A stretch of 60,211 nt of DNA, taken from contig JAEUSV010000098.1 of assembly GCA_016788485.1 (NCBI GenBank), forward strand, positions 1-60,211, read 5' to 3'. The position numbers and the translations under genes were made by a program. A model generated the notes under the pieces. That model saw nothing but the letters and a program-made list of their open reading frames with translations, had not been told where the DNA came from and made no database searches. Below are positions 1 to 60,211 of this stretch, piece after piece (the first letter of the stretch is position 1; each line of letters starts with the position of its first letter). The stretch comes from Flavobacteriales bacterium (GTDB lineage: Bacteria; Bacteroidota; Bacteroidia; Flavobacteriales_F; PHOS-HE28).

Positions 1-1
1 G

Positions 2-925
2 ATGGGCGATGCGTACTTCTCGGCGCCCAACCCGCCCTTCGGCGCCGAGCTCACCTACCACCTGAAGGACGCGTACAAGGGCCTGAAGGACCAGCGGAAG
101 GAGCGCGAGCAGGAACGCACCAAGGCGAAGCAGCCGCTCAGTGTGCCTGCGTGGGACTCGCTGGAAATGGAGCTTCGCGCGTTGGACCCCAAGGTGTGGC
201 TGGTGATCACGGACGCCAAGGGCGATGCGGTGCGGCGTGTGGGGGCCACCAACGCGAAGGGCTTTCAGCGCGTGGTGTGGGACCTGCGCGCCGATGCGCG
301 CGCTCCGGTGACGCCCGGCAACGCCGACGGCTCACCCGCGGGCAGCTTGGTGGCCCCGGGCACCTACGGCGCGCAGCTCTTCAAGCAGGTGGACGGCGTG
401 CTCACCGCGATCTCGGCACGCGTGGACGTGCGCGTGGAACCGTTGATAAAGGGCACGCTTCCCGGTGCCGCTCCGGCCGCCGTGGCGGAATACGCACGCG
501 GCATGGAGGAGCTCTACGCGCGCAACGAACGCATGGAGCAACGCTTCCATACGGCGCAGGAACGTGGCCGCCTGTTGCTCGCCGCATACACCCGCGCACC
601 ACGCACCGACGAGGCCCTGCACCGCGAACTGCTCGCCTTGCGCGACAGCCTGCAGGCCATCGACATCGACCTGAACGGCAGCAGAGCGCGCAGCATGGTC
701 GGTGAGGAACGCTTCTCCCCCGGGCTGCGGGACTTCCTCGGCAACGCGGGCTCGGGCGGCTCGGCGCTCACCTACGGTCCCACGGCCACGCACCGCGCCA
801 GCCGCGCGCACGCCGAAACGCTCCTTGCGGACCTGGAGCGCCGCGTGAACGAGGCCTACGGCAAGGCCGATGCCTTGGAGCAGCGCGTGAAGGCGCTGGG
901 CGCGCCGGCCTTGAAGGAGCGTTAG
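2..925 (+). CDS. C-terminal part of a BNR/VPS10-type propeller protein (annotated glycosyl hydrolase in many Bacteroidota)
   Basis: The frame is already open at the left edge, so the first methionine is probably internal and the N-terminal propeller lies outside the window. The visible 307 residues match what I know as the tail of large BNR-repeat proteins: an opening G-x-x-Y-F-x-A-P-N-P-P-F-G segment, a charged helical linker, a beta-sandwich stretch around residues 60-95 (VWLVITDAKGDAVRR, then KGFQRVVWDLR), and an all-helical end. Such proteins are usually exported and are often labelled glycosyl hydrolases without proof of activity. It converges with the GH3 gene, 3 bases apart. Enzymatic function cannot be judged from this fragment. 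Confidence 0.6.
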   Translation: MGDAYFSAPNPPFGAELTYHLKDAYKGLKDQRKEREQERTKAKQPLSVPAWDSLEMELRALDPKVWLVITDAKGDAVRRVGATNAKGFQRVVWDLRADARAPVTPGNADGSPAGSLVAPGTYGAQLFKQVDGVLTAISARVDVRVEPLIKGTLPGAAPAAVAEYARGMEELYARNERMEQRFHTAQERGRLLLAAYTRAPRTDEALHRELLALRDSLQAIDIDLNGSRARSMVGEERFSPGLRDFLGNAGSGGSALTYGPTATHRASRAHAETLLADLERRVNEAYGKADALEQRVKALGAPALKER

Positions 926-928
926 GGC

Positions 929-2404
929 TCAGCCCAACCCCTCCACGTACCGCCGGTCGTTGGCCAGGCGCGGCACCTTGCTCTGCGCGTCGTTCATGCC
1001 GCGCGCCTTCATCCACGCCGCGAACGCGCCACGCGGGAGGGAACGCACCACCAGCGGCCGCAGCACCTTGCCAGCGATCAGGTCCTTGTAGTACGGATTG
1101 CGCTTCTGAAGCGCCTCGTCCATCGCTGCGCTGAAACGGCCCATGTCGGCCGGCGGCGCGGCGAACTCGATGTGCCATTCGTGGTACGGCAGGCCTTCGT
1201 TCGGAGCCAGCAGCGGGGCCACGGTGAACTCGGCCACCTCGCAGGGCACGGCGGCGATCGCGTCCTTCAGCGCGCCCTCCACCTCCTCGGCGATCACGTG
1301 CTCGCCGAAGGCACTGGTGAAGTGCTTGGTGCGACCGGTGACCTTGATGCGCGGCGGGGCGAGCGAGGTGAACTTCACCGTGTCGCCGATCTCGTAGCCC
1401 CAGAGGCCCGCGTTCGTGTAGAGCACCAGCGCGTACTGCACGTCCAGCTCCACCTCGGCGATGGAACGCGGTCGGCGGTCGTTGCCCTGCATGGGCACGA
1501 AGCCGAAGTAGATGCCGTTGTCGAGCACGAGCAGCATGCCGTCATCGTTGTCCTTGTCCTGGTAGGCGATGAAGCCTTCGCTCGCGGGGAAAAGCTCCAC
1601 GCTGGGCACGGTGCCGCCGATCAGCGCCTCCATGCGGCTGCGGTAGGGCGCGTAGTTGACACCGCCGTACACGAAGAGCGAGAACTGCGGGAACACCTCC
1701 TTCACCGTGGCCTTGCCGGTGCGCGCCAGCAGCCGCTCGAAGTACATCTGCACCCAGGCGGGGATGCCGCTGATCAGACGCATGTCCTCCCGCATCGTCT
1801 CCCCCACGATGGCCTCGACCTTGGTCTCCCAGTCGGGGATGCTGTTGGTGGCGAACGAGGGCATGCGGTTCTTCAGCAGGTAGCGCGGCACGTGGTTGGC
1901 CACGATGCCGCTGAGGCGACCGGTGGGGATGAGGCCCTTGCGGTCGAGCACGGGGCTGCCCTGCAGGAAGATCATCTTCCCGTCCACGAACTCGGCGCGG
2001 CCGCTGTGCGCGATGTAGGCGAGCAGGGCCCTGCGCGCGCTGCCGATGTGGTTGGGCAGGGAGTGCTGCGTGATGGGGATGTACTTGGCCCCGCTGGTGG
2101 TGCCACTGGTCTTGCACAGGTAGAGCGGAAGGCCCGGCCACAGCACGTCCTTCTCACCGGCGACGATGCGGTCGATGTACGGCCGGAAGCCCTCGTAGTC
2201 GCGCAGCGGCACGGCCTGCACGAGGCCGGCGTGGTCGTGGACCTGGTGCAGCTTGTGGTCGCGCCCGTAGGCCGTGGCCCCACCGAACTGCATTAATTGG
2301 CGCAGCACCCCGAGCTGGGTGGCCACGGGGTCCATGGCGCGGCGCATCACCGCGCTGGTCACGAGGCGTGCGTAAGGCTTGGCGATGGCGGACTTGAGGC
2401 CCAT
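929..2404 (-). CDS. GH3 auxin-responsive promoter family protein (acyl-adenylate/amide-synthetase fold)
   Basis: A 491-residue protein with the hallmarks of the bacterial GH3 family. The N-terminus has a Y-G-R-D segment, followed by the Ser/Thr-rich ATP-binding loop KTSGTTSGAKYIP near residue 110. Later come the FVYGGVNYAPY and ELFPASEGF motifs, and a C-terminal V-T-G-R-T-K-H region. Plant GH3 enzymes join amino acids to acyl hormones through an adenylate; the substrate in Bacteroidota is unknown. I chose the ATG at 2404 (MGLKSAIAKPY) over an in-frame start 18 nt upstream, because that extension lies inside a repeat array. It follows the M23 gene on the same strand, about 80 nt away. Confidence 0.85.
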   Translation of the reverse strand: MGLKSAIAKPYARLVTSAVMRRAMDPVATQLGVLRQLMQFGGATAYGRDHKLHQVHDHAGLVQAVPLRDYEGFRPYIDRIVAGEKDVLWPGLPLYLCKTSGTTSGAKYIPITQHSLPNHIGSARRALLAYIAHSGRAEFVDGKMIFLQGSPVLDRKGLIPTGRLSGIVANHVPRYLLKNRMPSFATNSIPDWETKVEAIVGETMREDMRLISGIPAWVQMYFERLLARTGKATVKEVFPQFSLFVYGGVNYAPYRSRMEALIGGTVPSVELFPASEGFIAYQDKDNDDGMLLVLDNGIYFGFVPMQGNDRRPRSIAEVELDVQYALVLYTNAGLWGYEIGDTVKFTSLAPPRIKVTGRTKHFTSAFGEHVIAEEVEGALKDAIAAVPCEVAEFTVAPLLAPNEGLPYHEWHIEFAAPPADMGRFSAAMDEALQKRNPYYKDLIAGKVLRPLVVRSLPRGAFAAWMKARGMNDAQSKVPRLANDRRYVEGLG

Positions 2405-2405
2405 G

Positions 2406-2445
2406 CAAGCTTCAAGGTTCAAGTGTCAAGGCACAAGGGTACAAG
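2406..2445 (+). repeat. Heptameric CAAGnnn tandem array, plus-strand orientation
   Basis: CAAG occurs at 2406, 2413, 2420, 2427, 2434 and 2442, a strict 7-base period for five units followed by one 8-base step. The array lies immediately upstream of the GH3 start codon. Confidence 0.85.
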
Positions 2446-2465
2446 AGAGCGAGATCCATTTGTTC

Positions 2466-2490
2466 CTTGGCACTTGCCACTTGCTACTTG
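2466..2490 (-). repeat. Heptameric CAAGnnn tandem array, minus-strand orientation
   Basis: CTTG (CAAG on the minus strand) occurs at 2466, 2473, 2480 and 2487, exactly 7 bases apart. The array faces the one at 2406-2445, so the two can pair as an imperfect hairpin. Its last unit overlaps the final Phe-Lys codons and stop codon of the M23 peptidase. Confidence 0.85.
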
Positions 2491-3359
2491 AACACCATGT
2501 ATGCCATCGGGTCCACCGGTTCGCCCTTGTACCAGAGCTCGAAGTGGAGGTGCGGACCGGTGGTGAGCTCGCCGCTGTTGCCCACGATGGCGATGGCCTC
2601 GCCCGCCTTCACCTTGTCGCCGGCCTTCCGCAGCAGCACGCTGTTGTGCTTGTACACGCTCACAAGGTCATTGCGGTGCTGCACCTGCAGCACGTGCCCG
2701 CCGTCGCTGGTCCAGCTCGCGAACACCACCGTGCCGTCGAGCGTGGCCTTCACCGCCTCGTTCGCCTTGGTCACGATATCCACGCCGTAATGCCCTTCGC
2801 GCTGCTCGAAGGTGCTGGTGGCCAGGCCGCGGATCGGAGGGAAGAAGATGAGGCCCGCGAGGTCCCCTCCCCGGGCTGAGGTGATGCCCTCGTTCACGGC
2901 GTACTGCTCCTCGCGACGGATGCGCTCGCGCAGTACGCTGTCGGCCTCGCCCGGCAGCAGGTCGGCGGCACCGGGCGGGGTGGCCACCTTGCGGAAGAGG
3001 TTGGCGCTGTCGGCCTTCACCGTACCGCTGAGCACATCGCGCAGGTTGTCGATGTACAGGTCGCGCACGGTGAGCACCTGCTGCAGGCTATCGGCCAGCT
3101 GGGCGCTCCGGTACGCGTTGAACTTCATGGCCTGGTCGGTGTACCCCGGGATATAGCGCTTGAGCGGCGTGAGCACGATGAGCGCCGCCACGAAAAGGCC
3201 GTGCAGGGTGAACAGGCCCAGGAAGAGCAGGATCACGTTCAGCCGCGACAGCCGGATGCTGAAGCGCTCCTCGAAGGTGCGGTCGTTGATCAGCAGCAGC
3301 CGGTACTTGCTCCGCAGCTTCTTCAGCACCTGTCCCCGTGCGCGCACCTCCTTGGCCAT
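2484..3359 (-). CDS. M23 family metallopeptidase, membrane anchored
   Basis: A 291-residue envelope peptidase of the LytM/M23 type. A positively charged N-terminus precedes one membrane helix (about residues 41-64), then a helical linker and a C-terminal M23 domain. The zinc-binding signatures are present: HYGVD (His190, Asp194) and PHLHFELW (His270 and His272). This makes peptidoglycan endopeptidase activity outside the inner membrane likely. I chose ATG 3359 (MAKEVRARG); a GTG two codons upstream is possible. The start region overlaps the longest possible start of the divergent membrane glycosyltransferase-like gene. The same gene type often stands near sprE and atp genes in Flavobacteriales, as far as I recall. 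Confidence 0.88.
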   Translation of the reverse strand: MAKEVRARGQVLKKLRSKYRLLLINDRTFEERFSIRLSRLNVILLFLGLFTLHGLFVAALIVLTPLKRYIPGYTDQAMKFNAYRSAQLADSLQQVLTVRDLYIDNLRDVLSGTVKADSANLFRKVATPPGAADLLPGEADSVLRERIRREEQYAVNEGITSARGGDLAGLIFFPPIRGLATSTFEQREGHYGVDIVTKANEAVKATLDGTVVFASWTSDGGHVLQVQHRNDLVSVYKHNSVLLRKAGDKVKAGEAIAIVGNSGELTTGPHLHFELWYKGEPVDPMAYMVFK

Positions 3360-3397
3360 GGTCACAAATATCGCCCTCCGCTCTCAGCGCGCCGCCT

Positions 3398-3405
3398 TAG
3401 CTTTC
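3398..3405 (+). promoter_or_regulatory. -7 promoter element TAGCTTTC, leaderless configuration
   Basis: Close to the Bacteroidota -7 consensus TAnnTTTG and 3 nt before the GTG at 3409. This supports GTG 3409 as the start of the membrane protein. Confidence 0.5.
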
Positions 3406-3408
3406 GCC

Positions 3409-4842
3409 GTGGCGCAGAAGACCGCAGCCCAACGGCCCTTCCGGTGGATCACCGCTGCGGTGTTCCTGGGCCTCACCGCGATCGCCCTGGTGCAGCGCGG
3501 CATGTTCATGGACGGGCTGCTCTACGTTTCCGTGGCGCACAACCTGGCCCTGGGCTTCGGCACTTTCTGGGAGCCGCGCTTCTCCGAGGAGGGCTTCGCC
3601 GGGCTGCCCACCTTCCACGAGCACCCGCCCCTGGCCTTCGGCATGGAATCGCTGTGGTACCGCGTGTTCGGCAGCGGGTTCTGGGTGGAGGGCCTCTACT
3701 CGCTGTGCATGGCCCTGGCCACGGCCTGGCTGCTGGTGCGACTGTGGCGCGCCTTGTGGGGCACCGACCGGCGGATGGCCGCGCTCGGCTGGCTGCCGGT
3801 GCTGCTGTGGATCATCGTGCCCCAAGTGCATTGGTGCGCCCAGAACAACATGCAGGAGAACACCATGGCGGTGTTCACCGTGGCCGCGGTGCTCATGGCC
3901 GTGCGCACCGACCGCGGGGCGCTCCATCCCTTGGCCGGCCTCGTGCTCGTCGGCCTCTTCACCTTCCTGGCGGCGATGGTGAAGGGCCTTCCGGGCCTCT
4001 TCCCCCTTTGCGCACCGTTCATGCTGGGCGTGGTGCGCGGAAGCGCATGGAAGGGACTGTGGCGCAGCGCCCTGGTCACCGCGACCGTGGTCGGTCTGTT
4101 CGCCCTGCTGATGCTCTGGCCCGAGGCGCGGCAGAGCCTGCTCACCTATGCCGAGGGGCGCCTGTTGCACCGCATCGACATGGACCCCACCGTGGATACA
4201 CGCTGGCGGATCGTCCCCCAGTTCGTGGAGGCCATGCTCGCACCAATGCTCCTCATGGTCGTCGCGCGGGCGGCCACCCGTCGACGGCGCGGTGCCGACA
4301 CCTCCAACGGGCGCCAGGGCGCCACCGCCATGCTGTTGATCGGCCTCAGCGGCGTGCTGCCCCTGACGCTCACCCTGGTCCAGAAGTCGTTCTACATGGT
4401 GGCCGCGCTCCCCTTCGTATCCACCGCCATCGCCTGCATGGCGGCGCCTTCCGTGGCCCACCTGCTGGAGCGCACCTCACAGGGGCTGCGCCGAGGGTTG
4501 CTCTTCGCCGGTCGGGCGGGGGTGGCCGCGGTGATCGTATGCTGCGCCCTGCTCTTCGGGAAGCCTTCACGCGATGTGGACCTGTTGCACGATGTGGACC
4601 TGCTGGGCCGGGCGCTGCCCGCGCACACGCTGGTGAGCGTCGGCCCGGAGCAATGGGAGGAGTGGAACCTGCAGAGCTACCTCATCCGGTTCCATGCGAT
4701 CAGCGTTTCCAGCCGGCCGGGCGCGGCCTGGCACCTGACGGCCGGGGAGGGCGCCCCGCCGGCGGGCTACCGGCCGGTGCCCCTGCCCACACGCCACTAC
4801 CGCCTGTGGCAGCGCGCCGAAGGGACCGGTCCGGGGCGATGA
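3409..4842 (+). CDS. Polytopic membrane glycosyltransferase-like protein (GT-C/ArnT-like)
   Basis: About 477 residues with roughly ten hydrophobic helices. The first extracytoplasmic loop begins with F-M-D-G-L-L-Y-V-S and is followed by a conserved-looking HEHPPL motif. This resembles dolichol/undecaprenyl-phosphate-sugar-using GT-C enzymes, in which an acidic residue after the first helix is catalytic. A short polar C-terminal domain follows. I favour the GTG at 3409, because a promoter-like TAGCTTTC sits directly before it. An ATG at 3358 in the same frame would overlap the divergent M23 gene start. Substrate and acceptor are unknown. It ends 38 nt before sprE on the same strand. Confidence 0.65.
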   Translation: MAQKTAAQRPFRWITAAVFLGLTAIALVQRGMFMDGLLYVSVAHNLALGFGTFWEPRFSEEGFAGLPTFHEHPPLAFGMESLWYRVFGSGFWVEGLYSLCMALATAWLLVRLWRALWGTDRRMAALGWLPVLLWIIVPQVHWCAQNNMQENTMAVFTVAAVLMAVRTDRGALHPLAGLVLVGLFTFLAAMVKGLPGLFPLCAPFMLGVVRGSAWKGLWRSALVTATVVGLFALLMLWPEARQSLLTYAEGRLLHRIDMDPTVDTRWRIVPQFVEAMLAPMLLMVVARAATRRRRGADTSNGRQGATAMLLIGLSGVLPLTLTLVQKSFYMVAALPFVSTAIACMAAPSVAHLLERTSQGLRRGLLFAGRAGVAAVIVCCALLFGKPSRDVDLLHDVDLLGRALPAHTLVSVGPEQWEEWNLQSYLIRFHAISVSSRPGAAWHLTAGEGAPPAGYRPVPLPTRHYRLWQRAEGTGPGR

Positions 4843-4844
4843 AA

Positions 4845-4852
4845 TAACTTCG
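4845..4852 (+). promoter_or_regulatory. -7 promoter element TAACTTCG upstream of sprE
   Basis: Matches TAnnTTYG. It ends 28 nt before the ATG of sprE, just after the stop of the preceding gene, giving a short leader. Confidence 0.55.
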
Positions 4853-4880
4853 CCCGTTCGTAGTTATCCACACGCCCTCC

Positions 4881-7541
4881 ATGTCCCGAACGACCGCCAC
4901 GGCATCCACGTTCGGCCTCGCCCTCGCGCTGGTCGTGCTGGTGCTTGCCGGTTGCTCCACCGAGAAGGACGCCTTCCTCAACCGCACCTTCCACCGGCTC
5001 ACCACGCGCGATAACGGGTGGTTCAACGCCAACACCAAGCTCGATGAGCGGGTGGCGGAGATGGAGAAGGCCTATGAGTTCGACTTCGACGAGGTGCTGC
5101 CCATCTTCATCGTGGGCTCGGAGGAGGATGCGAAGGCCATGGTGCCCGACATGGAGAAGTGCATCGAGAAGTGCTCCACCGTGATCGACCGGCACAACAT
5201 GGAGATCGCCGGCAAGCAGAAGAACGTGTGGATCGACGACTCCTACTTCGTGATCGGCAAGGCCCACTTCTACAAGCGCAGCTACTTCGACGCCGAGCGC
5301 ACCTTCGACTACATCGGCCGCCGCTTCAAGGGCGAGGACCGGCAGGCGGAGGCCCGGTTGTGGCTGGCCCGCACCTACATCGAAGGCCAGCAGTACGCCA
5401 AGGCCCAGAGCGTGCTCGATGAGGTGAAGAACATGAAGGAGCTGCCCAAGCGGTTCCCCCACGACCACCTGAGCGCCGTGCAGGCCGACCTCGACCTGCG
5501 GCGCGGCAAGGTGGACGACGCCATCGTGAGCCTGGAGCGCGCCGCCACCATCGCCGAGGCGAAGAGCGACCGCGTGCGCTGGTCGTTCATCCTGGCGCAG
5601 TTGTACCAGGTGAAGGGCCAGGAGGACAAGGCCGTGGCGCAGTACCAGAAGGTGGCCCGCATGAACCCGCCCTACGAGATGGGCTTCCATGCGCAGATCT
5701 TCGAGGTGCTCGCCTTCGACCGCGGCAGCAGCGACGCCCTGCGCAAGCGGCTGCGCCGCATGCTCAAGGACGAGAAGCATGTGGACCATTTCGACATGAT
5801 CCACTACGCGCTGGCGGACCTGGACCTGAAGGAGAACAAGGACAGCGCGGCCATCGTGGAGCTGAAGACCAGCTGCCGGGTGAGCACCACCGACACACGC
5901 CAGAAGGCCAAGAGCTTCCTGCGGCTGGCCGACCTCTACTTCGACGACCGTGTGTATCCCGCCGCACAGGCCTATTACGACAGCACGGTGAGCCTGATCG
6001 ACGAGGAGCATAAGCGTTTCGAGGAGGTGAGCACCCGCGCCGAGGTGCTGGGCGAACTGGTGGAGCAGCTGAACATCATCGCCCGCGAGGACAGCCTGCA
6101 GGCCTTCGCCCAGCTCGACCCCAAGGAGCAGGAGAAGCAGATCCGCCGCATGATCAAGGAGCGTGAGCGGGCCGAGGAGGAGAAGAAGGCCCAGGAGGCC
6201 GAATCGCGCGAACTGACCACCAACCCGACGCCCGATGCGCCCAAGCCCGGTGGTGGTGGAAGCACCGGGGGTGACAAGGGCAACTGGTACTTCTACAACC
6301 CCCAGCAGGTGAGCCGCGGCGCGGCCGAGTTCAAGAAGAAGTGGGGCAACCGCCCCCTGGAGGACAACTGGCGCCGCAAGGACAAGGGCGGCAGCCTGAC
6401 GAGCGAGAGCCCCGAGGAGGGCGGCGAGGAGGCGGCCGAGGGCTCCGACGGCAAGGAGGGTGGCAAGGAGGCCGGTGACGAACCGTGGAAGGACCCCGCC
6501 AGCTACATGAAGGACGTGCCCTCCGACACCGCCGCGCTGGCCGCGTCCAATGCAAAGGTCTGCTCGGCGCTGTACGTGGCCGGCACCATCTACAAGGAGA
6601 AGCTCCGTGACATCGACAATGCCATCGAGAGCTTCGAGGTGCTCAACAACCGCTTCGAGGACTGCCGCTACACCCCCGAGTCGCACTACCAGCTGTACCG
6701 GATCTACCTGGACAAGGAGCGCACCGGCAACTTCTTCGACCTGGAGGGCAAGGGGTCCAAGTACTATGCCGACATCATCATCGAGCGCTGGCCCGACAGC
6801 GAGTTCGCCCGGTTGGTGAAGGACCCTGCGCTGCTCATGAACGATGAGAAGAACAGGCAGCAGGAGGAGGCCGCCTACGAAGCGCTCTACCGCGAGCACC
6901 GCAACGGCAACCACCTGCAGGTGATCACCGGCTGCAACACCGTGCTGGCCAACGAACCGGCCAACCACCTGCGCGCCAAGTACCAGCTGCTGAAGGCCAT
7001 GGCCGTGGGCGGGTTGCACCAGCCCGACGCCTTCCGCGCCGCCCTGACCGAGGTGGTGACCCTGTACGCCGGCACCGACGAGGCCAAGGCCGCCGCCGAC
7101 ATCCTGGCCGCGCTGGACAAGCAGGCCGCCGGCACCAAGGTCTCCGAGGCCACCGCCGAGCCCGAAGGCTACCAGTTCGAGGAGGGTACCCACCAGGTGC
7201 TGCTCATCTACCCCACCTCCGCCGGTTCGGTGGACCAGGCGAAGGCCCGCATCAGCGACTTCTGTGCGCAGGTGATGCGCGGGGAGAAGATCGATGTGAC
7301 CTCCAGCCTGCTCGATGACCAGCAGCGACTGGTGGTGCTCAGCTCCTTCCCCTCATCCGAGAAGGCCATGGAGCTCATCGGGCTCTTCCAGGCCGAACGC
7401 TCCAAGCTGCGTGGCATCAACGACAAGGGCTATCCCCTGTTCGCCATCACGCCCGGCAATTTCGCCCTGCTGTTCAAGTCCAAGGACGTGGAGGGCTACC
7501 GCGCCTTTTTCCTGGAGCGGTACGTGACCGGAAAGAAGTAG
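4881..7541 (+). CDS. sprE: SprE/PorW-type TPR lipoprotein of gliding motility and type IX secretion
   Basis: An 886-residue lipoprotein. The signal peptide ends in the lipobox LAGC (Cys25), followed by a Ser-Thr-x-Lys-Asp..F-x-N-R-x-x-H..T-T segment that I recognise from Flavobacterium SprE. The body is a series of tetratricopeptide helices (about residues 100-420), then a charged, Gly/Glu-rich low-complexity linker (about 430-545), more TPR-like helices to about 740, and a compact C-terminal domain. In the known systems SprE/PorW helps the type IX secretion trans-envelope machine. The gene lies between envelope genes and bactofilin/atp genes. No other gld/por genes are in the window apart from a GldL-related one. 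The family call is by recognition, not by search. Confidence 0.8.
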   Translation: MSRTTATASTFGLALALVVLVLAGCSTEKDAFLNRTFHRLTTRDNGWFNANTKLDERVAEMEKAYEFDFDEVLPIFIVGSEEDAKAMVPDMEKCIEKCSTVIDRHNMEIAGKQKNVWIDDSYFVIGKAHFYKRSYFDAERTFDYIGRRFKGEDRQAEARLWLARTYIEGQQYAKAQSVLDEVKNMKELPKRFPHDHLSAVQADLDLRRGKVDDAIVSLERAATIAEAKSDRVRWSFILAQLYQVKGQEDKAVAQYQKVARMNPPYEMGFHAQIFEVLAFDRGSSDALRKRLRRMLKDEKHVDHFDMIHYALADLDLKENKDSAAIVELKTSCRVSTTDTRQKAKSFLRLADLYFDDRVYPAAQAYYDSTVSLIDEEHKRFEEVSTRAEVLGELVEQLNIIAREDSLQAFAQLDPKEQEKQIRRMIKERERAEEEKKAQEAESRELTTNPTPDAPKPGGGGSTGGDKGNWYFYNPQQVSRGAAEFKKKWGNRPLEDNWRRKDKGGSLTSESPEEGGEEAAEGSDGKEGGKEAGDEPWKDPASYMKDVPSDTAALAASNAKVCSALYVAGTIYKEKLRDIDNAIESFEVLNNRFEDCRYTPESHYQLYRIYLDKERTGNFFDLEGKGSKYYADIIIERWPDSEFARLVKDPALLMNDEKNRQQEEAAYEALYREHRNGNHLQVITGCNTVLANEPANHLRAKYQLLKAMAVGGLHQPDAFRAALTEVVTLYAGTDEAKAAADILAALDKQAAGTKVSEATAEPEGYQFEEGTHQVLLIYPTSAGSVDQAKARISDFCAQVMRGEKIDVTSSLLDDQQRLVVLSSFPSSEKAMELIGLFQAERSKLRGINDKGYPLFAITPGNFALLFKSKDVEGYRAFFLERYVTGKK

Positions 7542-7560
7542 GATAAGTCCCTGAGGCTGT

Positions 7561-7568
7561 TATCTTTG
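7561..7568 (+). promoter_or_regulatory. -7 promoter element TATCTTTG upstream of bactofilin
   Basis: Perfect match to TAnnTTTG, 20 nt after the sprE stop codon and about 70 nt before the bactofilin ATG. Confidence 0.65.
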
Positions 7569-7637
7569 CAAGGTCACGGCCGGACCGTGGCGCACAACCA
7601 CGTGTCGCTCTTCCGCAACGAAACCAAGACAGAGCCC

Positions 7638-8063
7638 ATGAACAAGGCCCCCGAGCCGGTGAACACCGGCAAGATCAACAGCATCATGGAAGGGACGACG
7701 ATCGTGGGCGAGATCCAGTCCGACAGCAACGTGCGCATCGATGGCCGTGTGAAAGGCACCATCAGCGTGCGTGGCAGGCTGATCGTGGGCGCCAGCGGCG
7801 TGGTGGAGGGCGACGTGACCTGCCAGAGCTGCGACATCGAAGGCACGGTGAACGGCAAGATCAACTGCCAGGACCTGCTGAGCCTGAAGGCCACCGCGAA
7901 GCTGAACGGCGACATCAACACCAAGAAGCTCGCCATCGAGCCGGGCGCGGTGTTCACCGGCAACTGCAGCATGGCCGGCGGCGTGGTGAAGGAGATGGAC
8001 CCCATGCGCCTGAGCACGGCCGGCAACCCGGCCCGCACCGAGCCCGCGCAAGCGGCCCGCTAA
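7638..8063 (+). CDS. Bactofilin (polymer-forming cytoskeletal protein)
   Basis: A 141-residue protein with the bactofilin right-handed beta-helix. Short repeats of the kind G-x-I-x-x-x-x-x-V-x-I-D-G-x-V-x-G run from about residue 12 to 120, flanked by a short polar N-terminus and a disordered Pro/Ala-rich C-terminus. Bactofilins form filaments at the inner membrane and often work with M23 peptidases in cell shape; an M23 gene lies 4.3 kb upstream. I took ATG 7638 (MNKAPEPV). A TTG at 7566 in the same frame falls inside the promoter element and is rejected. Confidence 0.9.
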   Translation: MNKAPEPVNTGKINSIMEGTTIVGEIQSDSNVRIDGRVKGTISVRGRLIVGASGVVEGDVTCQSCDIEGTVNGKINCQDLLSLKATAKLNGDINTKKLAIEPGAVFTGNCSMAGGVVKEMDPMRLSTAGNPARTEPAQAAR

Positions 8064-8081
8064 GCCCCCTCCGGCCTGGCC

Positions 8082-8465
8082 ATGGCACCCGGCCGTCGCT
8101 CCCCCGTCCTCCCCGTGCTCCTTTTCGCATTGGTGTGCGCCGCGCTCCTGGCCGCCACCCTGCACATGCTCGAGCTGCCCTTCCACTGGGCCTACGGCGC
8201 CGTCCTCGGCTACCTCACCCTGGTCACCCTGCTCATCCACCTGTGGCAGGAGCACGGCGACCCTGGCGATGCCAAGGGCCAGGTGCGGCGGTACATGACC
8301 GGGCTGGTGGTGAAGATGCTGCTGTCCTTGTTCCTGCTGCTGTTCGTGGTGGTGCTGTCGCCGAAGGACCTGGCACTGCCCCTGGCGCTGGCGTTCGCCC
8401 TGCTCTACCTGGCCTTCCTCGGCTTCAGTACCGCACGGGCCGCCAACCTGCTGCGCCGCTCATGA
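8082..8465 (+). CDS. Small four-helix membrane protein in the AtpI position
   Basis: A 127-residue protein with four hydrophobic segments (about residues 8-27, 34-52, 73-93 and 99-117) and a positively charged cytoplasmic loop after helix two. Its place just before atpZ and atpB, and its topology, fit the AtpI-like proteins encoded ahead of F-type ATP synthase genes. Those proteins assist c-ring assembly. Sequence similarity to classical AtpI is not obvious to me. Its stop codon overlaps the next start (ATGA), so the two genes are translationally coupled. Confidence 0.6.
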   Translation: MAPGRRSPVLPVLLFALVCAALLAATLHMLELPFHWAYGAVLGYLTLVTLLIHLWQEHGDPGDAKGQVRRYMTGLVVKMLLSLFLLLFVVVLSPKDLALPLALAFALLYLAFLGFSTARAANLLRRS

Positions 8466-8701
8466 AGGGGCCGGCCGGCAAACCCAAGCTCGACGAGGCC
8501 CGCAAGGGCTACCAGAACTACCTGCGCTACAGCGGCCTGGGCCTGCAGATGGCCGGTGCCGTGCTGGCGAGCGTGCTGCTGGGCCGTTGGCTCGACCGCG
8601 TGATCGGCTGGCAATTCCCCCTGCTGACGATCGTGGGGGCCCTGGGCGGGGTGGCCGGCGCCATGGTCTTCCTGTTCAAGGAGACCGGCCGCGGGAAGTG
8701 A
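8462..8701 (+). CDS. atpZ: AtpZ/AtpI family protein, ATP synthase assembly or cation channel subunit
   Basis: A 79-residue protein with a polar N-terminus (K-P-K-L-D-E-A-R-K-G-Y-Q-N-Y-L-R-Y-S-G) and two membrane helices separated by a short turn containing L-D-R. This is the typical layout of AtpZ, which is encoded at the head of many atp operons and has been linked to Mg2+/Ca2+ supply and c-ring assembly. The start overlaps the preceding stop by ATGA. About 90 nt with a promoter element separate it from atpB. Confidence 0.75.
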   Translation: MKGPAGKPKLDEARKGYQNYLRYSGLGLQMAGAVLASVLLGRWLDRVIGWQFPLLTIVGALGGVAGAMVFLFKETGRGK

Positions 8702-8748
8702 TCGGCCGAACGCGGAGGCTTCGGGTTTCAGTATTCCGACAGAGTATC

Positions 8749-8756
8749 TACCTTCG
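8749..8756 (+). promoter_or_regulatory. -7 promoter element TACCTTCG of the atpBEFHAG operon
   Basis: Matches TAnnTTYG and ends 38 nt before the atpB ATG, so the ATP synthase genes can be transcribed apart from bactofilin-atpZ. Confidence 0.6.
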
Positions 8757-8794
8757 CGGCCGAATTCGAGGGGGTACCCCACGCCCTGAACGTG

Positions 8795-9937
8795 ATGAAA
8801 GCCTTGATCCGCGCCAGTTTCCTCGCTCTCAGCACCCTGTTCGCCGGGGCTGTCGTGGCGCAGCATGAAGGCCACGCTGCGGCCGATACCGCCCACGCCA
8901 CCGCCGACACCGCGCATGCCGCCGCCGCGCACACCGAGGTCGGCCATGAAGCGCACGGCACCGCCAAGTTCAACCCGGGCGAGATGATCATGGGCCACGT
9001 GACCGACGAGCACGGCTGGCACCTCTGGGGGCACACGAGCCTCCCGCTCCCCATCATCGCCCACACCAGCGGCCGGGGCCTCAGCGTGTTCTCCAGCGCG
9101 CATTTCGACCACGGCCACAAGACCTACGGCGGCTACATGCTGCTGGAGGGCAAGCTGGTCGCCACCGACGCCCCCGACGGCACGGACGCCCACCACGCCA
9201 CCGTGAACGAGGCGCTCACCAAAGCCACCTTCGACCTCAGCATCACCAAGAACGTGCTCGCCCTGCTGGTGAGCGTGGCCCTGATGCTCATCCTCTTCCT
9301 GAGCGCGGCGAAGAGCTACCAGCGCGGCATGGGCGCCCCCACCGGCATCGCCCGCTTCGTGGAGCCCATCGTGCTGTTCGTGCGCGACGACGTGGCCAAG
9401 GCGAACATCGGCGCCCACTACGCGCGCTTCATGCCCTTCCTGCTCACGGTGTTCTTCTTCATCCTCATCAACAACCTGATGGGGCTGATCCCGATCTTCC
9501 CCTTCGGCGCCAACGTGAGCGGCAGCATCTCGGTGACCTTCACCCTGGCCGCCATCACCTTCATCCTCACGCTCATCCACGGTAACCGCCACTACTGGGG
9601 CCACATCCTGGCCATGCCGGGCGTGCCCAAGCCGGTGCTGCTCATCCTGACCCCGGTGGAGATCCTGGGGGTGTTCCTGCGCCCGGCGATCCTCATGATC
9701 CGACTGTTCGCGAACATCACTGCGGGCCACATCATCGTACTGAGCTTCTTCGCGCTGATCTTCATCTTCGGTGAGATCAACGCCGGCCTGGGCTGGGGCG
9801 TCAGCATCTTCAGCCTGCTGTTCACCGTGTTCATGAGCATGCTGGAGCTGCTCGTGGCCTTCATCCAGGCCTTCGTGTTCACCTTCCTGAGCGCGATGTA
9901 TCTGGGCGCCGCCACCGAGGAGCCCCACCACCACTGA
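8795..9937 (+). CDS. atpB: F-type ATP synthase subunit a
   Basis: A 380-residue subunit a, longer than the roughly 270 residues of E. coli. The extra N-terminus has a cleavable-looking signal peptide ending ..VVAQ, then a His/Ala-rich stretch (about residues 23-55) and a further periplasmic domain before the membrane part begins near residue 145. The essential arginine is in LMIRLFANITAGH (Arg303). The subunit forms the proton half-channels against the c-ring. A GTG directly before the ATG is possible as an alternative start. Signal-bearing AtpB proteins are usual in Bacteroidota. Confidence 0.93.
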   Translation: MKALIRASFLALSTLFAGAVVAQHEGHAAADTAHATADTAHAAAAHTEVGHEAHGTAKFNPGEMIMGHVTDEHGWHLWGHTSLPLPIIAHTSGRGLSVFSSAHFDHGHKTYGGYMLLEGKLVATDAPDGTDAHHATVNEALTKATFDLSITKNVLALLVSVALMLILFLSAAKSYQRGMGAPTGIARFVEPIVLFVRDDVAKANIGAHYARFMPFLLTVFFFILINNLMGLIPIFPFGANVSGSISVTFTLAAITFILTLIHGNRHYWGHILAMPGVPKPVLLILTPVEILGVFLRPAILMIRLFANITAGHIIVLSFFALIFIFGEINAGLGWGVSIFSLLFTVFMSMLELLVAFIQAFVFTFLSAMYLGAATEEPHHH

Positions 9938-9966
9938 GTTCAACCGCTAAACCAAAACCGTCAGAC

Positions 9967-10218
9967 ATGTTCCTCTCGATCCTCCTGCAAGCCGCTGCCG
10001 AGAACGCCCACTTCGGCTTCGCCGCCATCGGTGCCGGCATCGCCGCCCTCGCCGCCGGCATCGGCATCGGTCGCATCGGTGGTGACGCCATGCAGGCCAT
10101 CGCCCGCCAGCCCGAGGCCACCAACGACATCCGCGCCAACATGATCCTGGCCGCCGCCCTCGTGGAAGGTGCCGCCATGTTCGGCATCGTTGTGGGTCTG
10201 CTCGCCATGGTGCTCTGA
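9967..10218 (+). CDS. atpE: F-type ATP synthase subunit c
   Basis: An 83-residue two-helix hairpin. The Gly/Ala-rich first helix is followed by the polar loop A-R-Q-P (about residues 46-49). The ion-binding carboxylate is Glu67 in ALVEGAAMFG. The residues that mark Na+-binding rings (a Gln in helix one and Ser-Thr after the Glu) are not present, so the ring is probably proton-driven. It is cotranscribed with atpB and atpF, with 29-34 nt gaps. Confidence 0.95.
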   Translation: MFLSILLQAAAENAHFGFAAIGAGIAALAAGIGIGRIGGDAMQAIARQPEATNDIRANMILAAALVEGAAMFGIVVGLLAMVL

Positions 10219-10252
10219 GCACCGGGCCTGCCGTTAACCCTTTCCACAAGCC

Positions 10253-10750
10253 ATGCTGATCGAATTCTCCTACGGCCTCATCTTCTGGATGACGGTATCG
10301 TTCCTCACGGTGCTGTTCATCCTGGGCAAATTCGCGTGGAAGCCCATCCTGGGCGCGCTCAGCGAGCGTGAACGCACCATCGAGGACGCCCTGAGCGAGG
10401 CCAAGAAGGCCCGTGCGGAGATCGCCAGCATGAAGGCGAGCAACGAGGAGCTCATGCGCGCCGCCCGCGAGGAGCGCGAGACGCTGCTGAAGGAGGCCCG
10501 CGACGTGCGCGACCGCGAGATCGCCGACGCCAAGAACAAGGCGAAGGCCGAGGCGGACGCCCTGCTGGCCCGCGCACGTGCCGACATCCAGAACGAGAAG
10601 AAGGCCGCCATGGCCGAGATCAAGATCCTGGTGGGCGACCTCAGCGTGCAGATCGCCGAGCAGGTGCTGCGCGAGAAACTGGGCAACGATGCCGCGCAAC
10701 GCGCGCTGGTGGACCGCCTGTTGAAGGACGCCGAGGCCCGCATGCAATGA
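10253..10750 (+). CDS. atpF: F-type ATP synthase subunit b
   Basis: A 165-residue subunit with one N-terminal membrane helix (about residues 8-26), the usual K-P-I after it, and a long charged coiled coil forming the peripheral stalk. The stop overlaps the atpH start as ATGA (10747-10750), indicating translational coupling. Confidence 0.94.
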   Translation: MLIEFSYGLIFWMTVSFLTVLFILGKFAWKPILGALSERERTIEDALSEAKKARAEIASMKASNEELMRAAREERETLLKEARDVRDREIADAKNKAKAEADALLARARADIQNEKKAAMAEIKILVGDLSVQIAEQVLREKLGNDAAQRALVDRLLKDAEARMQ

Positions 10751-11307
10751 GGATCCAGCCCGTCGCATACCGCTACGCCCAGTCGCTGCTGGACCTTGCC
10801 CTGGAACGGGGCAAGGTGAACGACGTGCACCACGACATGGTGCTGCTGGGCAAGGGCTGCGCCGATAGCCAGGAGCTGCGCGTGCTGCTCAAGAGCCCGG
10901 TGGTGCGCGCCGACCTCAAGCGCAAGGTGCTGGAGCAGGTCTTCGGCAAGCACATCGGCGAGGTCACCCGCACCTTCATCGACGTGGTGGTGCGCAAGGG
11001 GCGCGAGGCGCTGCTGCCCGATGTGGCCGCGGCGTTCCAGGAGCTCTACCGCGCGCACCAGGGCATCGTGGTGTGCACCGTGACCACCGCCGTACCGCTC
11101 ACCGCCGAGGAGCATGGGCAGGTCGCCCGCCTCGCGGGTTCCCGTTACCCGGGCAAGACCATCCAGGTGGAGGAGCGCGTTGACCCCGAGATCATCGGCG
11201 GGGGCATCATCCAGATCGGCGACCTTCAGTGGGACGCCAGTGTGAAGAACAAGCTTGGGCGCATCCGCCGCACGCTCGCGGAGAACCCGTACATGGCCAA
11301 GATCTAA
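10747..11307 (+). CDS. atpH: F-type ATP synthase subunit delta
   Basis: A 186-residue stalk protein that ties the b subunits to the top of F1. An all-helical N-terminal domain begins with A-Y-R-Y-A-Q-S-L. The C-terminal part has the family signature E-E-R-V-D-P-E-I-I-G-G near residue 140. The position between atpF and atpA is standard. Confidence 0.93.
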   Translation: MRIQPVAYRYAQSLLDLALERGKVNDVHHDMVLLGKGCADSQELRVLLKSPVVRADLKRKVLEQVFGKHIGEVTRTFIDVVVRKGREALLPDVAAAFQELYRAHQGIVVCTVTTAVPLTAEEHGQVARLAGSRYPGKTIQVEERVDPEIIGGGIIQIGDLQWDASVKNKLGRIRRTLAENPYMAKI

Positions 11308-11322
11308 GACCGTACAAGCAAG

Positions 11323-12903
11323 ATGGCTGAAGTGAAAGCCGCCGAGGTATCGGCGATCATCAAACAGGAACTCGCCGGCGTACGCACCGAGGCCGACCTC
11401 GAGGAGGTCGGTACCGTGCTCCAGGTGGGTGACGGCATCGCCCGCATCTACGGCCTCAGCGGCGTGCAGAGCGGTGAGCTCATCGAGTTCAACGGCGGCC
11501 TGCGCGGCATCGTGCTGAACCTGGAGGAGGACAACGTGGGCGCGGTGCTCCTGGGCCCCAGCGTGGGCGTGAAGGAGGGCGACACCGTGAAGCGCACCCG
11601 CCGCATCGCCAGCGTGAAGGTGGGTGAGCAGATGGTGGGCCGCGTGGTGAACACCTTGGGCGAGCCCATCGACGGCAAGGGCCCCATCGGCGGTGAGCTC
11701 TTCGAGATGCCCCTGGAGCGCAAGGCCCCGGGCGTGATCTTCCGCGAGCCCGTGAAGGAGCCGCTCCAGACGGGCATCAAGGCCGTTGACGCCATGATCC
11801 CCATCGGCCGCGGCCAGCGCGAACTGATCATCGGCGACCGCCAGACCGGCAAGAGCACGGTGGCGCTCGACACCATCATCAACCAGAAGGAGTTCTACGA
11901 GGCGGGCCAGCCCGTGTTCTGCATCTACGTGGCCATCGGCCAGAAGGGCAGCACCGTGGCGGGCATCGTGAAGAAGCTGGAGGAGAACGGCGCCATGCCC
12001 TACACCGTGGTGGTGGCGGCCAACGCCAGCGACCCCGCTCCCATGCAGTTCTACGCACCGTTCACCGGCGCGGCCATCGGCGAGTACTTCCGCGACACCG
12101 GCCGCCCCGCGCTGATCGTGTACGACGACCTTTCCAAGCAGGCCGTGGCCTACCGCGAGGTGTCGCTGCTGCTGCGCCGTCCCCCGGGCCGCGAGGCATA
12201 CCCCGGCGACGTGTTCTACCTGCACAGCCGCCTGCTCGAACGGGCCGCGAAGATCACGGCCGACCAGAAGGTGGCCAGCCAGATGAACGACCTGCCCGAA
12301 AGCCTCAAGGGCAAGGTGAAGGGCGGCGGTTCCCTGACGGCGCTCCCCATCATCGAGACCCAGGCCGGCGACGTGTCCGCCTACATCCCCACCAACGTGA
12401 TCTCCATCACGGACGGGCAGATCTTCCTGGAGAGCAACCTGTTCCTGAGCGGTGTGCGTCCCGCCATCAACGTGGGCATCAGCGTGAGCCGCGTGGGCGG
12501 TAACGCGCAGATCAAGAGCATGAAGAAGGTGGCCGGCACGCTGAAGCTGGACCAGGCCGCCTACCGCGAACTGGAGGCCTTCGCCAAGTTCGGCTCCGAC
12601 CTCGACGCCGCCACCAAGGCCGTGCTCGACAAGGGCGCCCGCAACGTGGAGATCCTCAAGCAGGCCGAGAACAGCCCCATGCGCGTGGAGGAGCAGATCG
12701 CCATCATCTACTGCGGCACCAAGGGCCTGCTGAGCAAGGTGCCCGTGAAGAACGTGAAGCAGTTCGAGGCCGAGTTCATCACCATGCTGCGCAACAAGCA
12801 CAGCGACGTGCTGGCCGCGCTGAAGAAGGGCGAGTTCAACGACACCCTCACCGGCACCCTGGAAAAGGTGGCCGCCGACCTGGTGAAGAGCCTCGACAAC
12901 TAA
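11323..12903 (+). CDS. atpA: F-type ATP synthase subunit alpha
   Basis: A 526-residue non-catalytic nucleotide-binding subunit of F1. The P-loop is GDRQTGKS (about residues 171-178), and the family signature around [11 protein letters not shown] is near residue 390. An N-terminal beta-barrel and a C-terminal helical domain complete the usual architecture, and the length is typical. Confidence 0.96.
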
Positions 12904-12921
12904 GCGGAGCCAAGCAGCGCC

Positions 12922-13806
12922 ATGCCCAGCCTGAAGGAGGTACGCAGCCGTATCGTCTCGGTCAACAGCACCAAGCAGATCACCGCCGCCATGAAGATGG
13001 TGAGCGCGGCGAAGTTGCGCCGTGCACAGGACGCCATCATCCGCATGCGTCCCTACGCCGAGAAGCTGCAGACCATCCTGGGCAACGTGAGCGCCAGCCT
13101 CGACAGCAGCGAGGGCGTCTACAGCCAGCAGCGCGAGGTGAAGAACGTCCTGCTCGTGGCCATCGTGAGCAACCGCGGTCTGGCCGGCGCCTTCAACACG
13201 CAGGTGTACCGCAGCATCCGCCGCCTGGTGGCCGAGCATGAGGCCGCAGGCCGCACCGTGCACGTGCTGCCTGTGGGCAAGAAGGCCCTCGACACCTACC
13301 GCCGCACCCGTCAGTTCAACCCGGAGCTGCCCACCGACCTCGCCGCCCTCTACGATGGCCTCAGCTTCGACAAGGCCGCTCCCGTGGCCGAGCTGATCAT
13401 GGGCCTGTTCACCGCCGGCACCTACGATCAGGTGACCCTGGTGTACAACAAGTTCAAGAACGCCGCCGTGCAGGTGATCACCGAGGAGCAGTACCTGCCC
13501 ATCCTCCCCGCAGCGCAGGAAAAGGGTGCTGAACGCACGGCCAAGGCGGACCATATCATGGAGCCCGATCGCGCCACCATCGTGGAGCAGATCATCCCCA
13601 AGAGCCTCAAGATCCAGTTCTACAAGGCGCTGTTGGACAGCTTTGCGGCCGAGCATGGCGCGCGCATGACGGCCATGCACAAGGCCACCGACAACGCCAA
13701 CAGCCTGCTGAAGGACCTGAAGCTCACCTACAACAAGGCCCGTCAGGCGGCGATCACCAACGAGATCCTCGAGATCGTGGGCGGCGCCGAGGCGCTCAAA
13801 GGCTGA
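12922..13806 (+). CDS. atpG: F-type ATP synthase subunit gamma
   Basis: A 294-residue rotor shaft. The N-terminal helix starts with L-K-E-V-R-S-R-I..T-K-Q-I-T-A-A-M-K-M-V, the central Rossmann-like domain carries the S-N-R-G-L-A-G-A-F-N signature (about residue 84), and the C-terminal helix ends in R-Q-A-A-I-T-N-E-I-L-E-I-V. It is the last gene of the operon: the next gene is convergent, and atpD and atpC are not in this window. Confidence 0.95.
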   Translation: MPSLKEVRSRIVSVNSTKQITAAMKMVSAAKLRRAQDAIIRMRPYAEKLQTILGNVSASLDSSEGVYSQQREVKNVLLVAIVSNRGLAGAFNTQVYRSIRRLVAEHEAAGRTVHVLPVGKKALDTYRRTRQFNPELPTDLAALYDGLSFDKAAPVAELIMGLFTAGTYDQVTLVYNKFKNAAVQVITEEQYLPILPAAQEKGAERTAKADHIMEPDRATIVEQIIPKSLKIQFYKALLDSFAAEHGARMTAMHKATDNANSLLKDLKLTYNKARQAAITNEILEIVGGAEALKG

Positions 13807-13822
13807 GCCCGTCCTCGTCCGA

Positions 13823-14350
13823 TCAATTCCTCCTGCCCGGCAGGAGGAACTCCACCACCGCCCAGAGGCCGCAGCACGCAAGCCCTGCCAACAGCAGCAC
13901 GGTCGCGTAGGGCCAATGCTGGATGCGGAACAGCGTGCCGGCGATCACCAGTACGAGCCCCAGGGTGAAGAGCACGATCGACGACCAGCCCGGCGAACGG
14001 CGCTCCTTGTCGTTCCAGAACTCCGCCACGCCCGCCTGGGTGATCCACACCAGCCCGAACGCGGCGGCGGCAAGCCCCAGGGGCTGGGCGTAAGGCCAGT
14101 GCTGTACCTGCATGAGCCACGATGTGGGCCAGGTGAGCGCCAGTCCGAGCTTGACGTGGTCCAGGAACGCCTTCGGGCGCTTCGCAGCGTAGCGCAACGG
14201 ATACAGGACCACGATGCCAAGTACCCCGGTCTGCATCAACGCTGCTGCGCCCGGCCAGTGCTGCAGCTTGAACAGAACGCCCATGAGCACCGTGCCGATC
14301 GCGGCACGCAACGGCGTCGTGAAGCGCTTGGGCGCGACGAGATCGGTCAT
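13823..14350 (-). CDS. GldL-related membrane protein with three QHWP repeats
   Basis: A 175-residue protein built from about six hydrophobic segments. The same turn motif appears three times between paired helices: LQHWPGA (from residue 29), VQHWPYA (from 82) and IQHWPYA (from 143). A single motif of this kind occurs in the N-terminal membrane part of GldL, the type IX secretion/gliding motor protein, and in a family of GldL-related Bacteroidota proteins. The long cytoplasmic part of true GldL is absent, so this is not GldL itself. ATG 14350 sits 5 nt after a TATCTTGG element, which rules out the longer in-frame extension. Function unknown. Confidence 0.65.
   Translation of the reverse strand: MTDLVAPKRFTTPLRAAIGTVLMGVLFKLQHWPGAAALMQTGVLGIVVLYPLRYAAKRPKAFLDHVKLGLALTWPTSWLMQVQHWPYAQPLGLAAAAFGLVWITQAGVAEFWNDKERRSPGWSSIVLFTLGLVLVIAGTLFRIQHWPYATVLLLAGLACCGLWAVVEFLLPGRRN
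13827..13849. terminator. Stem-loop between convergent atpG and the GldL-related gene
   Basis: TTCCTCCTGC and GCAGGAGGAA form a perfect 10-bp stem with a 3-nt loop, 20 nt after the atpG stop and overlapping the last codons of the convergent gene. No long T-tract follows on either strand, so termination is plausible but not certain. Confidence 0.45.
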
Positions 14351-14355
14351 GCCCT

Positions 14356-14363
14356 CCAAGATA
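14356..14363 (-). promoter_or_regulatory. -7 promoter element TATCTTGG, leaderless configuration
   Basis: On the minus strand TATCTTGG is followed by 5 nt and the ATG of the GldL-related gene. Confidence 0.55.
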
Positions 14364-14372
14364 GCGGCAGCC

Positions 14373-15095
14373 TCAGAGCTTGCCGCTGGTGCGCAGCGCG
14401 CGCACCTCGCCTGAGCCGTCCACGCTGGTGTCCACCGTGGCGGGATCGCCGGCGTAGGTGATGTCGCCACTGCCGGAGATGGCCGCGTTCAACCGCTTGG
14501 TGCTGTATACCACCATGTTGCCGCTGCCGGCGGTGGCTGCGCGCACGCTCTCCGCCTTCAGCCCGCGCGCCTGGACGTCGCCGCTGCCGGAGACCTCTGC
14601 ACGCAGTTCCACGCAGCTGCCCACGAGCTTCACGTCACCGCTTCCCTGAACACGCACATCGATACGCGAAGCGGTGAACGCCAGGTCGAGGTCGCCGCTG
14701 CCCTGTACACCGAGCTTCACGTCACCTGCGGCGAAGGACCCATCGGCCTTCACGTCACCGCTGCCCTCCACCTCCACCACATCGATCACCGGCACACGGA
14801 TGTGCACCACGAAGGGCTTGTTGGTGCTGTAGCCCTTGCTGGTGGCGATGGTCCATACGCCGCCCTGCACCGAGGTCGTCACCAGCCCCACGAGGTTCTC
14901 CTGGGCCTCCACCTCCACCTGTTGCACGCTGGCAGGGGTGATCACCACGTCCAGTGCTCCCTCCACGCGGATCCCATGGAAGGCCTGCACAGCAAGCGGC
15001 TTGCGCACCACATTGCCGGCACCTTGCACATGGTCCCAGGCGAACACGGTCGAGGACAGGAACAACAGGGCGGAGAAGAGGGCGATGCGGAACAT
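14373..15095 (-). CDS. Head-GIN/DUF2807 domain protein, exported
   Basis: A 240-residue protein with a signal peptide (ends ..STVFA) and a DUF2807 beta-helix. The G-S-G-D/N repeat recurs about every 20 residues: VEGSGDV, VQGSGDL, VQGSGDV, VSGSGDV, TAGSGNM, ISGSGDI and DGSGEV. Such head-GIN proteins are common putative auto-transporter-like or surface-associated adhesin scaffolds in Bacteroidota, with no established biochemical role. The start is ATG 15095; a GTG two codons upstream is equally possible. A TACCTTCG element ends 20 nt upstream. Confidence 0.85.
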   Translation of the reverse strand: MFRIALFSALLFLSSTVFAWDHVQGAGNVVRKPLAVQAFHGIRVEGALDVVITPASVQQVEVEAQENLVGLVTTSVQGGVWTIATSKGYSTNKPFVVHIRVPVIDVVEVEGSGDVKADGSFAAGDVKLGVQGSGDLDLAFTASRIDVRVQGSGDVKLVGSCVELRAEVSGSGDVQARGLKAESVRAATAGSGNMVVYSTKRLNAAISGSGDITYAGDPATVDTSVDGSGEVRALRTSGKL

Positions 15096-15115
15096 GATCA
15101 CGGGTGTTGTTGGCC

Positions 15116-15123
15116 GAAGGTAG
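15116..15123 (-). promoter_or_regulatory. -7 promoter element TACCTTCG of the DUF2807 gene
   Basis: Minus-strand match to TAnnTTYG, 20 nt before the ATG at 15095. Confidence 0.6.
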
Positions 15124-15155
15124 ACCCGCACTCCGGGGGCCCTTGCCAATGGATG

Positions 15156-18100
15156 TTAAAAGGGATGGGGCGTGGCCGCTGCCATGGTGGGCAGGGCCAG
15201 GGTGACGACCGTGCCTCCGCCATCACCGATCTCCAACTCCACCGAGCCGCCGAGCAGCGAGGTGAGCTCGCCGATGATCACGTAACCGAGCCCCTGCATC
15301 TCCGGGTCGCCGTGGTCCATGCCCCTACGCCCATGCTCACCGTGCAGGATGTCGCGCACATGGTCCAGGGCCTTCGGCGAGATGCCCCTTCCCGTGTCGG
15401 CCACGCGCAAGAGGTAGCGGTCGCCCACCTGAACGCCGTGCACGGTGACCGTGCCGTTGGGCGCATAGTTCACCGCATTGGCCACGATGTTCTGCAGGAT
15501 GATCAGCACCACATCGCGGTCCGTGCGCACCACATCGTCCATGGGCACTTCGTTGTGCAGGGTGACGCCCTGGCCAGCCGCGGGTTCGCGCATGGTGTCG
15601 AGCACCTCCTCCACCAACGGGTTCATGGCCACGTGGCGCGGCCGCAGCTCGATGTGCCCGCCTTGGTGCTTGATCCAGTTGAGGATGTTGCGCGCGTTGG
15701 CGTGGAGCTTGTCGCTGCTCGCCGCGATGTCGCGCAGGTCCTCATCGACCACGCTCACGCGTCCGCGCATCGACCTCGCCACCCGGGCGATGAACCGGAG
15801 CGGTGTGACGATGTCATGCGAGATGATGGAGACCAGGCGTTCCTTGAGCTCCACGGAGCGGTGCAGTTGTTCGTTGGCCCGCTGCAGCTCCTGGGTGCGT
15901 TCGCGCACGGCCTGCTCCAGCTCCTCGTTGCGGCGCCGCAGCCGGCGCTCGTTCAAGCGCAGCAGTGTGAGCAGGAGCAGCCCGGTCCCCACGCCGGAGA
16001 GCGCCAGGAACCACCAGCGCCGATGCAGGGGCGCCTCGACCCGGAAGCGTAGCAGCGTGGGCGCTCGGTCGGTCACTGCCCCAAGGACGCGCACTTGGAG
16101 TTCGTACTCGCCCGGCTGGAACCGTGCGAAGCGCAGCTCACGCTCCTTGATGCCCAAAGCCGACCAATCGGCCTGCATGCCCTTGATCCGGTACTCGAGG
16201 TGGGCGTTCACCGGGGAGCCCCAATACGGCAGTGACAGCTTCACCCGGAGCTCGCCGTGGTCCGGAGGCAGCACCAGATCACCGCCCACGGTCATCGGCG
16301 CTCCGTCAAGGTGCAGTTCGGTGATGCGCACCAGGCCTGAGGGCACCGGATCGGGCAGGCTTGTCGGATCGAACGCCACCACGCCTTCCAGCGAAGGGAA
16401 GGCCAGATGCCCGTTGCCCAGCTCAAGGAAGGGAGGGTCGCAACCGCCGTTCAGCTCCGCGTTCCGGATGCCATCGTCGACCCCGTAATAGGCGTAGTAG
16501 ACGTGGTGCGACGGGTCGTGCAGCCAGGTGTGCAGGTCCGCCATCGCCATTCGGAAGAGCCCCCTGTTCGTGCTCATCCACAACATCCCCTTCCCATCGA
16601 GCGCAAAGGCATGCACATGGGTCAGGAAACCCTGCCTGTCCATCGGCAGGCGCTTCGGCCTGCCATCGACCATGACATACGCCCCGCTTCCGTAGGTGCC
16701 GATGAGCACGAGACCATCCACCTTGCGGATCACACGGACGCATGAGCCCTCGAACTGCGAGAGGGTGTCAGAGCGCCCATCGGCATGAAAGCGCAACACT
16801 CCAGCGCAGGTCGCCGCCCACACCACGTCATCGATCACGGTGAACGCATTGGTTCCTCCCACATGGCCCGTCATCCGACGATAGCGCCCTTCCCTGAGCA
16901 CTCCGATGCCCAGCATATCGCCCACCACAAGGCTGTCACCGACCCTGCAGATGGCCGTGATCAGCCCATCGGGCAATCGGCCGATGTCCTGTTCGATCCC
17001 CGTGCGCGGATCAAGGTCGATCACACGATCATGGCGTGCCACCAACAGGTGTCCGTTCTCCAGGCCCAGCGCGAACTGGTAGTTGATGGCGATGGAGCCC
17101 CGTTCGATCACATTGCTGCATCCCGTTCGGGTGAACAGGGTGCGGTACGCGTTGGAGAAGGCCACGATGGAATCGGGGCCCAGCGCATGCAGGGCGTAAT
17201 AGGCCTGGTTGCCACCCTCGGGCACCGGGTCGCACACCAACGTGCGGATGGCCCTTTCACGGTAGACGAACAGTCCCTTGGTATCGGTCCCCACGAACAG
17301 CACACGATGGCGGGGGCTCCACAGCCAGGTATTGATCAGGCAGCGGTCCGGCAGTTCCAACGGCAGCCGCTCCATGATGACGTGCTTCCCATCCACGCCA
17401 TGGGACACCATGAAGAGGTGCCTGTCCTGAACGATGAGCGTGTGATCACGGTTCCCATGCTGCTTCTGCCTGCCTTTGAGGAAGACGGCGGCCGGGTCGA
17501 TCCCGGGGTCGTGGGCCACCTCCACGGGCCGTGTGCGCCCCGTGACCGGGTCGATGGCGAACAATGGACCCGACCTGTCCACACCGTACCACACACCATC
17601 CAGGTGGAAGAAGCGGCTCAATTCACGGTCATACCGGACCACCGCCAGCAGCGAATCCCGTTCGTAGTGCAGCAGCGCCTGTTCACCTGCAGCCGTCCAA
17701 TGCCCACCTGTACCCGCCTGGATGCGATAGCCTTTCCGGGGATCCAACAGGTGGCCGCCACGCAGGGTGTCCCTCCTGTCCGTGAGCCGCTCACTGAGCG
17801 CGGCGTAGGGCAGCACGCCGTCCACGAAATGCTCGCGTACGTGGAAGTTGTCGGCGGTCCAGGTCTGCAACACCTGCCCGTTGAACAGGCAATAACGATC
17901 GCCGATCGTGTTGGAGATCAGCAACGAACCGTCAGCCACCTGGATGATGCCCCGGAACCGGTCCATCGGGTTCTCGTGCAGCCGGGGCAGGGACACGCTC
18001 TCGAAGCGGTCGCCATCGTACCGCACCAGGCCTCCCTCGGTGGTGAGCCAGAGGTAACCCTCCGCATCCATGGCCAGGTCGATCACGCTGTTCTGGGGCA

Positions 18101-18242
18101 GCCCGTTCTGCGAAGTGAACTGCAGCGACAGCCATGGCGGTGGTTCCTGCGCCCGCATGATCCCCGGCACCCAACAGGCGAGCAGGGAAGCCAGCACCTG
18201 ACCGAGCTGGCGGAGGCGACGTTCAGGACACCTCGTAGCCAT
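15156..18242 (-). CDS. Periplasmic-propeller sensor histidine kinase
   Basis: A 1028-residue kinase. A signal peptide (ends ..IMRAQ) leads into a large two-component-regulator propeller domain with blades such as NGLPQNSVIDLAMDAEGYLW, up to about residue 650. A Y_Y_Y-type beta-sandwich (about 660-745), one membrane helix (about 750-770) and a coiled coil follow. The HisKA domain has SIISHDIVTPL (His809), and the HATPase domain has the N box N-A-V-N-Y-A-P-N and G1 box D-T-G-R-G-I. There is no receiver or DNA-binding domain, so it must signal through a separate partner. The start at 18242 overlaps the 3' end of the upstream response regulator by 20 bp, which makes that regulator the obvious partner. 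Confidence 0.88.
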   Translation of the reverse strand: MATRCPERRLRQLGQVLASLLACWVPGIMRAQEPPPWLSLQFTSQNGLPQNSVIDLAMDAEGYLWLTTEGGLVRYDGDRFESVSLPRLHENPMDRFRGIIQVADGSLLISNTIGDRYCLFNGQVLQTWTADNFHVREHFVDGVLPYAALSERLTDRRDTLRGGHLLDPRKGYRIQAGTGGHWTAAGEQALLHYERDSLLAVVRYDRELSRFFHLDGVWYGVDRSGPLFAIDPVTGRTRPVEVAHDPGIDPAAVFLKGRQKQHGNRDHTLIVQDRHLFMVSHGVDGKHVIMERLPLELPDRCLINTWLWSPRHRVLFVGTDTKGLFVYRERAIRTLVCDPVPEGGNQAYYALHALGPDSIVAFSNAYRTLFTRTGCSNVIERGSIAINYQFALGLENGHLLVARHDRVIDLDPRTGIEQDIGRLPDGLITAICRVGDSLVVGDMLGIGVLREGRYRRMTGHVGGTNAFTVIDDVVWAATCAGVLRFHADGRSDTLSQFEGSCVRVIRKVDGLVLIGTYGSGAYVMVDGRPKRLPMDRQGFLTHVHAFALDGKGMLWMSTNRGLFRMAMADLHTWLHDPSHHVYYAYYGVDDGIRNAELNGGCDPPFLELGNGHLAFPSLEGVVAFDPTSLPDPVPSGLVRITELHLDGAPMTVGGDLVLPPDHGELRVKLSLPYWGSPVNAHLEYRIKGMQADWSALGIKERELRFARFQPGEYELQVRVLGAVTDRAPTLLRFRVEAPLHRRWWFLALSGVGTGLLLLTLLRLNERRLRRRNEELEQAVRERTQELQRANEQLHRSVELKERLVSIISHDIVTPLRFIARVARSMRGRVSVVDEDLRDIAASSDKLHANARNILNWIKHQGGHIELRPRHVAMNPLVEEVLDTMREPAAGQGVTLHNEVPMDDVVRTDRDVVLIILQNIVANAVNYAPNGTVTVHGVQVGDRYLLRVADTGRGISPKALDHVRDILHGEHGRRGMDHGDPEMQGLGYVIIGELTSLLGGSVELEIGDGGGTVVTLALPTMAAATPHPF

Positions 18243-18861
18243 GCACCTGCGCAAGCCGTTGGAGCTCCAGCACGTTCGAGACACCCAGCTTGTCGAACAG
18301 GCGTGCCTTGTAAGTGGCCACCGTGGTGGGACGCAGGTCGAGCCGTTCCGCGATGTCGCGCACCGCAAGACCACGTAGAAGCTCGTTCATGACCATGAGC
18401 TCACGGTCCGAAAGGCCGGTGAAGGGGCTGGCGGACATGGATGCGGTGCGGTCGCCCTGGCGCAGCTCCATCTCCTCGCTCATGTACTCGCGCCCCTGGC
18501 ATACGGCGCGGATGGCGCGCATCACCTCCTCCTCCGTGGCCTGCTTGCTCAGGAACCCCGATCCACCCATGGCCATCACGCGCGGGGCATAGACCGCCTC
18601 GGGGCTCATCGAATACACCAGCACCCGCATGGCGGGGTGGCGCAGCCTGATCGGCTCGAGCACGTCGAGCGCATGCCCATCGCCGAGCTGCAGGTCAAGG
18701 ATGAGCAGGTCGGGGCTTCCGGCCTCCAACGCCTTCATGAGCTCTGCAAGGCTGCCCACTTCGGTCACCTGACGCACCCCGAACCTGTCCTGCAACAGGT
18801 TGCGAAGCCCACGCCGGATGATCACGTGATCATCCGCGACAAGCACGTTCCGTGCGATCAT
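18223..18861 (-). CDS. NarL/LuxR-family response regulator
   Basis: A 212-residue regulator. The receiver domain has the acidic pair Asp10/Asp11, the phosphoacceptor Asp56 in LLILDLQ, Ser84 and Lys106 in FLSKQ. The C-terminal LuxR-type helix-turn-helix has L-S-D-R-E-L near residue 150 and T-V-A-T-Y-K-A-R-L-F-D-K-L-G-V. It is encoded just upstream of, and overlapping, the propeller kinase, forming a two-component pair. Targets are unknown. A GAGATTTG element ends 4 nt before the ATG, so it may be translated from a leaderless mRNA. Confidence 0.9.
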   Translation of the reverse strand: MIARNVLVADDHVIIRRGLRNLLQDRFGVRQVTEVGSLAELMKALEAGSPDLLILDLQLGDGHALDVLEPIRLRHPAMRVLVYSMSPEAVYAPRVMAMGGSGFLSKQATEEEVMRAIRAVCQGREYMSEEMELRQGDRTASMSASPFTGLSDRELMVMNELLRGLAVRDIAERLDLRPTTVATYKARLFDKLGVSNVLELQRLAQVHGYEVS

Positions 18862-18865
18862 GCCT

Positions 18866-18873
18866 CAAATCTC
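18866..18873 (-). promoter_or_regulatory. -7 promoter element GAGATTTG, leaderless configuration
   Basis: One mismatch to TAnnTTTG on the minus strand, followed by 4 nt (AGGC) and the response-regulator ATG. Confidence 0.45.
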
Positions 18874-18910
18874 GGCAATACGGTAGAAGATCGGTCCCTG
18901 TTCCGTGCGT

Positions 18911-18926
18911 GTAGTTACTGAACTAC
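18911..18926. promoter_or_regulatory. Inverted repeat GTAGTT-ACTG-AACTAC, possible operator
   Basis: Perfect 6-bp arms around a 4-bp centre, in the divergent region between the response regulator and the structured RNA, about 23 bp upstream of the RNA's -7 element. It could bind the neighbouring NarL-type regulator, but nothing proves this. Confidence 0.35.
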
Positions 18927-18948
18927 GATCGGCCTCTACGGGTGTTCC

Positions 18949-18956
18949 TACGTTTG
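18949..18956 (+). promoter_or_regulatory. -7 promoter element TACGTTTG of the structured RNA
   Basis: Perfect match to the Bacteroidota -7 consensus TAnnTTTG, placing the transcript start near 18962. Confidence 0.7.
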
Positions 18957-18962
18957 CGGTGT

Positions 18963-19118
18963 GTTGGTGTTTGGACGAACGAACAAGCCTTCCCTCTGGT
19001 CCAAGAGGGGTCTGAACCGGGGTTGACCCGGGGATGGCCAGGAGAGCCTGGCGGGCCGGAGGCAGGCTTGCTTCGTCCGAAAACTGGAAGCGCCCGCGGA
19101 AGCGGGCGCTTCTCTTTT
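18963..19118 (+). ncRNA. Structured non-coding RNA or attenuating 5' leader of unknown class
   Basis: A compact unit of about 155 nt: promoter, branched structure, intrinsic terminator. Positions 18970-18979 pair with 19072-19081 (GGACGAA/TTCGTCC core), and CAAGCCT (18984-18990) pairs with AGGCTTG (19064-19070). Inside this stem lie three hairpins: CCCTCT/AGAGGG (18992-19009), CCGGG/CCCGG (19017-19031) and GCCAGG/CCTGGC (19037-19052). A strong terminator follows. It could be a free small RNA, or a riboswitch or attenuator for the phosphoesterase gene starting at 19148. It lacks the features I know for SRP RNA, tmRNA, TPP, cobalamin or c-di-GMP elements. Confidence 0.65.
19087..19118 (+). terminator. 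Intrinsic terminator with 11-bp stem and GGAA tetraloop
   Basis: GAAGCGCCCGC (19087-19097) and GCGGGCGCTTC (19102-19112) pair perfectly around a GNRA-type loop, followed by TCTTTT. It ends about 30 nt before the next start codon. Confidence 0.85.
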
Positions 19119-19147
19119 CCCCTCCAGGATCCCGATCTTCAGGCCCA

Positions 19148-21511
19148 ATGGAGGTCCTCCAAGGCATCCGGCGACGGCTCCGACAGGCCGACCGGCAGGC
19201 GCTCGCGTTCAGCGGACTGGCCATGGTGCTGGCGGTGCTGGCCATGGCCGCACCCCTCCGCAGCGCGGCTCCCGTGGAGCCCCGCGTGGGCGGCCTGCTC
19301 GTATGGGCCGCGGTGCTCGAGCTGGTGCACGGCTTCCGGCGCGCCACACCGGCCGATCGGCGTTCGGCCTGGCTGAGCGGCGCGGTGTCGCTCGTGGTCG
19401 GCCTGCTGCTGATCAACGCTGTGCTCTTCCGCAGCTCGGCGCTGGTGGTGCTGCTGGCCGGCACGTTCGCGCTCGATGCTTTGCGCCACGTCGGCCGCGG
19501 ATTGCAGGCCCACCGGCAGGGACTGCGGTACAGCGCGCCCGCCCTCTCCTTCGTGGGCAACGCTGGCCTCGTGCTCTTCCTCGCCGCGCTCAGCCCCTTC
19601 ACCATCGGGTGGACGGTGGCCATCGCCGGCGCCGCGCGCATCACCGGCATCGCCTTCACCATCCTGCGCAGCCGCACCGGCGAGCTCGATGAGGCCGGCG
19701 ACGATGCCGTGCGCGCCATCGGCATGGGCGACGATGCCGAGGTGATGGACGAGGGACAGCGCATGGAGACCGAGGAGGCCGCGCGCGCGCCCATCGACAC
19801 GCGCTGGATCTTGAGCCTGGTGGCCATCCTCTTCGCCATCCACCTGGGCCGCATGGGCCTCGACCGCACCGCGCTCGGCATCCTCTCGCCGCTGCTCGCC
19901 CTGGTGGGCGACTGCGTGATCGCGCTCCTCATCGCCTACGGCGTGCTAGCTCCGTTGCGCGCGCTCTTCCGCGGGGTGAGCGCTCCGCTGGAACGCGCGG
20001 GCTGGCGCTGGGTGCAACGCGCACCGAAGGATAAGCGTCGGTGGTGGACCCTGCGCGCCGCCGTGCGTGCCTGGCTGCTGCACCGCCTGCGCACCGGCAT
20101 CCGCCTGCGCACCGCCGCCTACTCGCTGCGCGCCGCCGTGCGTAACGGCCTGCAGATCGGCCTGCCCTTCAGCGCACTGCTCGCCGCCACCATGCCGGTG
20201 TGGGGAATGAGCTGGTACTTCGACACCGAGAACTGGGCCGCGGGCGTGTGGGACAGCTGGGCCGCCAACCACACCGACACGTGGCGAGAGGCCATGGTGA
20301 AGGCCGTTACACCCACGCCCACCGCCAATGACTTCCGCCTGGCGCCCCCCGGCGTGGACGACAGCACCGACTTCCGCTTCGTGATCATCGGCGACCCCGG
20401 CGAAGGCGACCCCTCGCAATGGGTGCTCAAGGACCGCATCCTCGCCGTGGCCGAACACCCGGAAACGCGCTTCGTGGTGATCAGCAGCGACGTGGTGTAC
20501 CCCACCGGTGCGCTGCGCGACTACGAACGCAAGTTCTGGTTGCCGTTCAAGGGCGTGACCAAGCCCGTGTACGCGATCCCGGGCAACCACGACTGGTACG
20601 ATGCGCTGGAGGGGTTCGCCGCGACCTTCTATACCGAGGACGCCGCGCGCACCGCCATGCATGCGCGCATCGAGGCCGACCTGAAGCTCACCACCACCAC
20701 CGATGCGCGCGTGGAGGAGATGCTCGCCGAGGCCCGGCGCCTTCGCGGCCTGTACGGCGTTCCCACCGGCCACCAGACCGCGCCATTCTTCCAGGTGCGC
20801 TGCGGCGACCTGGTCTTCATCGCCATCGATACCGGCGTGCTTCGCCGTGCGGACCCCGTTCAGCTGGCGTGGCTGAAGGCCGTGCTGGAGGCCAACAAGG
20901 GACGCCTGGTCTTCGCCCTGCTTGGGCATCCGTTCTACGCCATCGGCGAGTACCAGGGCGATATGACGCCGGAGTTCGCCGCGCTTCATAAGCTGTTGAA
21001 GGAACACCACGTGACCATTGCCATGGCGGGCGACACGCACGACCTGGAGTTCTACCTGGAACACGACAGCGCCGGTGGCCCGCCCATGCACCACTTCGTC
21101 AACGGCGGTGGCGGCGCTTACCTGAGCCTGGGCGCGGCGCTCGCACCGCCCGAACGCATGCCCACCAGCACCTGGGCGCACTACCCGGCGCGCGCGCCGC
21201 TCACCGCCAAGATCGACCGGCTGACCCCATGGTACAAGCGCCCGGCATGGACCTGGACCACGAAGTACCAAGGCTGGCCCTTCAGCGCCGAATGGCTCAG
21301 CGCGGCCTTCGACCACAACGAGGCGCCCTTTTTCCAGAGCTTCTTCGAGGTGCGCGTGGAGCGCTCCAGCGGCCTGCTGCGCCTGATCGCGCACGGGGTC
21401 GATGGACCGCTGAAATGGAGGGACCTGCAACGTTCACCGGACCTGCCCTTGCACAGCGGCGAACCGGGCGGTGTGGCGGAGTGGACCTTTCCCCTGCCCG
21501 CGGTGAAGTGA
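19148..21511 (+). CDS. Membrane-anchored calcineurin-like phosphoesterase
   Basis: A 787-residue protein. The first 190 or so residues contain several paired helices resembling the HdeD/DUF308 fold. More membrane segments lie at about 225-275 and 335-350. A calcineurin-like metallophosphoesterase domain follows from about residue 410. Its motifs are GDPGEGD (Asp416), SSDVVYP, PGNHDWYD (residues 478-485), LLGHPFY and AGDTHD. The first block lacks the usual D-x-H histidine and the last is G-D-T-H rather than G-H-x-H, so metal binding may deviate. A polar C-terminal part has many Trp and Tyr residues. ATG 19148 was chosen because earlier in-frame codons fall inside the structured RNA. Substrate unknown. 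Confidence 0.75.
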   Translation: MEVLQGIRRRLRQADRQALAFSGLAMVLAVLAMAAPLRSAAPVEPRVGGLLVWAAVLELVHGFRRATPADRRSAWLSGAVSLVVGLLLINAVLFRSSALVVLLAGTFALDALRHVGRGLQAHRQGLRYSAPALSFVGNAGLVLFLAALSPFTIGWTVAIAGAARITGIAFTILRSRTGELDEAGDDAVRAIGMGDDAEVMDEGQRMETEEAARAPIDTRWILSLVAILFAIHLGRMGLDRTALGILSPLLALVGDCVIALLIAYGVLAPLRALFRGVSAPLERAGWRWVQRAPKDKRRWWTLRAAVRAWLLHRLRTGIRLRTAAYSLRAAVRNGLQIGLPFSALLAATMPVWGMSWYFDTENWAAGVWDSWAANHTDTWREAMVKAVTPTPTANDFRLAPPGVDDSTDFRFVIIGDPGEGDPSQWVLKDRILAVAEHPETRFVVISSDVVYPTGALRDYERKFWLPFKGVTKPVYAIPGNHDWYDALEGFAATFYTEDAARTAMHARIEADLKLTTTTDARVEEMLAEARRLRGLYGVPTGHQTAPFFQVRCGDLVFIAIDTGVLRRADPVQLAWLKAVLEANKGRLVFALLGHPFYAIGEYQGDMTPEFAALHKLLKEHHVTIAMAGDTHDLEFYLEHDSAGGPPMHHFVNGGGGAYLSLGAALAPPERMPTSTWAHYPARAPLTAKIDRLTPWYKRPAWTWTTKYQGWPFSAEWLSAAFDHNEAPFFQSFFEVRVERSSGLLRLIAHGVDGPLKWRDLQRSPDLPLHSGEPGGVAEWTFPLPAVK

Positions 21512-22294
21512 TCAGGCCTCGGTCTTCGCGCGCTCCCAATACGCGTCCATCTGCGCGAGCGTCATCTCGCCCAGCGCATGGCCGTCCTTCGCGGCCTCGC
21601 GCTCGAGGAAGCGGAAGCGCTGGATGAACTTGCGGTTGGTGCGCTCCAGCGCTTCGTCCGGGTCGATGCCCAGGAAGCGTGCGTAGTTCACCAGGCTGAA
21701 GAGCACATCGCCGAGCTCATCGGCCTGCTTCGCGGAACCCGTGTCCACCTCGTGCTTCAGCTCGCGCAGCTCCTCGTTCACCTTGTCCCACACCTGGTCG
21801 CGGTGCTCCCAGTCGAAGCCCACGCCACGCGCCTTGTCCTGCACGCGGATCGCCTTCACCAGCGAGGGCAGCCCGCGCGGCACGCCTTCCAGCACGCTCT
21901 TCTCCGTGGCGCCGGCCTTGGCCTTCTCCGCCAGCTTGATCTTCTCCCAGTTCGCCTTCACCTCCTGCTCGTCCTTCACCTGCACATCGCCGTAGATGTG
22001 CGGGTGCCGGTGGATGAGCTTCTCGCAGATGCCGTTGAGCACGTCGGTGATGTCGAAGGCGCCCTTCTCCTGGCCGATCTTGGCGTAGAACACCATGTGG
22101 AGCAGCAGGTCGCCAAGCTCCTTCTTCACGCCGTCAAGGTCGCCTTCCAGGATCGCGTCGCCGAGCTCGTAGGTCTCTTCGATGGTGAGCGGGCGCAGGG
22201 TCTCCAGGGTCTGCTTCCTGTCCCACGGGCACTTGGCGCGCAGGTCGTCCATGATGTTCAGCAGGCGTTCGAAGGCGGCGAGGCGGGGGTCCAT
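21512..22294 (-). CDS. mazG: Nucleoside triphosphate pyrophosphohydrolase MazG
   Basis: A 260-residue all-helical house-cleaning enzyme that hydrolyses NTPs to NMP and pyrophosphate. Two MazG domains are visible. The first has CPWDRKQTLETL and EETYELGDAI with K-K-E-L-G-D-L-L-L-H. The second has E-V-K-A-N-W-E-x-I-K followed by E-E-L-R-E-L..Q-A-D-E-L-G-D-V-L-F-S-L-V-N-Y-A-R. The start at 22294 (MDPRLAAFERL) is favoured: a GACCTTTG promoter-like element ends 17 nt upstream and lies inside the longer in-frame extension. The next gene is divergent, with only 66 nt between the start codons. Confidence 0.93.
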   Translation of the reverse strand: MDPRLAAFERLLNIMDDLRAKCPWDRKQTLETLRPLTIEETYELGDAILEGDLDGVKKELGDLLLHMVFYAKIGQEKGAFDITDVLNGICEKLIHRHPHIYGDVQVKDEQEVKANWEKIKLAEKAKAGATEKSVLEGVPRGLPSLVKAIRVQDKARGVGFDWEHRDQVWDKVNEELRELKHEVDTGSAKQADELGDVLFSLVNYARFLGIDPDEALERTNRKFIQRFRFLEREAAKDGHALGEMTLAQMDAYWERAKTEA

Positions 22295-22348
22295 GCGGAA
22301 GGGATCAGGTGCAAAGGTCGTGTGAAGCATGTGGTGAACGCCGGTCGA

Positions 22349-22356
22349 TACCTTGG
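22349..22356 (+). promoter_or_regulatory. -7 promoter element TACCTTGG, leaderless configuration
   Basis: Ends 4 nt before the ATG at 22361. Confidence 0.55.
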
Positions 22357-22360
22357 TGCC

Positions 22361-23128
22361 ATGAACAGCAGCCACCTGATGCGGCGCCTGGCACGTGCCA
22401 TGGTGCTCACCTTGATCGCCGCACTGTTCGGTCACACGGCCCGTTCACAAGTGCTCATCTCACTCCTGTTCGGTGACGACCTCAACACAGGGAAGGTCGA
22501 GTTCGGTCTGGAGGGCGGTGCCACCTTCTCCACCATCAACGGCCTGAACAGTGCGGGACCCAAGTCCGGCTTCAACCTGGGTTTCTACTTCGACATCAAG
22601 CTGAAGCACCAGTGGTCACTGGCCACCGGCGTGATGGTGAAATCGCCGTGGGGCGCCAAGGGGCTCCCTACCTATTCGCTCGGCGATGCTGAACTGGACA
22701 GCGTTTTCCACGGCGGGTCGGTGGAGCGCCGCCTCAACTACTTCAACGTACCCATCATGGCCAAGTACAGCTTCGGAAGGTTGTTCGCCATGGCCGGACC
22801 GCAGCTCAGCCTGGGCTACAAGTCCTACGATGTCTTCAGCCGCGACATCGAGGAGGAGGAGGACCTCACCTACCGGCTGGAGAACCGATCGCTGTACCGC
22901 CCCATCGAGGCCGGACTATGCGCCGCGGCGGGAGTGCGCCTGTACAAGGGGTATGGCATGAACCTGCTGGTGCGCTACTACCATGGGTTGACGGAGATCC
23001 GCAAGGACCCGGCAGGCGCCATGTGGACGAACCGGGGCTGGCACCTGCAGGTCGGCATCCCCATCGGTGTTGGCAAGGCGCGCGCGAGGGCGGCCACGAA
23101 GGAGCAGGGCGCCACGTCAGCGCCCTAG
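22361..23128 (+). CDS. PorT-like outer-membrane beta-barrel protein
   Basis: A 255-residue exported protein. After a signal peptide (ends ..TARSQ) it has the alternating aromatic/hydrophobic strands of an eight-stranded barrel, with the characteristic F-N-L-G-F-Y-F-D-I-K-L segment near residue 65 and NYFNVPIMAKYSFG near 128. This matches the PorT/outer-membrane beta-barrel family of Bacteroidota, whose members have various or unknown roles. It is preceded directly by a -7 element. Its stop codon overlaps that of the convergent next gene in a shared CTAG. Confidence 0.75.
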   Translation: MNSSHLMRRLARAMVLTLIAALFGHTARSQVLISLLFGDDLNTGKVEFGLEGGATFSTINGLNSAGPKSGFNLGFYFDIKLKHQWSLATGVMVKSPWGAKGLPTYSLGDAELDSVFHGGSVERRLNYFNVPIMAKYSFGRLFAMAGPQLSLGYKSYDVFSRDIEEEEDLTYRLENRSLYRPIEAGLCAAAGVRLYKGYGMNLLVRYYHGLTEIRKDPAGAMWTNRGWHLQVGIPIGVGKARARAATKEQGATSAP

Positions 23129-24246
23129 AGCCCGAAGCGGTACTGCAGCCCGGTGAGGAACTGGGTACGCGCCGCGAGGAAGCCATATTCAGCGCGGATC
23201 ATCCAGTGCTTGTTCAGCTGGTACTGCCCTCCGATGATGAAGTTCCACATGTCCTTCTGTCGCTTCTGGATCGAATACTGCACGCTGGAGTTGGCGATGT
23301 CGTTCGCAGCGCGGTCGGCGGCTTCGAGAAAGCCACTGGCCCGGTCGATCAAGGCATTGGCGGCGTTGTAACGGGCTTCGTTCAAGGGGTTCGCCTGTTC
23401 GAGCGGGGAAAGTCCGGCCCACCAGGCATCCACCTGTTGGTCGATCTCCTCCACGCGCTGGTAACCGGCATCGATGTTCGCCCCCCACTCATCCGCGGGG
23501 ACCACATCGGCCAACGGAACGGATCCCACCGTCTCCGAACTGAGCTTGAGCCGGAACCCGCCCACCCAAAAGTTGAGGTTGCTCTCGGGGTCCTTCAACT
23601 GGATCCGCTTCCCCAGGCGCGGCCCGAACACGAAGGCGAAAGCCGGGTCCTCGAGCTGCGGTACATCGCTCCATGTGAAGTTCATGTCCAAGGCGAGCCA
23701 GGCGCCCGCCACACCGATGGTCGGGGTCAGGCCCAGACCGAACGTGGTGGCATTGAAATCCACCTTGCTGTCCGAGCGGAAGATCAGTTGGTCCACGCCG
23801 GAGCTGTCCGGCAACCAGAGGCCCCAACCCACATCGGTGCTGCCCTGGTTCTTGCCCAGGATGCCGTACACGTTAAGGAAGGGGAACAACCACACGTCCG
23901 GCCGCACACTCAGGCCTTGGGCCGTGGCCTCGGACCGGTCGAAGCGCACCAGCCCGTCCAGGTTCCGCATCTCGCCGTTATTGAATCCCACCATGAGGTT
24001 GTCGATGGTCAAGGGGGCCACGGAGCTGATGTACTGCGTGCCGATCCCGGCGGAATACGGCAGGTCGAAGCCCAAGGCGGCAGCCTTCTCCCCCCAGATG
24101 GGCAATGCGTAAGGATACTCGGCCTTCTTCAGGCTGTCCACCAAAGCTTCGTTCTTCCTGCCAACCGGTTTGTTGGAAAAGACCTGGGCGTGCAGACCAA
24201 GAGTGATCACGGACAGGATCGATGTGGTGATCAAGTAGCGCATCAT
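23125..24246 (-). CDS. Exported beta-barrel protein of unknown function
   Basis: A 373-residue protein with a signal peptide ending ..LGLHAQ. The body alternates strand-like and turn segments, with a helical insertion (about residues 265-330, rich in Asn, Ala and Asp). The C-terminus ends ARTQFLTGLQYRFGL, with the terminal aromatic/hydrophobic pattern of an outer-membrane barrel. I do not recognise a named family with confidence. Two ATG codons are adjacent; the first (24246) lies 4 nt after CACATTTG, so it is preferred. It is convergent with the PorT-like gene and shares 4 bp with it. Confidence 0.65.
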   Translation of the reverse strand: MMRYLITTSILSVITLGLHAQVFSNKPVGRKNEALVDSLKKAEYPYALPIWGEKAAALGFDLPYSAGIGTQYISSVAPLTIDNLMVGFNNGEMRNLDGLVRFDRSEATAQGLSVRPDVWLFPFLNVYGILGKNQGSTDVGWGLWLPDSSGVDQLIFRSDSKVDFNATTFGLGLTPTIGVAGAWLALDMNFTWSDVPQLEDPAFAFVFGPRLGKRIQLKDPESNLNFWVGGFRLKLSSETVGSVPLADVVPADEWGANIDAGYQRVEEIDQQVDAWWAGLSPLEQANPLNEARYNAANALIDRASGFLEAADRAANDIANSSVQYSIQKRQKDMWNFIIGGQYQLNKHWMIRAEYGFLAARTQFLTGLQYRFGL

Positions 24247-24250
24247 GACA

Positions 24251-24258
24251 CAAATGTG
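24251..24258 (-). promoter_or_regulatory. -7 promoter element CACATTTG, leaderless configuration
   Basis: One mismatch to TAnnTTTG on the minus strand, 4 nt before the ATG at 24246. Confidence 0.45.
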
Positions 24259-24479
24259 GTTCGTTCGTCCGACCGGAGGTTGACCGACATCAGCAGATCC
24301 ACGCATTGCCCAGCGCGATGCACCAGCACAGGCCGTCCGGTCCAAGTGACATCCACCCCACCATCCGGGGCGAAGCCGATGGCGACGAAGTAGCTAGGCG
24401 CGAAGCCGTTGTGTTCAACCAGAAATCGACACAGGCCACACAGGACGGTGAGCAACAGCACGCTGACCAGTCCGATCGG

Positions 24480-25580
24480 TCAGGCACCGGGATCCGCGGG
24501 AGCGTCCTGGCCAAGGCCCTTCTCCACGCCGGCCATCCAGCTCATCATCAATCGGTAGCCGATGCTCAGCACCACGGCGCCGGTGAACAGGCCGATGAAG
24601 CCCGAAAGGATGAAGCCGCCGATGGCGCCGAGGAAGATGACCAAGGTAGGCACCGCAGCGCCGCGGCCGAGCAGGAGCGGCTTGAGGATGTTGTCGGAGA
24701 TCATCACCACCAGCATCCAGATGGTGAGCAGCACGGCGGGCAGGGTGGTCATCGACGCCCAGGCATAGATGATCACGCCAATACCGATGGGGCCCACGCC
24801 GATCTGCACGATGCACAGCAGCAGGGCGGCGATGGTGAGAAAACCCGCGGCCGGCACCCCCGCGATGAAGACACCCGCCGCGAACATGGCGGACTGCAGG
24901 ACGGCCACACCCAGAATGCCCTTGGCCACCTGGCGCACGGTGCCCGCGGCAAGATCCACCATGGCCTTGCCGTTGCGGCCCATCACGCGATCGAGGAAGC
25001 GCTCCGCGGCCTGCCCGCCCTCACGCGCGAAGGCCAGCATCACGCCGGCGGCGACGAAGGCGATGATGAGCTTGAGCAGGTCCACGGTGAAGCTGGCGAG
25101 CCCCTTCACCAGCCTCAGGGCGATGTCCTTCACCTGATCCGCATGATCGCGCACCATGGCTGCGACGGCACCATCACTGGCCGGCCAGCGATCCGCGATG
25201 ATCTTCTTCAGCCCGGTTCCTGTGTACCATTCCGGCGGGAGTTGCGGCACGTGCAATTCATCAGCGGTGAGATGCGCCCTCAGCGCCTGCAGTGAGCTCA
25301 CCAGGCTCTGTCCGGTGAAATAGCCCGGAACGGCGATGCAGGTGAGGCCGACCAGCACCAGCGCCGTGGCGGCGAGCCCCTTGCGACCGCCCATCCAGCG
25401 GGTCATTGCGCTGAACAATGGGTACAGCGCTACGGACAGGATCACGGACCACACGAGGATGGTGGTGAAGGGGGCCAGGATGAGCACGCACCATGTGAGC
25501 AACCCGCCCAACAGGATCAAGCGGATGAACGTGTCGATCGCGATGGCAGGAGGCCAGCCCCTGTGTGCTCCGTTGTTCAT
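24480..25580 (-). CDS. AI-2E family transporter (TqsA/PerM-like permease)
   Basis: A 366-residue permease with the layout of the AI-2E family (PF01594): about eight membrane helices in pairs, and a long extracytoplasmic segment (about residues 85-165) after the first three or four helices. The conserved C-terminal region contains ISDNILKPLLLGRGA followed by G-A-I-G-G. Members have been linked to autoinducer-2 export or Na+/H+ antiport, but substrates are mostly unknown. The upstream region toward the K+ channel gene is locally AT-rich (25580-25646) and may hold divergent promoters. Confidence 0.88.
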   Translation of the reverse strand: MNNGAHRGWPPAIAIDTFIRLILLGGLLTWCVLILAPFTTILVWSVILSVALYPLFSAMTRWMGGRKGLAATALVLVGLTCIAVPGYFTGQSLVSSLQALRAHLTADELHVPQLPPEWYTGTGLKKIIADRWPASDGAVAAMVRDHADQVKDIALRLVKGLASFTVDLLKLIIAFVAAGVMLAFAREGGQAAERFLDRVMGRNGKAMVDLAAGTVRQVAKGILGVAVLQSAMFAAGVFIAGVPAAGFLTIAALLLCIVQIGVGPIGIGVIIYAWASMTTLPAVLLTIWMLVVMISDNILKPLLLGRGAAVPTLVIFLGAIGGFILSGFIGLFTGAVVLSIGYRLMMSWMAGVEKGLGQDAPADPGA

Positions 25581-25646
25581 TTATGGTGAGTATTATCAGG
25601 CTAAAGTTCAGCAGGATGACGGACATTGGTGCTGTCGATCATCATT

Positions 25647-26090
25647 ATGCTTCCCGAGCCCATCCCCGATACACCCTTGGAGAAGCTTCTCTGGGGAGGT
25701 CTTCTTCTGGCGCTCTGCGTGCTGATCCACGCCGCAGGGCTCATCGGTTTGGGCCGTCTGGTGCGCAACCGATGGGAGGACCGTACGCCCGGTTACTTCA
25801 GCGATCTCTGGCTTCTTGTGCGCATGGCCTGGGTGATCACGCTTCTCCACCTGCTGCAGATCGGCGCCTGGGCCTGGTTCTTCGTCGCTTCAGGTGGCCT
25901 TCCCGACACGCAGACGGCCTTCTATTTCTCCTCTGTGACCTACACCACACTCGGATACGGCGATGTGGTGCTTCCGCATGCCTGGCGTACGATGTCGGGG
26001 CTTGAATCGCTTACGGGCATCCTCGCCGCCGGTCTCTCCACGGGTTTCTTCTTCAACCTGCTGAACCGGGTGCTCAAGCACCGCCACTAG
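25647..26090 (+). CDS. Two-helix potassium channel
   Basis: A 147-residue protein with two or three hydrophobic helices and the K+ selectivity filter T-T-L-G-Y-G-D (residues 100-106) between the last two, typical of Ion_trans_2 channels. There is no cytoplasmic RCK/TrkA-N domain, so gating must differ from larger channels. ATG 25647 was chosen over upstream TTG and GTG codons. It stands 11 nt before the Ca2+/H+ exchanger gene, so a cation-handling operon is likely. Confidence 0.85.
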   Translation: MLPEPIPDTPLEKLLWGGLLLALCVLIHAAGLIGLGRLVRNRWEDRTPGYFSDLWLLVRMAWVITLLHLLQIGAWAWFFVASGGLPDTQTAFYFSSVTYTTLGYGDVVLPHAWRTMSGLESLTGILAAGLSTGFFFNLLNRVLKHRH

Positions 26091-26101
26091 CACCTCCATC
26101 C

Positions 26102-27196
26102 ATGGGCATCGACCTGAAGTCACTGCTGAAGCCGTCCTCGGACTGGCTCTTCCTCTTCATCCCGATCACGCTGTGGTTGGAGCATGCGGGCGCCTCGGCG
26201 CCGATGATCTTCTTCAGCGCGGCGCTGGCCATCGTGCCCATCGCCATGCTCATCGTGCACAGCACCGAGCAGGTGGCCGTGCACACCGGCGATGCCGTGG
26301 GCGGCCTGCTGAACGCCACCTTCGGCAACGCGCCGGAGCTCATCATCTCCATGGTGGCGTTGCGGGCGGGCATGCACGAACTGGTGCTGGGCAGCCTGGC
26401 CGGTGCGGTGCTCGCCAACGCGCTCTTCGCCACGGGCCTTTCGTTCCTGCTTGGCGGGCTGCGGAAGAAGGAGCAGCAGTTCAATCCCGCCAATGCCCGC
26501 CTGCTCACATCGATGATGCTGATCGTGGTGGTGAGCCTGATGGTACCCAGTTCCTTCTACCGCGCCTTCGAGGGCAAAGTGGACGAACGTGTCATCGCCT
26601 CGTTGAACGTGTGGGTGGCGGCCTTGCTCCTGCTCGGTTACGCCCTCTACCTCGTCTTCACCTTGGGCACGCACAAGCACCTCTTCCAAGCCGTCGGTGG
26701 CAGCGAGGAACATCAGGGACCGAAGCCCTCGCTGCCAAAGGCGCTCGTACTGCTCGTGCTGGCCTCGGTGCTCGCCGCATGGATGAGCGAGATCCTGGTG
26801 GGTGCGGCCGAGGGCACGGGTGAAGTGCTCGGGCTCTCCCAGGCCTTCATCGGCATGGTGCTGCTGGCGCTGGTGGGCGGGGCCGCAGAGAGCTTCTCGG
26901 CCATCGCCGTGGCACGCAAGGACAAGCTGGACATGAGCCTGGGCATCACCATGGGCAGCTGCGTGCAGATCGTGCTCTTCGTTACGCCCGTGCTCGTGCT
27001 GAGCAGCCTGTTCATGGGCGGTGCACCCCTGCTGATCCGCTTCGGCACAGGTACCATCGTGGCCGTCCTCCTCACCGCGCTTCTCGCCGGCTCCATCACT
27101 GCCGATGGCCGCTCGCAATGGTTCAAGGGGGTGCAGCTGCTCATGGTGTATGCCGTGATCGCCCTCCTGCTGCTCTTCATGCCCGACCTGAAATGA
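26102..27196 (+). CDS. Calcium/proton exchanger of the CaCA family
   Basis: A 364-residue antiporter with about eleven helices and the two inverted alpha repeats of the family: GNAPELI (about residue 75) and GGAAESF (about residue 260). A short acidic loop separates the two halves. It exchanges cytoplasmic Ca2+ for protons at the inner membrane. The stop overlaps the next start (ATGA at 27193), so it is translationally coupled to the CCC1/VIT1-like gene. ChaA/Cax is the best match. Confidence 0.9.
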   Translation: MGIDLKSLLKPSSDWLFLFIPITLWLEHAGASAPMIFFSAALAIVPIAMLIVHSTEQVAVHTGDAVGGLLNATFGNAPELIISMVALRAGMHELVLGSLAGAVLANALFATGLSFLLGGLRKKEQQFNPANARLLTSMMLIVVVSLMVPSSFYRAFEGKVDERVIASLNVWVAALLLLGYALYLVFTLGTHKHLFQAVGGSEEHQGPKPSLPKALVLLVLASVLAAWMSEILVGAAEGTGEVLGLSQAFIGMVLLALVGGAAESFSAIAVARKDKLDMSLGITMGSCVQIVLFVTPVLVLSSLFMGGAPLLIRFGTGTIVAVLLTALLAGSITADGRSQWFKGVQLLMVYAVIALLLLFMPDLK

Positions 27197-27849
27197 GCCA
27201 AGACAGGGAGAACAAGCGCTGGCTGGATCCCGTGGACCGCTCCATGGAGTCCCTCTTCGGCCTCATCATGGTGCTCACGTTCACCGGGTCGCTCAGCGTG
27301 TGGACGGCCGGGCGGCAGGACGTGCGTGATATGCTGGTCGGCGCGCTCGGTTGCAACCTGGCCTGGGGGCTCATCGATGCCTGCTTCTACCTCATGGGCA
27401 TCCTTGCGCAACGCGGGCGGGGCCGCCAGCTGGTGAAACGGCTCGGTGCCACCAGGGAACGGCAGGAAACCGCCGAGGTGTTCGCGGAAGCGATACCCGA
27501 ACTGGTCGTGGAGCTGATGACCCCGCGTGAGCGCGAGCACCTGCGCACCCGCATCGCGTCCCTGGGGAAGGACCGCCTGCCCGCACTGATCACCCTTGAC
27601 GACCTGAAGGGCGCCATCGGCGTGTTCCTGTGGGTGTTCCTGGTGACCTTTCCCGTGGCCTTGCCCTTCCTCTTCATCGGTAACGCCTTCATCGCCCTGC
27701 GCGTGAGCAACGCCATCGCCATCGCCCTGCTCGGCCTCATCGGCTGGCGCCTCGCACGCTACGCCGGGTTCATTCCCTGGCTCACGATCCTGGCCATGGT
27801 CCTCTTCGGTGTGCTCATGGTGGGCATCACGATCGCGTTGGGCGGATGA
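27193..27849 (+). CDS. VIT1/CCC1-type membrane protein, copy 1
   Basis: A 218-residue membrane protein. The N-terminal block is RWLDPVDRSMESLFG followed by MVLTFTGSLSV, then L-G-C-N-L-A-W-G and D-A-C-F-Y-L-M-G. A cytoplasmic, charged middle of about 80 residues and three C-terminal helices ending TIALGG follow. Bacterial proteins of this pattern are annotated as VIT1/CCC1 (iron/manganese) transporters. Metal specificity is unproven here. It overlaps the Ca2+/H+ exchanger and is followed after 30 nt by a close paralogue. Confidence 0.75.
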   Translation: MSQDRENKRWLDPVDRSMESLFGLIMVLTFTGSLSVWTAGRQDVRDMLVGALGCNLAWGLIDACFYLMGILAQRGRGRQLVKRLGATRERQETAEVFAEAIPELVVELMTPREREHLRTRIASLGKDRLPALITLDDLKGAIGVFLWVFLVTFPVALPFLFIGNAFIALRVSNAIAIALLGLIGWRLARYAGFIPWLTILAMVLFGVLMVGITIALGG

Positions 27850-27879
27850 GCCCATGGAACGAACCGACATGCAGCGGCC

Positions 27880-28539
27880 ATGGACATTGAACGCTTCGAG
27901 GCACGGCGCTGGCTGGATCCGCTGGACCGCGCCACCGAGGCCCTCTTCGGCATCATCGTCACGCTCACCTTCACCGGCACCTTGGGCGTGCTGAACGCCG
28001 GGCGGGAGGAGGTGCGCGCGATGTGGCAGGCGGCCCTGGCCTGCAACTTCGCCTGGGGCGTGGTGGATGCCTGTTTCTACCTGATGGGGGCCATCACCGA
28101 ACGCGGACGACGCTTCAAGCTCGTGCAGCGGCTGCGTTCCTCGAAGGAAGATGACCTGGTGGTGCGCGCGTTCAGCGAGGTGATGCCCGGAAGGCTCGTG
28201 GGACTGATGACCCCGGAAGAGCGGGCCTCCCTGCGCGACCGCATCGCATCGTTGCCCGACTCGAGCCGGGAACCCTGGTTGACGGCAGCGGACCTCAAGG
28301 GAGCACTGGCCGTGATGCTGTGGGTGTTCACCGTCACCCTGCCGGTCGTGCTGCCCTTCTTCTTCATGGAGAACACCCGTGCCGCGTTGCGCGCGAGCAA
28401 CGTCATCGCCATCGCCCTGCTCGCGCTCATCGGCTGGCGGCTCGCACGCCACACAGGTTTCCACATGCTGCGCACCATCCTCTACCTGGTGCTCTTCGGC
28501 ATCCTCATGGTCGCCATCACCATCGCCCTCGGCGGATGA
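27880..28539 (+). CDS. VIT1/CCC1-type membrane protein, copy 2 (tandem paralogue)
   Basis: A 219-residue paralogue of the gene before it. The same landmarks occur in the same order: RRWLDPLDRATEALFG, TLTFTGTLGV, C-N-F-A-W-G, D-A-C-F-Y-L-M-G, D-L-K-G-A in the centre, and the same TIALGG end. The central cytoplasmic segments are clearly diverged, so the duplication is not recent. It overlaps the next start as ATGA. Confidence 0.75.
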   Translation: MDIERFEARRWLDPLDRATEALFGIIVTLTFTGTLGVLNAGREEVRAMWQAALACNFAWGVVDACFYLMGAITERGRRFKLVQRLRSSKEDDLVVRAFSEVMPGRLVGLMTPEERASLRDRIASLPDSSREPWLTAADLKGALAVMLWVFTVTLPVVLPFFFMENTRAALRASNVIAIALLALIGWRLARHTGFHMLRTILYLVLFGILMVAITIALGG

Positions 28540-29207
28540 ACACACGCATCACCCTTCCCCTGCTGCTCGTCGCCCTGCTGGCGGCGGCGCGCCCGCTGCA
28601 TGCCCAGGACAGCACCGCTACAGGCCCGGCCGCTGCTGATGGTGAAGGCTGGACGCTCACCCCCTCCCTGCTCACCATCCTTTACACCGATACGATCGCC
28701 CTGTGGAACCCGGCCTTCAATGCGGACCACGGCAACCTGCACCTGGAGGCGCGCTACCAGTGGGAGGACTGGCGCACCGCGAGCGTGTGGGCGGGTCGCT
28801 GGTTCAGTTTCGGTAACACCCTCCAGGTGGATCTGGCCCCGATGGCCGGGGTGGTCTTCGGGTACACCACCGGCGTGGCGCCAGGGATGCTGGTCGAAGC
28901 GGAATGGAAACGGCTGTCCTTCTATTCATCGAGCGAATACCTGATCGATGCGGAGGACCAGGCCAACAACTTCACCTATACCTGGAATGAGCTCGCCGTG
29001 GACCTCGACCACCTGCTCGTGGGCGTGGTGACCCAACGCACGCGCACCTTCGACACGGAGCTCGACCTGCAGCGTGGCCTGTTGCTCATGCGCGAACAGG
29101 GTGCCCTTACCTTCGGGATGTACCTCTTCAATATCGGATGGACCGACCCCACCGTGGCCTTCACCCTGTCCTATGGGTTCGAGACCAGGCGCCGAACAAC
29201 CCCTTGA
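28536..29207 (+). CDS. Exported beta-barrel-like protein of the cation operon
   Basis: A 223-residue protein with a signal peptide (ends ..PLHAQ), then strand-like segments rich in Trp, Tyr and Phe. It ends in a barrel-type strand, FTLSYGFET, plus a few polar residues. It is translationally coupled (ATGA) to the CCC1/VIT1-like gene, so it probably belongs to the same operon. No specific family was recognised. Confidence 0.6.
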   Translation: MNTRITLPLLLVALLAAARPLHAQDSTATGPAAADGEGWTLTPSLLTILYTDTIALWNPAFNADHGNLHLEARYQWEDWRTASVWAGRWFSFGNTLQVDLAPMAGVVFGYTTGVAPGMLVEAEWKRLSFYSSSEYLIDAEDQANNFTYTWNELAVDLDHLLVGVVTQRTRTFDTELDLQRGLLLMREQGALTFGMYLFNIGWTDPTVAFTLSYGFETRRRTTP

Positions 29208-29214
29208 CGGAGCC

Positions 29215-29826
29215 ATGCACACGCTGATGCGACCTTTCCTGCCGCTGTTGTTCCCGGTCCTGCTCCTGGTCTCCGGCTGCGCCTCCTCGGGCCTGGGCCG
29301 CACTTGGGCCGCCCCCGATGCGCAGGCGCGCCCCTTCACCAAGCTCGCGGTGATCGCCCTGACGAAGCAGGAGGCCTACCGCATCCAGGCGGAGGACGCG
29401 CTGGTGGCCGAGCTGGGCGGCCGCGGCGTGGCGAGCCATACACTGCTGCCCGGCCTCCAAGCACTACGGGATACGGCCACCGTGCTGAAGGCGTTGCGTG
29501 ATGCGGGCTGCGATGGGCTCGTGACCCTGCAGCTCAAGAGCGGGAACGTGAAGCCCGACCCCAATGCCAAGCCCGTGGCCACCACCACCACGGCCGCGCA
29601 GGCCATCGACGATTACTGGGTGGACCCCTCCGCTCAGGAGACACAGAGCTTTGCGGCCGGCCAGTACTTCGCCGTTGAAGTGCACGTGTTCGACCTCAAG
29701 CAAGGGAAGAAAGTGTGGTACGGACTGGCCGTGGAGCAGGACGCGCGCGATGCGGCCGACTTGGTGCGCATGGTGCGCGATGATGTGATGCGCGACCTGA
29801 GGAAGCGCGGGTTGGTGGCGAACTAG
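29215..29826 (+). CDS. Lipoprotein of unknown function
   Basis: A 203-residue lipoprotein with lipobox VSGC (about Cys20). The following domain alternates strands and helices: KLAVIALTKQEAYRIQAEDAL, an Asp-Gly-containing G-C-D-G-L-V-T-L motif, and a V-E-V-H-V-F-D-L-K..V-W-Y-G strand pair. It resembles lipoproteins annotated only as hypothetical, with a fold like the GNA1162/LptE-like nucleotide-independent group, but I cannot assign it. It lies 7 nt after the previous gene. Confidence 0.6.
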   Translation: MHTLMRPFLPLLFPVLLLVSGCASSGLGRTWAAPDAQARPFTKLAVIALTKQEAYRIQAEDALVAELGGRGVASHTLLPGLQALRDTATVLKALRDAGCDGLVTLQLKSGNVKPDPNAKPVATTTTAAQAIDDYWVDPSAQETQSFAAGQYFAVEVHVFDLKQGKKVWYGLAVEQDARDAADLVRMVRDDVMRDLRKRGLVAN

Positions 29827-29830
29827 TGCA

Positions 29831-31309
29831 TCAGCGCTTCCGCTTGCCCGCCTTCTTCGCGGTGCGCGTTGGGCGGCTCTTCGCAACGGTCTTCTTGGTG
29901 GCCTTTCGCACGACGCTCTTCTTCGCCAGTTTCCTGCGCAGCGTTCTCGCCGCCTTCTTCAATGTGCGTTGCTTCGGTGCCTTCGTCCTGCGGGCGCTGC
30001 GCTCCGCCTTCACGAAGGCCGCGTGGTCCTTCTCCGTCTGGTCGGCGTAGGCCATGGCGAAGGTGGACAGCGCATCGGGCATGGCATCGCTGCGGCCCAG
30101 GTAGCCGGCCAGCACCGACCCATCGCCCGTGCGCACGTGGGCGCGGGCCAGCACACGGCCGCAGAGCCGCGCATACGCCAGCAGCAGCTCCTCATCGAAG
30201 CTGGCCACATCGAGGCCCAGCTTCATGTCGCGCAGCTGACGCAGGTAGAAATGCCTGCCGGCGGGACCGGTGCTCCACCCCAGGAACATGTCGCTGGCGG
30301 CCTGCACCAACCGCTGCCCCTCCACGATCCGGCGTCCCTGGTGCGCATAGGTCTCTCCTTTCGTGAACGGTGCGAGCACGCTGGTGCGCGCTTCCTTCAC
30401 CTGCAGGAAAAGCGGCTCGTCGTGCTCGTTCATCAGGAGCACCACGAAGCAGCGCGTGCCCACGCTGCCCACGCCCACCACCTTCAGCGCCACGTCCACC
30501 ACCCTGTACCGCTCGAAGAGCTGGCGCCGGTCGGCCTGCAGCGTTCGCTTGTACTCATCCAGGAAGTGCAGGATCATGTCCATGTCCTTCTTCAGGTCGA
30601 AGGGGTGGTACACCAGCGGCTTCTCCTCGCGGATCTCGAACCGGCCCAGGTTGTTCTCGGTGAGCTTGTAAAAGGTCTTGACATGCGTGTTCTTCTCGGC
30701 CTGCTCAATGGCCTCGGCCAGCACCTTGCGTGCCTTGGCGTTCCTCGCCGTGCGTGACAGCACGCGCAGGTCGAACTTCATGTACCACAGGTCCAGCATG
30801 CTCATGTCGGCGCATTCGCGGACCCCATCACGATAGGCCGAAGCCAGTTCGAACGCAAGGCCCTGCGTGGACCTGGCATCCAGCCCAGCGGCCCGACCGG
30901 CAAGGGCGAAGCTGGCGGCCAGGCGTTTCACGTCCCACTCCCACGGGGCCTCATGCGTTTCATCGAAGTCGTTCGCGTCGAACACCAGCGTGCGTTCGGG
31001 CGTGGCGAAGCCGCCGAAGTTCATGAGGTGGCAATCGCCGATGGCCTGCACAAGTAAGCCTGTGTTGGCCCCTGCGAGGTCGGCGGCCATGATGCCCGCG
31101 GTGGCGCGGTAGAACACGAAGGGGCTCTCCTTCATGCGCTGGTGCCTCACGGGGACCAGGTCGGGCAGGCGGTCGTGGTCGCTGGCCTTGATCTGCTCAA
31201 TGATCGGTACGCGCCCCTTCGGTGGTTGCCACTGGCCCAATGCGGTGCGGGGGAACTTGATCCGCAGGGCCTTGCCCTTCGCTTCCAGTTGTTCGCGCTT
31301 GTCGGCCAT
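29831..31309 (-). CDS. DUF2252 family protein with a basic histone-like C-terminal tail
   Basis: A 492-residue protein. Residues from about 20 to 430 match DUF2252, which has a kinase-like fold: M-K-E-S-P-F-V-F-Y-R-A near residue 58, then GDCHLMNFGGFATPE and the acidic N-D-F-D-E-T motif, which look like remnants of catalytic and metal-binding motifs. The last 60 residues are almost entirely Lys, Arg, Ala and Thr (for example KKAARTLRRKLAKK), like bacterial histone H1-type tails. ATG 31309 (MADKREQ) was chosen over an in-frame start 108 nt upstream. Function unknown. Confidence 0.82.
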   Translation of the reverse strand: MADKREQLEAKGKALRIKFPRTALGQWQPPKGRVPIIEQIKASDHDRLPDLVPVRHQRMKESPFVFYRATAGIMAADLAGANTGLLVQAIGDCHLMNFGGFATPERTLVFDANDFDETHEAPWEWDVKRLAASFALAGRAAGLDARSTQGLAFELASAYRDGVRECADMSMLDLWYMKFDLRVLSRTARNAKARKVLAEAIEQAEKNTHVKTFYKLTENNLGRFEIREEKPLVYHPFDLKKDMDMILHFLDEYKRTLQADRRQLFERYRVVDVALKVVGVGSVGTRCFVVLLMNEHDEPLFLQVKEARTSVLAPFTKGETYAHQGRRIVEGQRLVQAASDMFLGWSTGPAGRHFYLRQLRDMKLGLDVASFDEELLLAYARLCGRVLARAHVRTGDGSVLAGYLGRSDAMPDALSTFAMAYADQTEKDHAAFVKAERSARRTKAPKQRTLKKAARTLRRKLAKKSVVRKATKKTVAKSRPTRTAKKAGKRKR

Positions 31310-31431
31310 GGCATGAAGGGATTGCTTGGTGGAACAAGTTAGCCTGCCCTCTTCGTGTGGAAGTTGACCATCGTCAATCGGCCATGCATGAACGCCTGCT
31401 TCCTTGGTCGGGCTCATTGAAGGCCAGTACC

Positions 31432-31439
31432 TATGTTTG
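31432..31439 (+). promoter_or_regulatory. -7 promoter element TATGTTTG of the RND efflux operon
   Basis: Perfect TAnnTTTG match, 37 nt before the adaptor gene's ATG. Confidence 0.65.
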
Positions 31440-31476
31440 ATGGGCAGAGCCGACCTGTGATTTAGCTGGAAATTCC

Positions 31477-32622
31477 ATGATGCGCGCCATCCCGATCACC
31501 CTTGCCGCCTCCCTCGTGCCGCTCCTGTTCACAGGCTGCGGCGAGAAGAAAGCACCACCCGTGCTTCAGCCCGAGGTAAGCGTGGTGGCCGCCGCCCAGC
31601 GCAGTGTGCCCGTGTTCAGCGAGTTCGTTGGGCAGACCTACGGGCAGGAGGACATCCAGATCATCCCCCGCGTGGAGGGCTGGATCACCGGCATCCATTT
31701 CAAGGAGGGTGATGCGGTGAGGAAGGGGCAGCTGCTTTACACGATCGACGACCTGCCCACACGCAGCAAGGTGGACGCTGCCGCCGGTGAGGTGGCGCGC
31801 GCCGAGACCATGGTGGCCAACAAGAAGGCCGACCTCGACCGCGTGGTGCCGCTCGCCGCCATGAACGCCCTGAGCAAGCGGGACCTCGATGCCGCCAATG
31901 CTGCTTATGACGCGGCCCTCGCCGAACTGCAGGTGGCGCAGGCGAAGATGCAGACGGCGAGCATCGAATTGGGCTACACGGAGATCACCTCGCCCATCGA
32001 TGGGGTCATCGGCATCAGCAAGGTGCTGGTGGGTGATTACGTGGGCAAGGGCACACTGGGCGGCGCCATCAACACCGTGAGCTCCCTCGGCGGCATGCGC
32101 GTGCGCTTCCCGGTGAGCGAGACCGATCTGTTGCGGTTCCGCAAGCGGGCCGAGGCCGACAGCAGCCTGCGCGCCACCGGCCAGGGCATCCAGCTCGTGC
32201 TGGCCGATGGCAGCCTGTACGGGGAGGAGGGCCGCATCGACCTGGCGGACCGGAGCATCGATCCCGGTACAGGTTCCATCCTCATCCAGGCCGTGTTCCC
32301 CAACCCGCAGCGCAGCCTGCGCCCGGGCCAGAGCGTGAAGGTGCGCGTGCGCACCGACCAGGCCGACAACGCCGTGATGGTGCCGCAGCGCGCCGTGAAC
32401 CAGCTGCAGAACCTCTACAGCGTTTACCTGCTCAACGACAGCAACAAGGTGGTGATGACCCCCGTGAAGGTGGGCCAGCGCGTGGGCGAGAACTGGGTGA
32501 TCACCGAAGGCGTGAAGCCCGGGCAGAAGGTGGCGTTGGTGGGCAACGCCCTCATCGACCCGCGCGTGCCCGTGATCCCCAAGCCCCTGGAGTGGGACTA
32601 CGCCAAGACCTCCGGCAACTGA
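31477..32622 (+). CDS. RND efflux periplasmic adaptor (membrane fusion protein)
   Basis: A 381-residue AcrA/MexA-type lipoprotein. The lipobox is FTGC (Cys21). The biotinyl-lipoyl half motifs are R-V-E-G-W-I-T-G-I-H-F-K-E-G-D-A-V and, later, I-T-S-P-I-D-G-V-I-G. A helical hairpin lies between them (about residues 100-165), and a beta-barrel with a membrane-proximal domain follows. It links the inner-membrane pump to the outer-membrane channel. Two adjacent ATG codons exist; the first was used. It stands 16 nt before the pump gene. Confidence 0.93.
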   Translation: MMRAIPITLAASLVPLLFTGCGEKKAPPVLQPEVSVVAAAQRSVPVFSEFVGQTYGQEDIQIIPRVEGWITGIHFKEGDAVRKGQLLYTIDDLPTRSKVDAAAGEVARAETMVANKKADLDRVVPLAAMNALSKRDLDAANAAYDAALAELQVAQAKMQTASIELGYTEITSPIDGVIGISKVLVGDYVGKGTLGGAINTVSSLGGMRVRFPVSETDLLRFRKRAEADSSLRATGQGIQLVLADGSLYGEEGRIDLADRSIDPGTGSILIQAVFPNPQRSLRPGQSVKVRVRTDQADNAVMVPQRAVNQLQNLYSVYLLNDSNKVVMTPVKVGQRVGENWVITEGVKPGQKVALVGNALIDPRVPVIPKPLEWDYAKTSGN

Positions 32623-32638
32623 CCCCCGCGCGCACCGC

Positions 32639-35600
32639 ATGAGCGAGTTCTTCATCCGCAGGCCCATCGTGGCGATGGTGATCAGCATCTTCATGGTGCT
32701 GCTCGGCCTGCTCACCCTGCGTGGCATCCCGGTGAGCCAATACCCGGAGATCACGCCGCCCATGATCAAGATCACGGGCAACTACACCGGCGCCAACGCC
32801 GTGAACGTGGAGCAGACCGTGGCCACGCCCATCGAGCAGCAGGTGAACGGCGTGGAGGGCATGATCTACATGCAGAGCATCAACGCCAACGACGGGTCGT
32901 TGACGCTCAACGTGAGCTTCGAGGTGGGCGTGGACCTGGACAACGCCAACATGCTCACCCAGAACCGCGTGAACCAGGCCAACCCCAGCCTGCCCAACGA
33001 GGTGAAGGCGCTCGGCATCAACACCAAGAAGTCGCTGGTGTTCCCACTGATGCTCGTGAGCCTGAGCTCGCCCAACGGCACCTACGACGCGCAATTCCTC
33101 AACAACTACGGATACATCAACGTGGTGGACGCGCTGAAGCGGATCCAGGGCGTGGGCGATGTCTACGTGTTCGGCGGCAGCGAGTACGCCATGCGCATGT
33201 GGCTGAAGCCCGACCGCATGAACGCACTGGGCGTCACCGTCACCGACATCAAGCAGGCGGTGGGCGCGTACAACGCCATCGTGCCCGGCGGCCAGTTCGG
33301 CGCTGAGCCCAGCGCGCCAGGAACGCAGAACACCTACACCGCGCAGCTGCAGGCGCGTCTCGTCAGCCCGGAGCAGTTCGGGGAGATCGTGGTGAAGCGC
33401 AGCGATGCGGGCGCCCAGGTGCTGCTGCGCGATGTGGCCCGTATCGAGCTGGGCACCGAGTACTACAGCATGGCCAGCCGGCTCAACGGCAGGCCCGCCA
33501 GCACCATCGCCATTTTCCAGACCCCCGGCAGCAACGGACTGGACGTGGTGGCCGCCGTGCGCAAGGTGATGGACGAGCAGGCCGCACGCTTCCCGCCCGA
33601 CCTGGGGTACTCCGTGAGCCTCGACACCACCGCCGCCATCAGCGAGGGCATCAACGAGATCATCCATACGCTGTTCGAGGCCGTGCTGCTGGTGATCCTG
33701 GTGGTCTTCCTCTTCCTGCAGGACTGGCGCGCCACACTGATCCCGCTCCTCACCGTGCCCGTGTCGCTGATCGGCGTGTTCATCTTCTTCCCCCTGCTCG
33801 GCTTCAGCGTGAACGTGCTGAGCCTGCTGGGCCTGGTGCTCGCCATCGGCCTTGTGGTGGACGATGCCATCGTGGTGGTGGAGGCCGTGATGCACCACAT
33901 CGAGCACGGCCTGTCGCCCAAGGAGGCCACACAGAAGGCCATGAAGGAGGTGGCCGGCCCGGTGATGGCCATCGCGATCATCCTCGCAGCGGTGTTCATC
34001 CCCGTGGCGCTCACCGGCGGCATCACGGGACGCCTGTACCAGCAGTTCGCCATCACCATCGCCGTGAGCGTGCTGCTCAGCGCCTTCAACGCGCTCACCT
34101 TGAGCCCGGCGCTCGCCGCCCTGTTGCTGAAGCCCAGGAAGAAGGACGCGAAGAAGAACCTCCTCCAGCGCTTCTTCGATGCGTTCAACCGCATGTTCGA
34201 CCGCTTCACCGAGGGCTACATCGGTGTGGCGGGCTTCTTCGCGCGCAAGGTGGTGCGCGGGGTCATCATCCTGGGCGTGATCGTGGGCGCCACCGTGCTC
34301 CTGGGCCGGAGCGTGCCCGGCGGTTTCGTGCCCGAGGAGGACGAAGGCTACTTCATGTGCAGCGTGACCCTGCCCGATGCCGCCAGCCTGCAGCGCACCA
34401 CCGAGGTGACGCACAAGCTGGAGACGATCCTGGCCGGCATCCCCGGCGTGGAGAGCGTGACCATCGTGGACGGCAACAGCATCCTCAACAGCACCATCGC
34501 GCCCAACAGCGCCACGGCCTTCGTGCAGCTGAAGGAGTGGAGCCACCGCGAGCACTCCAGCAAGCAGCTGATGCAGATGGCCAATGCGCTGCTGATCACC
34601 CACATCAGCGAGGCCACCGCCTTCGCCTTCGGTCCGCCGCCGATCCCCGGCCTGGGGTCCAGCGCCGGATTCAGCCTGCAGCTGCAGGACCGCCAGGGCA
34701 ACACGCCGCAATACCTTGAGCAGCAGGCGCGGGCCTTCATCAAGGCGGCACAGGAAAGGCCCGAGATCGGCCGTGCCATGACGCTTTACCGGAGCAGCAT
34801 CCCGCAGAAGAGCATCCAGGTGGACAAGGACCGCGTGGAGAAGCTGGGGCTGCGGCTCGACGATGTGAACCAGACGATGGCGGCCTTCCTCGGCGGCAGC
34901 TTCGTGAACAACTTCAACCAGTTCGGCCGCCAGTACCGCACCTACCTGCAGGCCGATGCGGCCTACCGCATGGACCCCGGTGGGCTCAACGACTTCTTCG
35001 TGCGCGCGGCCGACGGACGCATGGTGCCGCTGGGTGCCGTGGCGAGCGTGAAGGACACCATCGGTCCGCAGTACACCAACCGCTTCAACCTGTACCGCAG
35101 CGCCGAGATCATGGGTGGTCCCGCACCGGGCTACACCAGCTCGCAGGCGCTGGACGCGCTGGAGGAGGTGGCGAAGACCACGCTTCCGCCGGACATCGGC
35201 TACACGTGGAGCAACATGAGCTACCAGGAGAAGGTCGCCGGTGGGCAGGGTGCCACGGTGTTCGCCATGGCACTGCTCTTCGTGTTCCTGATCCTCGCCG
35301 CGCAGTATGAAAGCTGGAAGCTCCCCTTCAGTGTGCTGCTCGGCACGCCCTGGGCCGTGATGGGCGCCATGCTCGGCCTGTGGCTCATGCGCCAGTTCAG
35401 CGAGAGTTACGTGAACAACGTGTTCGCACAGATCGGCCTGGTGATGCTCATCGGCCTCAACGCCAAGAACGCGATCCTGATCGTGGAGTTCGCCAAGATG
35501 AAGATGGAGGAGGGCGAGGAGGTGGTGAAGGCCGCCCTCGATGGCGCCAAGCTGCGCTTCCGCCCGATCCTCATGACCAGCTTCGCCTTCATCCTGGGCG

Positions 35601-35800
35601 TGGTGCCGCTGATCACCGCGGAAGGTGCGGGGGCCGAGGCGCGCAAGGTGATGGGCATGGCCGTGTTCGCAGGCATGATCGTGGCCACCACCATCGGCTG
35701 CATCGTCATCCCCAGCCTCTTCGTGCTCATCGAGCGCAAGAAGAAGGCGCAGGGTCAGGACCAGGGGCAAGAACCACCCACTAAACCCGCCACTACATGA
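32639..35800 (+). CDS. RND multidrug efflux transporter permease (HAE1 type)
   Basis: A 1053-residue AcrB-type pump with twelve helices and two large periplasmic loops. The N-terminus is F-F-I-R-R-P-I-V-A. The proton-relay Asp pair is in LVVDDAIVVVEA (helix 4), with its Lys partner in LIGLNAKNAILIVE (helix 10). Length and motifs are those of hydrophobic/amphiphilic drug exporters; substrates cannot be read from sequence. The stop overlaps the start of the outer-membrane factor (ATGA). Confidence 0.95.
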   Translation: MSEFFIRRPIVAMVISIFMVLLGLLTLRGIPVSQYPEITPPMIKITGNYTGANAVNVEQTVATPIEQQVNGVEGMIYMQSINANDGSLTLNVSFEVGVDLDNANMLTQNRVNQANPSLPNEVKALGINTKKSLVFPLMLVSLSSPNGTYDAQFLNNYGYINVVDALKRIQGVGDVYVFGGSEYAMRMWLKPDRMNALGVTVTDIKQAVGAYNAIVPGGQFGAEPSAPGTQNTYTAQLQARLVSPEQFGEIVVKRSDAGAQVLLRDVARIELGTEYYSMASRLNGRPASTIAIFQTPGSNGLDVVAAVRKVMDEQAARFPPDLGYSVSLDTTAAISEGINEIIHTLFEAVLLVILVVFLFLQDWRATLIPLLTVPVSLIGVFIFFPLLGFSVNVLSLLGLVLAIGLVVDDAIVVVEAVMHHIEHGLSPKEATQKAMKEVAGPVMAIAIILAAVFIPVALTGGITGRLYQQFAITIAVSVLLSAFNALTLSPALAALLLKPRKKDAKKNLLQRFFDAFNRMFDRFTEGYIGVAGFFARKVVRGVIILGVIVGATVLLGRSVPGGFVPEEDEGYFMCSVTLPDAASLQRTTEVTHKLETILAGIPGVESVTIVDGNSILNSTIAPNSATAFVQLKEWSHREHSSKQLMQMANALLITHISEATAFAFGPPPIPGLGSSAGFSLQLQDRQGNTPQYLEQQARAFIKAAQERPEIGRAMTLYRSSIPQKSIQVDKDRVEKLGLRLDDVNQTMAAFLGGSFVNNFNQFGRQYRTYLQADAAYRMDPGGLNDFFVRAADGRMVPLGAVASVKDTIGPQYTNRFNLYRSAEIMGGPAPGYTSSQALDALEEVAKTTLPPDIGYTWSNMSYQEKVAGGQGATVFAMALLFVFLILAAQYESWKLPFSVLLGTPWAVMGAMLGLWLMRQFSESYVNNVFAQIGLVMLIGLNAKNAILIVEFAKMKMEEGEEVVKAALDGAKLRFRPILMTSFAFILGVVPLITAEGAGAEARKVMGMAVFAGMIVATTIGCIVIPSLFVLIERKKKAQGQDQGQEPPTKPATT

Positions 35801-37176
35801 GCAAGCTGCCCCTGCGCCTGCTCCTGCCCCTGCTCCTGATCACGGGCTGCATGGTCGGTCCCAAGTACCAGCAGGAAGCCCACGACCCCAAGGTAGCGTA
35901 CAGCGGAGCGCTCAACGCCGACACCACCGACCTGGTGGATTGGACCGCCTTCTACGACGACCCTGCGCTGGTGAAGCTGATCCGCACCACCCTGGACAGC
36001 AACCGGACGATGTGGCTTACCGCCGGGCGCGTGGAGGAGGCGCGTCTGCTGGCCGGTTCGGTGAAGGCCGACCTCTACCCGCAGCTGGGCTTCTCGGCCA
36101 CGGCGGGCGGTGGTTCCGCGGGCACCGATGCCCGGCGCCAGGGCAGCGGGGTGGACGGCGGTTACTTCGAGGTGCTCGGCCGCCTGAACTGGGAGATCGA
36201 CATCTGGGGCCGCCTGCGGCACAGCAACCGCGCGGCACAGGCGCTCTACTTCGAACAGCAGTACGTCCGCCATGGCGTGCAGGTGAGCCTGGTGGCCGAG
36301 GTGGCCTCGAGCTATTTCCTGCTGCGCGACCTCGACAACCGCCTGGTGATCGCACAGCGCACGTTGGCCAGCCGCCAGGAGAACACGCGCATCATCACCG
36401 CGCGCTTCGATGAAGGATGGACGAGCGAGGTGGACAAGCTGCAGGCCATCCAGCAGGAACAGGTGGCGGCCGCCGCCATCCCGAACATCGAGCGGCAGAT
36501 CCGCCAGGTGGAGAACGCGCTGCGCGTGCTGCAGGGCCTGGGCCCCGGCCCCATCGAGCGCGGCAGGCCCAACACCGAACAGCAGCTCACGCCGGAGCCC
36601 ATCCCCATGGGCCTGCCCAGCCAGCTCCTCCAGCGTCGACCGGACATCATCGCGGCGGAGTTCAACCTGCAGCGGCTCACCGAGCGTGCTGGCGTGGCCG
36701 TGGCCGAGCGATTCCCTACCCTCAGCCTCACCGGCTTTCTGGGCTTCGCGAGCCCCGAGCTCGGCACCCTGCTCACCGGTGATGGCGCCGTGGCCAACGG
36801 CTTCGGCGGGCTGGCCGGCCCCATCTTCCAGTGGAACAAGCGGCGCAACCTGGCCGAAGCGGCCAAGCAGCGCATCCTGATCGCCTCCGCCGAAAGGGAC
36901 CAGACGGTGCTCAGTGCCTTCGCCGATGTGGACAACGCGCTGGAGTTCTACCGGACCTACACGGTGGAGAACCAGGCAAGGCAGGCCCAGGTGGAGGCCG
37001 CGCGCAAGGCGCTGGAGCTTTCCATGGCCCGCTATAACTACGGCTACACCAGCTACCTGGAAGTGATCATCGCCGAGAACAACCTCTTCGGCGCCGAGCT
37101 CGAGGAGAGCGCCACGCGCGGTCAGCGCCTCAACAGCGTGGTGAGCCTCTTCCGGGCGCTGGGAGGCGGCTGGTAG
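35797..37176 (+). CDS. Outer-membrane efflux lipoprotein (OprM/TolC type)
   Basis: A 459-residue channel of the NodT/OprM family. The lipobox is ITGC (Cys18) followed by MVGPKY. The protein is built of two long helical repeats with strand pairs, including N-W-E-I-D-I-W-G-R-L in the first and R-R-P-D-I-I-A-A-E-F-N-L in the second. It completes the tripartite pump with the two upstream genes, and its start overlaps the pump's stop codon. No regulator gene (TetR, MarR or similar) lies next to the operon. Confidence 0.93.
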   Translation: MSKLPLRLLLPLLLITGCMVGPKYQQEAHDPKVAYSGALNADTTDLVDWTAFYDDPALVKLIRTTLDSNRTMWLTAGRVEEARLLAGSVKADLYPQLGFSATAGGGSAGTDARRQGSGVDGGYFEVLGRLNWEIDIWGRLRHSNRAAQALYFEQQYVRHGVQVSLVAEVASSYFLLRDLDNRLVIAQRTLASRQENTRIITARFDEGWTSEVDKLQAIQQEQVAAAAIPNIERQIRQVENALRVLQGLGPGPIERGRPNTEQQLTPEPIPMGLPSQLLQRRPDIIAAEFNLQRLTERAGVAVAERFPTLSLTGFLGFASPELGTLLTGDGAVANGFGGLAGPIFQWNKRRNLAEAAKQRILIASAERDQTVLSAFADVDNALEFYRTYTVENQARQAQVEAARKALELSMARYNYGYTSYLEVIIAENNLFGAELEESATRGQRLNSVVSLFRALGGGW

Positions 37177-37305
37177 TGCGGATCCCCGGCCCTTGCGACA
37201 GGTCCGGATCCTGGACGAACATGGCGTTCCTGTCCCTGAGCATGGATTCCGTCCGCCATCCCCGTTGCCATGCCGTTGCACACCGGTCGGCGACCCTGTG
37301 ACGGC

Positions 37306-38952
37306 TCATCTCCCTCCGCTCCTCTTCCGGTCCTGCTGCTTCAAGAGCTGTTTGTGCAGTACCGGAGGCAGCACCACCTCCATCATGCCCGTGCGCAATG
37401 CGATCCAGATGTACTTGAAGACTCCGGCGTCGACAGGCTTCTGTACCGTGAAGTGGGCGATGCGGTATCCCTTGTCCCCGGGCATGTTGGAACCGCGCAC
37501 CGCCGCATTGGCCACGGTGGTGAGCACCTTGGCGTGCTTGATCTGCGCGCCGAGCTTCATGGACAGGTCCTCATACTGCATGTCGATGGTCCCGGAGGCC
37601 CGTTCGTTGTCGCCATGCATCCGCAGGTCCACCATGTGTATGATGCCCTCCGTGGCGGTCACGTGCAGGAGGTCATCCGTCATTCGGTTCATGTCCGTGG
37701 CCGGGAACCCTTTCAGGCGCACCTGCACATCCACCGTGGTGTGTTCGTCACCCATCGGCATGCGGATGTCCACCTGGGCCCGTGCGTGGCCCACATGCGC
37801 GGAGCCGGCCAGGTGCAGGTCGGGGGCGTTCACGCGTGGCAGGTTGCTGAAGCCGGTGAGCACACCTTCGATGTGCGTGAAGGCAATGGACCCGTAGTCG
37901 GCGCCAGGCTTCAGGCGCTCGTGGTAAGTGACGGAACCGCGATGCACATGGATGGAATCCACCTGAACGGGCAGGTGCATGGCGGTGATGCGGTCCGCCA
38001 GCAGGGGCTTGGGCTTCACGGGCGGAAGCGGCAGCGTCTTGTCGCGGTGGATGTCCAACGCGACACCGGCCACACGCAGTTCACGCGCGCGGATGCTGCC
38101 CTCCTGCAGGCGCGCGGCAAGGTCGAAGCCGGCCAGGAGCAGTGTGTCGACCACGGCCCGATAGAGCTCCACCTGCGTGTCCACCAGCTTGTGGTATTCC
38201 TTCGGCGCCACGTCGGGCGTGAAACGCACACCGAAGAGGAGGGCCGTATCCTGAGGGGTGCGAATGCGCACGGAATCGAGCGTGAGGGTATAGAAGGGCT
38301 TGATGTGGGTTTCGGCGCGGTGCAGGTCAAGCTGTATGTACTGCGCGTTGAGGGAGGGCCGACCCTTCTCATCGGCCAGCACGTTGATGCCTGCGATCAA
38401 CAGGTCAAGGTCGCCGATGGTCAAGGCCGGTTCCGTGCTCGACCGGTCCTGCGACCGGCCGGCCGCATCCAAGATCCACAAGGTGTCCACGCGAAAAACG
38501 TCCAGAGGCAGGTCGCCCGCCGCCCTGCTCTCCGCCGGTGCCTTCGCTGCTCCGTCCTCCTTCCGACCACGCCCTAGAAAGCTGTGGAACAACGTTGGGC
38601 CGTGCAGCTCGATATGGCCCACGTGAAGGACGTTCCGACGAAGCAGCGCCATGATCTCCACGCCTTGCAGTTCAAGGCGGTCAGCATGCAACGTGTAGCG
38701 CACCGCGCTGTCCTCCCGCGTGCTGTCCACCATGGGGACCACGTTCACATCATCCACGCGGATGTACGCATCCGTGAACGACACGTCCACGTTCCCGAAC
38801 ATGATCCGATGGCCTCCACGTTCCGCCACGGCCGCCACCCGCTGCAGCGCGCGGGCCGCGAGCTCATCGATGTACAGGACCGCTCCACCCACAACGACCG
38901 CACAGGCCGCCAGCAGCATGATCCAGGTCCGTGCTCTTCGGCTGATCGCCAT
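37306..38952 (-). CDS. AsmA/DUF748-like envelope protein
   Basis: A 548-residue protein with one N-terminal membrane helix (about residues 11-30) and a long extracytoplasmic domain of repeated strands. The features are V-D-V-S-F-T-D-A-Y-I-R-V-D-D-V, L-Q-L-x-G-V-E-I, several H-I-E-L-x-G-P-T-type segments, and a final region with A-S-G-T-I-D-M-Q-Y-E-D-L. This pattern fits the AsmA-like/DUF748 proteins that span the periplasm and move or organise lipids. The call is by pattern. The last 20 residues are basic (..KQQDRKRSGGR). The start at ATG 38952 was chosen because the membrane helix follows directly. Confidence 0.65.
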   Translation of the reverse strand: MAISRRARTWIMLLAACAVVVGGAVLYIDELAARALQRVAAVAERGGHRIMFGNVDVSFTDAYIRVDDVNVVPMVDSTREDSAVRYTLHADRLELQGVEIMALLRRNVLHVGHIELHGPTLFHSFLGRGRKEDGAAKAPAESRAAGDLPLDVFRVDTLWILDAAGRSQDRSSTEPALTIGDLDLLIAGINVLADEKGRPSLNAQYIQLDLHRAETHIKPFYTLTLDSVRIRTPQDTALLFGVRFTPDVAPKEYHKLVDTQVELYRAVVDTLLLAGFDLAARLQEGSIRARELRVAGVALDIHRDKTLPLPPVKPKPLLADRITAMHLPVQVDSIHVHRGSVTYHERLKPGADYGSIAFTHIEGVLTGFSNLPRVNAPDLHLAGSAHVGHARAQVDIRMPMGDEHTTVDVQVRLKGFPATDMNRMTDDLLHVTATEGIIHMVDLRMHGDNERASGTIDMQYEDLSMKLGAQIKHAKVLTTVANAAVRGSNMPGDKGYRIAHFTVQKPVDAGVFKYIWIALRTGMMEVVLPPVLHKQLLKQQDRKRSGGR

Positions 38953-39304
38953 GTGTGTCAGTGATGTTCCGCCTTGGTGGTCCTCTGCCAGGATCGATCC
39001 AGGTGATGGGCCGGCCCGCTTGCGCGCAGCCATTGGACCGGGTCCGTGCCGTTCGATACGGCGGAAAAGTAAGCGGCCGCGATCGGTCCACGCATGACGA
39101 GCCTTCTGTTCCGCTTACTCCTCACACCGATGAACCGAGGGCCCTGGTCCTTGCTGATGGACCGCATCGGTGCGACCGCATCCCACCGATGACGCGCATG
39201 AGCGTTCGTCGGTATCGCATGCATCGCCCCACGACCTTAGGGCCTGCCCGATGAAATTGCGGAACTTCGGCCACGCACGGTCCGATCCGCCTCCACCATC
39301 CACC
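38953..39304. other. Divergent intergenic region without a recognisable gene
   Basis: About 350 bases between the AsmA-like and DUF481 genes. It contains TACTTTTC on the minus strand (39064-39071), a fair -7 element for the AsmA-like gene with a long leader. A 9-bp inverted repeat AGTAAGCGG (39068-39076) / CCGCTTACT (39111-39119) overlaps it. An alternative ATG for the DUF481 gene lies at 39251. I see no RNA gene or further coding signal. Confidence 0.5.
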
Positions 39305-40327
39305 ATGTGCCGTTCGGGTCTCCTCCTGCTGCTCCTGGTCCTGCTCCGGCCCGCACAGCTATGCGCCCAGAAAACGGACACGATCCACCTGTTCAATGGC
39401 GACAAGATCGTGGGTGAAGTGAAGGACCTGAAGCTGGGTCTTTTACGGGTGAAGACCGACTACATGGCCACGGTCTACATCGAATGGGACCAGGTGCAAA
39501 CGGTACTGACGGATAAGCGCTGGTACATCCGCATGCGCAGCGGGGCCTATTTCGACGGCCACCTGCATCCGTCATCGCAGCTGGACCACGTGTACATCGT
39601 GCGCGACGGGGACAGCGTCCACGTGAACCTGATCGACATCACCACGCTCTACCGGCTCAACCAGGGCATATGGCCACGCACCGATGGCAGCATCAACGCG
39701 GGCTACAGCTACCAGAAGAGCAATGGGCTCAGCCAGTTCACGCTCAGCGGCAACGCCATCTACCGCGGGGACCTCAGTGCCGTGAACCTCACCTTCAACT
39801 CCATCACCACCGTGCAGCCCGAGGTGCCGGACAACCGCAAGCAGGACATCACGCTGGGCTATGAGCACAACCTGTGGGGACGATGGACGAGCGGTTTCGG
39901 GATCGGTGCGGAATCGAACACCGAGCTGGACCTGGACCTTCGCCTGCGCGCCAATGCGACGCTGGGCAACTATGTGCTCCTGAACGTGCACGCCAGCAAC
40001 ATCATCGGCGGCGGTATCCAGGGCAACCTCGAACAGAGCGGTAGCGGCGAGGCGAGCGAGAACTTCGAGGTCTTCCTGGGGGACCGCTTCCGGTTCAAGA
40101 CCTATCGCTTCCCGAAGGCCGAAGTGACCATCGACCTCGCCGGGTATTATGGCCTCACCATCCGCGACCGCTGGCGTTTCGCGACCACCACCGCGGTGCG
40201 GTATGAGGTGCTTCGCGACGTGCAACTGGGGCTCGAGTTCTACGACCAGTTCGACAGCAAGCCGCTCGATGGCGGACCATCCTTGAACGACTACCGCATC
40301 GCCACCACCATCGGGTACGTGTTCTAA
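39305..40327 (+). CDS. DUF481-type outer-membrane beta-barrel protein
   Basis: A 340-residue exported protein. The signal peptide ends ..QLCAQ. A small N-terminal domain (H-L-F-N-G-D-K-I-V-G-E-V, about residues 25-100) is followed by a salt-induced/DUF481 barrel with N-A-G-Y-S-Y-Q-K-S-N-G, and ends in the barrel strand Y-R-I-A-T-T-I-G-Y-V-F. ATG 39305 gives a standard signal peptide; ATG 39251 in the same frame would add 18 residues and is a real alternative. Its stop codon overlaps that of the convergent LOG gene by 4 bp. Confidence 0.8.
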   Translation: MCRSGLLLLLLVLLRPAQLCAQKTDTIHLFNGDKIVGEVKDLKLGLLRVKTDYMATVYIEWDQVQTVLTDKRWYIRMRSGAYFDGHLHPSSQLDHVYIVRDGDSVHVNLIDITTLYRLNQGIWPRTDGSINAGYSYQKSNGLSQFTLSGNAIYRGDLSAVNLTFNSITTVQPEVPDNRKQDITLGYEHNLWGRWTSGFGIGAESNTELDLDLRLRANATLGNYVLLNVHASNIIGGGIQGNLEQSGSGEASENFEVFLGDRFRFKTYRFPKAEVTIDLAGYYGLTIRDRWRFATTTAVRYEVLRDVQLGLEFYDQFDSKPLDGGPSLNDYRIATTIGYVF

Positions 40328-41151
40328 CGCCTGCGCCTCACCTGACGTCCGCCCCTGGCCGCGGCGACCTTGCGCATCGGCTGCAGCGTGGCGCGAACCT
40401 CCGGTGAAAGGCTTGCCAGGATGAGCTCCACGGCCTCCTTCGGTGAATCGGTCACATGGGCGAAGCGCACCTCGTCGCGCGCGAACACACCCTCCTCCAT
40501 CATGTCCTGCATCCACTCGCGCATGCCCTGCCAGAAGGCCGTGCCCATGAGGATCACCGGGAAGGGACCGATCTTGCCGCACTGCACCAGTGTGGCCGCC
40601 TCGAAGAGCTCGTCCAGGGTGCCGAGGCCGCCCGGCATCACGATGTAGGCGCAGGAGTACTTCACCAGGCAGGTCTTGCGCGTGAAGAAGTACGCGAACT
40701 CCACGGTCTTGTCCACATAGGGGTTCGCCGCCTGCTCGTGGGGCAGGATGATGTTGAGGCCGACGCTACGGCCACCAGCCTCGTGCGCACCACGGTTGGC
40801 CGCCTCCATGATCCCCGGCCCTCCACCGGTGAGCGTGGTGAGCCCTGCTTTCGCAAGCTCATTCCCCACAGCGCGGGCGAGCCGGTAATACGGGTGCGAC
40901 GGCCTGAAGCGCGCGGAACCGAACACGGTGACGGCCGCGCCGGTGTCCATCAATGCCGTCATCGCCCGCGCGAACTCGTCGTTCACGCGCATGAGGCGCT
41001 CCTTCTCCCGGGCGGGCGTGCGCACCTGCGTGAGCAGCTCGCGGTCGGGGTGCGCCCCCGGCGGGAGCTCGTAGCGTGCGCGTTGCTTCCGCCAGAGCGC
41101 GTTCCATTCGGCCTTGGTCTGTAGCGGAGGCAGGGTACGGTGCTTGGGCAT
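40324..41151 (-). CDS. LOG family Rossmann-fold protein (TIGR00730)
   Basis: A 275-residue cytoplasmic protein with the two defining LOG motifs: GGGPGIMEAANRGA, and PGGLGTLDELFE about 60 residues later. LOG enzymes cleave nucleoside 5'-monophosphates to free base and ribose 5-phosphate; plant members activate cytokinins. An Arg-rich end (GGRQVRRRR) and a roughly 50-residue N-terminal extension are additions to the core. The gene lies 63 nt from the AspT-type antiporter on the same strand. Confidence 0.88.
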   Translation of the reverse strand: MPKHRTLPPLQTKAEWNALWRKQRARYELPPGAHPDRELLTQVRTPAREKERLMRVNDEFARAMTALMDTGAAVTVFGSARFRPSHPYYRLARAVGNELAKAGLTTLTGGGPGIMEAANRGAHEAGGRSVGLNIILPHEQAANPYVDKTVEFAYFFTRKTCLVKYSCAYIVMPGGLGTLDELFEAATLVQCGKIGPFPVILMGTAFWQGMREWMQDMMEEGVFARDEVRFAHVTDSPKEAVELILASLSPEVRATLQPMRKVAAARGGRQVRRRR

Positions 41152-41214
41152 GGGTGCGGGGTCTAGCGGATGTGGTTACCGGAACGCTACGATGGCCGGT
41201 GGCCTTGTAAGCGA

Positions 41215-42891
41215 TCACAGCAGCAGGTTGATGAGCAGGATGGTGAGGCTTGCGAGCACCACGTTGGCCACCGCATAGGGTACGGTGAACCCCAGCGCAG
41301 GGGTCTGGCTCTTCAAGGCGTTCTGCACCACGGCGAGCGCGGCGGCCTCGGTGCGCGAGCCACAGGTGGCCCCCAGGGTGATCGCCGGGTGGAACTTGAA
41401 CACATACCGGCCCAGCAGGATGCCCAACAGCGCGGGCAGCAGGCTCACCACCACGCCGGCCAGGAAGAGCTGCATCCCCATCAGCTTGAACCCGATGAAG
41501 AAGCCCGCGCTGCTGGTGATCCCCACCACCGCGATGAACAGGTCCAGCCCCAGGCGCTGCAACAACCACAGGGATGCAGGCGGCACCGGCGCCACCCAGG
41601 GCAGGCGTGTGCGGACCCAGCCCGCGACCAATCCCAGCAGCAGCACCCCTCCCCCCATGCCGAGTGTGATGGGCACCCCGCCCAGGACCAGCTGGAGGGC
41701 GCCGACCGCGAGGCCCAGGAAGATGGCCGTGGCCATGAACGGCACGTTGGTGCTCACGCTGTCCGCAGCAGGGCGACCCACCAGCGACACCACCCTGTCC
41801 AGCGTCGCCTCATCGCCCACCAGTTCCACCACATCCTCACGGTGAACGACGTACTCGGGGCCGATGGGCATGGCGATCGGACCGCGCCGGATGTTGCGCA
41901 CCCCGATGCCGCGCAGCTCCGTCCGTTCGCCGAGCTCGCGCAGCGAACGCCCGACGATCGTCGCCGAGGTCACCACCACGGTCCGAGAACTGATGGGCAG
42001 GTCCAGCAGCGCCCGGTCCACCACTTCGGTGCCCACCTGCGCGGCCACCCCGATGACGGCGCGCAAGGGCATGCTCAGCGCCACCTCATCACCGGTCCGA
42101 AGCGCGAGGTCCGGCGAAGGCTCCTGCGTGCCCCCCGCGTTGCGCACGCGCATCACCCGCACTGGCAGATCCCTGGCCCGGAGCTCATCCTCCATGGCCT
42201 GCACCGTGAGCGACCGTTCGATCCGGTAGCCACGCACCACCCAGTTCTGCAGGGCCGAGGGCCGCCCTTCAGCTGCAGGGTCCGCTCCAAGCGACCGCTC
42301 GTACTCACGGCACCGCGCGGTGACATCCTTGTCCAGCATGCGGAATCCGATGCTCGTGAGGAAGTATGCCGTACCCGCCGCACCGAAGAGGTAGGTGACC
42401 GCATAGGCCATCGCCACATTGGCGTTGTACTGCGCGGTGAGCTCCGGCGTGAGCCCGGCGTCCTTCAGCGTGTCGCCGGCGATGCCGATGAGCAGCGAAC
42501 TGGTGCTGCCACCCGCCAGCAAACCCGCCCCGGTACCGGCATCCCATCCCATGTACGCGGTGATGGCATAGGTGCTCACGACGCCCGCCAGGCACAGGAT
42601 GAACGAGAAGAGCGCCAGCTTGGCCCCATCACGCCTCAGTCCACGAAAGAACTGCGGCCCCACCGAATAACCCGTGGCGAAGAGGAACAGCAGAAGGAAG
42701 AAGGCCTTGTGCTCTCCGGTCACCGGAATGTCGGCCATGCCGACCACGACACCCGCCAGCAGCGTGCCGGCCACCGAACCAAGCTGCAGGCCGCCCACCT
42801 TGAGGTCGCCGATGAAATTGCCCACCGCCAACGCCAGGAAGACGGCCGCGATCGGCTGCGCACGGAGGAAGTCGGGGATCAGTTCGGTCAT
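41215..42891 (-). CDS. Aspartate/alanine antiporter family transporter (AspT/YidE type)
   Basis: A 558-residue transporter of the AAE family. Five or six helices at each end (conserved G-L-L-A-G-G-S-T-S-S-L-L-I-G in the first half and TLGATCGSRTEAAALA in the second) flank two central TrkA-C (RCK_C) domains at about residues 210-375. Tetragenococcus AspT, of this family, swaps aspartate in for alanine out; other members have different or unknown substrates. Here the gene lies beside genes that release aspartate and glutamate outside the inner membrane, which favours an acidic amino acid substrate. It is divergent from the DcaP-like porin gene. Confidence 0.8.
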   Translation of the reverse strand: MTELIPDFLRAQPIAAVFLALAVGNFIGDLKVGGLQLGSVAGTLLAGVVVGMADIPVTGEHKAFFLLLFLFATGYSVGPQFFRGLRRDGAKLALFSFILCLAGVVSTYAITAYMGWDAGTGAGLLAGGSTSSLLIGIAGDTLKDAGLTPELTAQYNANVAMAYAVTYLFGAAGTAYFLTSIGFRMLDKDVTARCREYERSLGADPAAEGRPSALQNWVVRGYRIERSLTVQAMEDELRARDLPVRVMRVRNAGGTQEPSPDLALRTGDEVALSMPLRAVIGVAAQVGTEVVDRALLDLPISSRTVVVTSATIVGRSLRELGERTELRGIGVRNIRRGPIAMPIGPEYVVHREDVVELVGDEATLDRVVSLVGRPAADSVSTNVPFMATAIFLGLAVGALQLVLGGVPITLGMGGGVLLLGLVAGWVRTRLPWVAPVPPASLWLLQRLGLDLFIAVVGITSSAGFFIGFKLMGMQLFLAGVVVSLLPALLGILLGRYVFKFHPAITLGATCGSRTEAAALAVVQNALKSQTPALGFTVPYAVANVVLASLTILLINLLL

Positions 42892-42917
42892 GGATGGTAT
42901 GGGGGCTCATCGCCCGT

Positions 42918-42978
42918 TCAGGAAAATAACGGAATGAACGCGAAGTGGCACGGGGATATCCGTCCTTTCTTTTCCTGA
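42918..42978. promoter_or_regulatory. Divergent control region with inverted repeat TCAGGAAAA / TTTTCCTGA
   Basis: Perfect 9-bp arms at 42918-42926 and 42970-42978, flanked inwards by CGGA (42930-42933) and TCCG (42959-42962). The left arm overlaps a minus-strand TATTTTCC (42921-42928), a plausible -7 element for the aspT-like gene. The right arm offers the mirror sequence toward the porin gene. It may be a shared operator or simply two like divergent promoters. Confidence 0.45.
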
Positions 42979-43072
42979 CCTTCATCAAGGCCCGGTCCGG
43001 TCAATGGAGTGAAATTTCCCCACGCATCGGATCATCACTCAGCCTCATCATGCACCCGAAAAGCCATCGCTC

Positions 43073-44290
43073 ATGACCACCCTACGAACAACCATCAGCG
43101 CGGTGCTCTGCGCCGGCGCACTGGCCGCATCGGCCCAGGAGGCCGCCCCGGAGAAGGCCATGGACATCTACGGCTTCGCCATGATGGACATGGGATACAA
43201 TGCCGGAGCGATCGACCCCAACTGGTTCGATGTGATGCGACCCACGAAGCTCCCCGCCTTCAAGGACCAATGGGGGGCCGAGGGCAACATGTACTTCAGT
43301 GTGCGCCAGACGCGCCTCGGTTTCAAGGGATACACCCCCACGGCCTTGGGCGAGCTGTTCACCCAGTTCGAGTTCGAGATGTTCGGCACGGGTGTCGATG
43401 CCGGGCAGACCACGATCCGCCTACGCCATGCCTACGGCCAGCTGGGCAAGTGGGGCGCCGGTCAGTACTGGAGCCCCTTCATGGACATCGACGTGTTCCC
43501 CAACAGCGTGGAATACTGGGGGCCGAGCGGTATGGCGTTCTTCCGCAACATCCAGTTGCGTTACATGCCCATCCAGGGCGACACCAAGCTCACGATCGCG
43601 CTGGAACGGCCAGGCGCCAGCAGTGACCAGGGCAGCTACGGCCAGTTCATCGACGACCAGAACGTGAGGGGCCGCCTTGCACTGCCCGACCTCAGCGCGG
43701 AATACCGGAAGGCCACGGGCTTCGGTTACGTAGAGGCGGCGGGCATCCTGCGCAGCGCCCAGTGGGAGGACCAGAACCCGGACTCCATCAATCTGGACGG
43801 CAGCGCCCTTTGCTACGGCATCAACCTCACCAGCAACATCAAGTACGGACCCGAGAAACGCAATACGGTGCGCGTGGGCCTCGTGTACGGCGCCGGCATC
43901 CAGAACTACATGAACGACGCCACCACCGACATCGGCGTGCGCGCCAACCCCGGAAACGCCAGCAAGCCCATCGAGGGCTATGCCCTGCCGCTCACCGCAG
44001 GCTCCCTCTTCGTGGACCACTTCTGGAACGAGAAGATGAGCTCCACCGTTGGCGGGTCCATCACCACCATCACCCTCGACGACTCCAGTGACAGCAGCTC
44101 CTTCAAGACCGGCACTTATGCCCTGGCCAACGTGATGTTCTACCCTGCCACCAATGTGATGTGGGGCGTGGAGGTGCAGTACGGCGGGCGCGAGAACTTC
44201 AAGGACGACTGGAGCTACAACGCCGTGAAAGTGCAAGCCTCGTTCAAATACAACTTCGGGACCGCCCTCTATCGCAAGAAGAACGGTTGA
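43073..44290 (+). CDS. DcaP-like outer-membrane porin
   Basis: A 405-residue porin with a signal peptide (ends ..AASAQ). The N-terminal strand region is characteristic of DcaP proteins: I-Y-G-F-A-M-M-D-M-G-Y, then D-P-N-W-F-D-V-M-R-P-T-K-L and F-S-V-R-Q-T-R-L-G-F-K. The barrel ends in V-Q-A-S-F-K-Y-N-F-G. DcaP of Acinetobacter is a trimeric porin that takes up small, often negatively charged compounds such as dicarboxylates. The exported glutaminase follows after only 13 nt, so the porin may admit amides or organic acids for that enzyme. Confidence 0.85.
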   Translation: MTTLRTTISAVLCAGALAASAQEAAPEKAMDIYGFAMMDMGYNAGAIDPNWFDVMRPTKLPAFKDQWGAEGNMYFSVRQTRLGFKGYTPTALGELFTQFEFEMFGTGVDAGQTTIRLRHAYGQLGKWGAGQYWSPFMDIDVFPNSVEYWGPSGMAFFRNIQLRYMPIQGDTKLTIALERPGASSDQGSYGQFIDDQNVRGRLALPDLSAEYRKATGFGYVEAAGILRSAQWEDQNPDSINLDGSALCYGINLTSNIKYGPEKRNTVRVGLVYGAGIQNYMNDATTDIGVRANPGNASKPIEGYALPLTAGSLFVDHFWNEKMSSTVGGSITTITLDDSSDSSSFKTGTYALANVMFYPATNVMWGVEVQYGGRENFKDDWSYNAVKVQASFKYNFGTALYRKKNG

Positions 44291-44303
44291 TCTATAAACA
44301 CCG

Positions 44304-45377
44304 ATGAACATGAACCCCATGAACCACCTTACGAAGCGAACGACCCTGGGCCTGTTCGCCATCGCACTTGGCAGCGGTCTTTGCGCACAGAAGACCATGA
44401 AGACCGCCACGGTGGCGGCCGACGCCGGCAAGGACTACCAGACCGTGGTGGACGCGGCGTACACGAAGTACAAGGACCTGAAGGAAGGGAAGAACGCGGA
44501 CTACATCCCTGCGCTCGCCCAGGTGCCCAGCGACCTGTTCGGCGTTTCCCTGGTGACCGTCGATGGCAAGCAGTACCACAAGGGCGACGTGGACTCACCG
44601 GTGAGCATCCAGTCCATCAGCAAGGTCTTCGCGCTCGCCCGCGTGATCGAGGACGAGGGGCCCAAGGCCGTGCAGGACAAGGTGGGCGTGGACGCCACCG
44701 GCGAGGTGTTCAACAGCATCACCGCCGTGGAGCGCATGCGTGGCAAGGAGATCAACCCCTGCGTGAACCCCGGCGCCATCGCCACCACCAGCCTGGTTCG
44801 CGGCAAGACCTATGAGGAGAAGTGGAACGCCATCATCGGCATCCACAGCGACATGGCCGGACGCCCGCTACAGGTGAACCAGCCCGTGTACGAGAGCGAG
44901 GCCGCCACCAACCAGCGCAACCAGGCCATCGCGCACCTGCTCCTCGCCTACGAGCGCATGTACTGGGATCCCGTGAAGAGCACGGACCTGTACACGAAGC
45001 AATGCGCCATCAACGTGGGGTCGCGCGACCTCGGCATCATGGCGGCCACGCTGGCCAACGGCGGGGTGAACCCGGTGACGGGCAAGCGCGTGGTGAGCCC
45101 GGAGACCGTGGAGCACGTGCTCGCCGTGATGGCGACCGCAGGCCTGTATGACGACAGCGGCATCTGGCTTTACAACACCGGCCTGCCCGGCAAGAGCGGG
45201 GTGGGCGGCGGCCTCATCGCGGTGTGCCCCGGCAAGTTCGGCATCGCGGTGGTGAGCCCTCCCCTGGATGCCGCGGGCAACAGCGTGAAAGGCCAGCGTG
45301 TGATCTACGATGTGGTGAACGAACTGAAGGCGAACCCTTACCTGGTGCAGCCCAAGGTGCCCGCCGTGAAGAAGTAA
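44304..45377 (+). CDS. glsA: Exported glutaminase (GlsA family)
   Basis: A 357-residue serine-dependent glutaminase that hydrolyses glutamine to glutamate and ammonia. The beta-lactamase-like fold is evident from the S-x-x-K motif in SIQSISKVFAL, the Asn-containing E-I-N-P-C-V-N-P-G-A, G-S-R-D-L-G-I-M-A-A-T-L-A-N-G-G, and K-S-G-V-G-G-G-L near the end. E. coli GlsA enzymes are about 310 residues and cytoplasmic. This one has an extra N-terminal signal peptide ending ..SGLCAQ, which implies a periplasmic location. It is in one operon with the DcaP-like porin. Confidence 0.92.
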   Translation: MNMNPMNHLTKRTTLGLFAIALGSGLCAQKTMKTATVAADAGKDYQTVVDAAYTKYKDLKEGKNADYIPALAQVPSDLFGVSLVTVDGKQYHKGDVDSPVSIQSISKVFALARVIEDEGPKAVQDKVGVDATGEVFNSITAVERMRGKEINPCVNPGAIATTSLVRGKTYEEKWNAIIGIHSDMAGRPLQVNQPVYESEAATNQRNQAIAHLLLAYERMYWDPVKSTDLYTKQCAINVGSRDLGIMAATLANGGVNPVTGKRVVSPETVEHVLAVMATAGLYDDSGIWLYNTGLPGKSGVGGGLIAVCPGKFGIAVVSPPLDAAGNSVKGQRVIYDVVNELKANPYLVQPKVPAVKK

Positions 45378-45464
45378 GCGGATAGGTAACCTCGCGGTGC
45401 GGGGGGTGCAGCCATTGGGACCTGACCGTCCACACCATTGAAAGCAGCCCTGACCATCCACGCC

Positions 45465-46823
45465 ATGGCGAACCTCCACCGCGCCCTCGCGCTCCTTACC
45501 GGCCTGCTGGCCTGGGGACTGGCCTCGTTCGCCCAGGAGGGCGACACGGTCAGGGTCATGCGCATGTTCAACGCCACGGACACCGTGTACGTGTTCACCA
45601 AGGCCCAGCGCGACAGCATCCGCTCGATCGTGCAGGAGGCCAAGACCTTCGGTGACTTCACGCCGGGCAAGGGCTTCGAGCTGGCCCACGGCAAGCACGG
45701 CTCGGTGAACTTCAGCACCTACGTGCTGCTAAGGTGGGTGGACCAGGTGCCCGACAACGCGGAGGTTGAGGACCACCTGGGACGCGTACGCACACTGGAC
45801 CCGCGCAACGATATCCAGTGGCACCGGAGCTACCTCTACTTCAACGGCTGGGCGTTCACCCCGAAGTTCATCTGGCAGGTGAACACCTGGAGCGTGCTCA
45901 GCACCGGACAGATCCTGCTCATCGGCTCCATCACCTACCGCTTCCACAAGGCCTTCAACCTCAGCGGCGGCATCAACGGTCTTCCCACCACGCGCTCCAT
46001 GCTGGGCTCGCACCCCCTCTGGCAGGCGAACGACCGCGCCATGGCCGATGAGTACTTCCGAGCCGGCTTCAGCAGCGGCATCTGGGCGACCGGTGAGCTG
46101 ACGCCACGGCTTCGCTATACCGCCACCGTGATGAACAACCTGAGCCAGCTGGGGGTGAACGCCACCCAGCTGACACGTGACCTGGGCACGGGCTTCAACC
46201 TGGAATGGACCCCCACCACGGGCGAGTTCGGACCGCGCGGCGCCTACGGCGATTGGGAACACCACGATAAGCTCGCTACGCGCTTCGGCGGCGGTTACGG
46301 CCACTGCCGTGAGGACCGGTTCAACCAGGACCTCTCCAGCAAGACATTGAACACGCAGGTCAAGATCAGCGATTCGCAGAACCTCTTCGAGGTGGGCGCG
46401 CTGGCCGATTCGGTCACCGTGATGAACGCCTTGTGGCAGCAGTTCGCCTTGGATGCGGGGTTCAAGTACAAGGGCTGGTTCCTGCACCTGGAGTACTTCC
46501 AACGCTTATTGAACCAGTTCGAGGCCGACGGTCCGCTCCCGTTGAACGAGATCAACGAGAACGGCTACATGGTGCAGCTCAGCGCCTTTCCGATCAAGCA
46601 GAAGCTCGAGGTGTACGGCTTCCATTCGGCCGTGAACGGCAAGTGGAACAAGCCCTCGGAATTTGGCGGTGGCCTCAACCTGTATCCCTTCGACAGCCGC
46701 TACTTCCGTGTCAATGGCCATGTGATGCACGTGAAGGAGAGCCCGGCGAACAGCGTGTTCGGCTTCTACCTGGGCGGCATGACCGGCATGACCTACAGCA
46801 TCGGCGTATCCTTCATCCTCTGA
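45465..46823 (+). CDS. Porin O/P-like outer-membrane protein
   Basis: A 452-residue exported protein. A signal peptide (ends ..ASFAQ) and a short helical N-terminus precede about sixteen strand-like segments (for example H-R-S-Y-L-Y-F-N-G-W and G-W-F-L-H-L-E-Y-F-Q-R). The end, MTYSIGVSFIL, is a barrel-terminal strand. It resembles the phosphate-selective porin O/P family as used for diverse anions. ATG 45465 was taken; a TTG 27 nt upstream is unlikely. The amidohydrolase gene begins 5 nt after its stop. Confidence 0.72.
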   Translation: MANLHRALALLTGLLAWGLASFAQEGDTVRVMRMFNATDTVYVFTKAQRDSIRSIVQEAKTFGDFTPGKGFELAHGKHGSVNFSTYVLLRWVDQVPDNAEVEDHLGRVRTLDPRNDIQWHRSYLYFNGWAFTPKFIWQVNTWSVLSTGQILLIGSITYRFHKAFNLSGGINGLPTTRSMLGSHPLWQANDRAMADEYFRAGFSSGIWATGELTPRLRYTATVMNNLSQLGVNATQLTRDLGTGFNLEWTPTTGEFGPRGAYGDWEHHDKLATRFGGGYGHCREDRFNQDLSSKTLNTQVKISDSQNLFEVGALADSVTVMNALWQQFALDAGFKYKGWFLHLEYFQRLLNQFEADGPLPLNEINENGYMVQLSAFPIKQKLEVYGFHSAVNGKWNKPSEFGGGLNLYPFDSRYFRVNGHVMHVKESPANSVFGFYLGGMTGMTYSIGVSFIL

Positions 46824-46828
46824 TCACC

Positions 46829-47962
46829 ATGCGAACATCCCTCCTGATCCCGTGCCTGCTCTGTTGCGCGATCCCCGCATTGGCGCAGGTGAAGAAGGTC
46901 GCGAAGGCGACCATGCCCACAGCGGACAACAGCCTGTTCCACGACGGTCACTTCCACCTCACCAACTACGTGCAGGAGGGGATCACCGCCAGGTACTACC
47001 TGGACAGCATCATGGGGGACAAGGTGGGGCGCAGCACCCTCTTCGGCATCCCGCTCCAACAGCAATGGAGCCACCGCGTGACCGGCGACAATGCCCCGAG
47101 CTACTACCTCGACACCGATGCGCCGCTTTACTATTACAGTTTCACCGATGCGTACATCGCGATGCAGTACCGCTCCCTTACACCGGAGCAGCAGAAGCGC
47201 ATCGATCCCATGATCACCGGGTTCAACCCCACCGACATGTACGCGGCCGATCACATCCGCCGCGTGCTGCTGACCTTCCCGGGCGTGTTCACCGGCATCG
47301 GCGAGTTCAGCATCCACAAGGAGTTCGTGAGCAGCAAGGTGAGCGGCGATGTGGCCAGCCTGCAGGACCCGGCACTGGACCGCATCCTCGACCTCTGCAA
47401 GGAGACCGGCCTGCTGGTGATCCTGCACAACGACATCGACAACCCCTTCCCGAAACCCGGTTCGCCCAACTACCTGGAGGACATGCGGGCCCTGGTGAAG
47501 CGGCATCCCGACACGCCCATCATCTGGGCCCACGTGGGCCTGGGGCGTGTGGTGCACCCCATCGACCACCAGGCGGCCATGATCGATCAGCTGCTCCAGG
47601 ACCCCGCGATGCGGAACCTGTACTTCGACATCAGCTGGGACGAGGTGGCCAAGTACATCGTGAGCAGTGATTCCGCGCTGGCGCGCAGCGTGCGCCTGGT
47701 GGAGAAGTACCCCGATCGCTTCCTGTTCGGCACGGACAACGTGGCACCGGCGACGCAGGCGAAGCACATGAAGGTGTACGAGCTGTACGCGCCCTTCTGG
47801 GCGAAACTGAAGCCCTCCACCAGCCTGGCCATCCGCAAGGGCAACTACGAGCGGCTCTTCGACCAGGCGCGTACGCGGGTGCGGGCCTGGGAGGCGGTCA
47901 ATGTGCCGAAGGAACGTCCGATCCCCGCACCGACACCCGCATCGGGAACCGGCGGTCACTGA
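46829..47962 (+). CDS. Exported amidohydrolase-family metalloenzyme (amidohydrolase 2 type)
   Basis: A 377-residue protein with a signal peptide (ends ..IPALAQ) and a TIM-barrel amidohydrolase core. Likely metal ligands are H-F-H in DGHFHLTN, Glu in GIGEFSIH, His in VILHND, His in WAHVGLG, and Asp in LFGTDNV. This order fits the amidohydrolase-related family PF04909, whose members hydrolyse or decarboxylate a range of compounds. Export is unusual for this family. It is 5 nt behind a porin gene. The substrate is unknown. Confidence 0.8.
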   Translation: MRTSLLIPCLLCCAIPALAQVKKVAKATMPTADNSLFHDGHFHLTNYVQEGITARYYLDSIMGDKVGRSTLFGIPLQQQWSHRVTGDNAPSYYLDTDAPLYYYSFTDAYIAMQYRSLTPEQQKRIDPMITGFNPTDMYAADHIRRVLLTFPGVFTGIGEFSIHKEFVSSKVSGDVASLQDPALDRILDLCKETGLLVILHNDIDNPFPKPGSPNYLEDMRALVKRHPDTPIIWAHVGLGRVVHPIDHQAAMIDQLLQDPAMRNLYFDISWDEVAKYIVSSDSALARSVRLVEKYPDRFLFGTDNVAPATQAKHMKVYELYAPFWAKLKPSTSLAIRKGNYERLFDQARTRVRAWEAVNVPKERPIPAPTPASGTGGH

Positions 47963-47966
47963 TCGG

Positions 47967-47974
47967 TACCTTGC
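47967..47974 (+). promoter_or_regulatory. -7 promoter element TACCTTGC, leaderless configuration
   Basis: Ends 3 nt before the ATG of the MscS-like gene at 47978. Confidence 0.5.
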
Positions 47975-47977
47975 GGC

Positions 47978-49621
47978 ATGCGCTCCTTCCTGTCCCTCCG
48001 GAAACTGTTGCTCCTTGCCTTGCTCGCATGGAACGCATCCATGCATGCGCAGGACACCACGGGCCTTTCCATGCAGGCCATTGGAGAGGAGGAGTCGGTG
48101 ATGCTGCGGTCCTTCAAGCCGTCGGTGCCGGCCGACCTCGTCATCGCCAACCGCCACATCATCACCCTGCGGTCCGAAGTGTTCTCCAACTCGCCGGAGC
48201 AGCGGGTCGGCAACATCCACAAGCGCCTCGAGGAGGCCCTGGCGAAAGGCGGACCCGGTGTGCTGAGCGACTCCGTGCTCTTTGGCGGCTGCGGCATCCT
48301 CATCGACGGCCACCCGCTGATGTTCATCGGCCCGCTCGACCTGGACCCGTCGATGGGCGAGGATATCGCAACGGTGAAGGAGCGCACCAAGGAACGGCTG
48401 CGCACCGCCATCGCCGACCAGCGGGAAATGCGCGACTCCCGCGCGATGGTGCGCAATGTGGGCCTGGTGGCGCTCTACTCCGCTGCGCTCGCGGCCGTGC
48501 TCTTTCTGCTGGGACGGCTGCGCCGCCTGATCCACCGCAAGGCCGAGGCCTTCATCCAGCGCAGCATGGAGCGCTCGGGCATCAAGGGCGGACTGTCGCG
48601 CAGCCATACGCTCTTCCTCATCGCGCAGCGGCTGGCCATGCTGGTGATCGGTGTGCTCATGCTGGTGGTGCTCTACTTCTGGGCCACTGCGGTGCTCGGG
48701 CGCATCCCGCTGACGAGGGCTTGGAGCGAGAGCATGTTCGGGGTGATCTCCGACGCCGCCCTCTGGGCCTTTGACGGTGTGGTGGAGGCCCTGCCCGGCC
48801 TGGCGATGGTCACGTTCATCTTCCTCATCACCCGCGCGGTGGCGAAGATCATCGGTGGGCTCTTCACCCGGATCCAGAACGGGGAGCTCGAGGTCACCTG
48901 GATCGATGCCTCCATCGCGGCGCCCACGAGGCGTGTCATCGTCCTGCTCATCTGGGTCTTCGGTCTGGTCATTGCCTACCCCTACATCCCGGGAAGCAGC
49001 AGCAAGGCCTTCCAAGGGGTGAGCGTACTGGCCGGCGTGATGCTCTCCCTTGGCAGCAGCGGGGTGATCTCACAGGCCGTATCGGGCCTTGCCCTCATGT
49101 TCAACCGGCTGGCACGCGTGGGGGAATGCATCGCCGTGGGCGATGTGGTCACTGGCGTGGTGAAGCAGATCGGTTATTTCAACACCACCATCGTCACCAG
49201 TTATGGTGAAGAGGTCACGGTGCCCAACAGCATCGTGATGAGCAGCAAGCTCACCAACCTCTCGCGCCACCCGGGCGCCAAGGGCATCCTGTGGACCACG
49301 GGCGTCACCATCGGCTACGACGCGCCCTGGCGCCAGGTGCACGCCATGCTGCTGGAGGCCGCGCGAATGACCAATGGCCTGGCATCGGACCCTGCACCGA
49401 AGGTGGTGCAGCACGCGCTGAACGATTTCTACGTGGACTATCGCCTGACGGTGGTCGTGCAGGGACCCTTCCGGCAGACCCTCTCCGACCTGCATGCCAA
49501 CATACAGGACGTGTTCAATGCGAACGGCGTGCAGATCATGAGCCCGCATTACATGGGCGATACGGACCCCGCCAAGGTGGTGCCACCGGAGAAGCAAGAC
49601 CCTGGGATCAAGCCGATCTGA
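47978..49621 (+). CDS. Large MscS-family mechanosensitive channel
   Basis: A 547-residue channel. A signal peptide (ends ..SMHAQ) and a periplasmic domain of about 130 residues precede helices at about 165-185, 210-240, 260-290 and 320-345. The pore-lining TM3 region follows, with SLGSSGVISQAVSGLALMF. The cytoplasmic MscS beta domain begins G-E-C-I-A-V-G-D-V-V-T-G-V-V-K-Q-I-G, with T-V-P-N-S-I-V-M later. Such channels relieve osmotic pressure. It sits beside the amidohydrolase gene and is tail to tail with a barrel gene, 3 bp apart. Confidence 0.9.
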   Translation: MRSFLSLRKLLLLALLAWNASMHAQDTTGLSMQAIGEEESVMLRSFKPSVPADLVIANRHIITLRSEVFSNSPEQRVGNIHKRLEEALAKGGPGVLSDSVLFGGCGILIDGHPLMFIGPLDLDPSMGEDIATVKERTKERLRTAIADQREMRDSRAMVRNVGLVALYSAALAAVLFLLGRLRRLIHRKAEAFIQRSMERSGIKGGLSRSHTLFLIAQRLAMLVIGVLMLVVLYFWATAVLGRIPLTRAWSESMFGVISDAALWAFDGVVEALPGLAMVTFIFLITRAVAKIIGGLFTRIQNGELEVTWIDASIAAPTRRVIVLLIWVFGLVIAYPYIPGSSSKAFQGVSVLAGVMLSLGSSGVISQAVSGLALMFNRLARVGECIAVGDVVTGVVKQIGYFNTTIVTSYGEEVTVPNSIVMSSKLTNLSRHPGAKGILWTTGVTIGYDAPWRQVHAMLLEAARMTNGLASDPAPKVVQHALNDFYVDYRLTVVVQGPFRQTLSDLHANIQDVFNANGVQIMSPHYMGDTDPAKVVPPEKQDPGIKPI

Positions 49622-49624
49622 CCC

Positions 49625-50578
49625 TCACAACCCACCCCCCCAGCGGTACTGCCAGGTCAGCGAGACCATATCGAAGTTGTTGCCGGTGCGCGCATAGACC
49701 CCGGCGCTCCAGTTGAACCGCAGCCCATGGTGCTTGGACAGAGGCGTGGAGAAGGTGGCCCCGGTGCGCCAGTTCTGCTGCAGGTCGTTGCGGAACACCC
49801 CGTTGATGGTGGTTGATCCGCCGGCGTAGTAGGTCACATCCACGGAGGCCCACATGCCCTTGGCGAAATTGCGGATCACATGACCCTTGCCTGCATAGAC
49901 GGGGTCCTGCTTGCGGGTGCGGCCGATGTAGAAATCCGCGTTGTCCGTGAAGACCTCGGCGGTGGCGGAGAGTTCCATGATCCAACGGCCCAAGGCCTGT
50001 GAGGCGCCCAGCTCCCCCTTGAAGCTCCACCGGTTGGCACCGAGGTTCACCAACCGTTCCGGATCGTACTGGCCGGTCGGGCAGGTGGTGGTCAGGCTCA
50101 CCCCGATGACCAGGTCCTGCTTGTAGTCTTGGAACTCCTTCAGGTCCAAGGCAGGCGCGCCCATCAGGTTGGCCGCAAGGCGCACCTTCATGTCCGTCAG
50201 GCCGCTCACGTGCCGCGAGACCGGTGCTCCTTCGTACAGGGCCTTGCCATCGAGCCACATGTACGGGGCGACCACACTGAGCTTGGCGGACTGGCCACCA
50301 ATGTTCAGTACGCGAGCATACCCGAACACCGCACCGGCCGTGTTCAGGTCGGGTTCCGTGAGCGGCACCGCCGGGTCCAGCGGAAAGCCCAGCCGCGTGG
50401 CCGTGGGGCCCACGGCGAGGAAGTTGACCCCGATGGGCGCATTGGCGTACTGACGCGGCTCGAAGTCCTGTGCCTGACCGGACATGGTCGCACAGCAGCT
50501 CGCCAAGAACATGGCTGCACGCCACCGGCACCAGGTACGCCGTGCGCGGATCTTCCGGGGGGACCGCGCGGACTTCAT
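49625..50578 (-). CDS. MetA-type outer-membrane transporter (phenol-degradation pathway family barrel)
   Basis: A 317-residue exported barrel. After an Arg-rich N-terminus and a signal peptide (ends ..SGQAQ) the motifs F-E-P-R-Q-Y-A-N-A-P-I-G-V-N-F-L and the final W-Q-Y-R-W-G-G-G-L fit the 'transporter'/Phenol_MetA_deg family (PF13557). Members are putative channels for small organics. The long, unusually basic region before the hydrophobic core hints that translation could start later (an in-frame ATG at residue 23), but the -7 element directly before ATG 50578 supports the longer form. Confidence 0.75.
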   Translation of the reverse strand: MKSARSPRKIRARRTWCRWRAAMFLASCCATMSGQAQDFEPRQYANAPIGVNFLAVGPTATRLGFPLDPAVPLTEPDLNTAGAVFGYARVLNIGGQSAKLSVVAPYMWLDGKALYEGAPVSRHVSGLTDMKVRLAANLMGAPALDLKEFQDYKQDLVIGVSLTTTCPTGQYDPERLVNLGANRWSFKGELGASQALGRWIMELSATAEVFTDNADFYIGRTRKQDPVYAGKGHVIRNFAKGMWASVDVTYYAGGSTTINGVFRNDLQQNWRTGATFSTPLSKHHGLRFNWSAGVYARTGNNFDMVSLTWQYRWGGGL

Positions 50579-50581
50579 GCT

Positions 50582-50589
50582 GAAATGTA
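50582..50589 (-). promoter_or_regulatory. -7 promoter element TACATTTC, leaderless configuration
   Basis: Minus-strand element, 3 nt before the ATG at 50578. Confidence 0.5.
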
Positions 50590-50656
50590 AGGAAGGCCGA
50601 CGTCAGGGATGGTGAGTTTCCATGGTACCGCCCATTCGCCTGCGTACCTGCACCTT

Positions 50657-50700
50657 CCATGAAGGGAACATCCCCGCCCCTCCGGAGAGGAACGGGGATG
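50657..50700 (-). terminator. Probable terminator of the ansB-dcu-aspA operon
   Basis: CATCCCCG (50669-50676) and CGGGGATG (50693-50700) form an 8-bp stem with an inner 4-bp helix (CCTC/GAGG). On the minus strand it is followed by a pyrimidine-rich TTCCCTTC. It lies 35 bp beyond the aspartase stop codon. Confidence 0.55.
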
Positions 50701-50734
50701 CCGCGCACACGTGCGATCAATGCGGAGGTTGCGA

Positions 50735-52207
50735 TCACTTGCCCACATACTTCGACTTGTCCAGGCCCGTGAGGCTGGCGGGGTCGAGCAGCTGCTTGAT
50801 CTGCTCCTCGGTGAGCACCTTCTTCTCGCGGATGATCTCCAGGATGCCCTTGTTGGTGGCGAGTGCCTCCTTGGCCAGCTCCGTGGCCTTGTCATAGCCG
50901 ATGACCGGGTTCAATGCGGTGACGATGCCAACGGTGCGCTCGATGTGCTCCTTCAGCACCGCCTCGTTCACCGTGATGCCATCGATGCAAAGGGTCCGCA
51001 TCGTCCGCATGCCGGTGATGAAGAGCTCCTGCGACTCGAAGATGGCGATGGCCACGACGGGCTCGAAGGCATTGAGCTCCAGGTCGCCGTTCTCAGAGGC
51101 CAGGCTGACGGTGACATCGTTGCCGATCACGCGGAAGCAGATCTCGCTCATGAGCTCGGGGATCACCGGGTTCACCTTGCCGGGCATGATGCTGGAGCCG
51201 GGCTGCAGGGCGGGCAGGTTGATCTCGAAAAGGCCCGTGCGCGGACCGCTGGCCATCAGGCGCAGGTCGCTGCTGATCTTGTTCAGCTTGATCGCAAGGC
51301 TCTTCAACTGGGAGCTGTAGGCCACGTACTCCTGCATGTCCCAAGTGCCTGCGATCAGGTCGCTGCTCAGGTGGATGGGCTTGCCGGTCAGTTCGGCCAG
51401 GTGCTTCACACAGCGCTCCGAATAGCCCTTGGGCGCGGTGATGCCCGTGCCGATGGCGGTGGCGCCCATGTTCACCCCATAGAGCTTGCTCTCGGCGTAC
51501 TTCAGCTCATCCAGCTCCCATTGCAGCGCTTCGGCGTAAGCATGGAACTGCTGGCCCACGGTCATCGGCACGGCGTCCTGCAGCTCGGTGCGGCCCATCT
51601 TCACCACGTCGATGTACTTGTTGCCGATGGCCCGGAACGACTTGATGAGCAGCGTGAGCTCATCGATCACCTCCTTGTTGTTCAGGATCATCGCGATCTT
51701 GAGGGCGGTGGGGTAACTGTCGTTGGTGCTTTGCGATGCGTTCAGGTGATCATGCGGCTCCACGGTCTTGTAGTCACCGATCCTGCCACCGGTCTCGATC
51801 AGGGCGATGTTGGCCATCACCTCGTTCACGTTCATGTTGGCGCTGGTGCCCGCACCGCCCTGGTACATGTCCACCTGGAACCACTCGTGGTACTTGCCGG
51901 CCATGATGGCGTCGTAGGCCTTCTGGATCTTCGCCAGCACCTCGGGCTTCATCTTGCCCACGTCGGTGTTCGCGCGGGCGGCGGCCAGCTTCACGATGGC
52001 GTAGGCCTTGATCAGGTTGGTGTGGTCGCTGAACTTGTCGTCGCTGATCCGGAAGTTCTCCAGGGCACGGGCGGTCTGCACCCCGTAGAGGGCATCCGCC
52101 GGGATCTGCTTCTCGCCGAGGAGGTCCTTCTCCGTGCGTGTCTGTTGGGCGGTGAGGCTCGTGGCCAGCAGCGTGGCAGTGGCGAGCAGGGCGGAAATGC
52201 GTTTCAT
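50735..52207 (-). CDS. aspA: Aspartate ammonia-lyase (aspartase) with an N-terminal signal peptide
   Basis: A 490-residue member of the aspartase/fumarase superfamily that converts L-aspartate to fumarate and ammonia. Family residues are seen in EKDLLGEKQIPADALYGVQT, GGAGTSANMN, A-S-Q-S-T-N-D-S-Y-P-T (the T-N-D form favours aspartase over fumarase), and the catalytic loop GSSIMPGKVNP with Ser338. Before the usual start of the fold stands a signal peptide: two basic residues, a long Ala/Leu/Thr core, and a ..LTAQ end. Ser338 lies 20 residues later than Ser318 of Bacillus AspB, consistent with an added peptide. Aspartases are normally cytoplasmic. Last gene of the ansB-dcu-aspA operon, 14 nt after dcu. 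Confidence 0.9.
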   Translation of the reverse strand: MKRISALLATATLLATSLTAQQTRTEKDLLGEKQIPADALYGVQTARALENFRISDDKFSDHTNLIKAYAIVKLAAARANTDVGKMKPEVLAKIQKAYDAIMAGKYHEWFQVDMYQGGAGTSANMNVNEVMANIALIETGGRIGDYKTVEPHDHLNASQSTNDSYPTALKIAMILNNKEVIDELTLLIKSFRAIGNKYIDVVKMGRTELQDAVPMTVGQQFHAYAEALQWELDELKYAESKLYGVNMGATAIGTGITAPKGYSERCVKHLAELTGKPIHLSSDLIAGTWDMQEYVAYSSQLKSLAIKLNKISSDLRLMASGPRTGLFEINLPALQPGSSIMPGKVNPVIPELMSEICFRVIGNDVTVSLASENGDLELNAFEPVVAIAIFESQELFITGMRTMRTLCIDGITVNEAVLKEHIERTVGIVTALNPVIGYDKATELAKEALATNKGILEIIREKKVLTEEQIKQLLDPASLTGLDKSKYVGK

Positions 52208-52221
52208 GGTGCGTACAGGGT

Positions 52222-53550
52222 TCAAAGGAGAAGGTAACTGAAGCCGAAGGCCAGCAGCACGGCGCTGATCGTCACGACCAGGCCGGGCAGCATGAAGCTG
52301 TGGTTGACGACGACCTTGCCGATGCGCGTGGTGCCGGTGCGGTCGAAGCTCACCGCCGCGAGCATGGTGCCGTAGGTGGGCAGGAAGAAGATGCCGTTCA
52401 CCGCGGGGTACAGGGCGATGAGCAGCGCCGTGGGCATGTCCAGTGCGAGCGCCACCGGCATCAGGGTGACGATGGTGGCCGCCTGGCTGAAGAGCAGCAT
52501 GCTCAGCGCGAAGAGGCCCACACCGAACAACCACTCCTGCCCCGCGATCACACCGGAGAAGCCCTCCACGATGGCCTCCTGGTTGCCTGCGAAGAACGAG
52601 GAGCCCAGCCAGGAGATGCCCAGGATGGAGATCACCGCCACGATGCCGCTCTTCATGGTGGGACCCGCCACGGCCTTCGCCGCGCTGGCCTTGAACAGCA
52701 GCATGGTGAGGCCGGCGATGGCGAGCATGATGATCATGATGGCCTGCGCCATATCCACTTCCTTGTCGATGGCCACGCCGTCCACGCTCATGGTGTAGTG
52801 CGGGCGGATGGCGGGGAAGAGGCCCAGCAGCACCACCAGCACCACCGAACCGAAGAAGAGCAGCGTGGCGCCGCGTGCGTTCCGCAACGCCTGACCTTCG
52901 AGCACCACAGTGGGTGCGGCGGCCGGCGTGTCGCCCTCCGCCTCCTGCGGCACAGGCGGCTCGTCCTTCAACTCCTTGCCGCGCCGGGAGACGACCAGGG
53001 CACCGAGGAACACGGCGATCAACGTGGCGGGGATCGTCACCATCATGATCTGCGGCAGCGACACCGACCGACCGCTCAACTGCGCGAGCATGGCCACGGT
53101 GACGGCGCTGATCGGCGAGGCGATGAGGCCGTGCATCGATGCGATGACCGTGATGGACAGCGGCCGTTCCGGCCGGATGCCGGACTTGCGGGCGATCTCC
53201 GCGATCACGGGCAGCAGCGCATAGATCACATGCTGCGTGCCGCTGAGGAAGATGAGCGCATAGGTGACGAAGGGTGCGATGAAGGTGATGCTCTTCGGGT
53301 TCCTCCGCAGGATCTTCTCCGCCACCGACACGAGGAAGGTGAGGCCGCCGGCCGCCTCCATGGCCGAGAGCGCCGTGATCACCGCGATGATCATGCCGAG
53401 CACCACGCCCGGTGGGCCACCCGGGGGCAGGCCGAAGGCGAACACCAGCACCACCAGCCCGATGCCGCCCATGGTGCCCATGCCGATGCCACCGAGCCGC
53501 GATCCGATGAGGATGCAGCCGAGCAGAACGGCGAGCTCGAGCCAGATCAT
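52222..53550 (-). CDS. Anaerobic C4-dicarboxylate transporter, DcuA/DcuB family
   Basis: A 442-residue membrane transporter with the family N-terminus M-I-W-L-E-L-A-V-L-L-G-C-I-L-I-G-S-R-L-G-G-I-G and F-G-L-P-P-G-G-P-P. Later landmarks are S-G-T-Q-H-V-I-Y-A-L-L-P-V-I and L-P-T-Y-G-T-M-L-A-A. E. coli DcuA/DcuB exchange fumarate, succinate, malate and aspartate across the inner membrane. The gene is flanked by an exported asparaginase and an exported aspartase, so uptake of fumarate made in the periplasm is a reasonable inference. Start ATG 53550 matches known Dcu N-termini. Confidence 0.92.
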   Translation of the reverse strand: MIWLELAVLLGCILIGSRLGGIGMGTMGGIGLVVLVFAFGLPPGGPPGVVLGMIIAVITALSAMEAAGGLTFLVSVAEKILRRNPKSITFIAPFVTYALIFLSGTQHVIYALLPVIAEIARKSGIRPERPLSITVIASMHGLIASPISAVTVAMLAQLSGRSVSLPQIMMVTIPATLIAVFLGALVVSRRGKELKDEPPVPQEAEGDTPAAAPTVVLEGQALRNARGATLLFFGSVVLVVLLGLFPAIRPHYTMSVDGVAIDKEVDMAQAIMIIMLAIAGLTMLLFKASAAKAVAGPTMKSGIVAVISILGISWLGSSFFAGNQEAIVEGFSGVIAGQEWLFGVGLFALSMLLFSQAATIVTLMPVALALDMPTALLIALYPAVNGIFFLPTYGTMLAAVSFDRTGTTRIGKVVVNHSFMLPGLVVTISAVLLAFGFSYLLL

Positions 53551-53613
53551 GGGCGGTGGTGATGCGAAGGCCCCGCAACGCACACCGCCACGGGACCCTC
53601 GCGTTCGTCCAGT

Positions 53614-54666
53614 TCAGTAGGTGAGAAAATACTCCTGCAGCTTGGCGGTGTCCTTGGTCTGGGTGAGGCCCAGCATGAGCAGGATGCGCGCCTTCTGCGG
53701 GTTGTGGTCGTCGCTGGCGATGGTGCCCAGCGCCTTGTCGTCCACCTCGTCCTCCAGCACCACGCGGCCGGCCGGGATGCGCGTGCTGCGCACCACCTTG
53801 ATGCCTGCGGCCACGGCGCGCTTCACCGCCTCCATGGTCGCCGCGTTCATGTTGCCGTTGCCCACGCCGGCGAGCACCAGCCCGTCCACCTTCTTTCCGA
53901 TCCAGAAGTCGATCACATCGGCGGGGGAATCGGCGTAGAGGTAGACGATCTCCACGCGCGGCATCGTCGTCACCTTGCTGAGGTCGAAGGGCGTCCTCAG
54001 GTCGCTGCGGTCGTTGTGCAGGTAGTACACCACCTTGGCGTCATACACCTGGCCTACGGGGCCCGTGTTCAGCGCCGCGAAGGCGCCCACCTTCGTGGTG
54101 TTCACCTTGATCATGTCACGGCCGTCGAGGATGTTCTCATCGAAGAGCGCCAGCACGCCGCGCCCGCGGCTCTTGGGGTCGGCGGCGACCAGGATCGCGT
54201 CGAACAGGTTCTTGGGGCCGTCGGCGCTGATGGCCGTGGCCGGACGCATGGAACCGGTGAGCACCACCGGGATCTCGCTGCTGCGCACCGTGAGGTTCAG
54301 GAAGAAGGCCGTCTCCTCCTGGGTGTCCGTGCCGTGCGTGATCACGATGCCATCGGCCTCCTTGCTGGCGATGATCTCGTTGATCCGCTTGTCCAGCTTC
54401 TGCCAGATGGCGATGGTCATGTCCTGGCTGCCCACCGAGCTGATCTGCTCGCCGCTCACGCTGGCGTATTCCTTGATCGCCGGGATACCCCCGATGAGGT
54501 CCTCCACGGGGATCTTACCCGCGGTGTAGCCTGCCCGGCTGCTGCTGGTACCGCTGCCAGCGATGGTGCCGCCGGTGCCAAGGATGATCACCCGAGGCAG
54601 GTTCGGGTTCTGCGCGCTCAGCGTCAAACTGATAAGCAGAAATAGGGGGAGCGTCCTGTATCGCAT
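53614..54666 (-). CDS. ansB: Type II (periplasmic) L-asparaginase
   Basis: A 350-residue enzyme that hydrolyses asparagine to aspartate and ammonia. A signal peptide (ends ..LTLSAQ) is followed by the first catalytic threonine motif GTGGTIAG, the second one HGTDTQEETAFFL, and the D-G-P-K-N-L-F-D-A segment. Length and export fit the high-affinity type II enzymes. It is the first gene of the ansB-dcu-aspA operon; a TACCTTTA element (54733-54740, minus strand) may be its promoter. Confidence 0.94.
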   Translation of the reverse strand: MRYRTLPLFLLISLTLSAQNPNLPRVIILGTGGTIAGSGTSSSRAGYTAGKIPVEDLIGGIPAIKEYASVSGEQISSVGSQDMTIAIWQKLDKRINEIIASKEADGIVITHGTDTQEETAFFLNLTVRSSEIPVVLTGSMRPATAISADGPKNLFDAILVAADPKSRGRGVLALFDENILDGRDMIKVNTTKVGAFAALNTGPVGQVYDAKVVYYLHNDRSDLRTPFDLSKVTTMPRVEIVYLYADSPADVIDFWIGKKVDGLVLAGVGNGNMNAATMEAVKRAVAAGIKVVRSTRIPAGRVVLEDEVDDKALGTIASDDHNPQKARILLMLGLTQTKDTAKLQEYFLTY

Positions 54667-54732
54667 TGTCGTGAGGGTCGGTTAATGGTGCTGTTCACAC
54701 TGAAATGTGTTCGCCAATGTTCTTGTCTTCAT

Positions 54733-54740
54733 AAAGGTAC
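54733..54740 (-). promoter_or_regulatory. Possible -7 element TACCTTTA of the ansB-dcu-aspA operon
   Basis: One mismatch to TAnnTTTG, about 66 nt before the ansB ATG. A further TTCACACTGAAATGTGTTC segment (54694-54712) between the two has a short inverted repeat. Confidence 0.4.
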
Positions 54741-54831
54741 GGCGCGTCCTACCACGTGAACTGATCGTCATCATGTGAGCCGCTCAAGTGCCGGCCCGAT
54801 CGAACAAATGGCTGTGGAGCAATGGACGTTG

Positions 54832-54849
54832 CTCGTCCGATCGGACGAG
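54832..54849. promoter_or_regulatory. 18-bp perfect palindrome, probable operator
   Basis: CTCGTCCGATCGGACGAG is identical to its reverse complement. It lies 11 bp upstream of GAATTTTG (54861-54868), a fair -7 element for the barrel gene at 54891, so a bound protein would cover the promoter. Confidence 0.55.
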
Positions 54850-54890
54850 GAAGGGCGCCTGAATTTTGGGCCCAGTGATCCTATACATCC

Positions 54891-55325
54891 ATGAAGAAGC
54901 TCCTGTCGATCGTATCACTCGTGTCCCTCGTCCATGCTGCATCCGCCCAGGAGCTCGGCATCCGCGTTGGTGACGTGGTCGGCAACACCGTGGCCATCGA
55001 TGGCATGATGTCCTTGGGCGAGTTCAGCCGCGTGCACGCCGATGTCTCCTTCGGCGATGGCCTGGGCGTGGAGGCGCTGTACGACTTCCTGTACAAGCCG
55101 CTCGGTGCCGAAGCGTTCAACTGGTACGTGGGCGTCGGCCCTTCCATGCTGATCGACGACCCGTTCTACCTGGGCATCAGCGGGGAGGTCGGACTGGACT
55201 ACCATTTCAATGGAGTTCCCCTTTCGCTGAGCCTCGATTGGCGCCCCACCTTCTGGCTCATCGAGGAGACCGACCTGAGCGGCCGCGGTTTCGGCCTCAA
55301 CGTACGGTACGTGTTCGGTCAGTGA
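54891..55325 (+). CDS. Small outer-membrane beta-barrel-like protein
   Basis: A 144-residue exported protein: signal peptide ending ..AASAQ, then alternating strands (for example N-W-Y-V-G-V-G-P-S-M-L and V-G-L-D-Y-H-F-N-G) ending L-N-V-R-Y-V-F-G-Q. The size fits a small barrel of six to eight strands, or a lipid-A-type barrel. No named family recognised. A terminator follows 22 nt after the stop, so it is probably a single-gene unit. Confidence 0.65.
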   Translation: MKKLLSIVSLVSLVHAASAQELGIRVGDVVGNTVAIDGMMSLGEFSRVHADVSFGDGLGVEALYDFLYKPLGAEAFNWYVGVGPSMLIDDPFYLGISGEVGLDYHFNGVPLSLSLDWRPTFWLIEETDLSGRGFGLNVRYVFGQ

Positions 55326-55346
55326 CCGACATGCACTGAAAAAGAG

Positions 55347-55373
55347 AAGGGGCGGACCGATGGTCCGCCCCTT
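55347..55373. terminator. Bidirectional intrinsic terminator
   Basis: AAGGGGCGGACC and GGTCCGCCCCTT form a perfect 12-bp stem with a 3-nt loop between two convergent genes. On the minus strand it is followed by CTCTTTTT (55339-55346), a good T-tract; the plus strand has only a weak one. Confidence 0.85.
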
Positions 55374-55396
55374 GCACTTTCACGAAGCACCAACGG

Positions 55397-55861
55397 TCAC
55401 TTCTTCGCCGGCATCAGCGGGATCTCCTCCGCGATCTGCAGGTCGATGAGCTTGCCCAGGCGGTTCTCGATCTGGGCCCAGCGCGCCACCGTGGTGGCGG
55501 GCAGCACCTTCATCATCTTCTTCTCGTAGGTGTTGCGCAGGCTCAGCGTCTCCTTCTCCAGCGCGTTCGAACGGCTCAAGAGGCTCTTGGCCGTCTCATC
55601 GGTCATGTTGCTGTAGGCGCCCGCATAGTCCTTGATCAGCTGGATCTTCTTGTCCCACAGCGCCTTCATGGCGGTGCTGTACTGGTCGTAGATGGGCGTG
55701 AAGGCCGCGCTCTGCTGCTCGGTGAGGCCAAGGTTGGAAAGCACGATGGCCTGCTTCTCGGTGCGCAGGTCGGAGCGCATCACCTCCACGAGGTCGTTGT
55801 AATTCTGGGCCGAAACGGCCAGGCCAAGGCCAAGGGCCAGGGTGGTCATGAGCTTTTTCAT
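55397..55861 (-). CDS. Exported helical protein of unknown function
   Basis: A 154-residue protein with a signal peptide (M-K-K-L..A-V-S-A-Q). The mature part is almost entirely helical and rich in charged residues and Leu. It has the pattern L-G-L-T-E-Q-Q..F-x-P-I-Y-D-Q-Y, which recalls Spy/CpxP-like or LTXXQ periplasmic chaperones, but no clear LTxxQ repeat pair is seen. ATG 55861 was chosen. TACCTTCG (55885-55892) is a good promoter element 23 nt upstream. Confidence 0.7.
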   Translation of the reverse strand: MKKLMTTLALGLGLAVSAQNYNDLVEVMRSDLRTEKQAIVLSNLGLTEQQSAAFTPIYDQYSTAMKALWDKKIQLIKDYAGAYSNMTDETAKSLLSRSNALEKETLSLRNTYEKKMMKVLPATTVARWAQIENRLGKLIDLQIAEEIPLMPAKK

Positions 55862-55884
55862 GTGTTCTGGGTCATATGGGGCGC

Positions 55885-55892
55885 CGAAGGTA
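55885..55892 (-). promoter_or_regulatory. -7 promoter element TACCTTCG
   Basis: Minus-strand match to TAnnTTYG, 23 nt before the ATG at 55861. Confidence 0.6.
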
Positions 55893-55961
55893 ATCCTACG
55901 GGACCGGACATCCGTGACGATGCTCAACTACGGTCCGCGGCCTTTGTCCATCTTCGTGCTC

Positions 55962-56741
55962 ATGATCCCGATCGGCAAGCCAAGCTTCCGGACCTGCATG
56001 GGCGTCGCGGTCCTTCTGTTCACACTTCCGTCCACGCCGGGAAAGGCACAAGCGGACAGCATCGGCCATGTCCCGCGCCTCGATCTGGTGAAGGTGGGTC
56101 TCACTTCGACCTTCGCGAACGTGATCTCGCTCAACTACGAGCGCGTGCTGGACGAGGACATTTCCGTGGCGATGACGGTGAGCTACATGCTCCCGGTGCG
56201 CCCAGGGACCATCCTCGATCTTTCGGCCACCGACATCACCTTCGGAGCGGACCGGAAGCTCTCAGGCTACTACCTCACCCCGGAAGTGAAGTGGTTCCTG
56301 GAGACGAGCGACAAGCGGCCCGCGCCACGCGGCCTGTACGTGGGCGCCTACCTGCGTTACAGCGACACGCGGTACACCTCCTCCATCACGGCGAACGGGT
56401 CCGGCACCGATGCGGGCGGTTCCTTCGAAAGCCATCTTCGGATCGACCTGTACGAGCTCGGCGTGGGTCCTTCGCTGGGCTATCAGTTCCTCGCCTGGAA
56501 GGACCGTCTGGTGTTCGACTGCATCTTCTTCGCGCCGCGCTATTCCTATTACAAGCTGAAGCTTGATGCGGACCTGCGCGGCGACGGGGAGCTGTATTCG
56601 GAGCTGGAGCAGGCCATCGAGGACAAGCTGGGCCGCGATATCGCCCCGCTGGACCTGGAGATCTCCACCACGGGCAGCACCACGGTGGGGCGGAACAGTC
56701 TCGGGTACCGCTACGGCATCAAGATCGGGTACGCGTTCTGA
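55962..56741 (+). CDS. DUF3575-like outer-membrane beta-barrel protein
   Basis: About 259 residues. An N-terminal signal peptide (ends ..GKAQA) is followed by D-L-V-K-V-G-L-T-S-T-F-A-N-V-I-S-L-N-Y-E-R, the opening typical of DUF3575 barrels, and strand pairs containing Y-L-T-P-E-V-K-W-F-L. A short helical, charged insertion lies near residues 210-225, and the final strand is Y-R-Y-G-I-K-I-G-Y-A-F. Start codons at 55920, 55962 and 55998 are possible. CATCTTCG ending 5 nt before 55962 makes that one most likely. Confidence 0.7.
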   Translation: MIPIGKPSFRTCMGVAVLLFTLPSTPGKAQADSIGHVPRLDLVKVGLTSTFANVISLNYERVLDEDISVAMTVSYMLPVRPGTILDLSATDITFGADRKLSGYYLTPEVKWFLETSDKRPAPRGLYVGAYLRYSDTRYTSSITANGSGTDAGGSFESHLRIDLYELGVGPSLGYQFLAWKDRLVFDCIFFAPRYSYYKLKLDADLRGDGELYSELEQAIEDKLGRDIAPLDLEISTTGSTTVGRNSLGYRYGIKIGYAF

Positions 56742-56853
56742 GGAGAAGACCACAGAGGCACGAAGGGCCCAGCGCGGCGGTACGTAAAGGCCTACCGCGG
56801 GACCTGTCCTCGGGACCGCTCCACATGGAGCTGTTCCGGCCCATGCCTGTCGA

Positions 56854-58041
56854 TCAGAACGCCTCGTAGAACGTGACGTAGAACGCGCTGCTCTTGGCGC
56901 CGATGCCGTAGTCGATGCGCACGTTGCTGCGCTTCTCCGTCTCGAACCGCAGGCCCACACCGGCATTGGGCAACGCCGAAGGGATCGAGGCCAGGTCGGG
57001 CGCCACGGCGCCCATGCCCAACCAGGTGGCGAAGCCCCACTTGCTCTCCAGGCTGCCGCGCTTGTTCGGCGTACGGCGGTTGAACATGTGCCTGTACTCG
57101 GCCATGCTGTAGACCATGAGCTCATCACGGTACTGGCCCCACACGTAACCGCGCAGGTCCCACGGCGTGCCGATCTGCGACAGGTCCGTCCACGGCACAT
57201 CGCCACGGCAGTTGCGGCTGCGCACCTCCCAGGCCACGGTGTGGCGGTGTCCCACGGCCGCGTACTGCCGGTAGTCCAGGTCCACCACCCAGAAATCGAA
57301 ATCGCCGCCGAAGTGGGTGCCGTAATTGGTGACGCTCGCATCCAACAGCACGCCGGAGTAAGCGTTCACCGGCACATCGCGGCTGTCGTACTGCATCACC
57401 ACGCCGAGCCCCTTGTTGCGCACGTTCGCGCCATCGGCCACCACGTAGGCGTCCGTGGCCATCACGGGGTTCAGCTCACTGGCCTCTGTCCGGTTCACAT
57501 CATAGATGCCGCCGATGAAGTACTTCGGCTTGAACTGGTGCACCACCTTGGCGTACACACGGCGCCAGTCGCGATGGTACAAGGTGGTGCTGTCGCTTTT
57601 CGGTGTGGTGTGCGCACTTCCATAACCCACCCCATAGTAATTGTCGGGCATCTCCTTGCGCCAGATCTCGCCCGTGATGCGCCACTTGTCCTGCCGCAGG
57701 TACAGGTTGCACTTCACGCTCACCTGCAGGGAGCCGTTGGTGCTCTTGCCAATGGAGAACGGTATCGAAGAGCGCAGCAGCTCCCGGTCCTTGCGGTCGA
57801 AACTGAAGGTGATGAGACCGCCCGCGGTGAGCAGGAACTGCATCTCGGGCGTGTAGCTGGGCGCCACGAAGGGCACGAACTTCATGGGGCCTGCCTCGAA
57901 GCTCAATACCCTCAGGGAGTCGGCGTTGTGGAGCGCGTGGCCGACGACGGTGTGCGGGATGGTGTCCTGCGGGGCGTTCTGCGCGACGACCAACAAGGGC
58001 GCCACAAGTCCGACAAGCAGTTGAAGTAGGCGCGAACGCAT
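56854..58041 (-). CDS. Omp85/BamA-type outer-membrane barrel without POTRA domains
   Basis: A 395-residue exported protein (signal peptide ends ..LLVVAQ) whose whole mature part looks like the C-terminal barrel of the surface-antigen/D15 family. It contains G-V-G-Y-G-S-A, G-G-I-Y-D-V-N-R-T-E, L-G-V-V-M-Q-Y-D-S-R-D-V-P-V-N-A-Y-S-G, W-D-L-R-G-Y-V-W-G-Q-Y-R-D, and the terminal strand A-F-Y-V-T-F-Y-E-A-F. No room remains for POTRA repeats, so it cannot act like BamA in the periplasm. Short forms like this are widespread in Bacteroidota with unknown role. Confidence 0.85.
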   Translation of the reverse strand: MRSRLLQLLVGLVAPLLVVAQNAPQDTIPHTVVGHALHNADSLRVLSFEAGPMKFVPFVAPSYTPEMQFLLTAGGLITFSFDRKDRELLRSSIPFSIGKSTNGSLQVSVKCNLYLRQDKWRITGEIWRKEMPDNYYGVGYGSAHTTPKSDSTTLYHRDWRRVYAKVVHQFKPKYFIGGIYDVNRTEASELNPVMATDAYVVADGANVRNKGLGVVMQYDSRDVPVNAYSGVLLDASVTNYGTHFGGDFDFWVVDLDYRQYAAVGHRHTVAWEVRSRNCRGDVPWTDLSQIGTPWDLRGYVWGQYRDELMVYSMAEYRHMFNRRTPNKRGSLESKWGFATWLGMGAVAPDLASIPSALPNAGVGLRFETEKRSNVRIDYGIGAKSSAFYVTFYEAF

Positions 58042-58144
58042 GCGCGGTGAATGTATGCAGCTTGAACAGGATGCTGCTGACCCTTGTTCGGCGGGCCGAG
58101 CACCACAAGACGTACTTTTTCCGTGTGATTCCCACGTATTGAAC

Positions 58145-58152
58145 CAACTTCG
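58145..58152 (+). promoter_or_regulatory. -7 promoter element CAACTTCG, leaderless configuration
   Basis: One mismatch to TAnnTTYG, 4 nt before the ATG at 58157. Confidence 0.45.
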
Positions 58153-58156
58153 CACA

Positions 58157-58789
58157 ATGATGAATTCTCCCTTCCGCACCTTGTTGCTGACCGCGGTCGT
58201 GGTCTGCGCCACCGCGACAAACGCCCAACGCACCATCCGGCTCAACGCCTTCGGCGGGTGGACCTTCCAGGACAAGTTCGACATCTCCGGCACCTATGGC
58301 GGCTACGCCTACAACAACGCGGGCATCGGCGACGGCGCGCACTACGGTGGTGGTCTGGAGTTCGAGGTACGCGAGAACAAGTGCGTGGAGCTCTTCTACC
58401 AGAACCAGTCCGCGCAAGGCTTCATCGACTATGGTCTTGGTCAATTCACCACGGATGTGAGCGTGAACTACGCCATGCTGGGCGGATTGGGCTATGCGCC
58501 GTTCAGTGATGCGGTGCACGGCTACGGCGGTTTCAACATCGGTGCCGCCTGGTTCAACACCGACTACGGCAACAGCACCAAGTTCGCCTGGGGCGGCAAG
58601 CTGGGCTTGAAGATCAACGCCTCCGAGAAGGTGGGCATCAAGCTGGGCGCCCAGCTGCTGAGCCCGGTGCAGGGCGCGGGCGGCGGGATCTATTTCGGCA
58701 CGGGCGGGGCCGGCGCCGGCGTGAGCACCTACAGCACGATGTACCAGTTCGGCTTCACGGGGGGATTGTGTTTCACCCTGGGCCAGTAA
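58157..58789 (+). CDS. OmpA-type or PorT-like outer-membrane beta-barrel protein
   Basis: A 210-residue exported protein: signal peptide (ends ..ATATNAQ), then a Gly- and aromatic-rich eight-strand barrel pattern with N-A-F-G-G-W-T-F-Q-D-K-F, H-Y-G-G-G-L-E-F-E-V-R and G-L-K-I-N-A-S-E-K-V-G-I-K-L-G-A-Q-L, ending F-G-F-T-G-G-L-C-F-T-L-G-Q. The Asn-Ala-Ser-Glu-Lys-Val-Gly strand turn is common in outer-membrane barrel domain proteins. Function unknown. The gene is divergent from the Omp85-like gene. Confidence 0.75.
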   Translation: MMNSPFRTLLLTAVVVCATATNAQRTIRLNAFGGWTFQDKFDISGTYGGYAYNNAGIGDGAHYGGGLEFEVRENKCVELFYQNQSAQGFIDYGLGQFTTDVSVNYAMLGGLGYAPFSDAVHGYGGFNIGAAWFNTDYGNSTKFAWGGKLGLKINASEKVGIKLGAQLLSPVQGAGGGIYFGTGGAGAGVSTYSTMYQFGFTGGLCFTLGQ

Positions 58790-58849
58790 GTACAGGCCCA
58801 CCATACGTTCCTTCGAGGGGTGAGCCGCCGACCATCCATTCCCGCCCGC

Positions 58850-59896
58850 ATGCGCTCGTGGCCGCTGATGATCCCCTTCCTGGTCGCGTGCCACACGGCC
58901 CCGACACCGGCGGAGCCACAAGGCACGCCAACGGATGACAGGCCGTCCGTACCGGTGCCCGGGATGGTGTGGATCCCCGGTGGCGAGTTCACCATGGGCA
59001 GCGACGACACCCTCGCCTGGCCTGAGGAACGCCCGGCGCACCGCGTGAAGGTCCATGGCTTCTGGATGGACACCACGGAGGTGACCAACGCGGAGTTCGA
59101 GCGGTTCGTGAAGGCCACAGGATACATGACCGACGCGGAGAAGCCGCCCGTGCTCGAGGAGATCATGAAACAGGTTCCGCCGGGCACGCCGCCACCGAAG
59201 CCGGAGGACATGGTGCCCGGCTCGCTGGTGTTCAACCCGGTAGGCAAGGACCTGCACGATTGCAGCTGGCTGGAATGGTGGAGCTGGACGCACGGCGCGG
59301 ATTGGCGACATCCCGAAGGACCGGGCAGCAGCATCGCCGACCGCATGGACCATCCCGTGGTGCAGGTGAGCTGGAACGATGCCGTTGCCTATTGTGCATG
59401 GGCGGGCAAGCGGCTGCCCACCGAGGCCGAATGGGAGCGCGCCGCGCGCGGCGGCGTGGAACAACAGCCCTACATCTGGGGCACCGAGCACCCCACGGAC
59501 AGCGTGGTGAAATGCAACAGCTGGCAGGGCCCCTTCCCGCAGATGAACACGGCGAAGGACGGCTACGTGCGCACCGCCCCCGTGGGCCGGTTCGCGCCCA
59601 ACGGCTTCGGCCTTTACGACATGGCCGGCAACGTGTGGGAGTGGTGCAGCGACTGGCTCGACATGGCGCTGTATGAACAGCGCTCGGGGAAGGCCGTGGC
59701 GGACCCGCAAGGTCCGGCCAGGAGCTTCGATCCCGATAGACCCTATGAACCCCTGCGCGCGCAACGCGGCGGCAGCTTCCTGTGCCACGACACGTATTGC
59801 TGGCGCTACCGACCGAGCGCCCGCCAGGGCAGCACGCCCGACAGCGGCATGAGCCACGTGGGCTTCCGTTGTGTGAAGGATGCCGCCACACCCTGA
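58850..59896 (+). CDS. Formylglycine-generating-enzyme family lipoprotein
   Basis: A 348-residue protein with a lipobox-like end of the signal peptide (L-V-A-C, about Cys14) and an FGE-sulfatase domain from about residue 38: G-M-V-W-I-P-G-G-E-F-T-M-G-S-D, D-T-T-E-V-T-N-A-E-F, W-A-G-K-R-L-P-T-E-A-E-W-E, and G-L-Y-D-M-A-G-N-V-W-E-W. Both cysteines of the active site are retained in GGSFLCHDTYCWRYRP. True FGE oxidises a sulfatase Cys to formylglycine. This could therefore be an active enzyme, but anchored outside the cytoplasm as in eukaryotic FGE. No sulfatase gene is visible here. GTG 58820 is a less likely start. Confidence 0.87.
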   Translation: MRSWPLMIPFLVACHTAPTPAEPQGTPTDDRPSVPVPGMVWIPGGEFTMGSDDTLAWPEERPAHRVKVHGFWMDTTEVTNAEFERFVKATGYMTDAEKPPVLEEIMKQVPPGTPPPKPEDMVPGSLVFNPVGKDLHDCSWLEWWSWTHGADWRHPEGPGSSIADRMDHPVVQVSWNDAVAYCAWAGKRLPTEAEWERAARGGVEQQPYIWGTEHPTDSVVKCNSWQGPFPQMNTAKDGYVRTAPVGRFAPNGFGLYDMAGNVWEWCSDWLDMALYEQRSGKAVADPQGPARSFDPDRPYEPLRAQRGGSFLCHDTYCWRYRPSARQGSTPDSGMSHVGFRCVKDAATP

Positions 59897-59900
59897 ACGC

Positions 59901-60211
59901 ATGCCCCTGTCGGTCCGCCCACCGCTCCAATGGAGAGCGGGCCTCTGCATCATCGCCGCGATCCAGTTGGCGCTTACCGCAGCTGCCCAGGGGACCAACT
60001 CACAGCTCTGGATGGATGGCATCATCGGCCGCTCGTTCGCGAGCTACTACATGGCCGAGTGCGAACTGAGCTACCAGACGCTGCTCTCCGACCAGGACCA
60101 CTGGGAGAGCCTGAACGTGAGCCCCAGCCTGGAGGTGAGCCCCACGGCGCATTGGAGCTTCATGGTCGGCCTGCCCTATTCCTACACGATCCAGCGCACC
60201 GGCCTGAACAC
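59901..60211 (+). CDS. DUF2490 family outer-membrane protein, N-terminal part
   Basis: An open frame starting 4 nt after the FGE-type gene and running off the window; 103 residues are visible. The signal peptide is basic, hydrophobic, and ends ..LTAAAQ. It is followed by an aromatic-rich start (N-S-Q-L-W-M-D-G-I-I-G..Y-Y-M-A-E-C-E-L-S-Y-Q) and an S-P-S-L-E-V-S-P segment, the layout of DUF2490 barrels. The tight spacing suggests cotranscription with the upstream lipoprotein gene. Confidence 0.65.
   Translation, partial: MPLSVRPPLQWRAGLCIIAAIQLALTAAAQGTNSQLWMDGIIGRSFASYYMAECELSYQTLLSDQDHWESLNVSPSLEVSPTAHWSFMVGLPYSYTIQRTGLN

Follow-up and report, generated by a model that had tools for sequence, protein, structure and literature searches.

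Small RNAs linked to response regulators

In the Gac/Rsm and BarA-UvrY/Csr systems of Gammaproteobacteria, LuxR/NarL-type response regulators switch on small RNAs (sRNAs; RsmX/Y/Z and CsrB/C) with unpaired GGA motifs that sequester RsmA/CsrA (PMC2375449, PMC7652899). Palindromic sites lie upstream of the sRNA promoters, and each genome encodes several such RNAs (PMC2375449, PMC7652899); one GGA motif in an RNA is not enough to lift RsmA repression in Pseudomonas (PMC2375449). Bacteroidota have few known sRNA circuits. The FopS/GibS RNAs of Bacteroides, described together with RbpB, form a multi-copy family, of which FopS consists of a single-stranded 5' stretch and a terminator, acts via seeds and is reported as deposited in Rfam (PMC11697453). 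6S-Flavo (RF01685) is another structured RNA of Bacteroidota. Nothing matching an sRNA linked to response regulators (RRs) in Bacteroidota was found in the open-access literature searched.

The RNA described here lies in a 60,211-nt stretch of DNA from a Flavobacteriales bacterium (contig JAEUSV010000098.1; the whole stretch analysed, hereafter the window) and is a member of a previously undescribed family of one Bacteroidia genus. Its circuit resembles Gac/Rsm in outline, with a LuxR/NarL-type RR, a palindromic site upstream of the sRNA promoter, unpaired purine motifs containing GGA and several copies per genome (PMC2375449, PMC7652899). In contrast to Gac/Rsm, the motif is GAGAG instead of ANGGA, each RNA is typically found beside an RR gene of its own, and the window copy carries one motif. 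Activation by the RR would be in keeping with the promoter architecture. The RNA is not a CsrB/Rsm family member, because it has no Rfam match at gathering or permissive thresholds, no CsrA was found and it holds one GAGAG, whereas several unpaired GGA motifs characterize CsrB/Rsm RNAs. The CsrB and RsmX/Y/Z models did not match at gathering score; in the permissive scan rsmX scored 17.4 bits, where its cut-off is 56, and did so on the opposite strand. CsrA/RsmA was detected in none of 45 genus genomes (the window's own assembly, G000, being 84% complete) by a search that was positive in E. coli, B. subtilis and T. maritima. Membership of the FopS family is likewise not indicated by the Rfam scan, and the long covarying rod and RR linkage of this RNA set it apart from FopS/GibS; RR linkage and multiple copies also distinguish it from 6S-Flavo, for which the window's genome, in its 84% complete assembly, gave no match even at E 10, so that 6S-Flavo is probably but not certainly absent.

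Locus and promoter architecture

The RNA is predicted as a transcript of about 155 nt (positions 18961–19118, forward strand), its start placed a few nucleotides past the promoter element and its end at the T run of a terminator. Divergent from it lies an RR gene of the NarL/FixJ type (18223–18861, reverse strand; Pfam Response_reg and GerE), followed on its 3' side by a sensor kinase gene (15156–18374, reverse strand; Reg_prop and HATPase_c), which probably starts later than the GTG of its open reading frame; similarity to this kinase was also found beside related regulators when the neighbourhoods of RR-relative loci were checked. Downstream of the RNA is a membrane metallophosphoesterase gene (19148–21511, forward strand; Metallophos and DUF308). 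The preliminary description held that no coding start precedes 19148 outside the RNA unit. An in-frame ATG at 19034 mechanically extends the phosphoesterase frame in the list of open reading frames; it falls inside the RNA, and covariation together with 4-nt indels in the homologue argues that this region is RNA and not protein-coding.

A -7 promoter element of the Bacteroidetes type (TANNTTTG) is present as TACGTTTG at 18949–18956 (forward strand) and is identical in G014, the genome with the closest homologue. The element thus stands where it had been placed, though its description as a perfect promoter does not hold: taken by itself, TANNTTTG occurs in the window about as often as chance predicts (three seen, 2.9 expected), and no TTTG element lies 15–25 nt upstream of TACGTTTG, that region being occupied by a perfect palindrome, GTAGTTACTGAACTAC (18911–18926, forward strand). 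This palindrome, a putative RR binding site, ends 22 nt before TACGTTTG and has its one exact match in the window at this position. Transcription in Bacteroidetes usually starts some 4–6 nt after the -7 element. If so here, the palindrome would be centred near -42, a normal position for an activator.

The arrangement recurs at 20 sites of the genus, with a GTNG-N8-CTAC palindrome 22–23 nt before a TANNTT element; CTAC is invariant, the centre is A/T-rich in most and the spacer is largely unconserved. The palindrome of G014 is GTAGTCAGGTAACTAC, again 22 nt from the promoter element and with a different spacer sequence. A strict pattern of palindrome, 22 nt and promoter element gave 14 matches in 45 genomes, no more than a reversed control, so the evidence lies in where the matches stand and not in how many there are: 12 of the 14 sit between an RR and its RNA. 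The other two (L167, G000:C77:1399-1443; L170, G020:C1:45059-45103) lie upstream of genes for secreted-looking repeat proteins, 38–40 nt from the ATG; the two proteins are 39% identical to each other over 112 aa, and the sites may be further RR targets or chance matches.

A covarying fold with a conserved bulge

The sequence from 18956 to 19120 is strongly structured (minimum free energy, MFE, -92.6 kcal/mol; z -5.3; stability reached by none of 200 shuffles), which bears out the view that a folded RNA follows the promoter. The closing stem P1 previously noted is also borne out: in the MFE structure, UUUGGACGAA (18970–18979) pairs with UUCGUCCGAA (19072–19081), so that the stem spans 18970–19081 on the forward strand and leads on into the region 18986–19068; P1 is present but shorter in G014. 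At the 3' end, an 11-bp hairpin with a GGAA loop (19087–19112; z -5.6) and a T run (19115–19118) form the GNRA-capped intrinsic terminator that had been proposed (19087–19118, forward strand), and a terminator-like hairpin is present in G014 too. The mechanical terminator scan did not list it because its T run is short, at 4 nt.

The region 18986–19068 (forward strand) is a covarying core in both a two-genome and a 12-sequence alignment. Ungapped comparison of the window with G014 retains all 27 consensus pairs, seven of them changed on both sides. In a seven-sequence alignment 96.3% of cells are paired, with double-sided changes in 18 of 27 pairs, and in the 12-sequence alignment 94.1%, with double-sided changes in 16 of 22 pairs (51 cells); having been fitted to the model, both alignments are biased in its favour, which the ungapped comparison is not. 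For the 12 sequences, none of 500 shuffles reached any of the measures and slid controls were 32–49% paired.

The three internal hairpins of the preliminary description are a feature of the single-sequence MFE structure and were rejected comparatively: the pairs found only in that fold are retained in 46% of cells, those found only in a bulged consensus in 95%. For the window sequence alone, the three-hairpin fold is better by 3.8 kcal/mol and partly pairs the motif, so the window's own MFE structure differs from the comparative one. Since homologues keep the pairs of the bulged fold, the apical part is most plausibly GG-GGUC...GGCC-AGGAGAG-CC, and its conserved feature would be a 7-nt 3' bulge between two helices, AGGAGAG (19040–19046, forward strand), with GAGAG unpaired, in place of three hairpins. 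Each of the 12 core sequences has the bulge at the aligned position, containing GAGAG or a motif that differs from it by one letter. The idea that AGGAG pairs with the anti-Shine-Dalgarno sequence was considered and dropped, since GAGAG is conserved and AGGAGG is not.

A family linked to NarL-type response regulators

Plain blastn against 98 relatives yielded one true homologue (G014:C100; 74% identity over query positions 8–126), likewise divergent from an RR orthologue, and otherwise short chance matches. The motif GTTGGTGTTTGGACGAACG occurs exactly in the window and G014 only among 45 genomes; its other matches carry 2–3 mismatches, as a reversed control also gives, and were discarded. Relatives of the RR were fetched through protein similarity alone, giving 26 loci with the window and G014 included. 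At 16 of these, a palindrome and TANNTT element at 22–23 nt point away from the RR, as in the window. Of the other ten, four (L125, L133, L135 and L136) contain the RNA core but match the upstream site less strictly, and inspection of the fetched loci revealed no such RNA at L126–L130 and L134. In the RR clade adjoining rimO, three genomes carry the RNA (L125, L133, L210) and five show none (L126–L130), which suggests RNA loss.

A covariance model built from the window and G014 only (R1) gave expected-strand matches at eight more loci (E 1.3e-8 to 2e-3), of which seven had been fetched via the RR protein only and one, L171, via the promoter pattern. These are L121 (1.3e-8), L119 (2.9e-7), L135 (7e-7), L132 (4e-6), L171 (8e-6), L125 (5e-5), L136 (9e-4) and L133 (2e-3). 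The window thus seeds a model that matches independent, covarying loci; the symmetric stem accounts for weaker matches on the other strand at some of them. Modelling of this kind had been suggested for homologues upstream of phosphoesterase genes; the homologues were found beside RR genes instead. A refined model of seven sequences (R2), run on 45 whole genus genomes, added copies at G038:C20, G042:C50 and G038:C32, all three divergent beside an RR relative. Weak R1 genome matches at L188–L198 were not recovered by R2 and were taken as chance; the four checked, L188–L191, have no RR.

Two copies are present in the window's genome (here and on C118), in which eight RR relatives were found, and three in G014, nearly all beside RR genes. 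An orphan copy (L212, G014:C86:4811-4895) has the palindrome, the 23-nt spacing, TAGGTTTG and the bulge GGGAGAA, with no RR within the fetched flank. A third model (R3) gave no match outside the genus in 395 genomes of the class, a weak negative from a low-sensitivity search that scored 13 candidates per genome and missed a known weak member in G016. The RNA family and its RR linkage are well supported. Palindrome, RR link and conserved bulge had all been missed in the preliminary description.

Other RR relatives carry longer RNAs of two types. Type C (L119, L121, L132, L171, L201 and L202) contains the core. Type B (L113–L118, L120 and L122–L124) gave no R2 match and is joined to the family solely by where it lies, by the architecture of its promoter, by RR orthology and by the motif; a six-sequence alignment of type B shows double-sided changes in 27 of 84 predicted pairs. 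The RNAs at L113–L124 (e.g. L117:2199-2469) are about 260–280 nt long, with three or four GAGAG and a covarying fold of their own. RNA types follow RR clades, with six changes on the RR tree compared to 18.8 with shuffled labels. Across 25 RNAs, which are related and therefore not independent, GAGAG was counted 71 times where dinucleotide shuffles predict 17 (maximum among 200 shuffles, 27), and three times on the opposite strand, with a mean unpaired probability of 0.76 compared to 0.33 overall. It occurs once in the window's copy and three to six times in most longer relatives.

Proposed circuit and alternatives

The reading given slightly better than even confidence is that the window encodes a free RNA of about 155 nt, activated by the RR, that presents its GAGAG bulge in trans to a partner other than CsrA. 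The phosphorylated NarL-type RR would bind the palindrome centred near -42 and activate transcription of the sRNA, steps that we infer from the promoter region; the RNA would then act in trans, its unpaired bulge offered to a partner that is probably an RNA-binding protein, in what is the least certain step. A two-component system could thereby act post-transcriptionally, as GacA does via RsmX/Y/Z. With CsrA not found in the 45 genus genomes, such a partner would be another protein. Its existence is a guess, which the window copy weakens by having one GAGAG only, though the single bulge could serve as a one-to-one binding site. More tentatively, Bacteroidota may own a Gac/Rsm-like form of signalling in which NarL-type RRs switch on GAGAG decoy RNAs that titrate a protein replacing CsrA. 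What the locus adds is a covariation-supported RNA family without an Rfam match, tied to one two-component class in Bacteroidota, and a suggested output for a group of sensor kinases that otherwise lack an explanation. If the RNAs do sequester a protein, the GAGAG bulge offers a direct pull-down route to a new global RNA-binding regulator, which would come from a genus whose genomes yielded no CsrA.

The main rival, itself rather unlikely, retains the RR-activated sRNA and has it base pair with target mRNAs through its 5' segment GUGUUGGUGUUUGGACGAACG or through GAGAG as a seed. That segment is identical in the window and G014 where much else has diverged, and the Bacteroides FopS/GibS sRNAs work through seeds (PMC11697453). 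In other genus genomes, however, it is found only with 2–3 mismatches and so is not a common feature of the family, while GAGAG would be a short, low-information seed held in a constrained bulge between helices.

It is improbable that the palindrome regulates the RR operon itself and that the RNA has a role unrelated to signalling, for instance ligand-binding or catalytic. The palindrome sits in an upstream region common to RR and RNA, and the conserved bulge could also belong to a ligand pocket; yet the fixed distance of 22–23 nt is to the RNA promoter, and L212, the orphan copy, retains both palindrome and spacing although its fetched flank contains no RR.

Still less probable is control of the phosphoesterase in cis, with the RNA as an attenuator or riboswitch that works by terminator read-through, one of two options originally put forward. 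Some read-through would be possible, as about 30 nt with no other TANNTTTG separate the terminator from the phosphoesterase gene. The RNA travels with the RR, however, and not with the phosphoesterase: in G014 a 296-aa open reading frame with no Pfam match intervenes between the two, and elsewhere the genes 3' of the RNA encode DHFR (convergent), an IS110 transposase, RimO, gamma-glutamyltranspeptidase, YceD, a papain-like peptidase (convergent) or an OmpA-family protein (convergent). The conserved linkage to a controlled gene expected of a riboswitch or attenuator is thus not seen, no conserved alternative antiterminator was found, and Rfam offers no match. With compensatory changes in homologues, association with the divergent RR and differing downstream genes, the RNA is real and most likely the other option, a free small RNA rather than a phosphoesterase leader.

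A divergent 6S or other housekeeping RNA, despite the rod-like fold and comparable length, is scarcely credible given the lack of an Rfam match, or of a 6S-Flavo match in the window's genome, and the two (here) and three (G014) copies, nearly all beside RR genes.

As its linkage is not conserved, the phosphoesterase (19148–21511) is not considered part of the RNA's function, and its homologues were not used further. Its close relatives are scattered among Chitinophagaceae, Planctomycetes, Acidobacteria and others, a patchy spread that suggests horizontal transfer.
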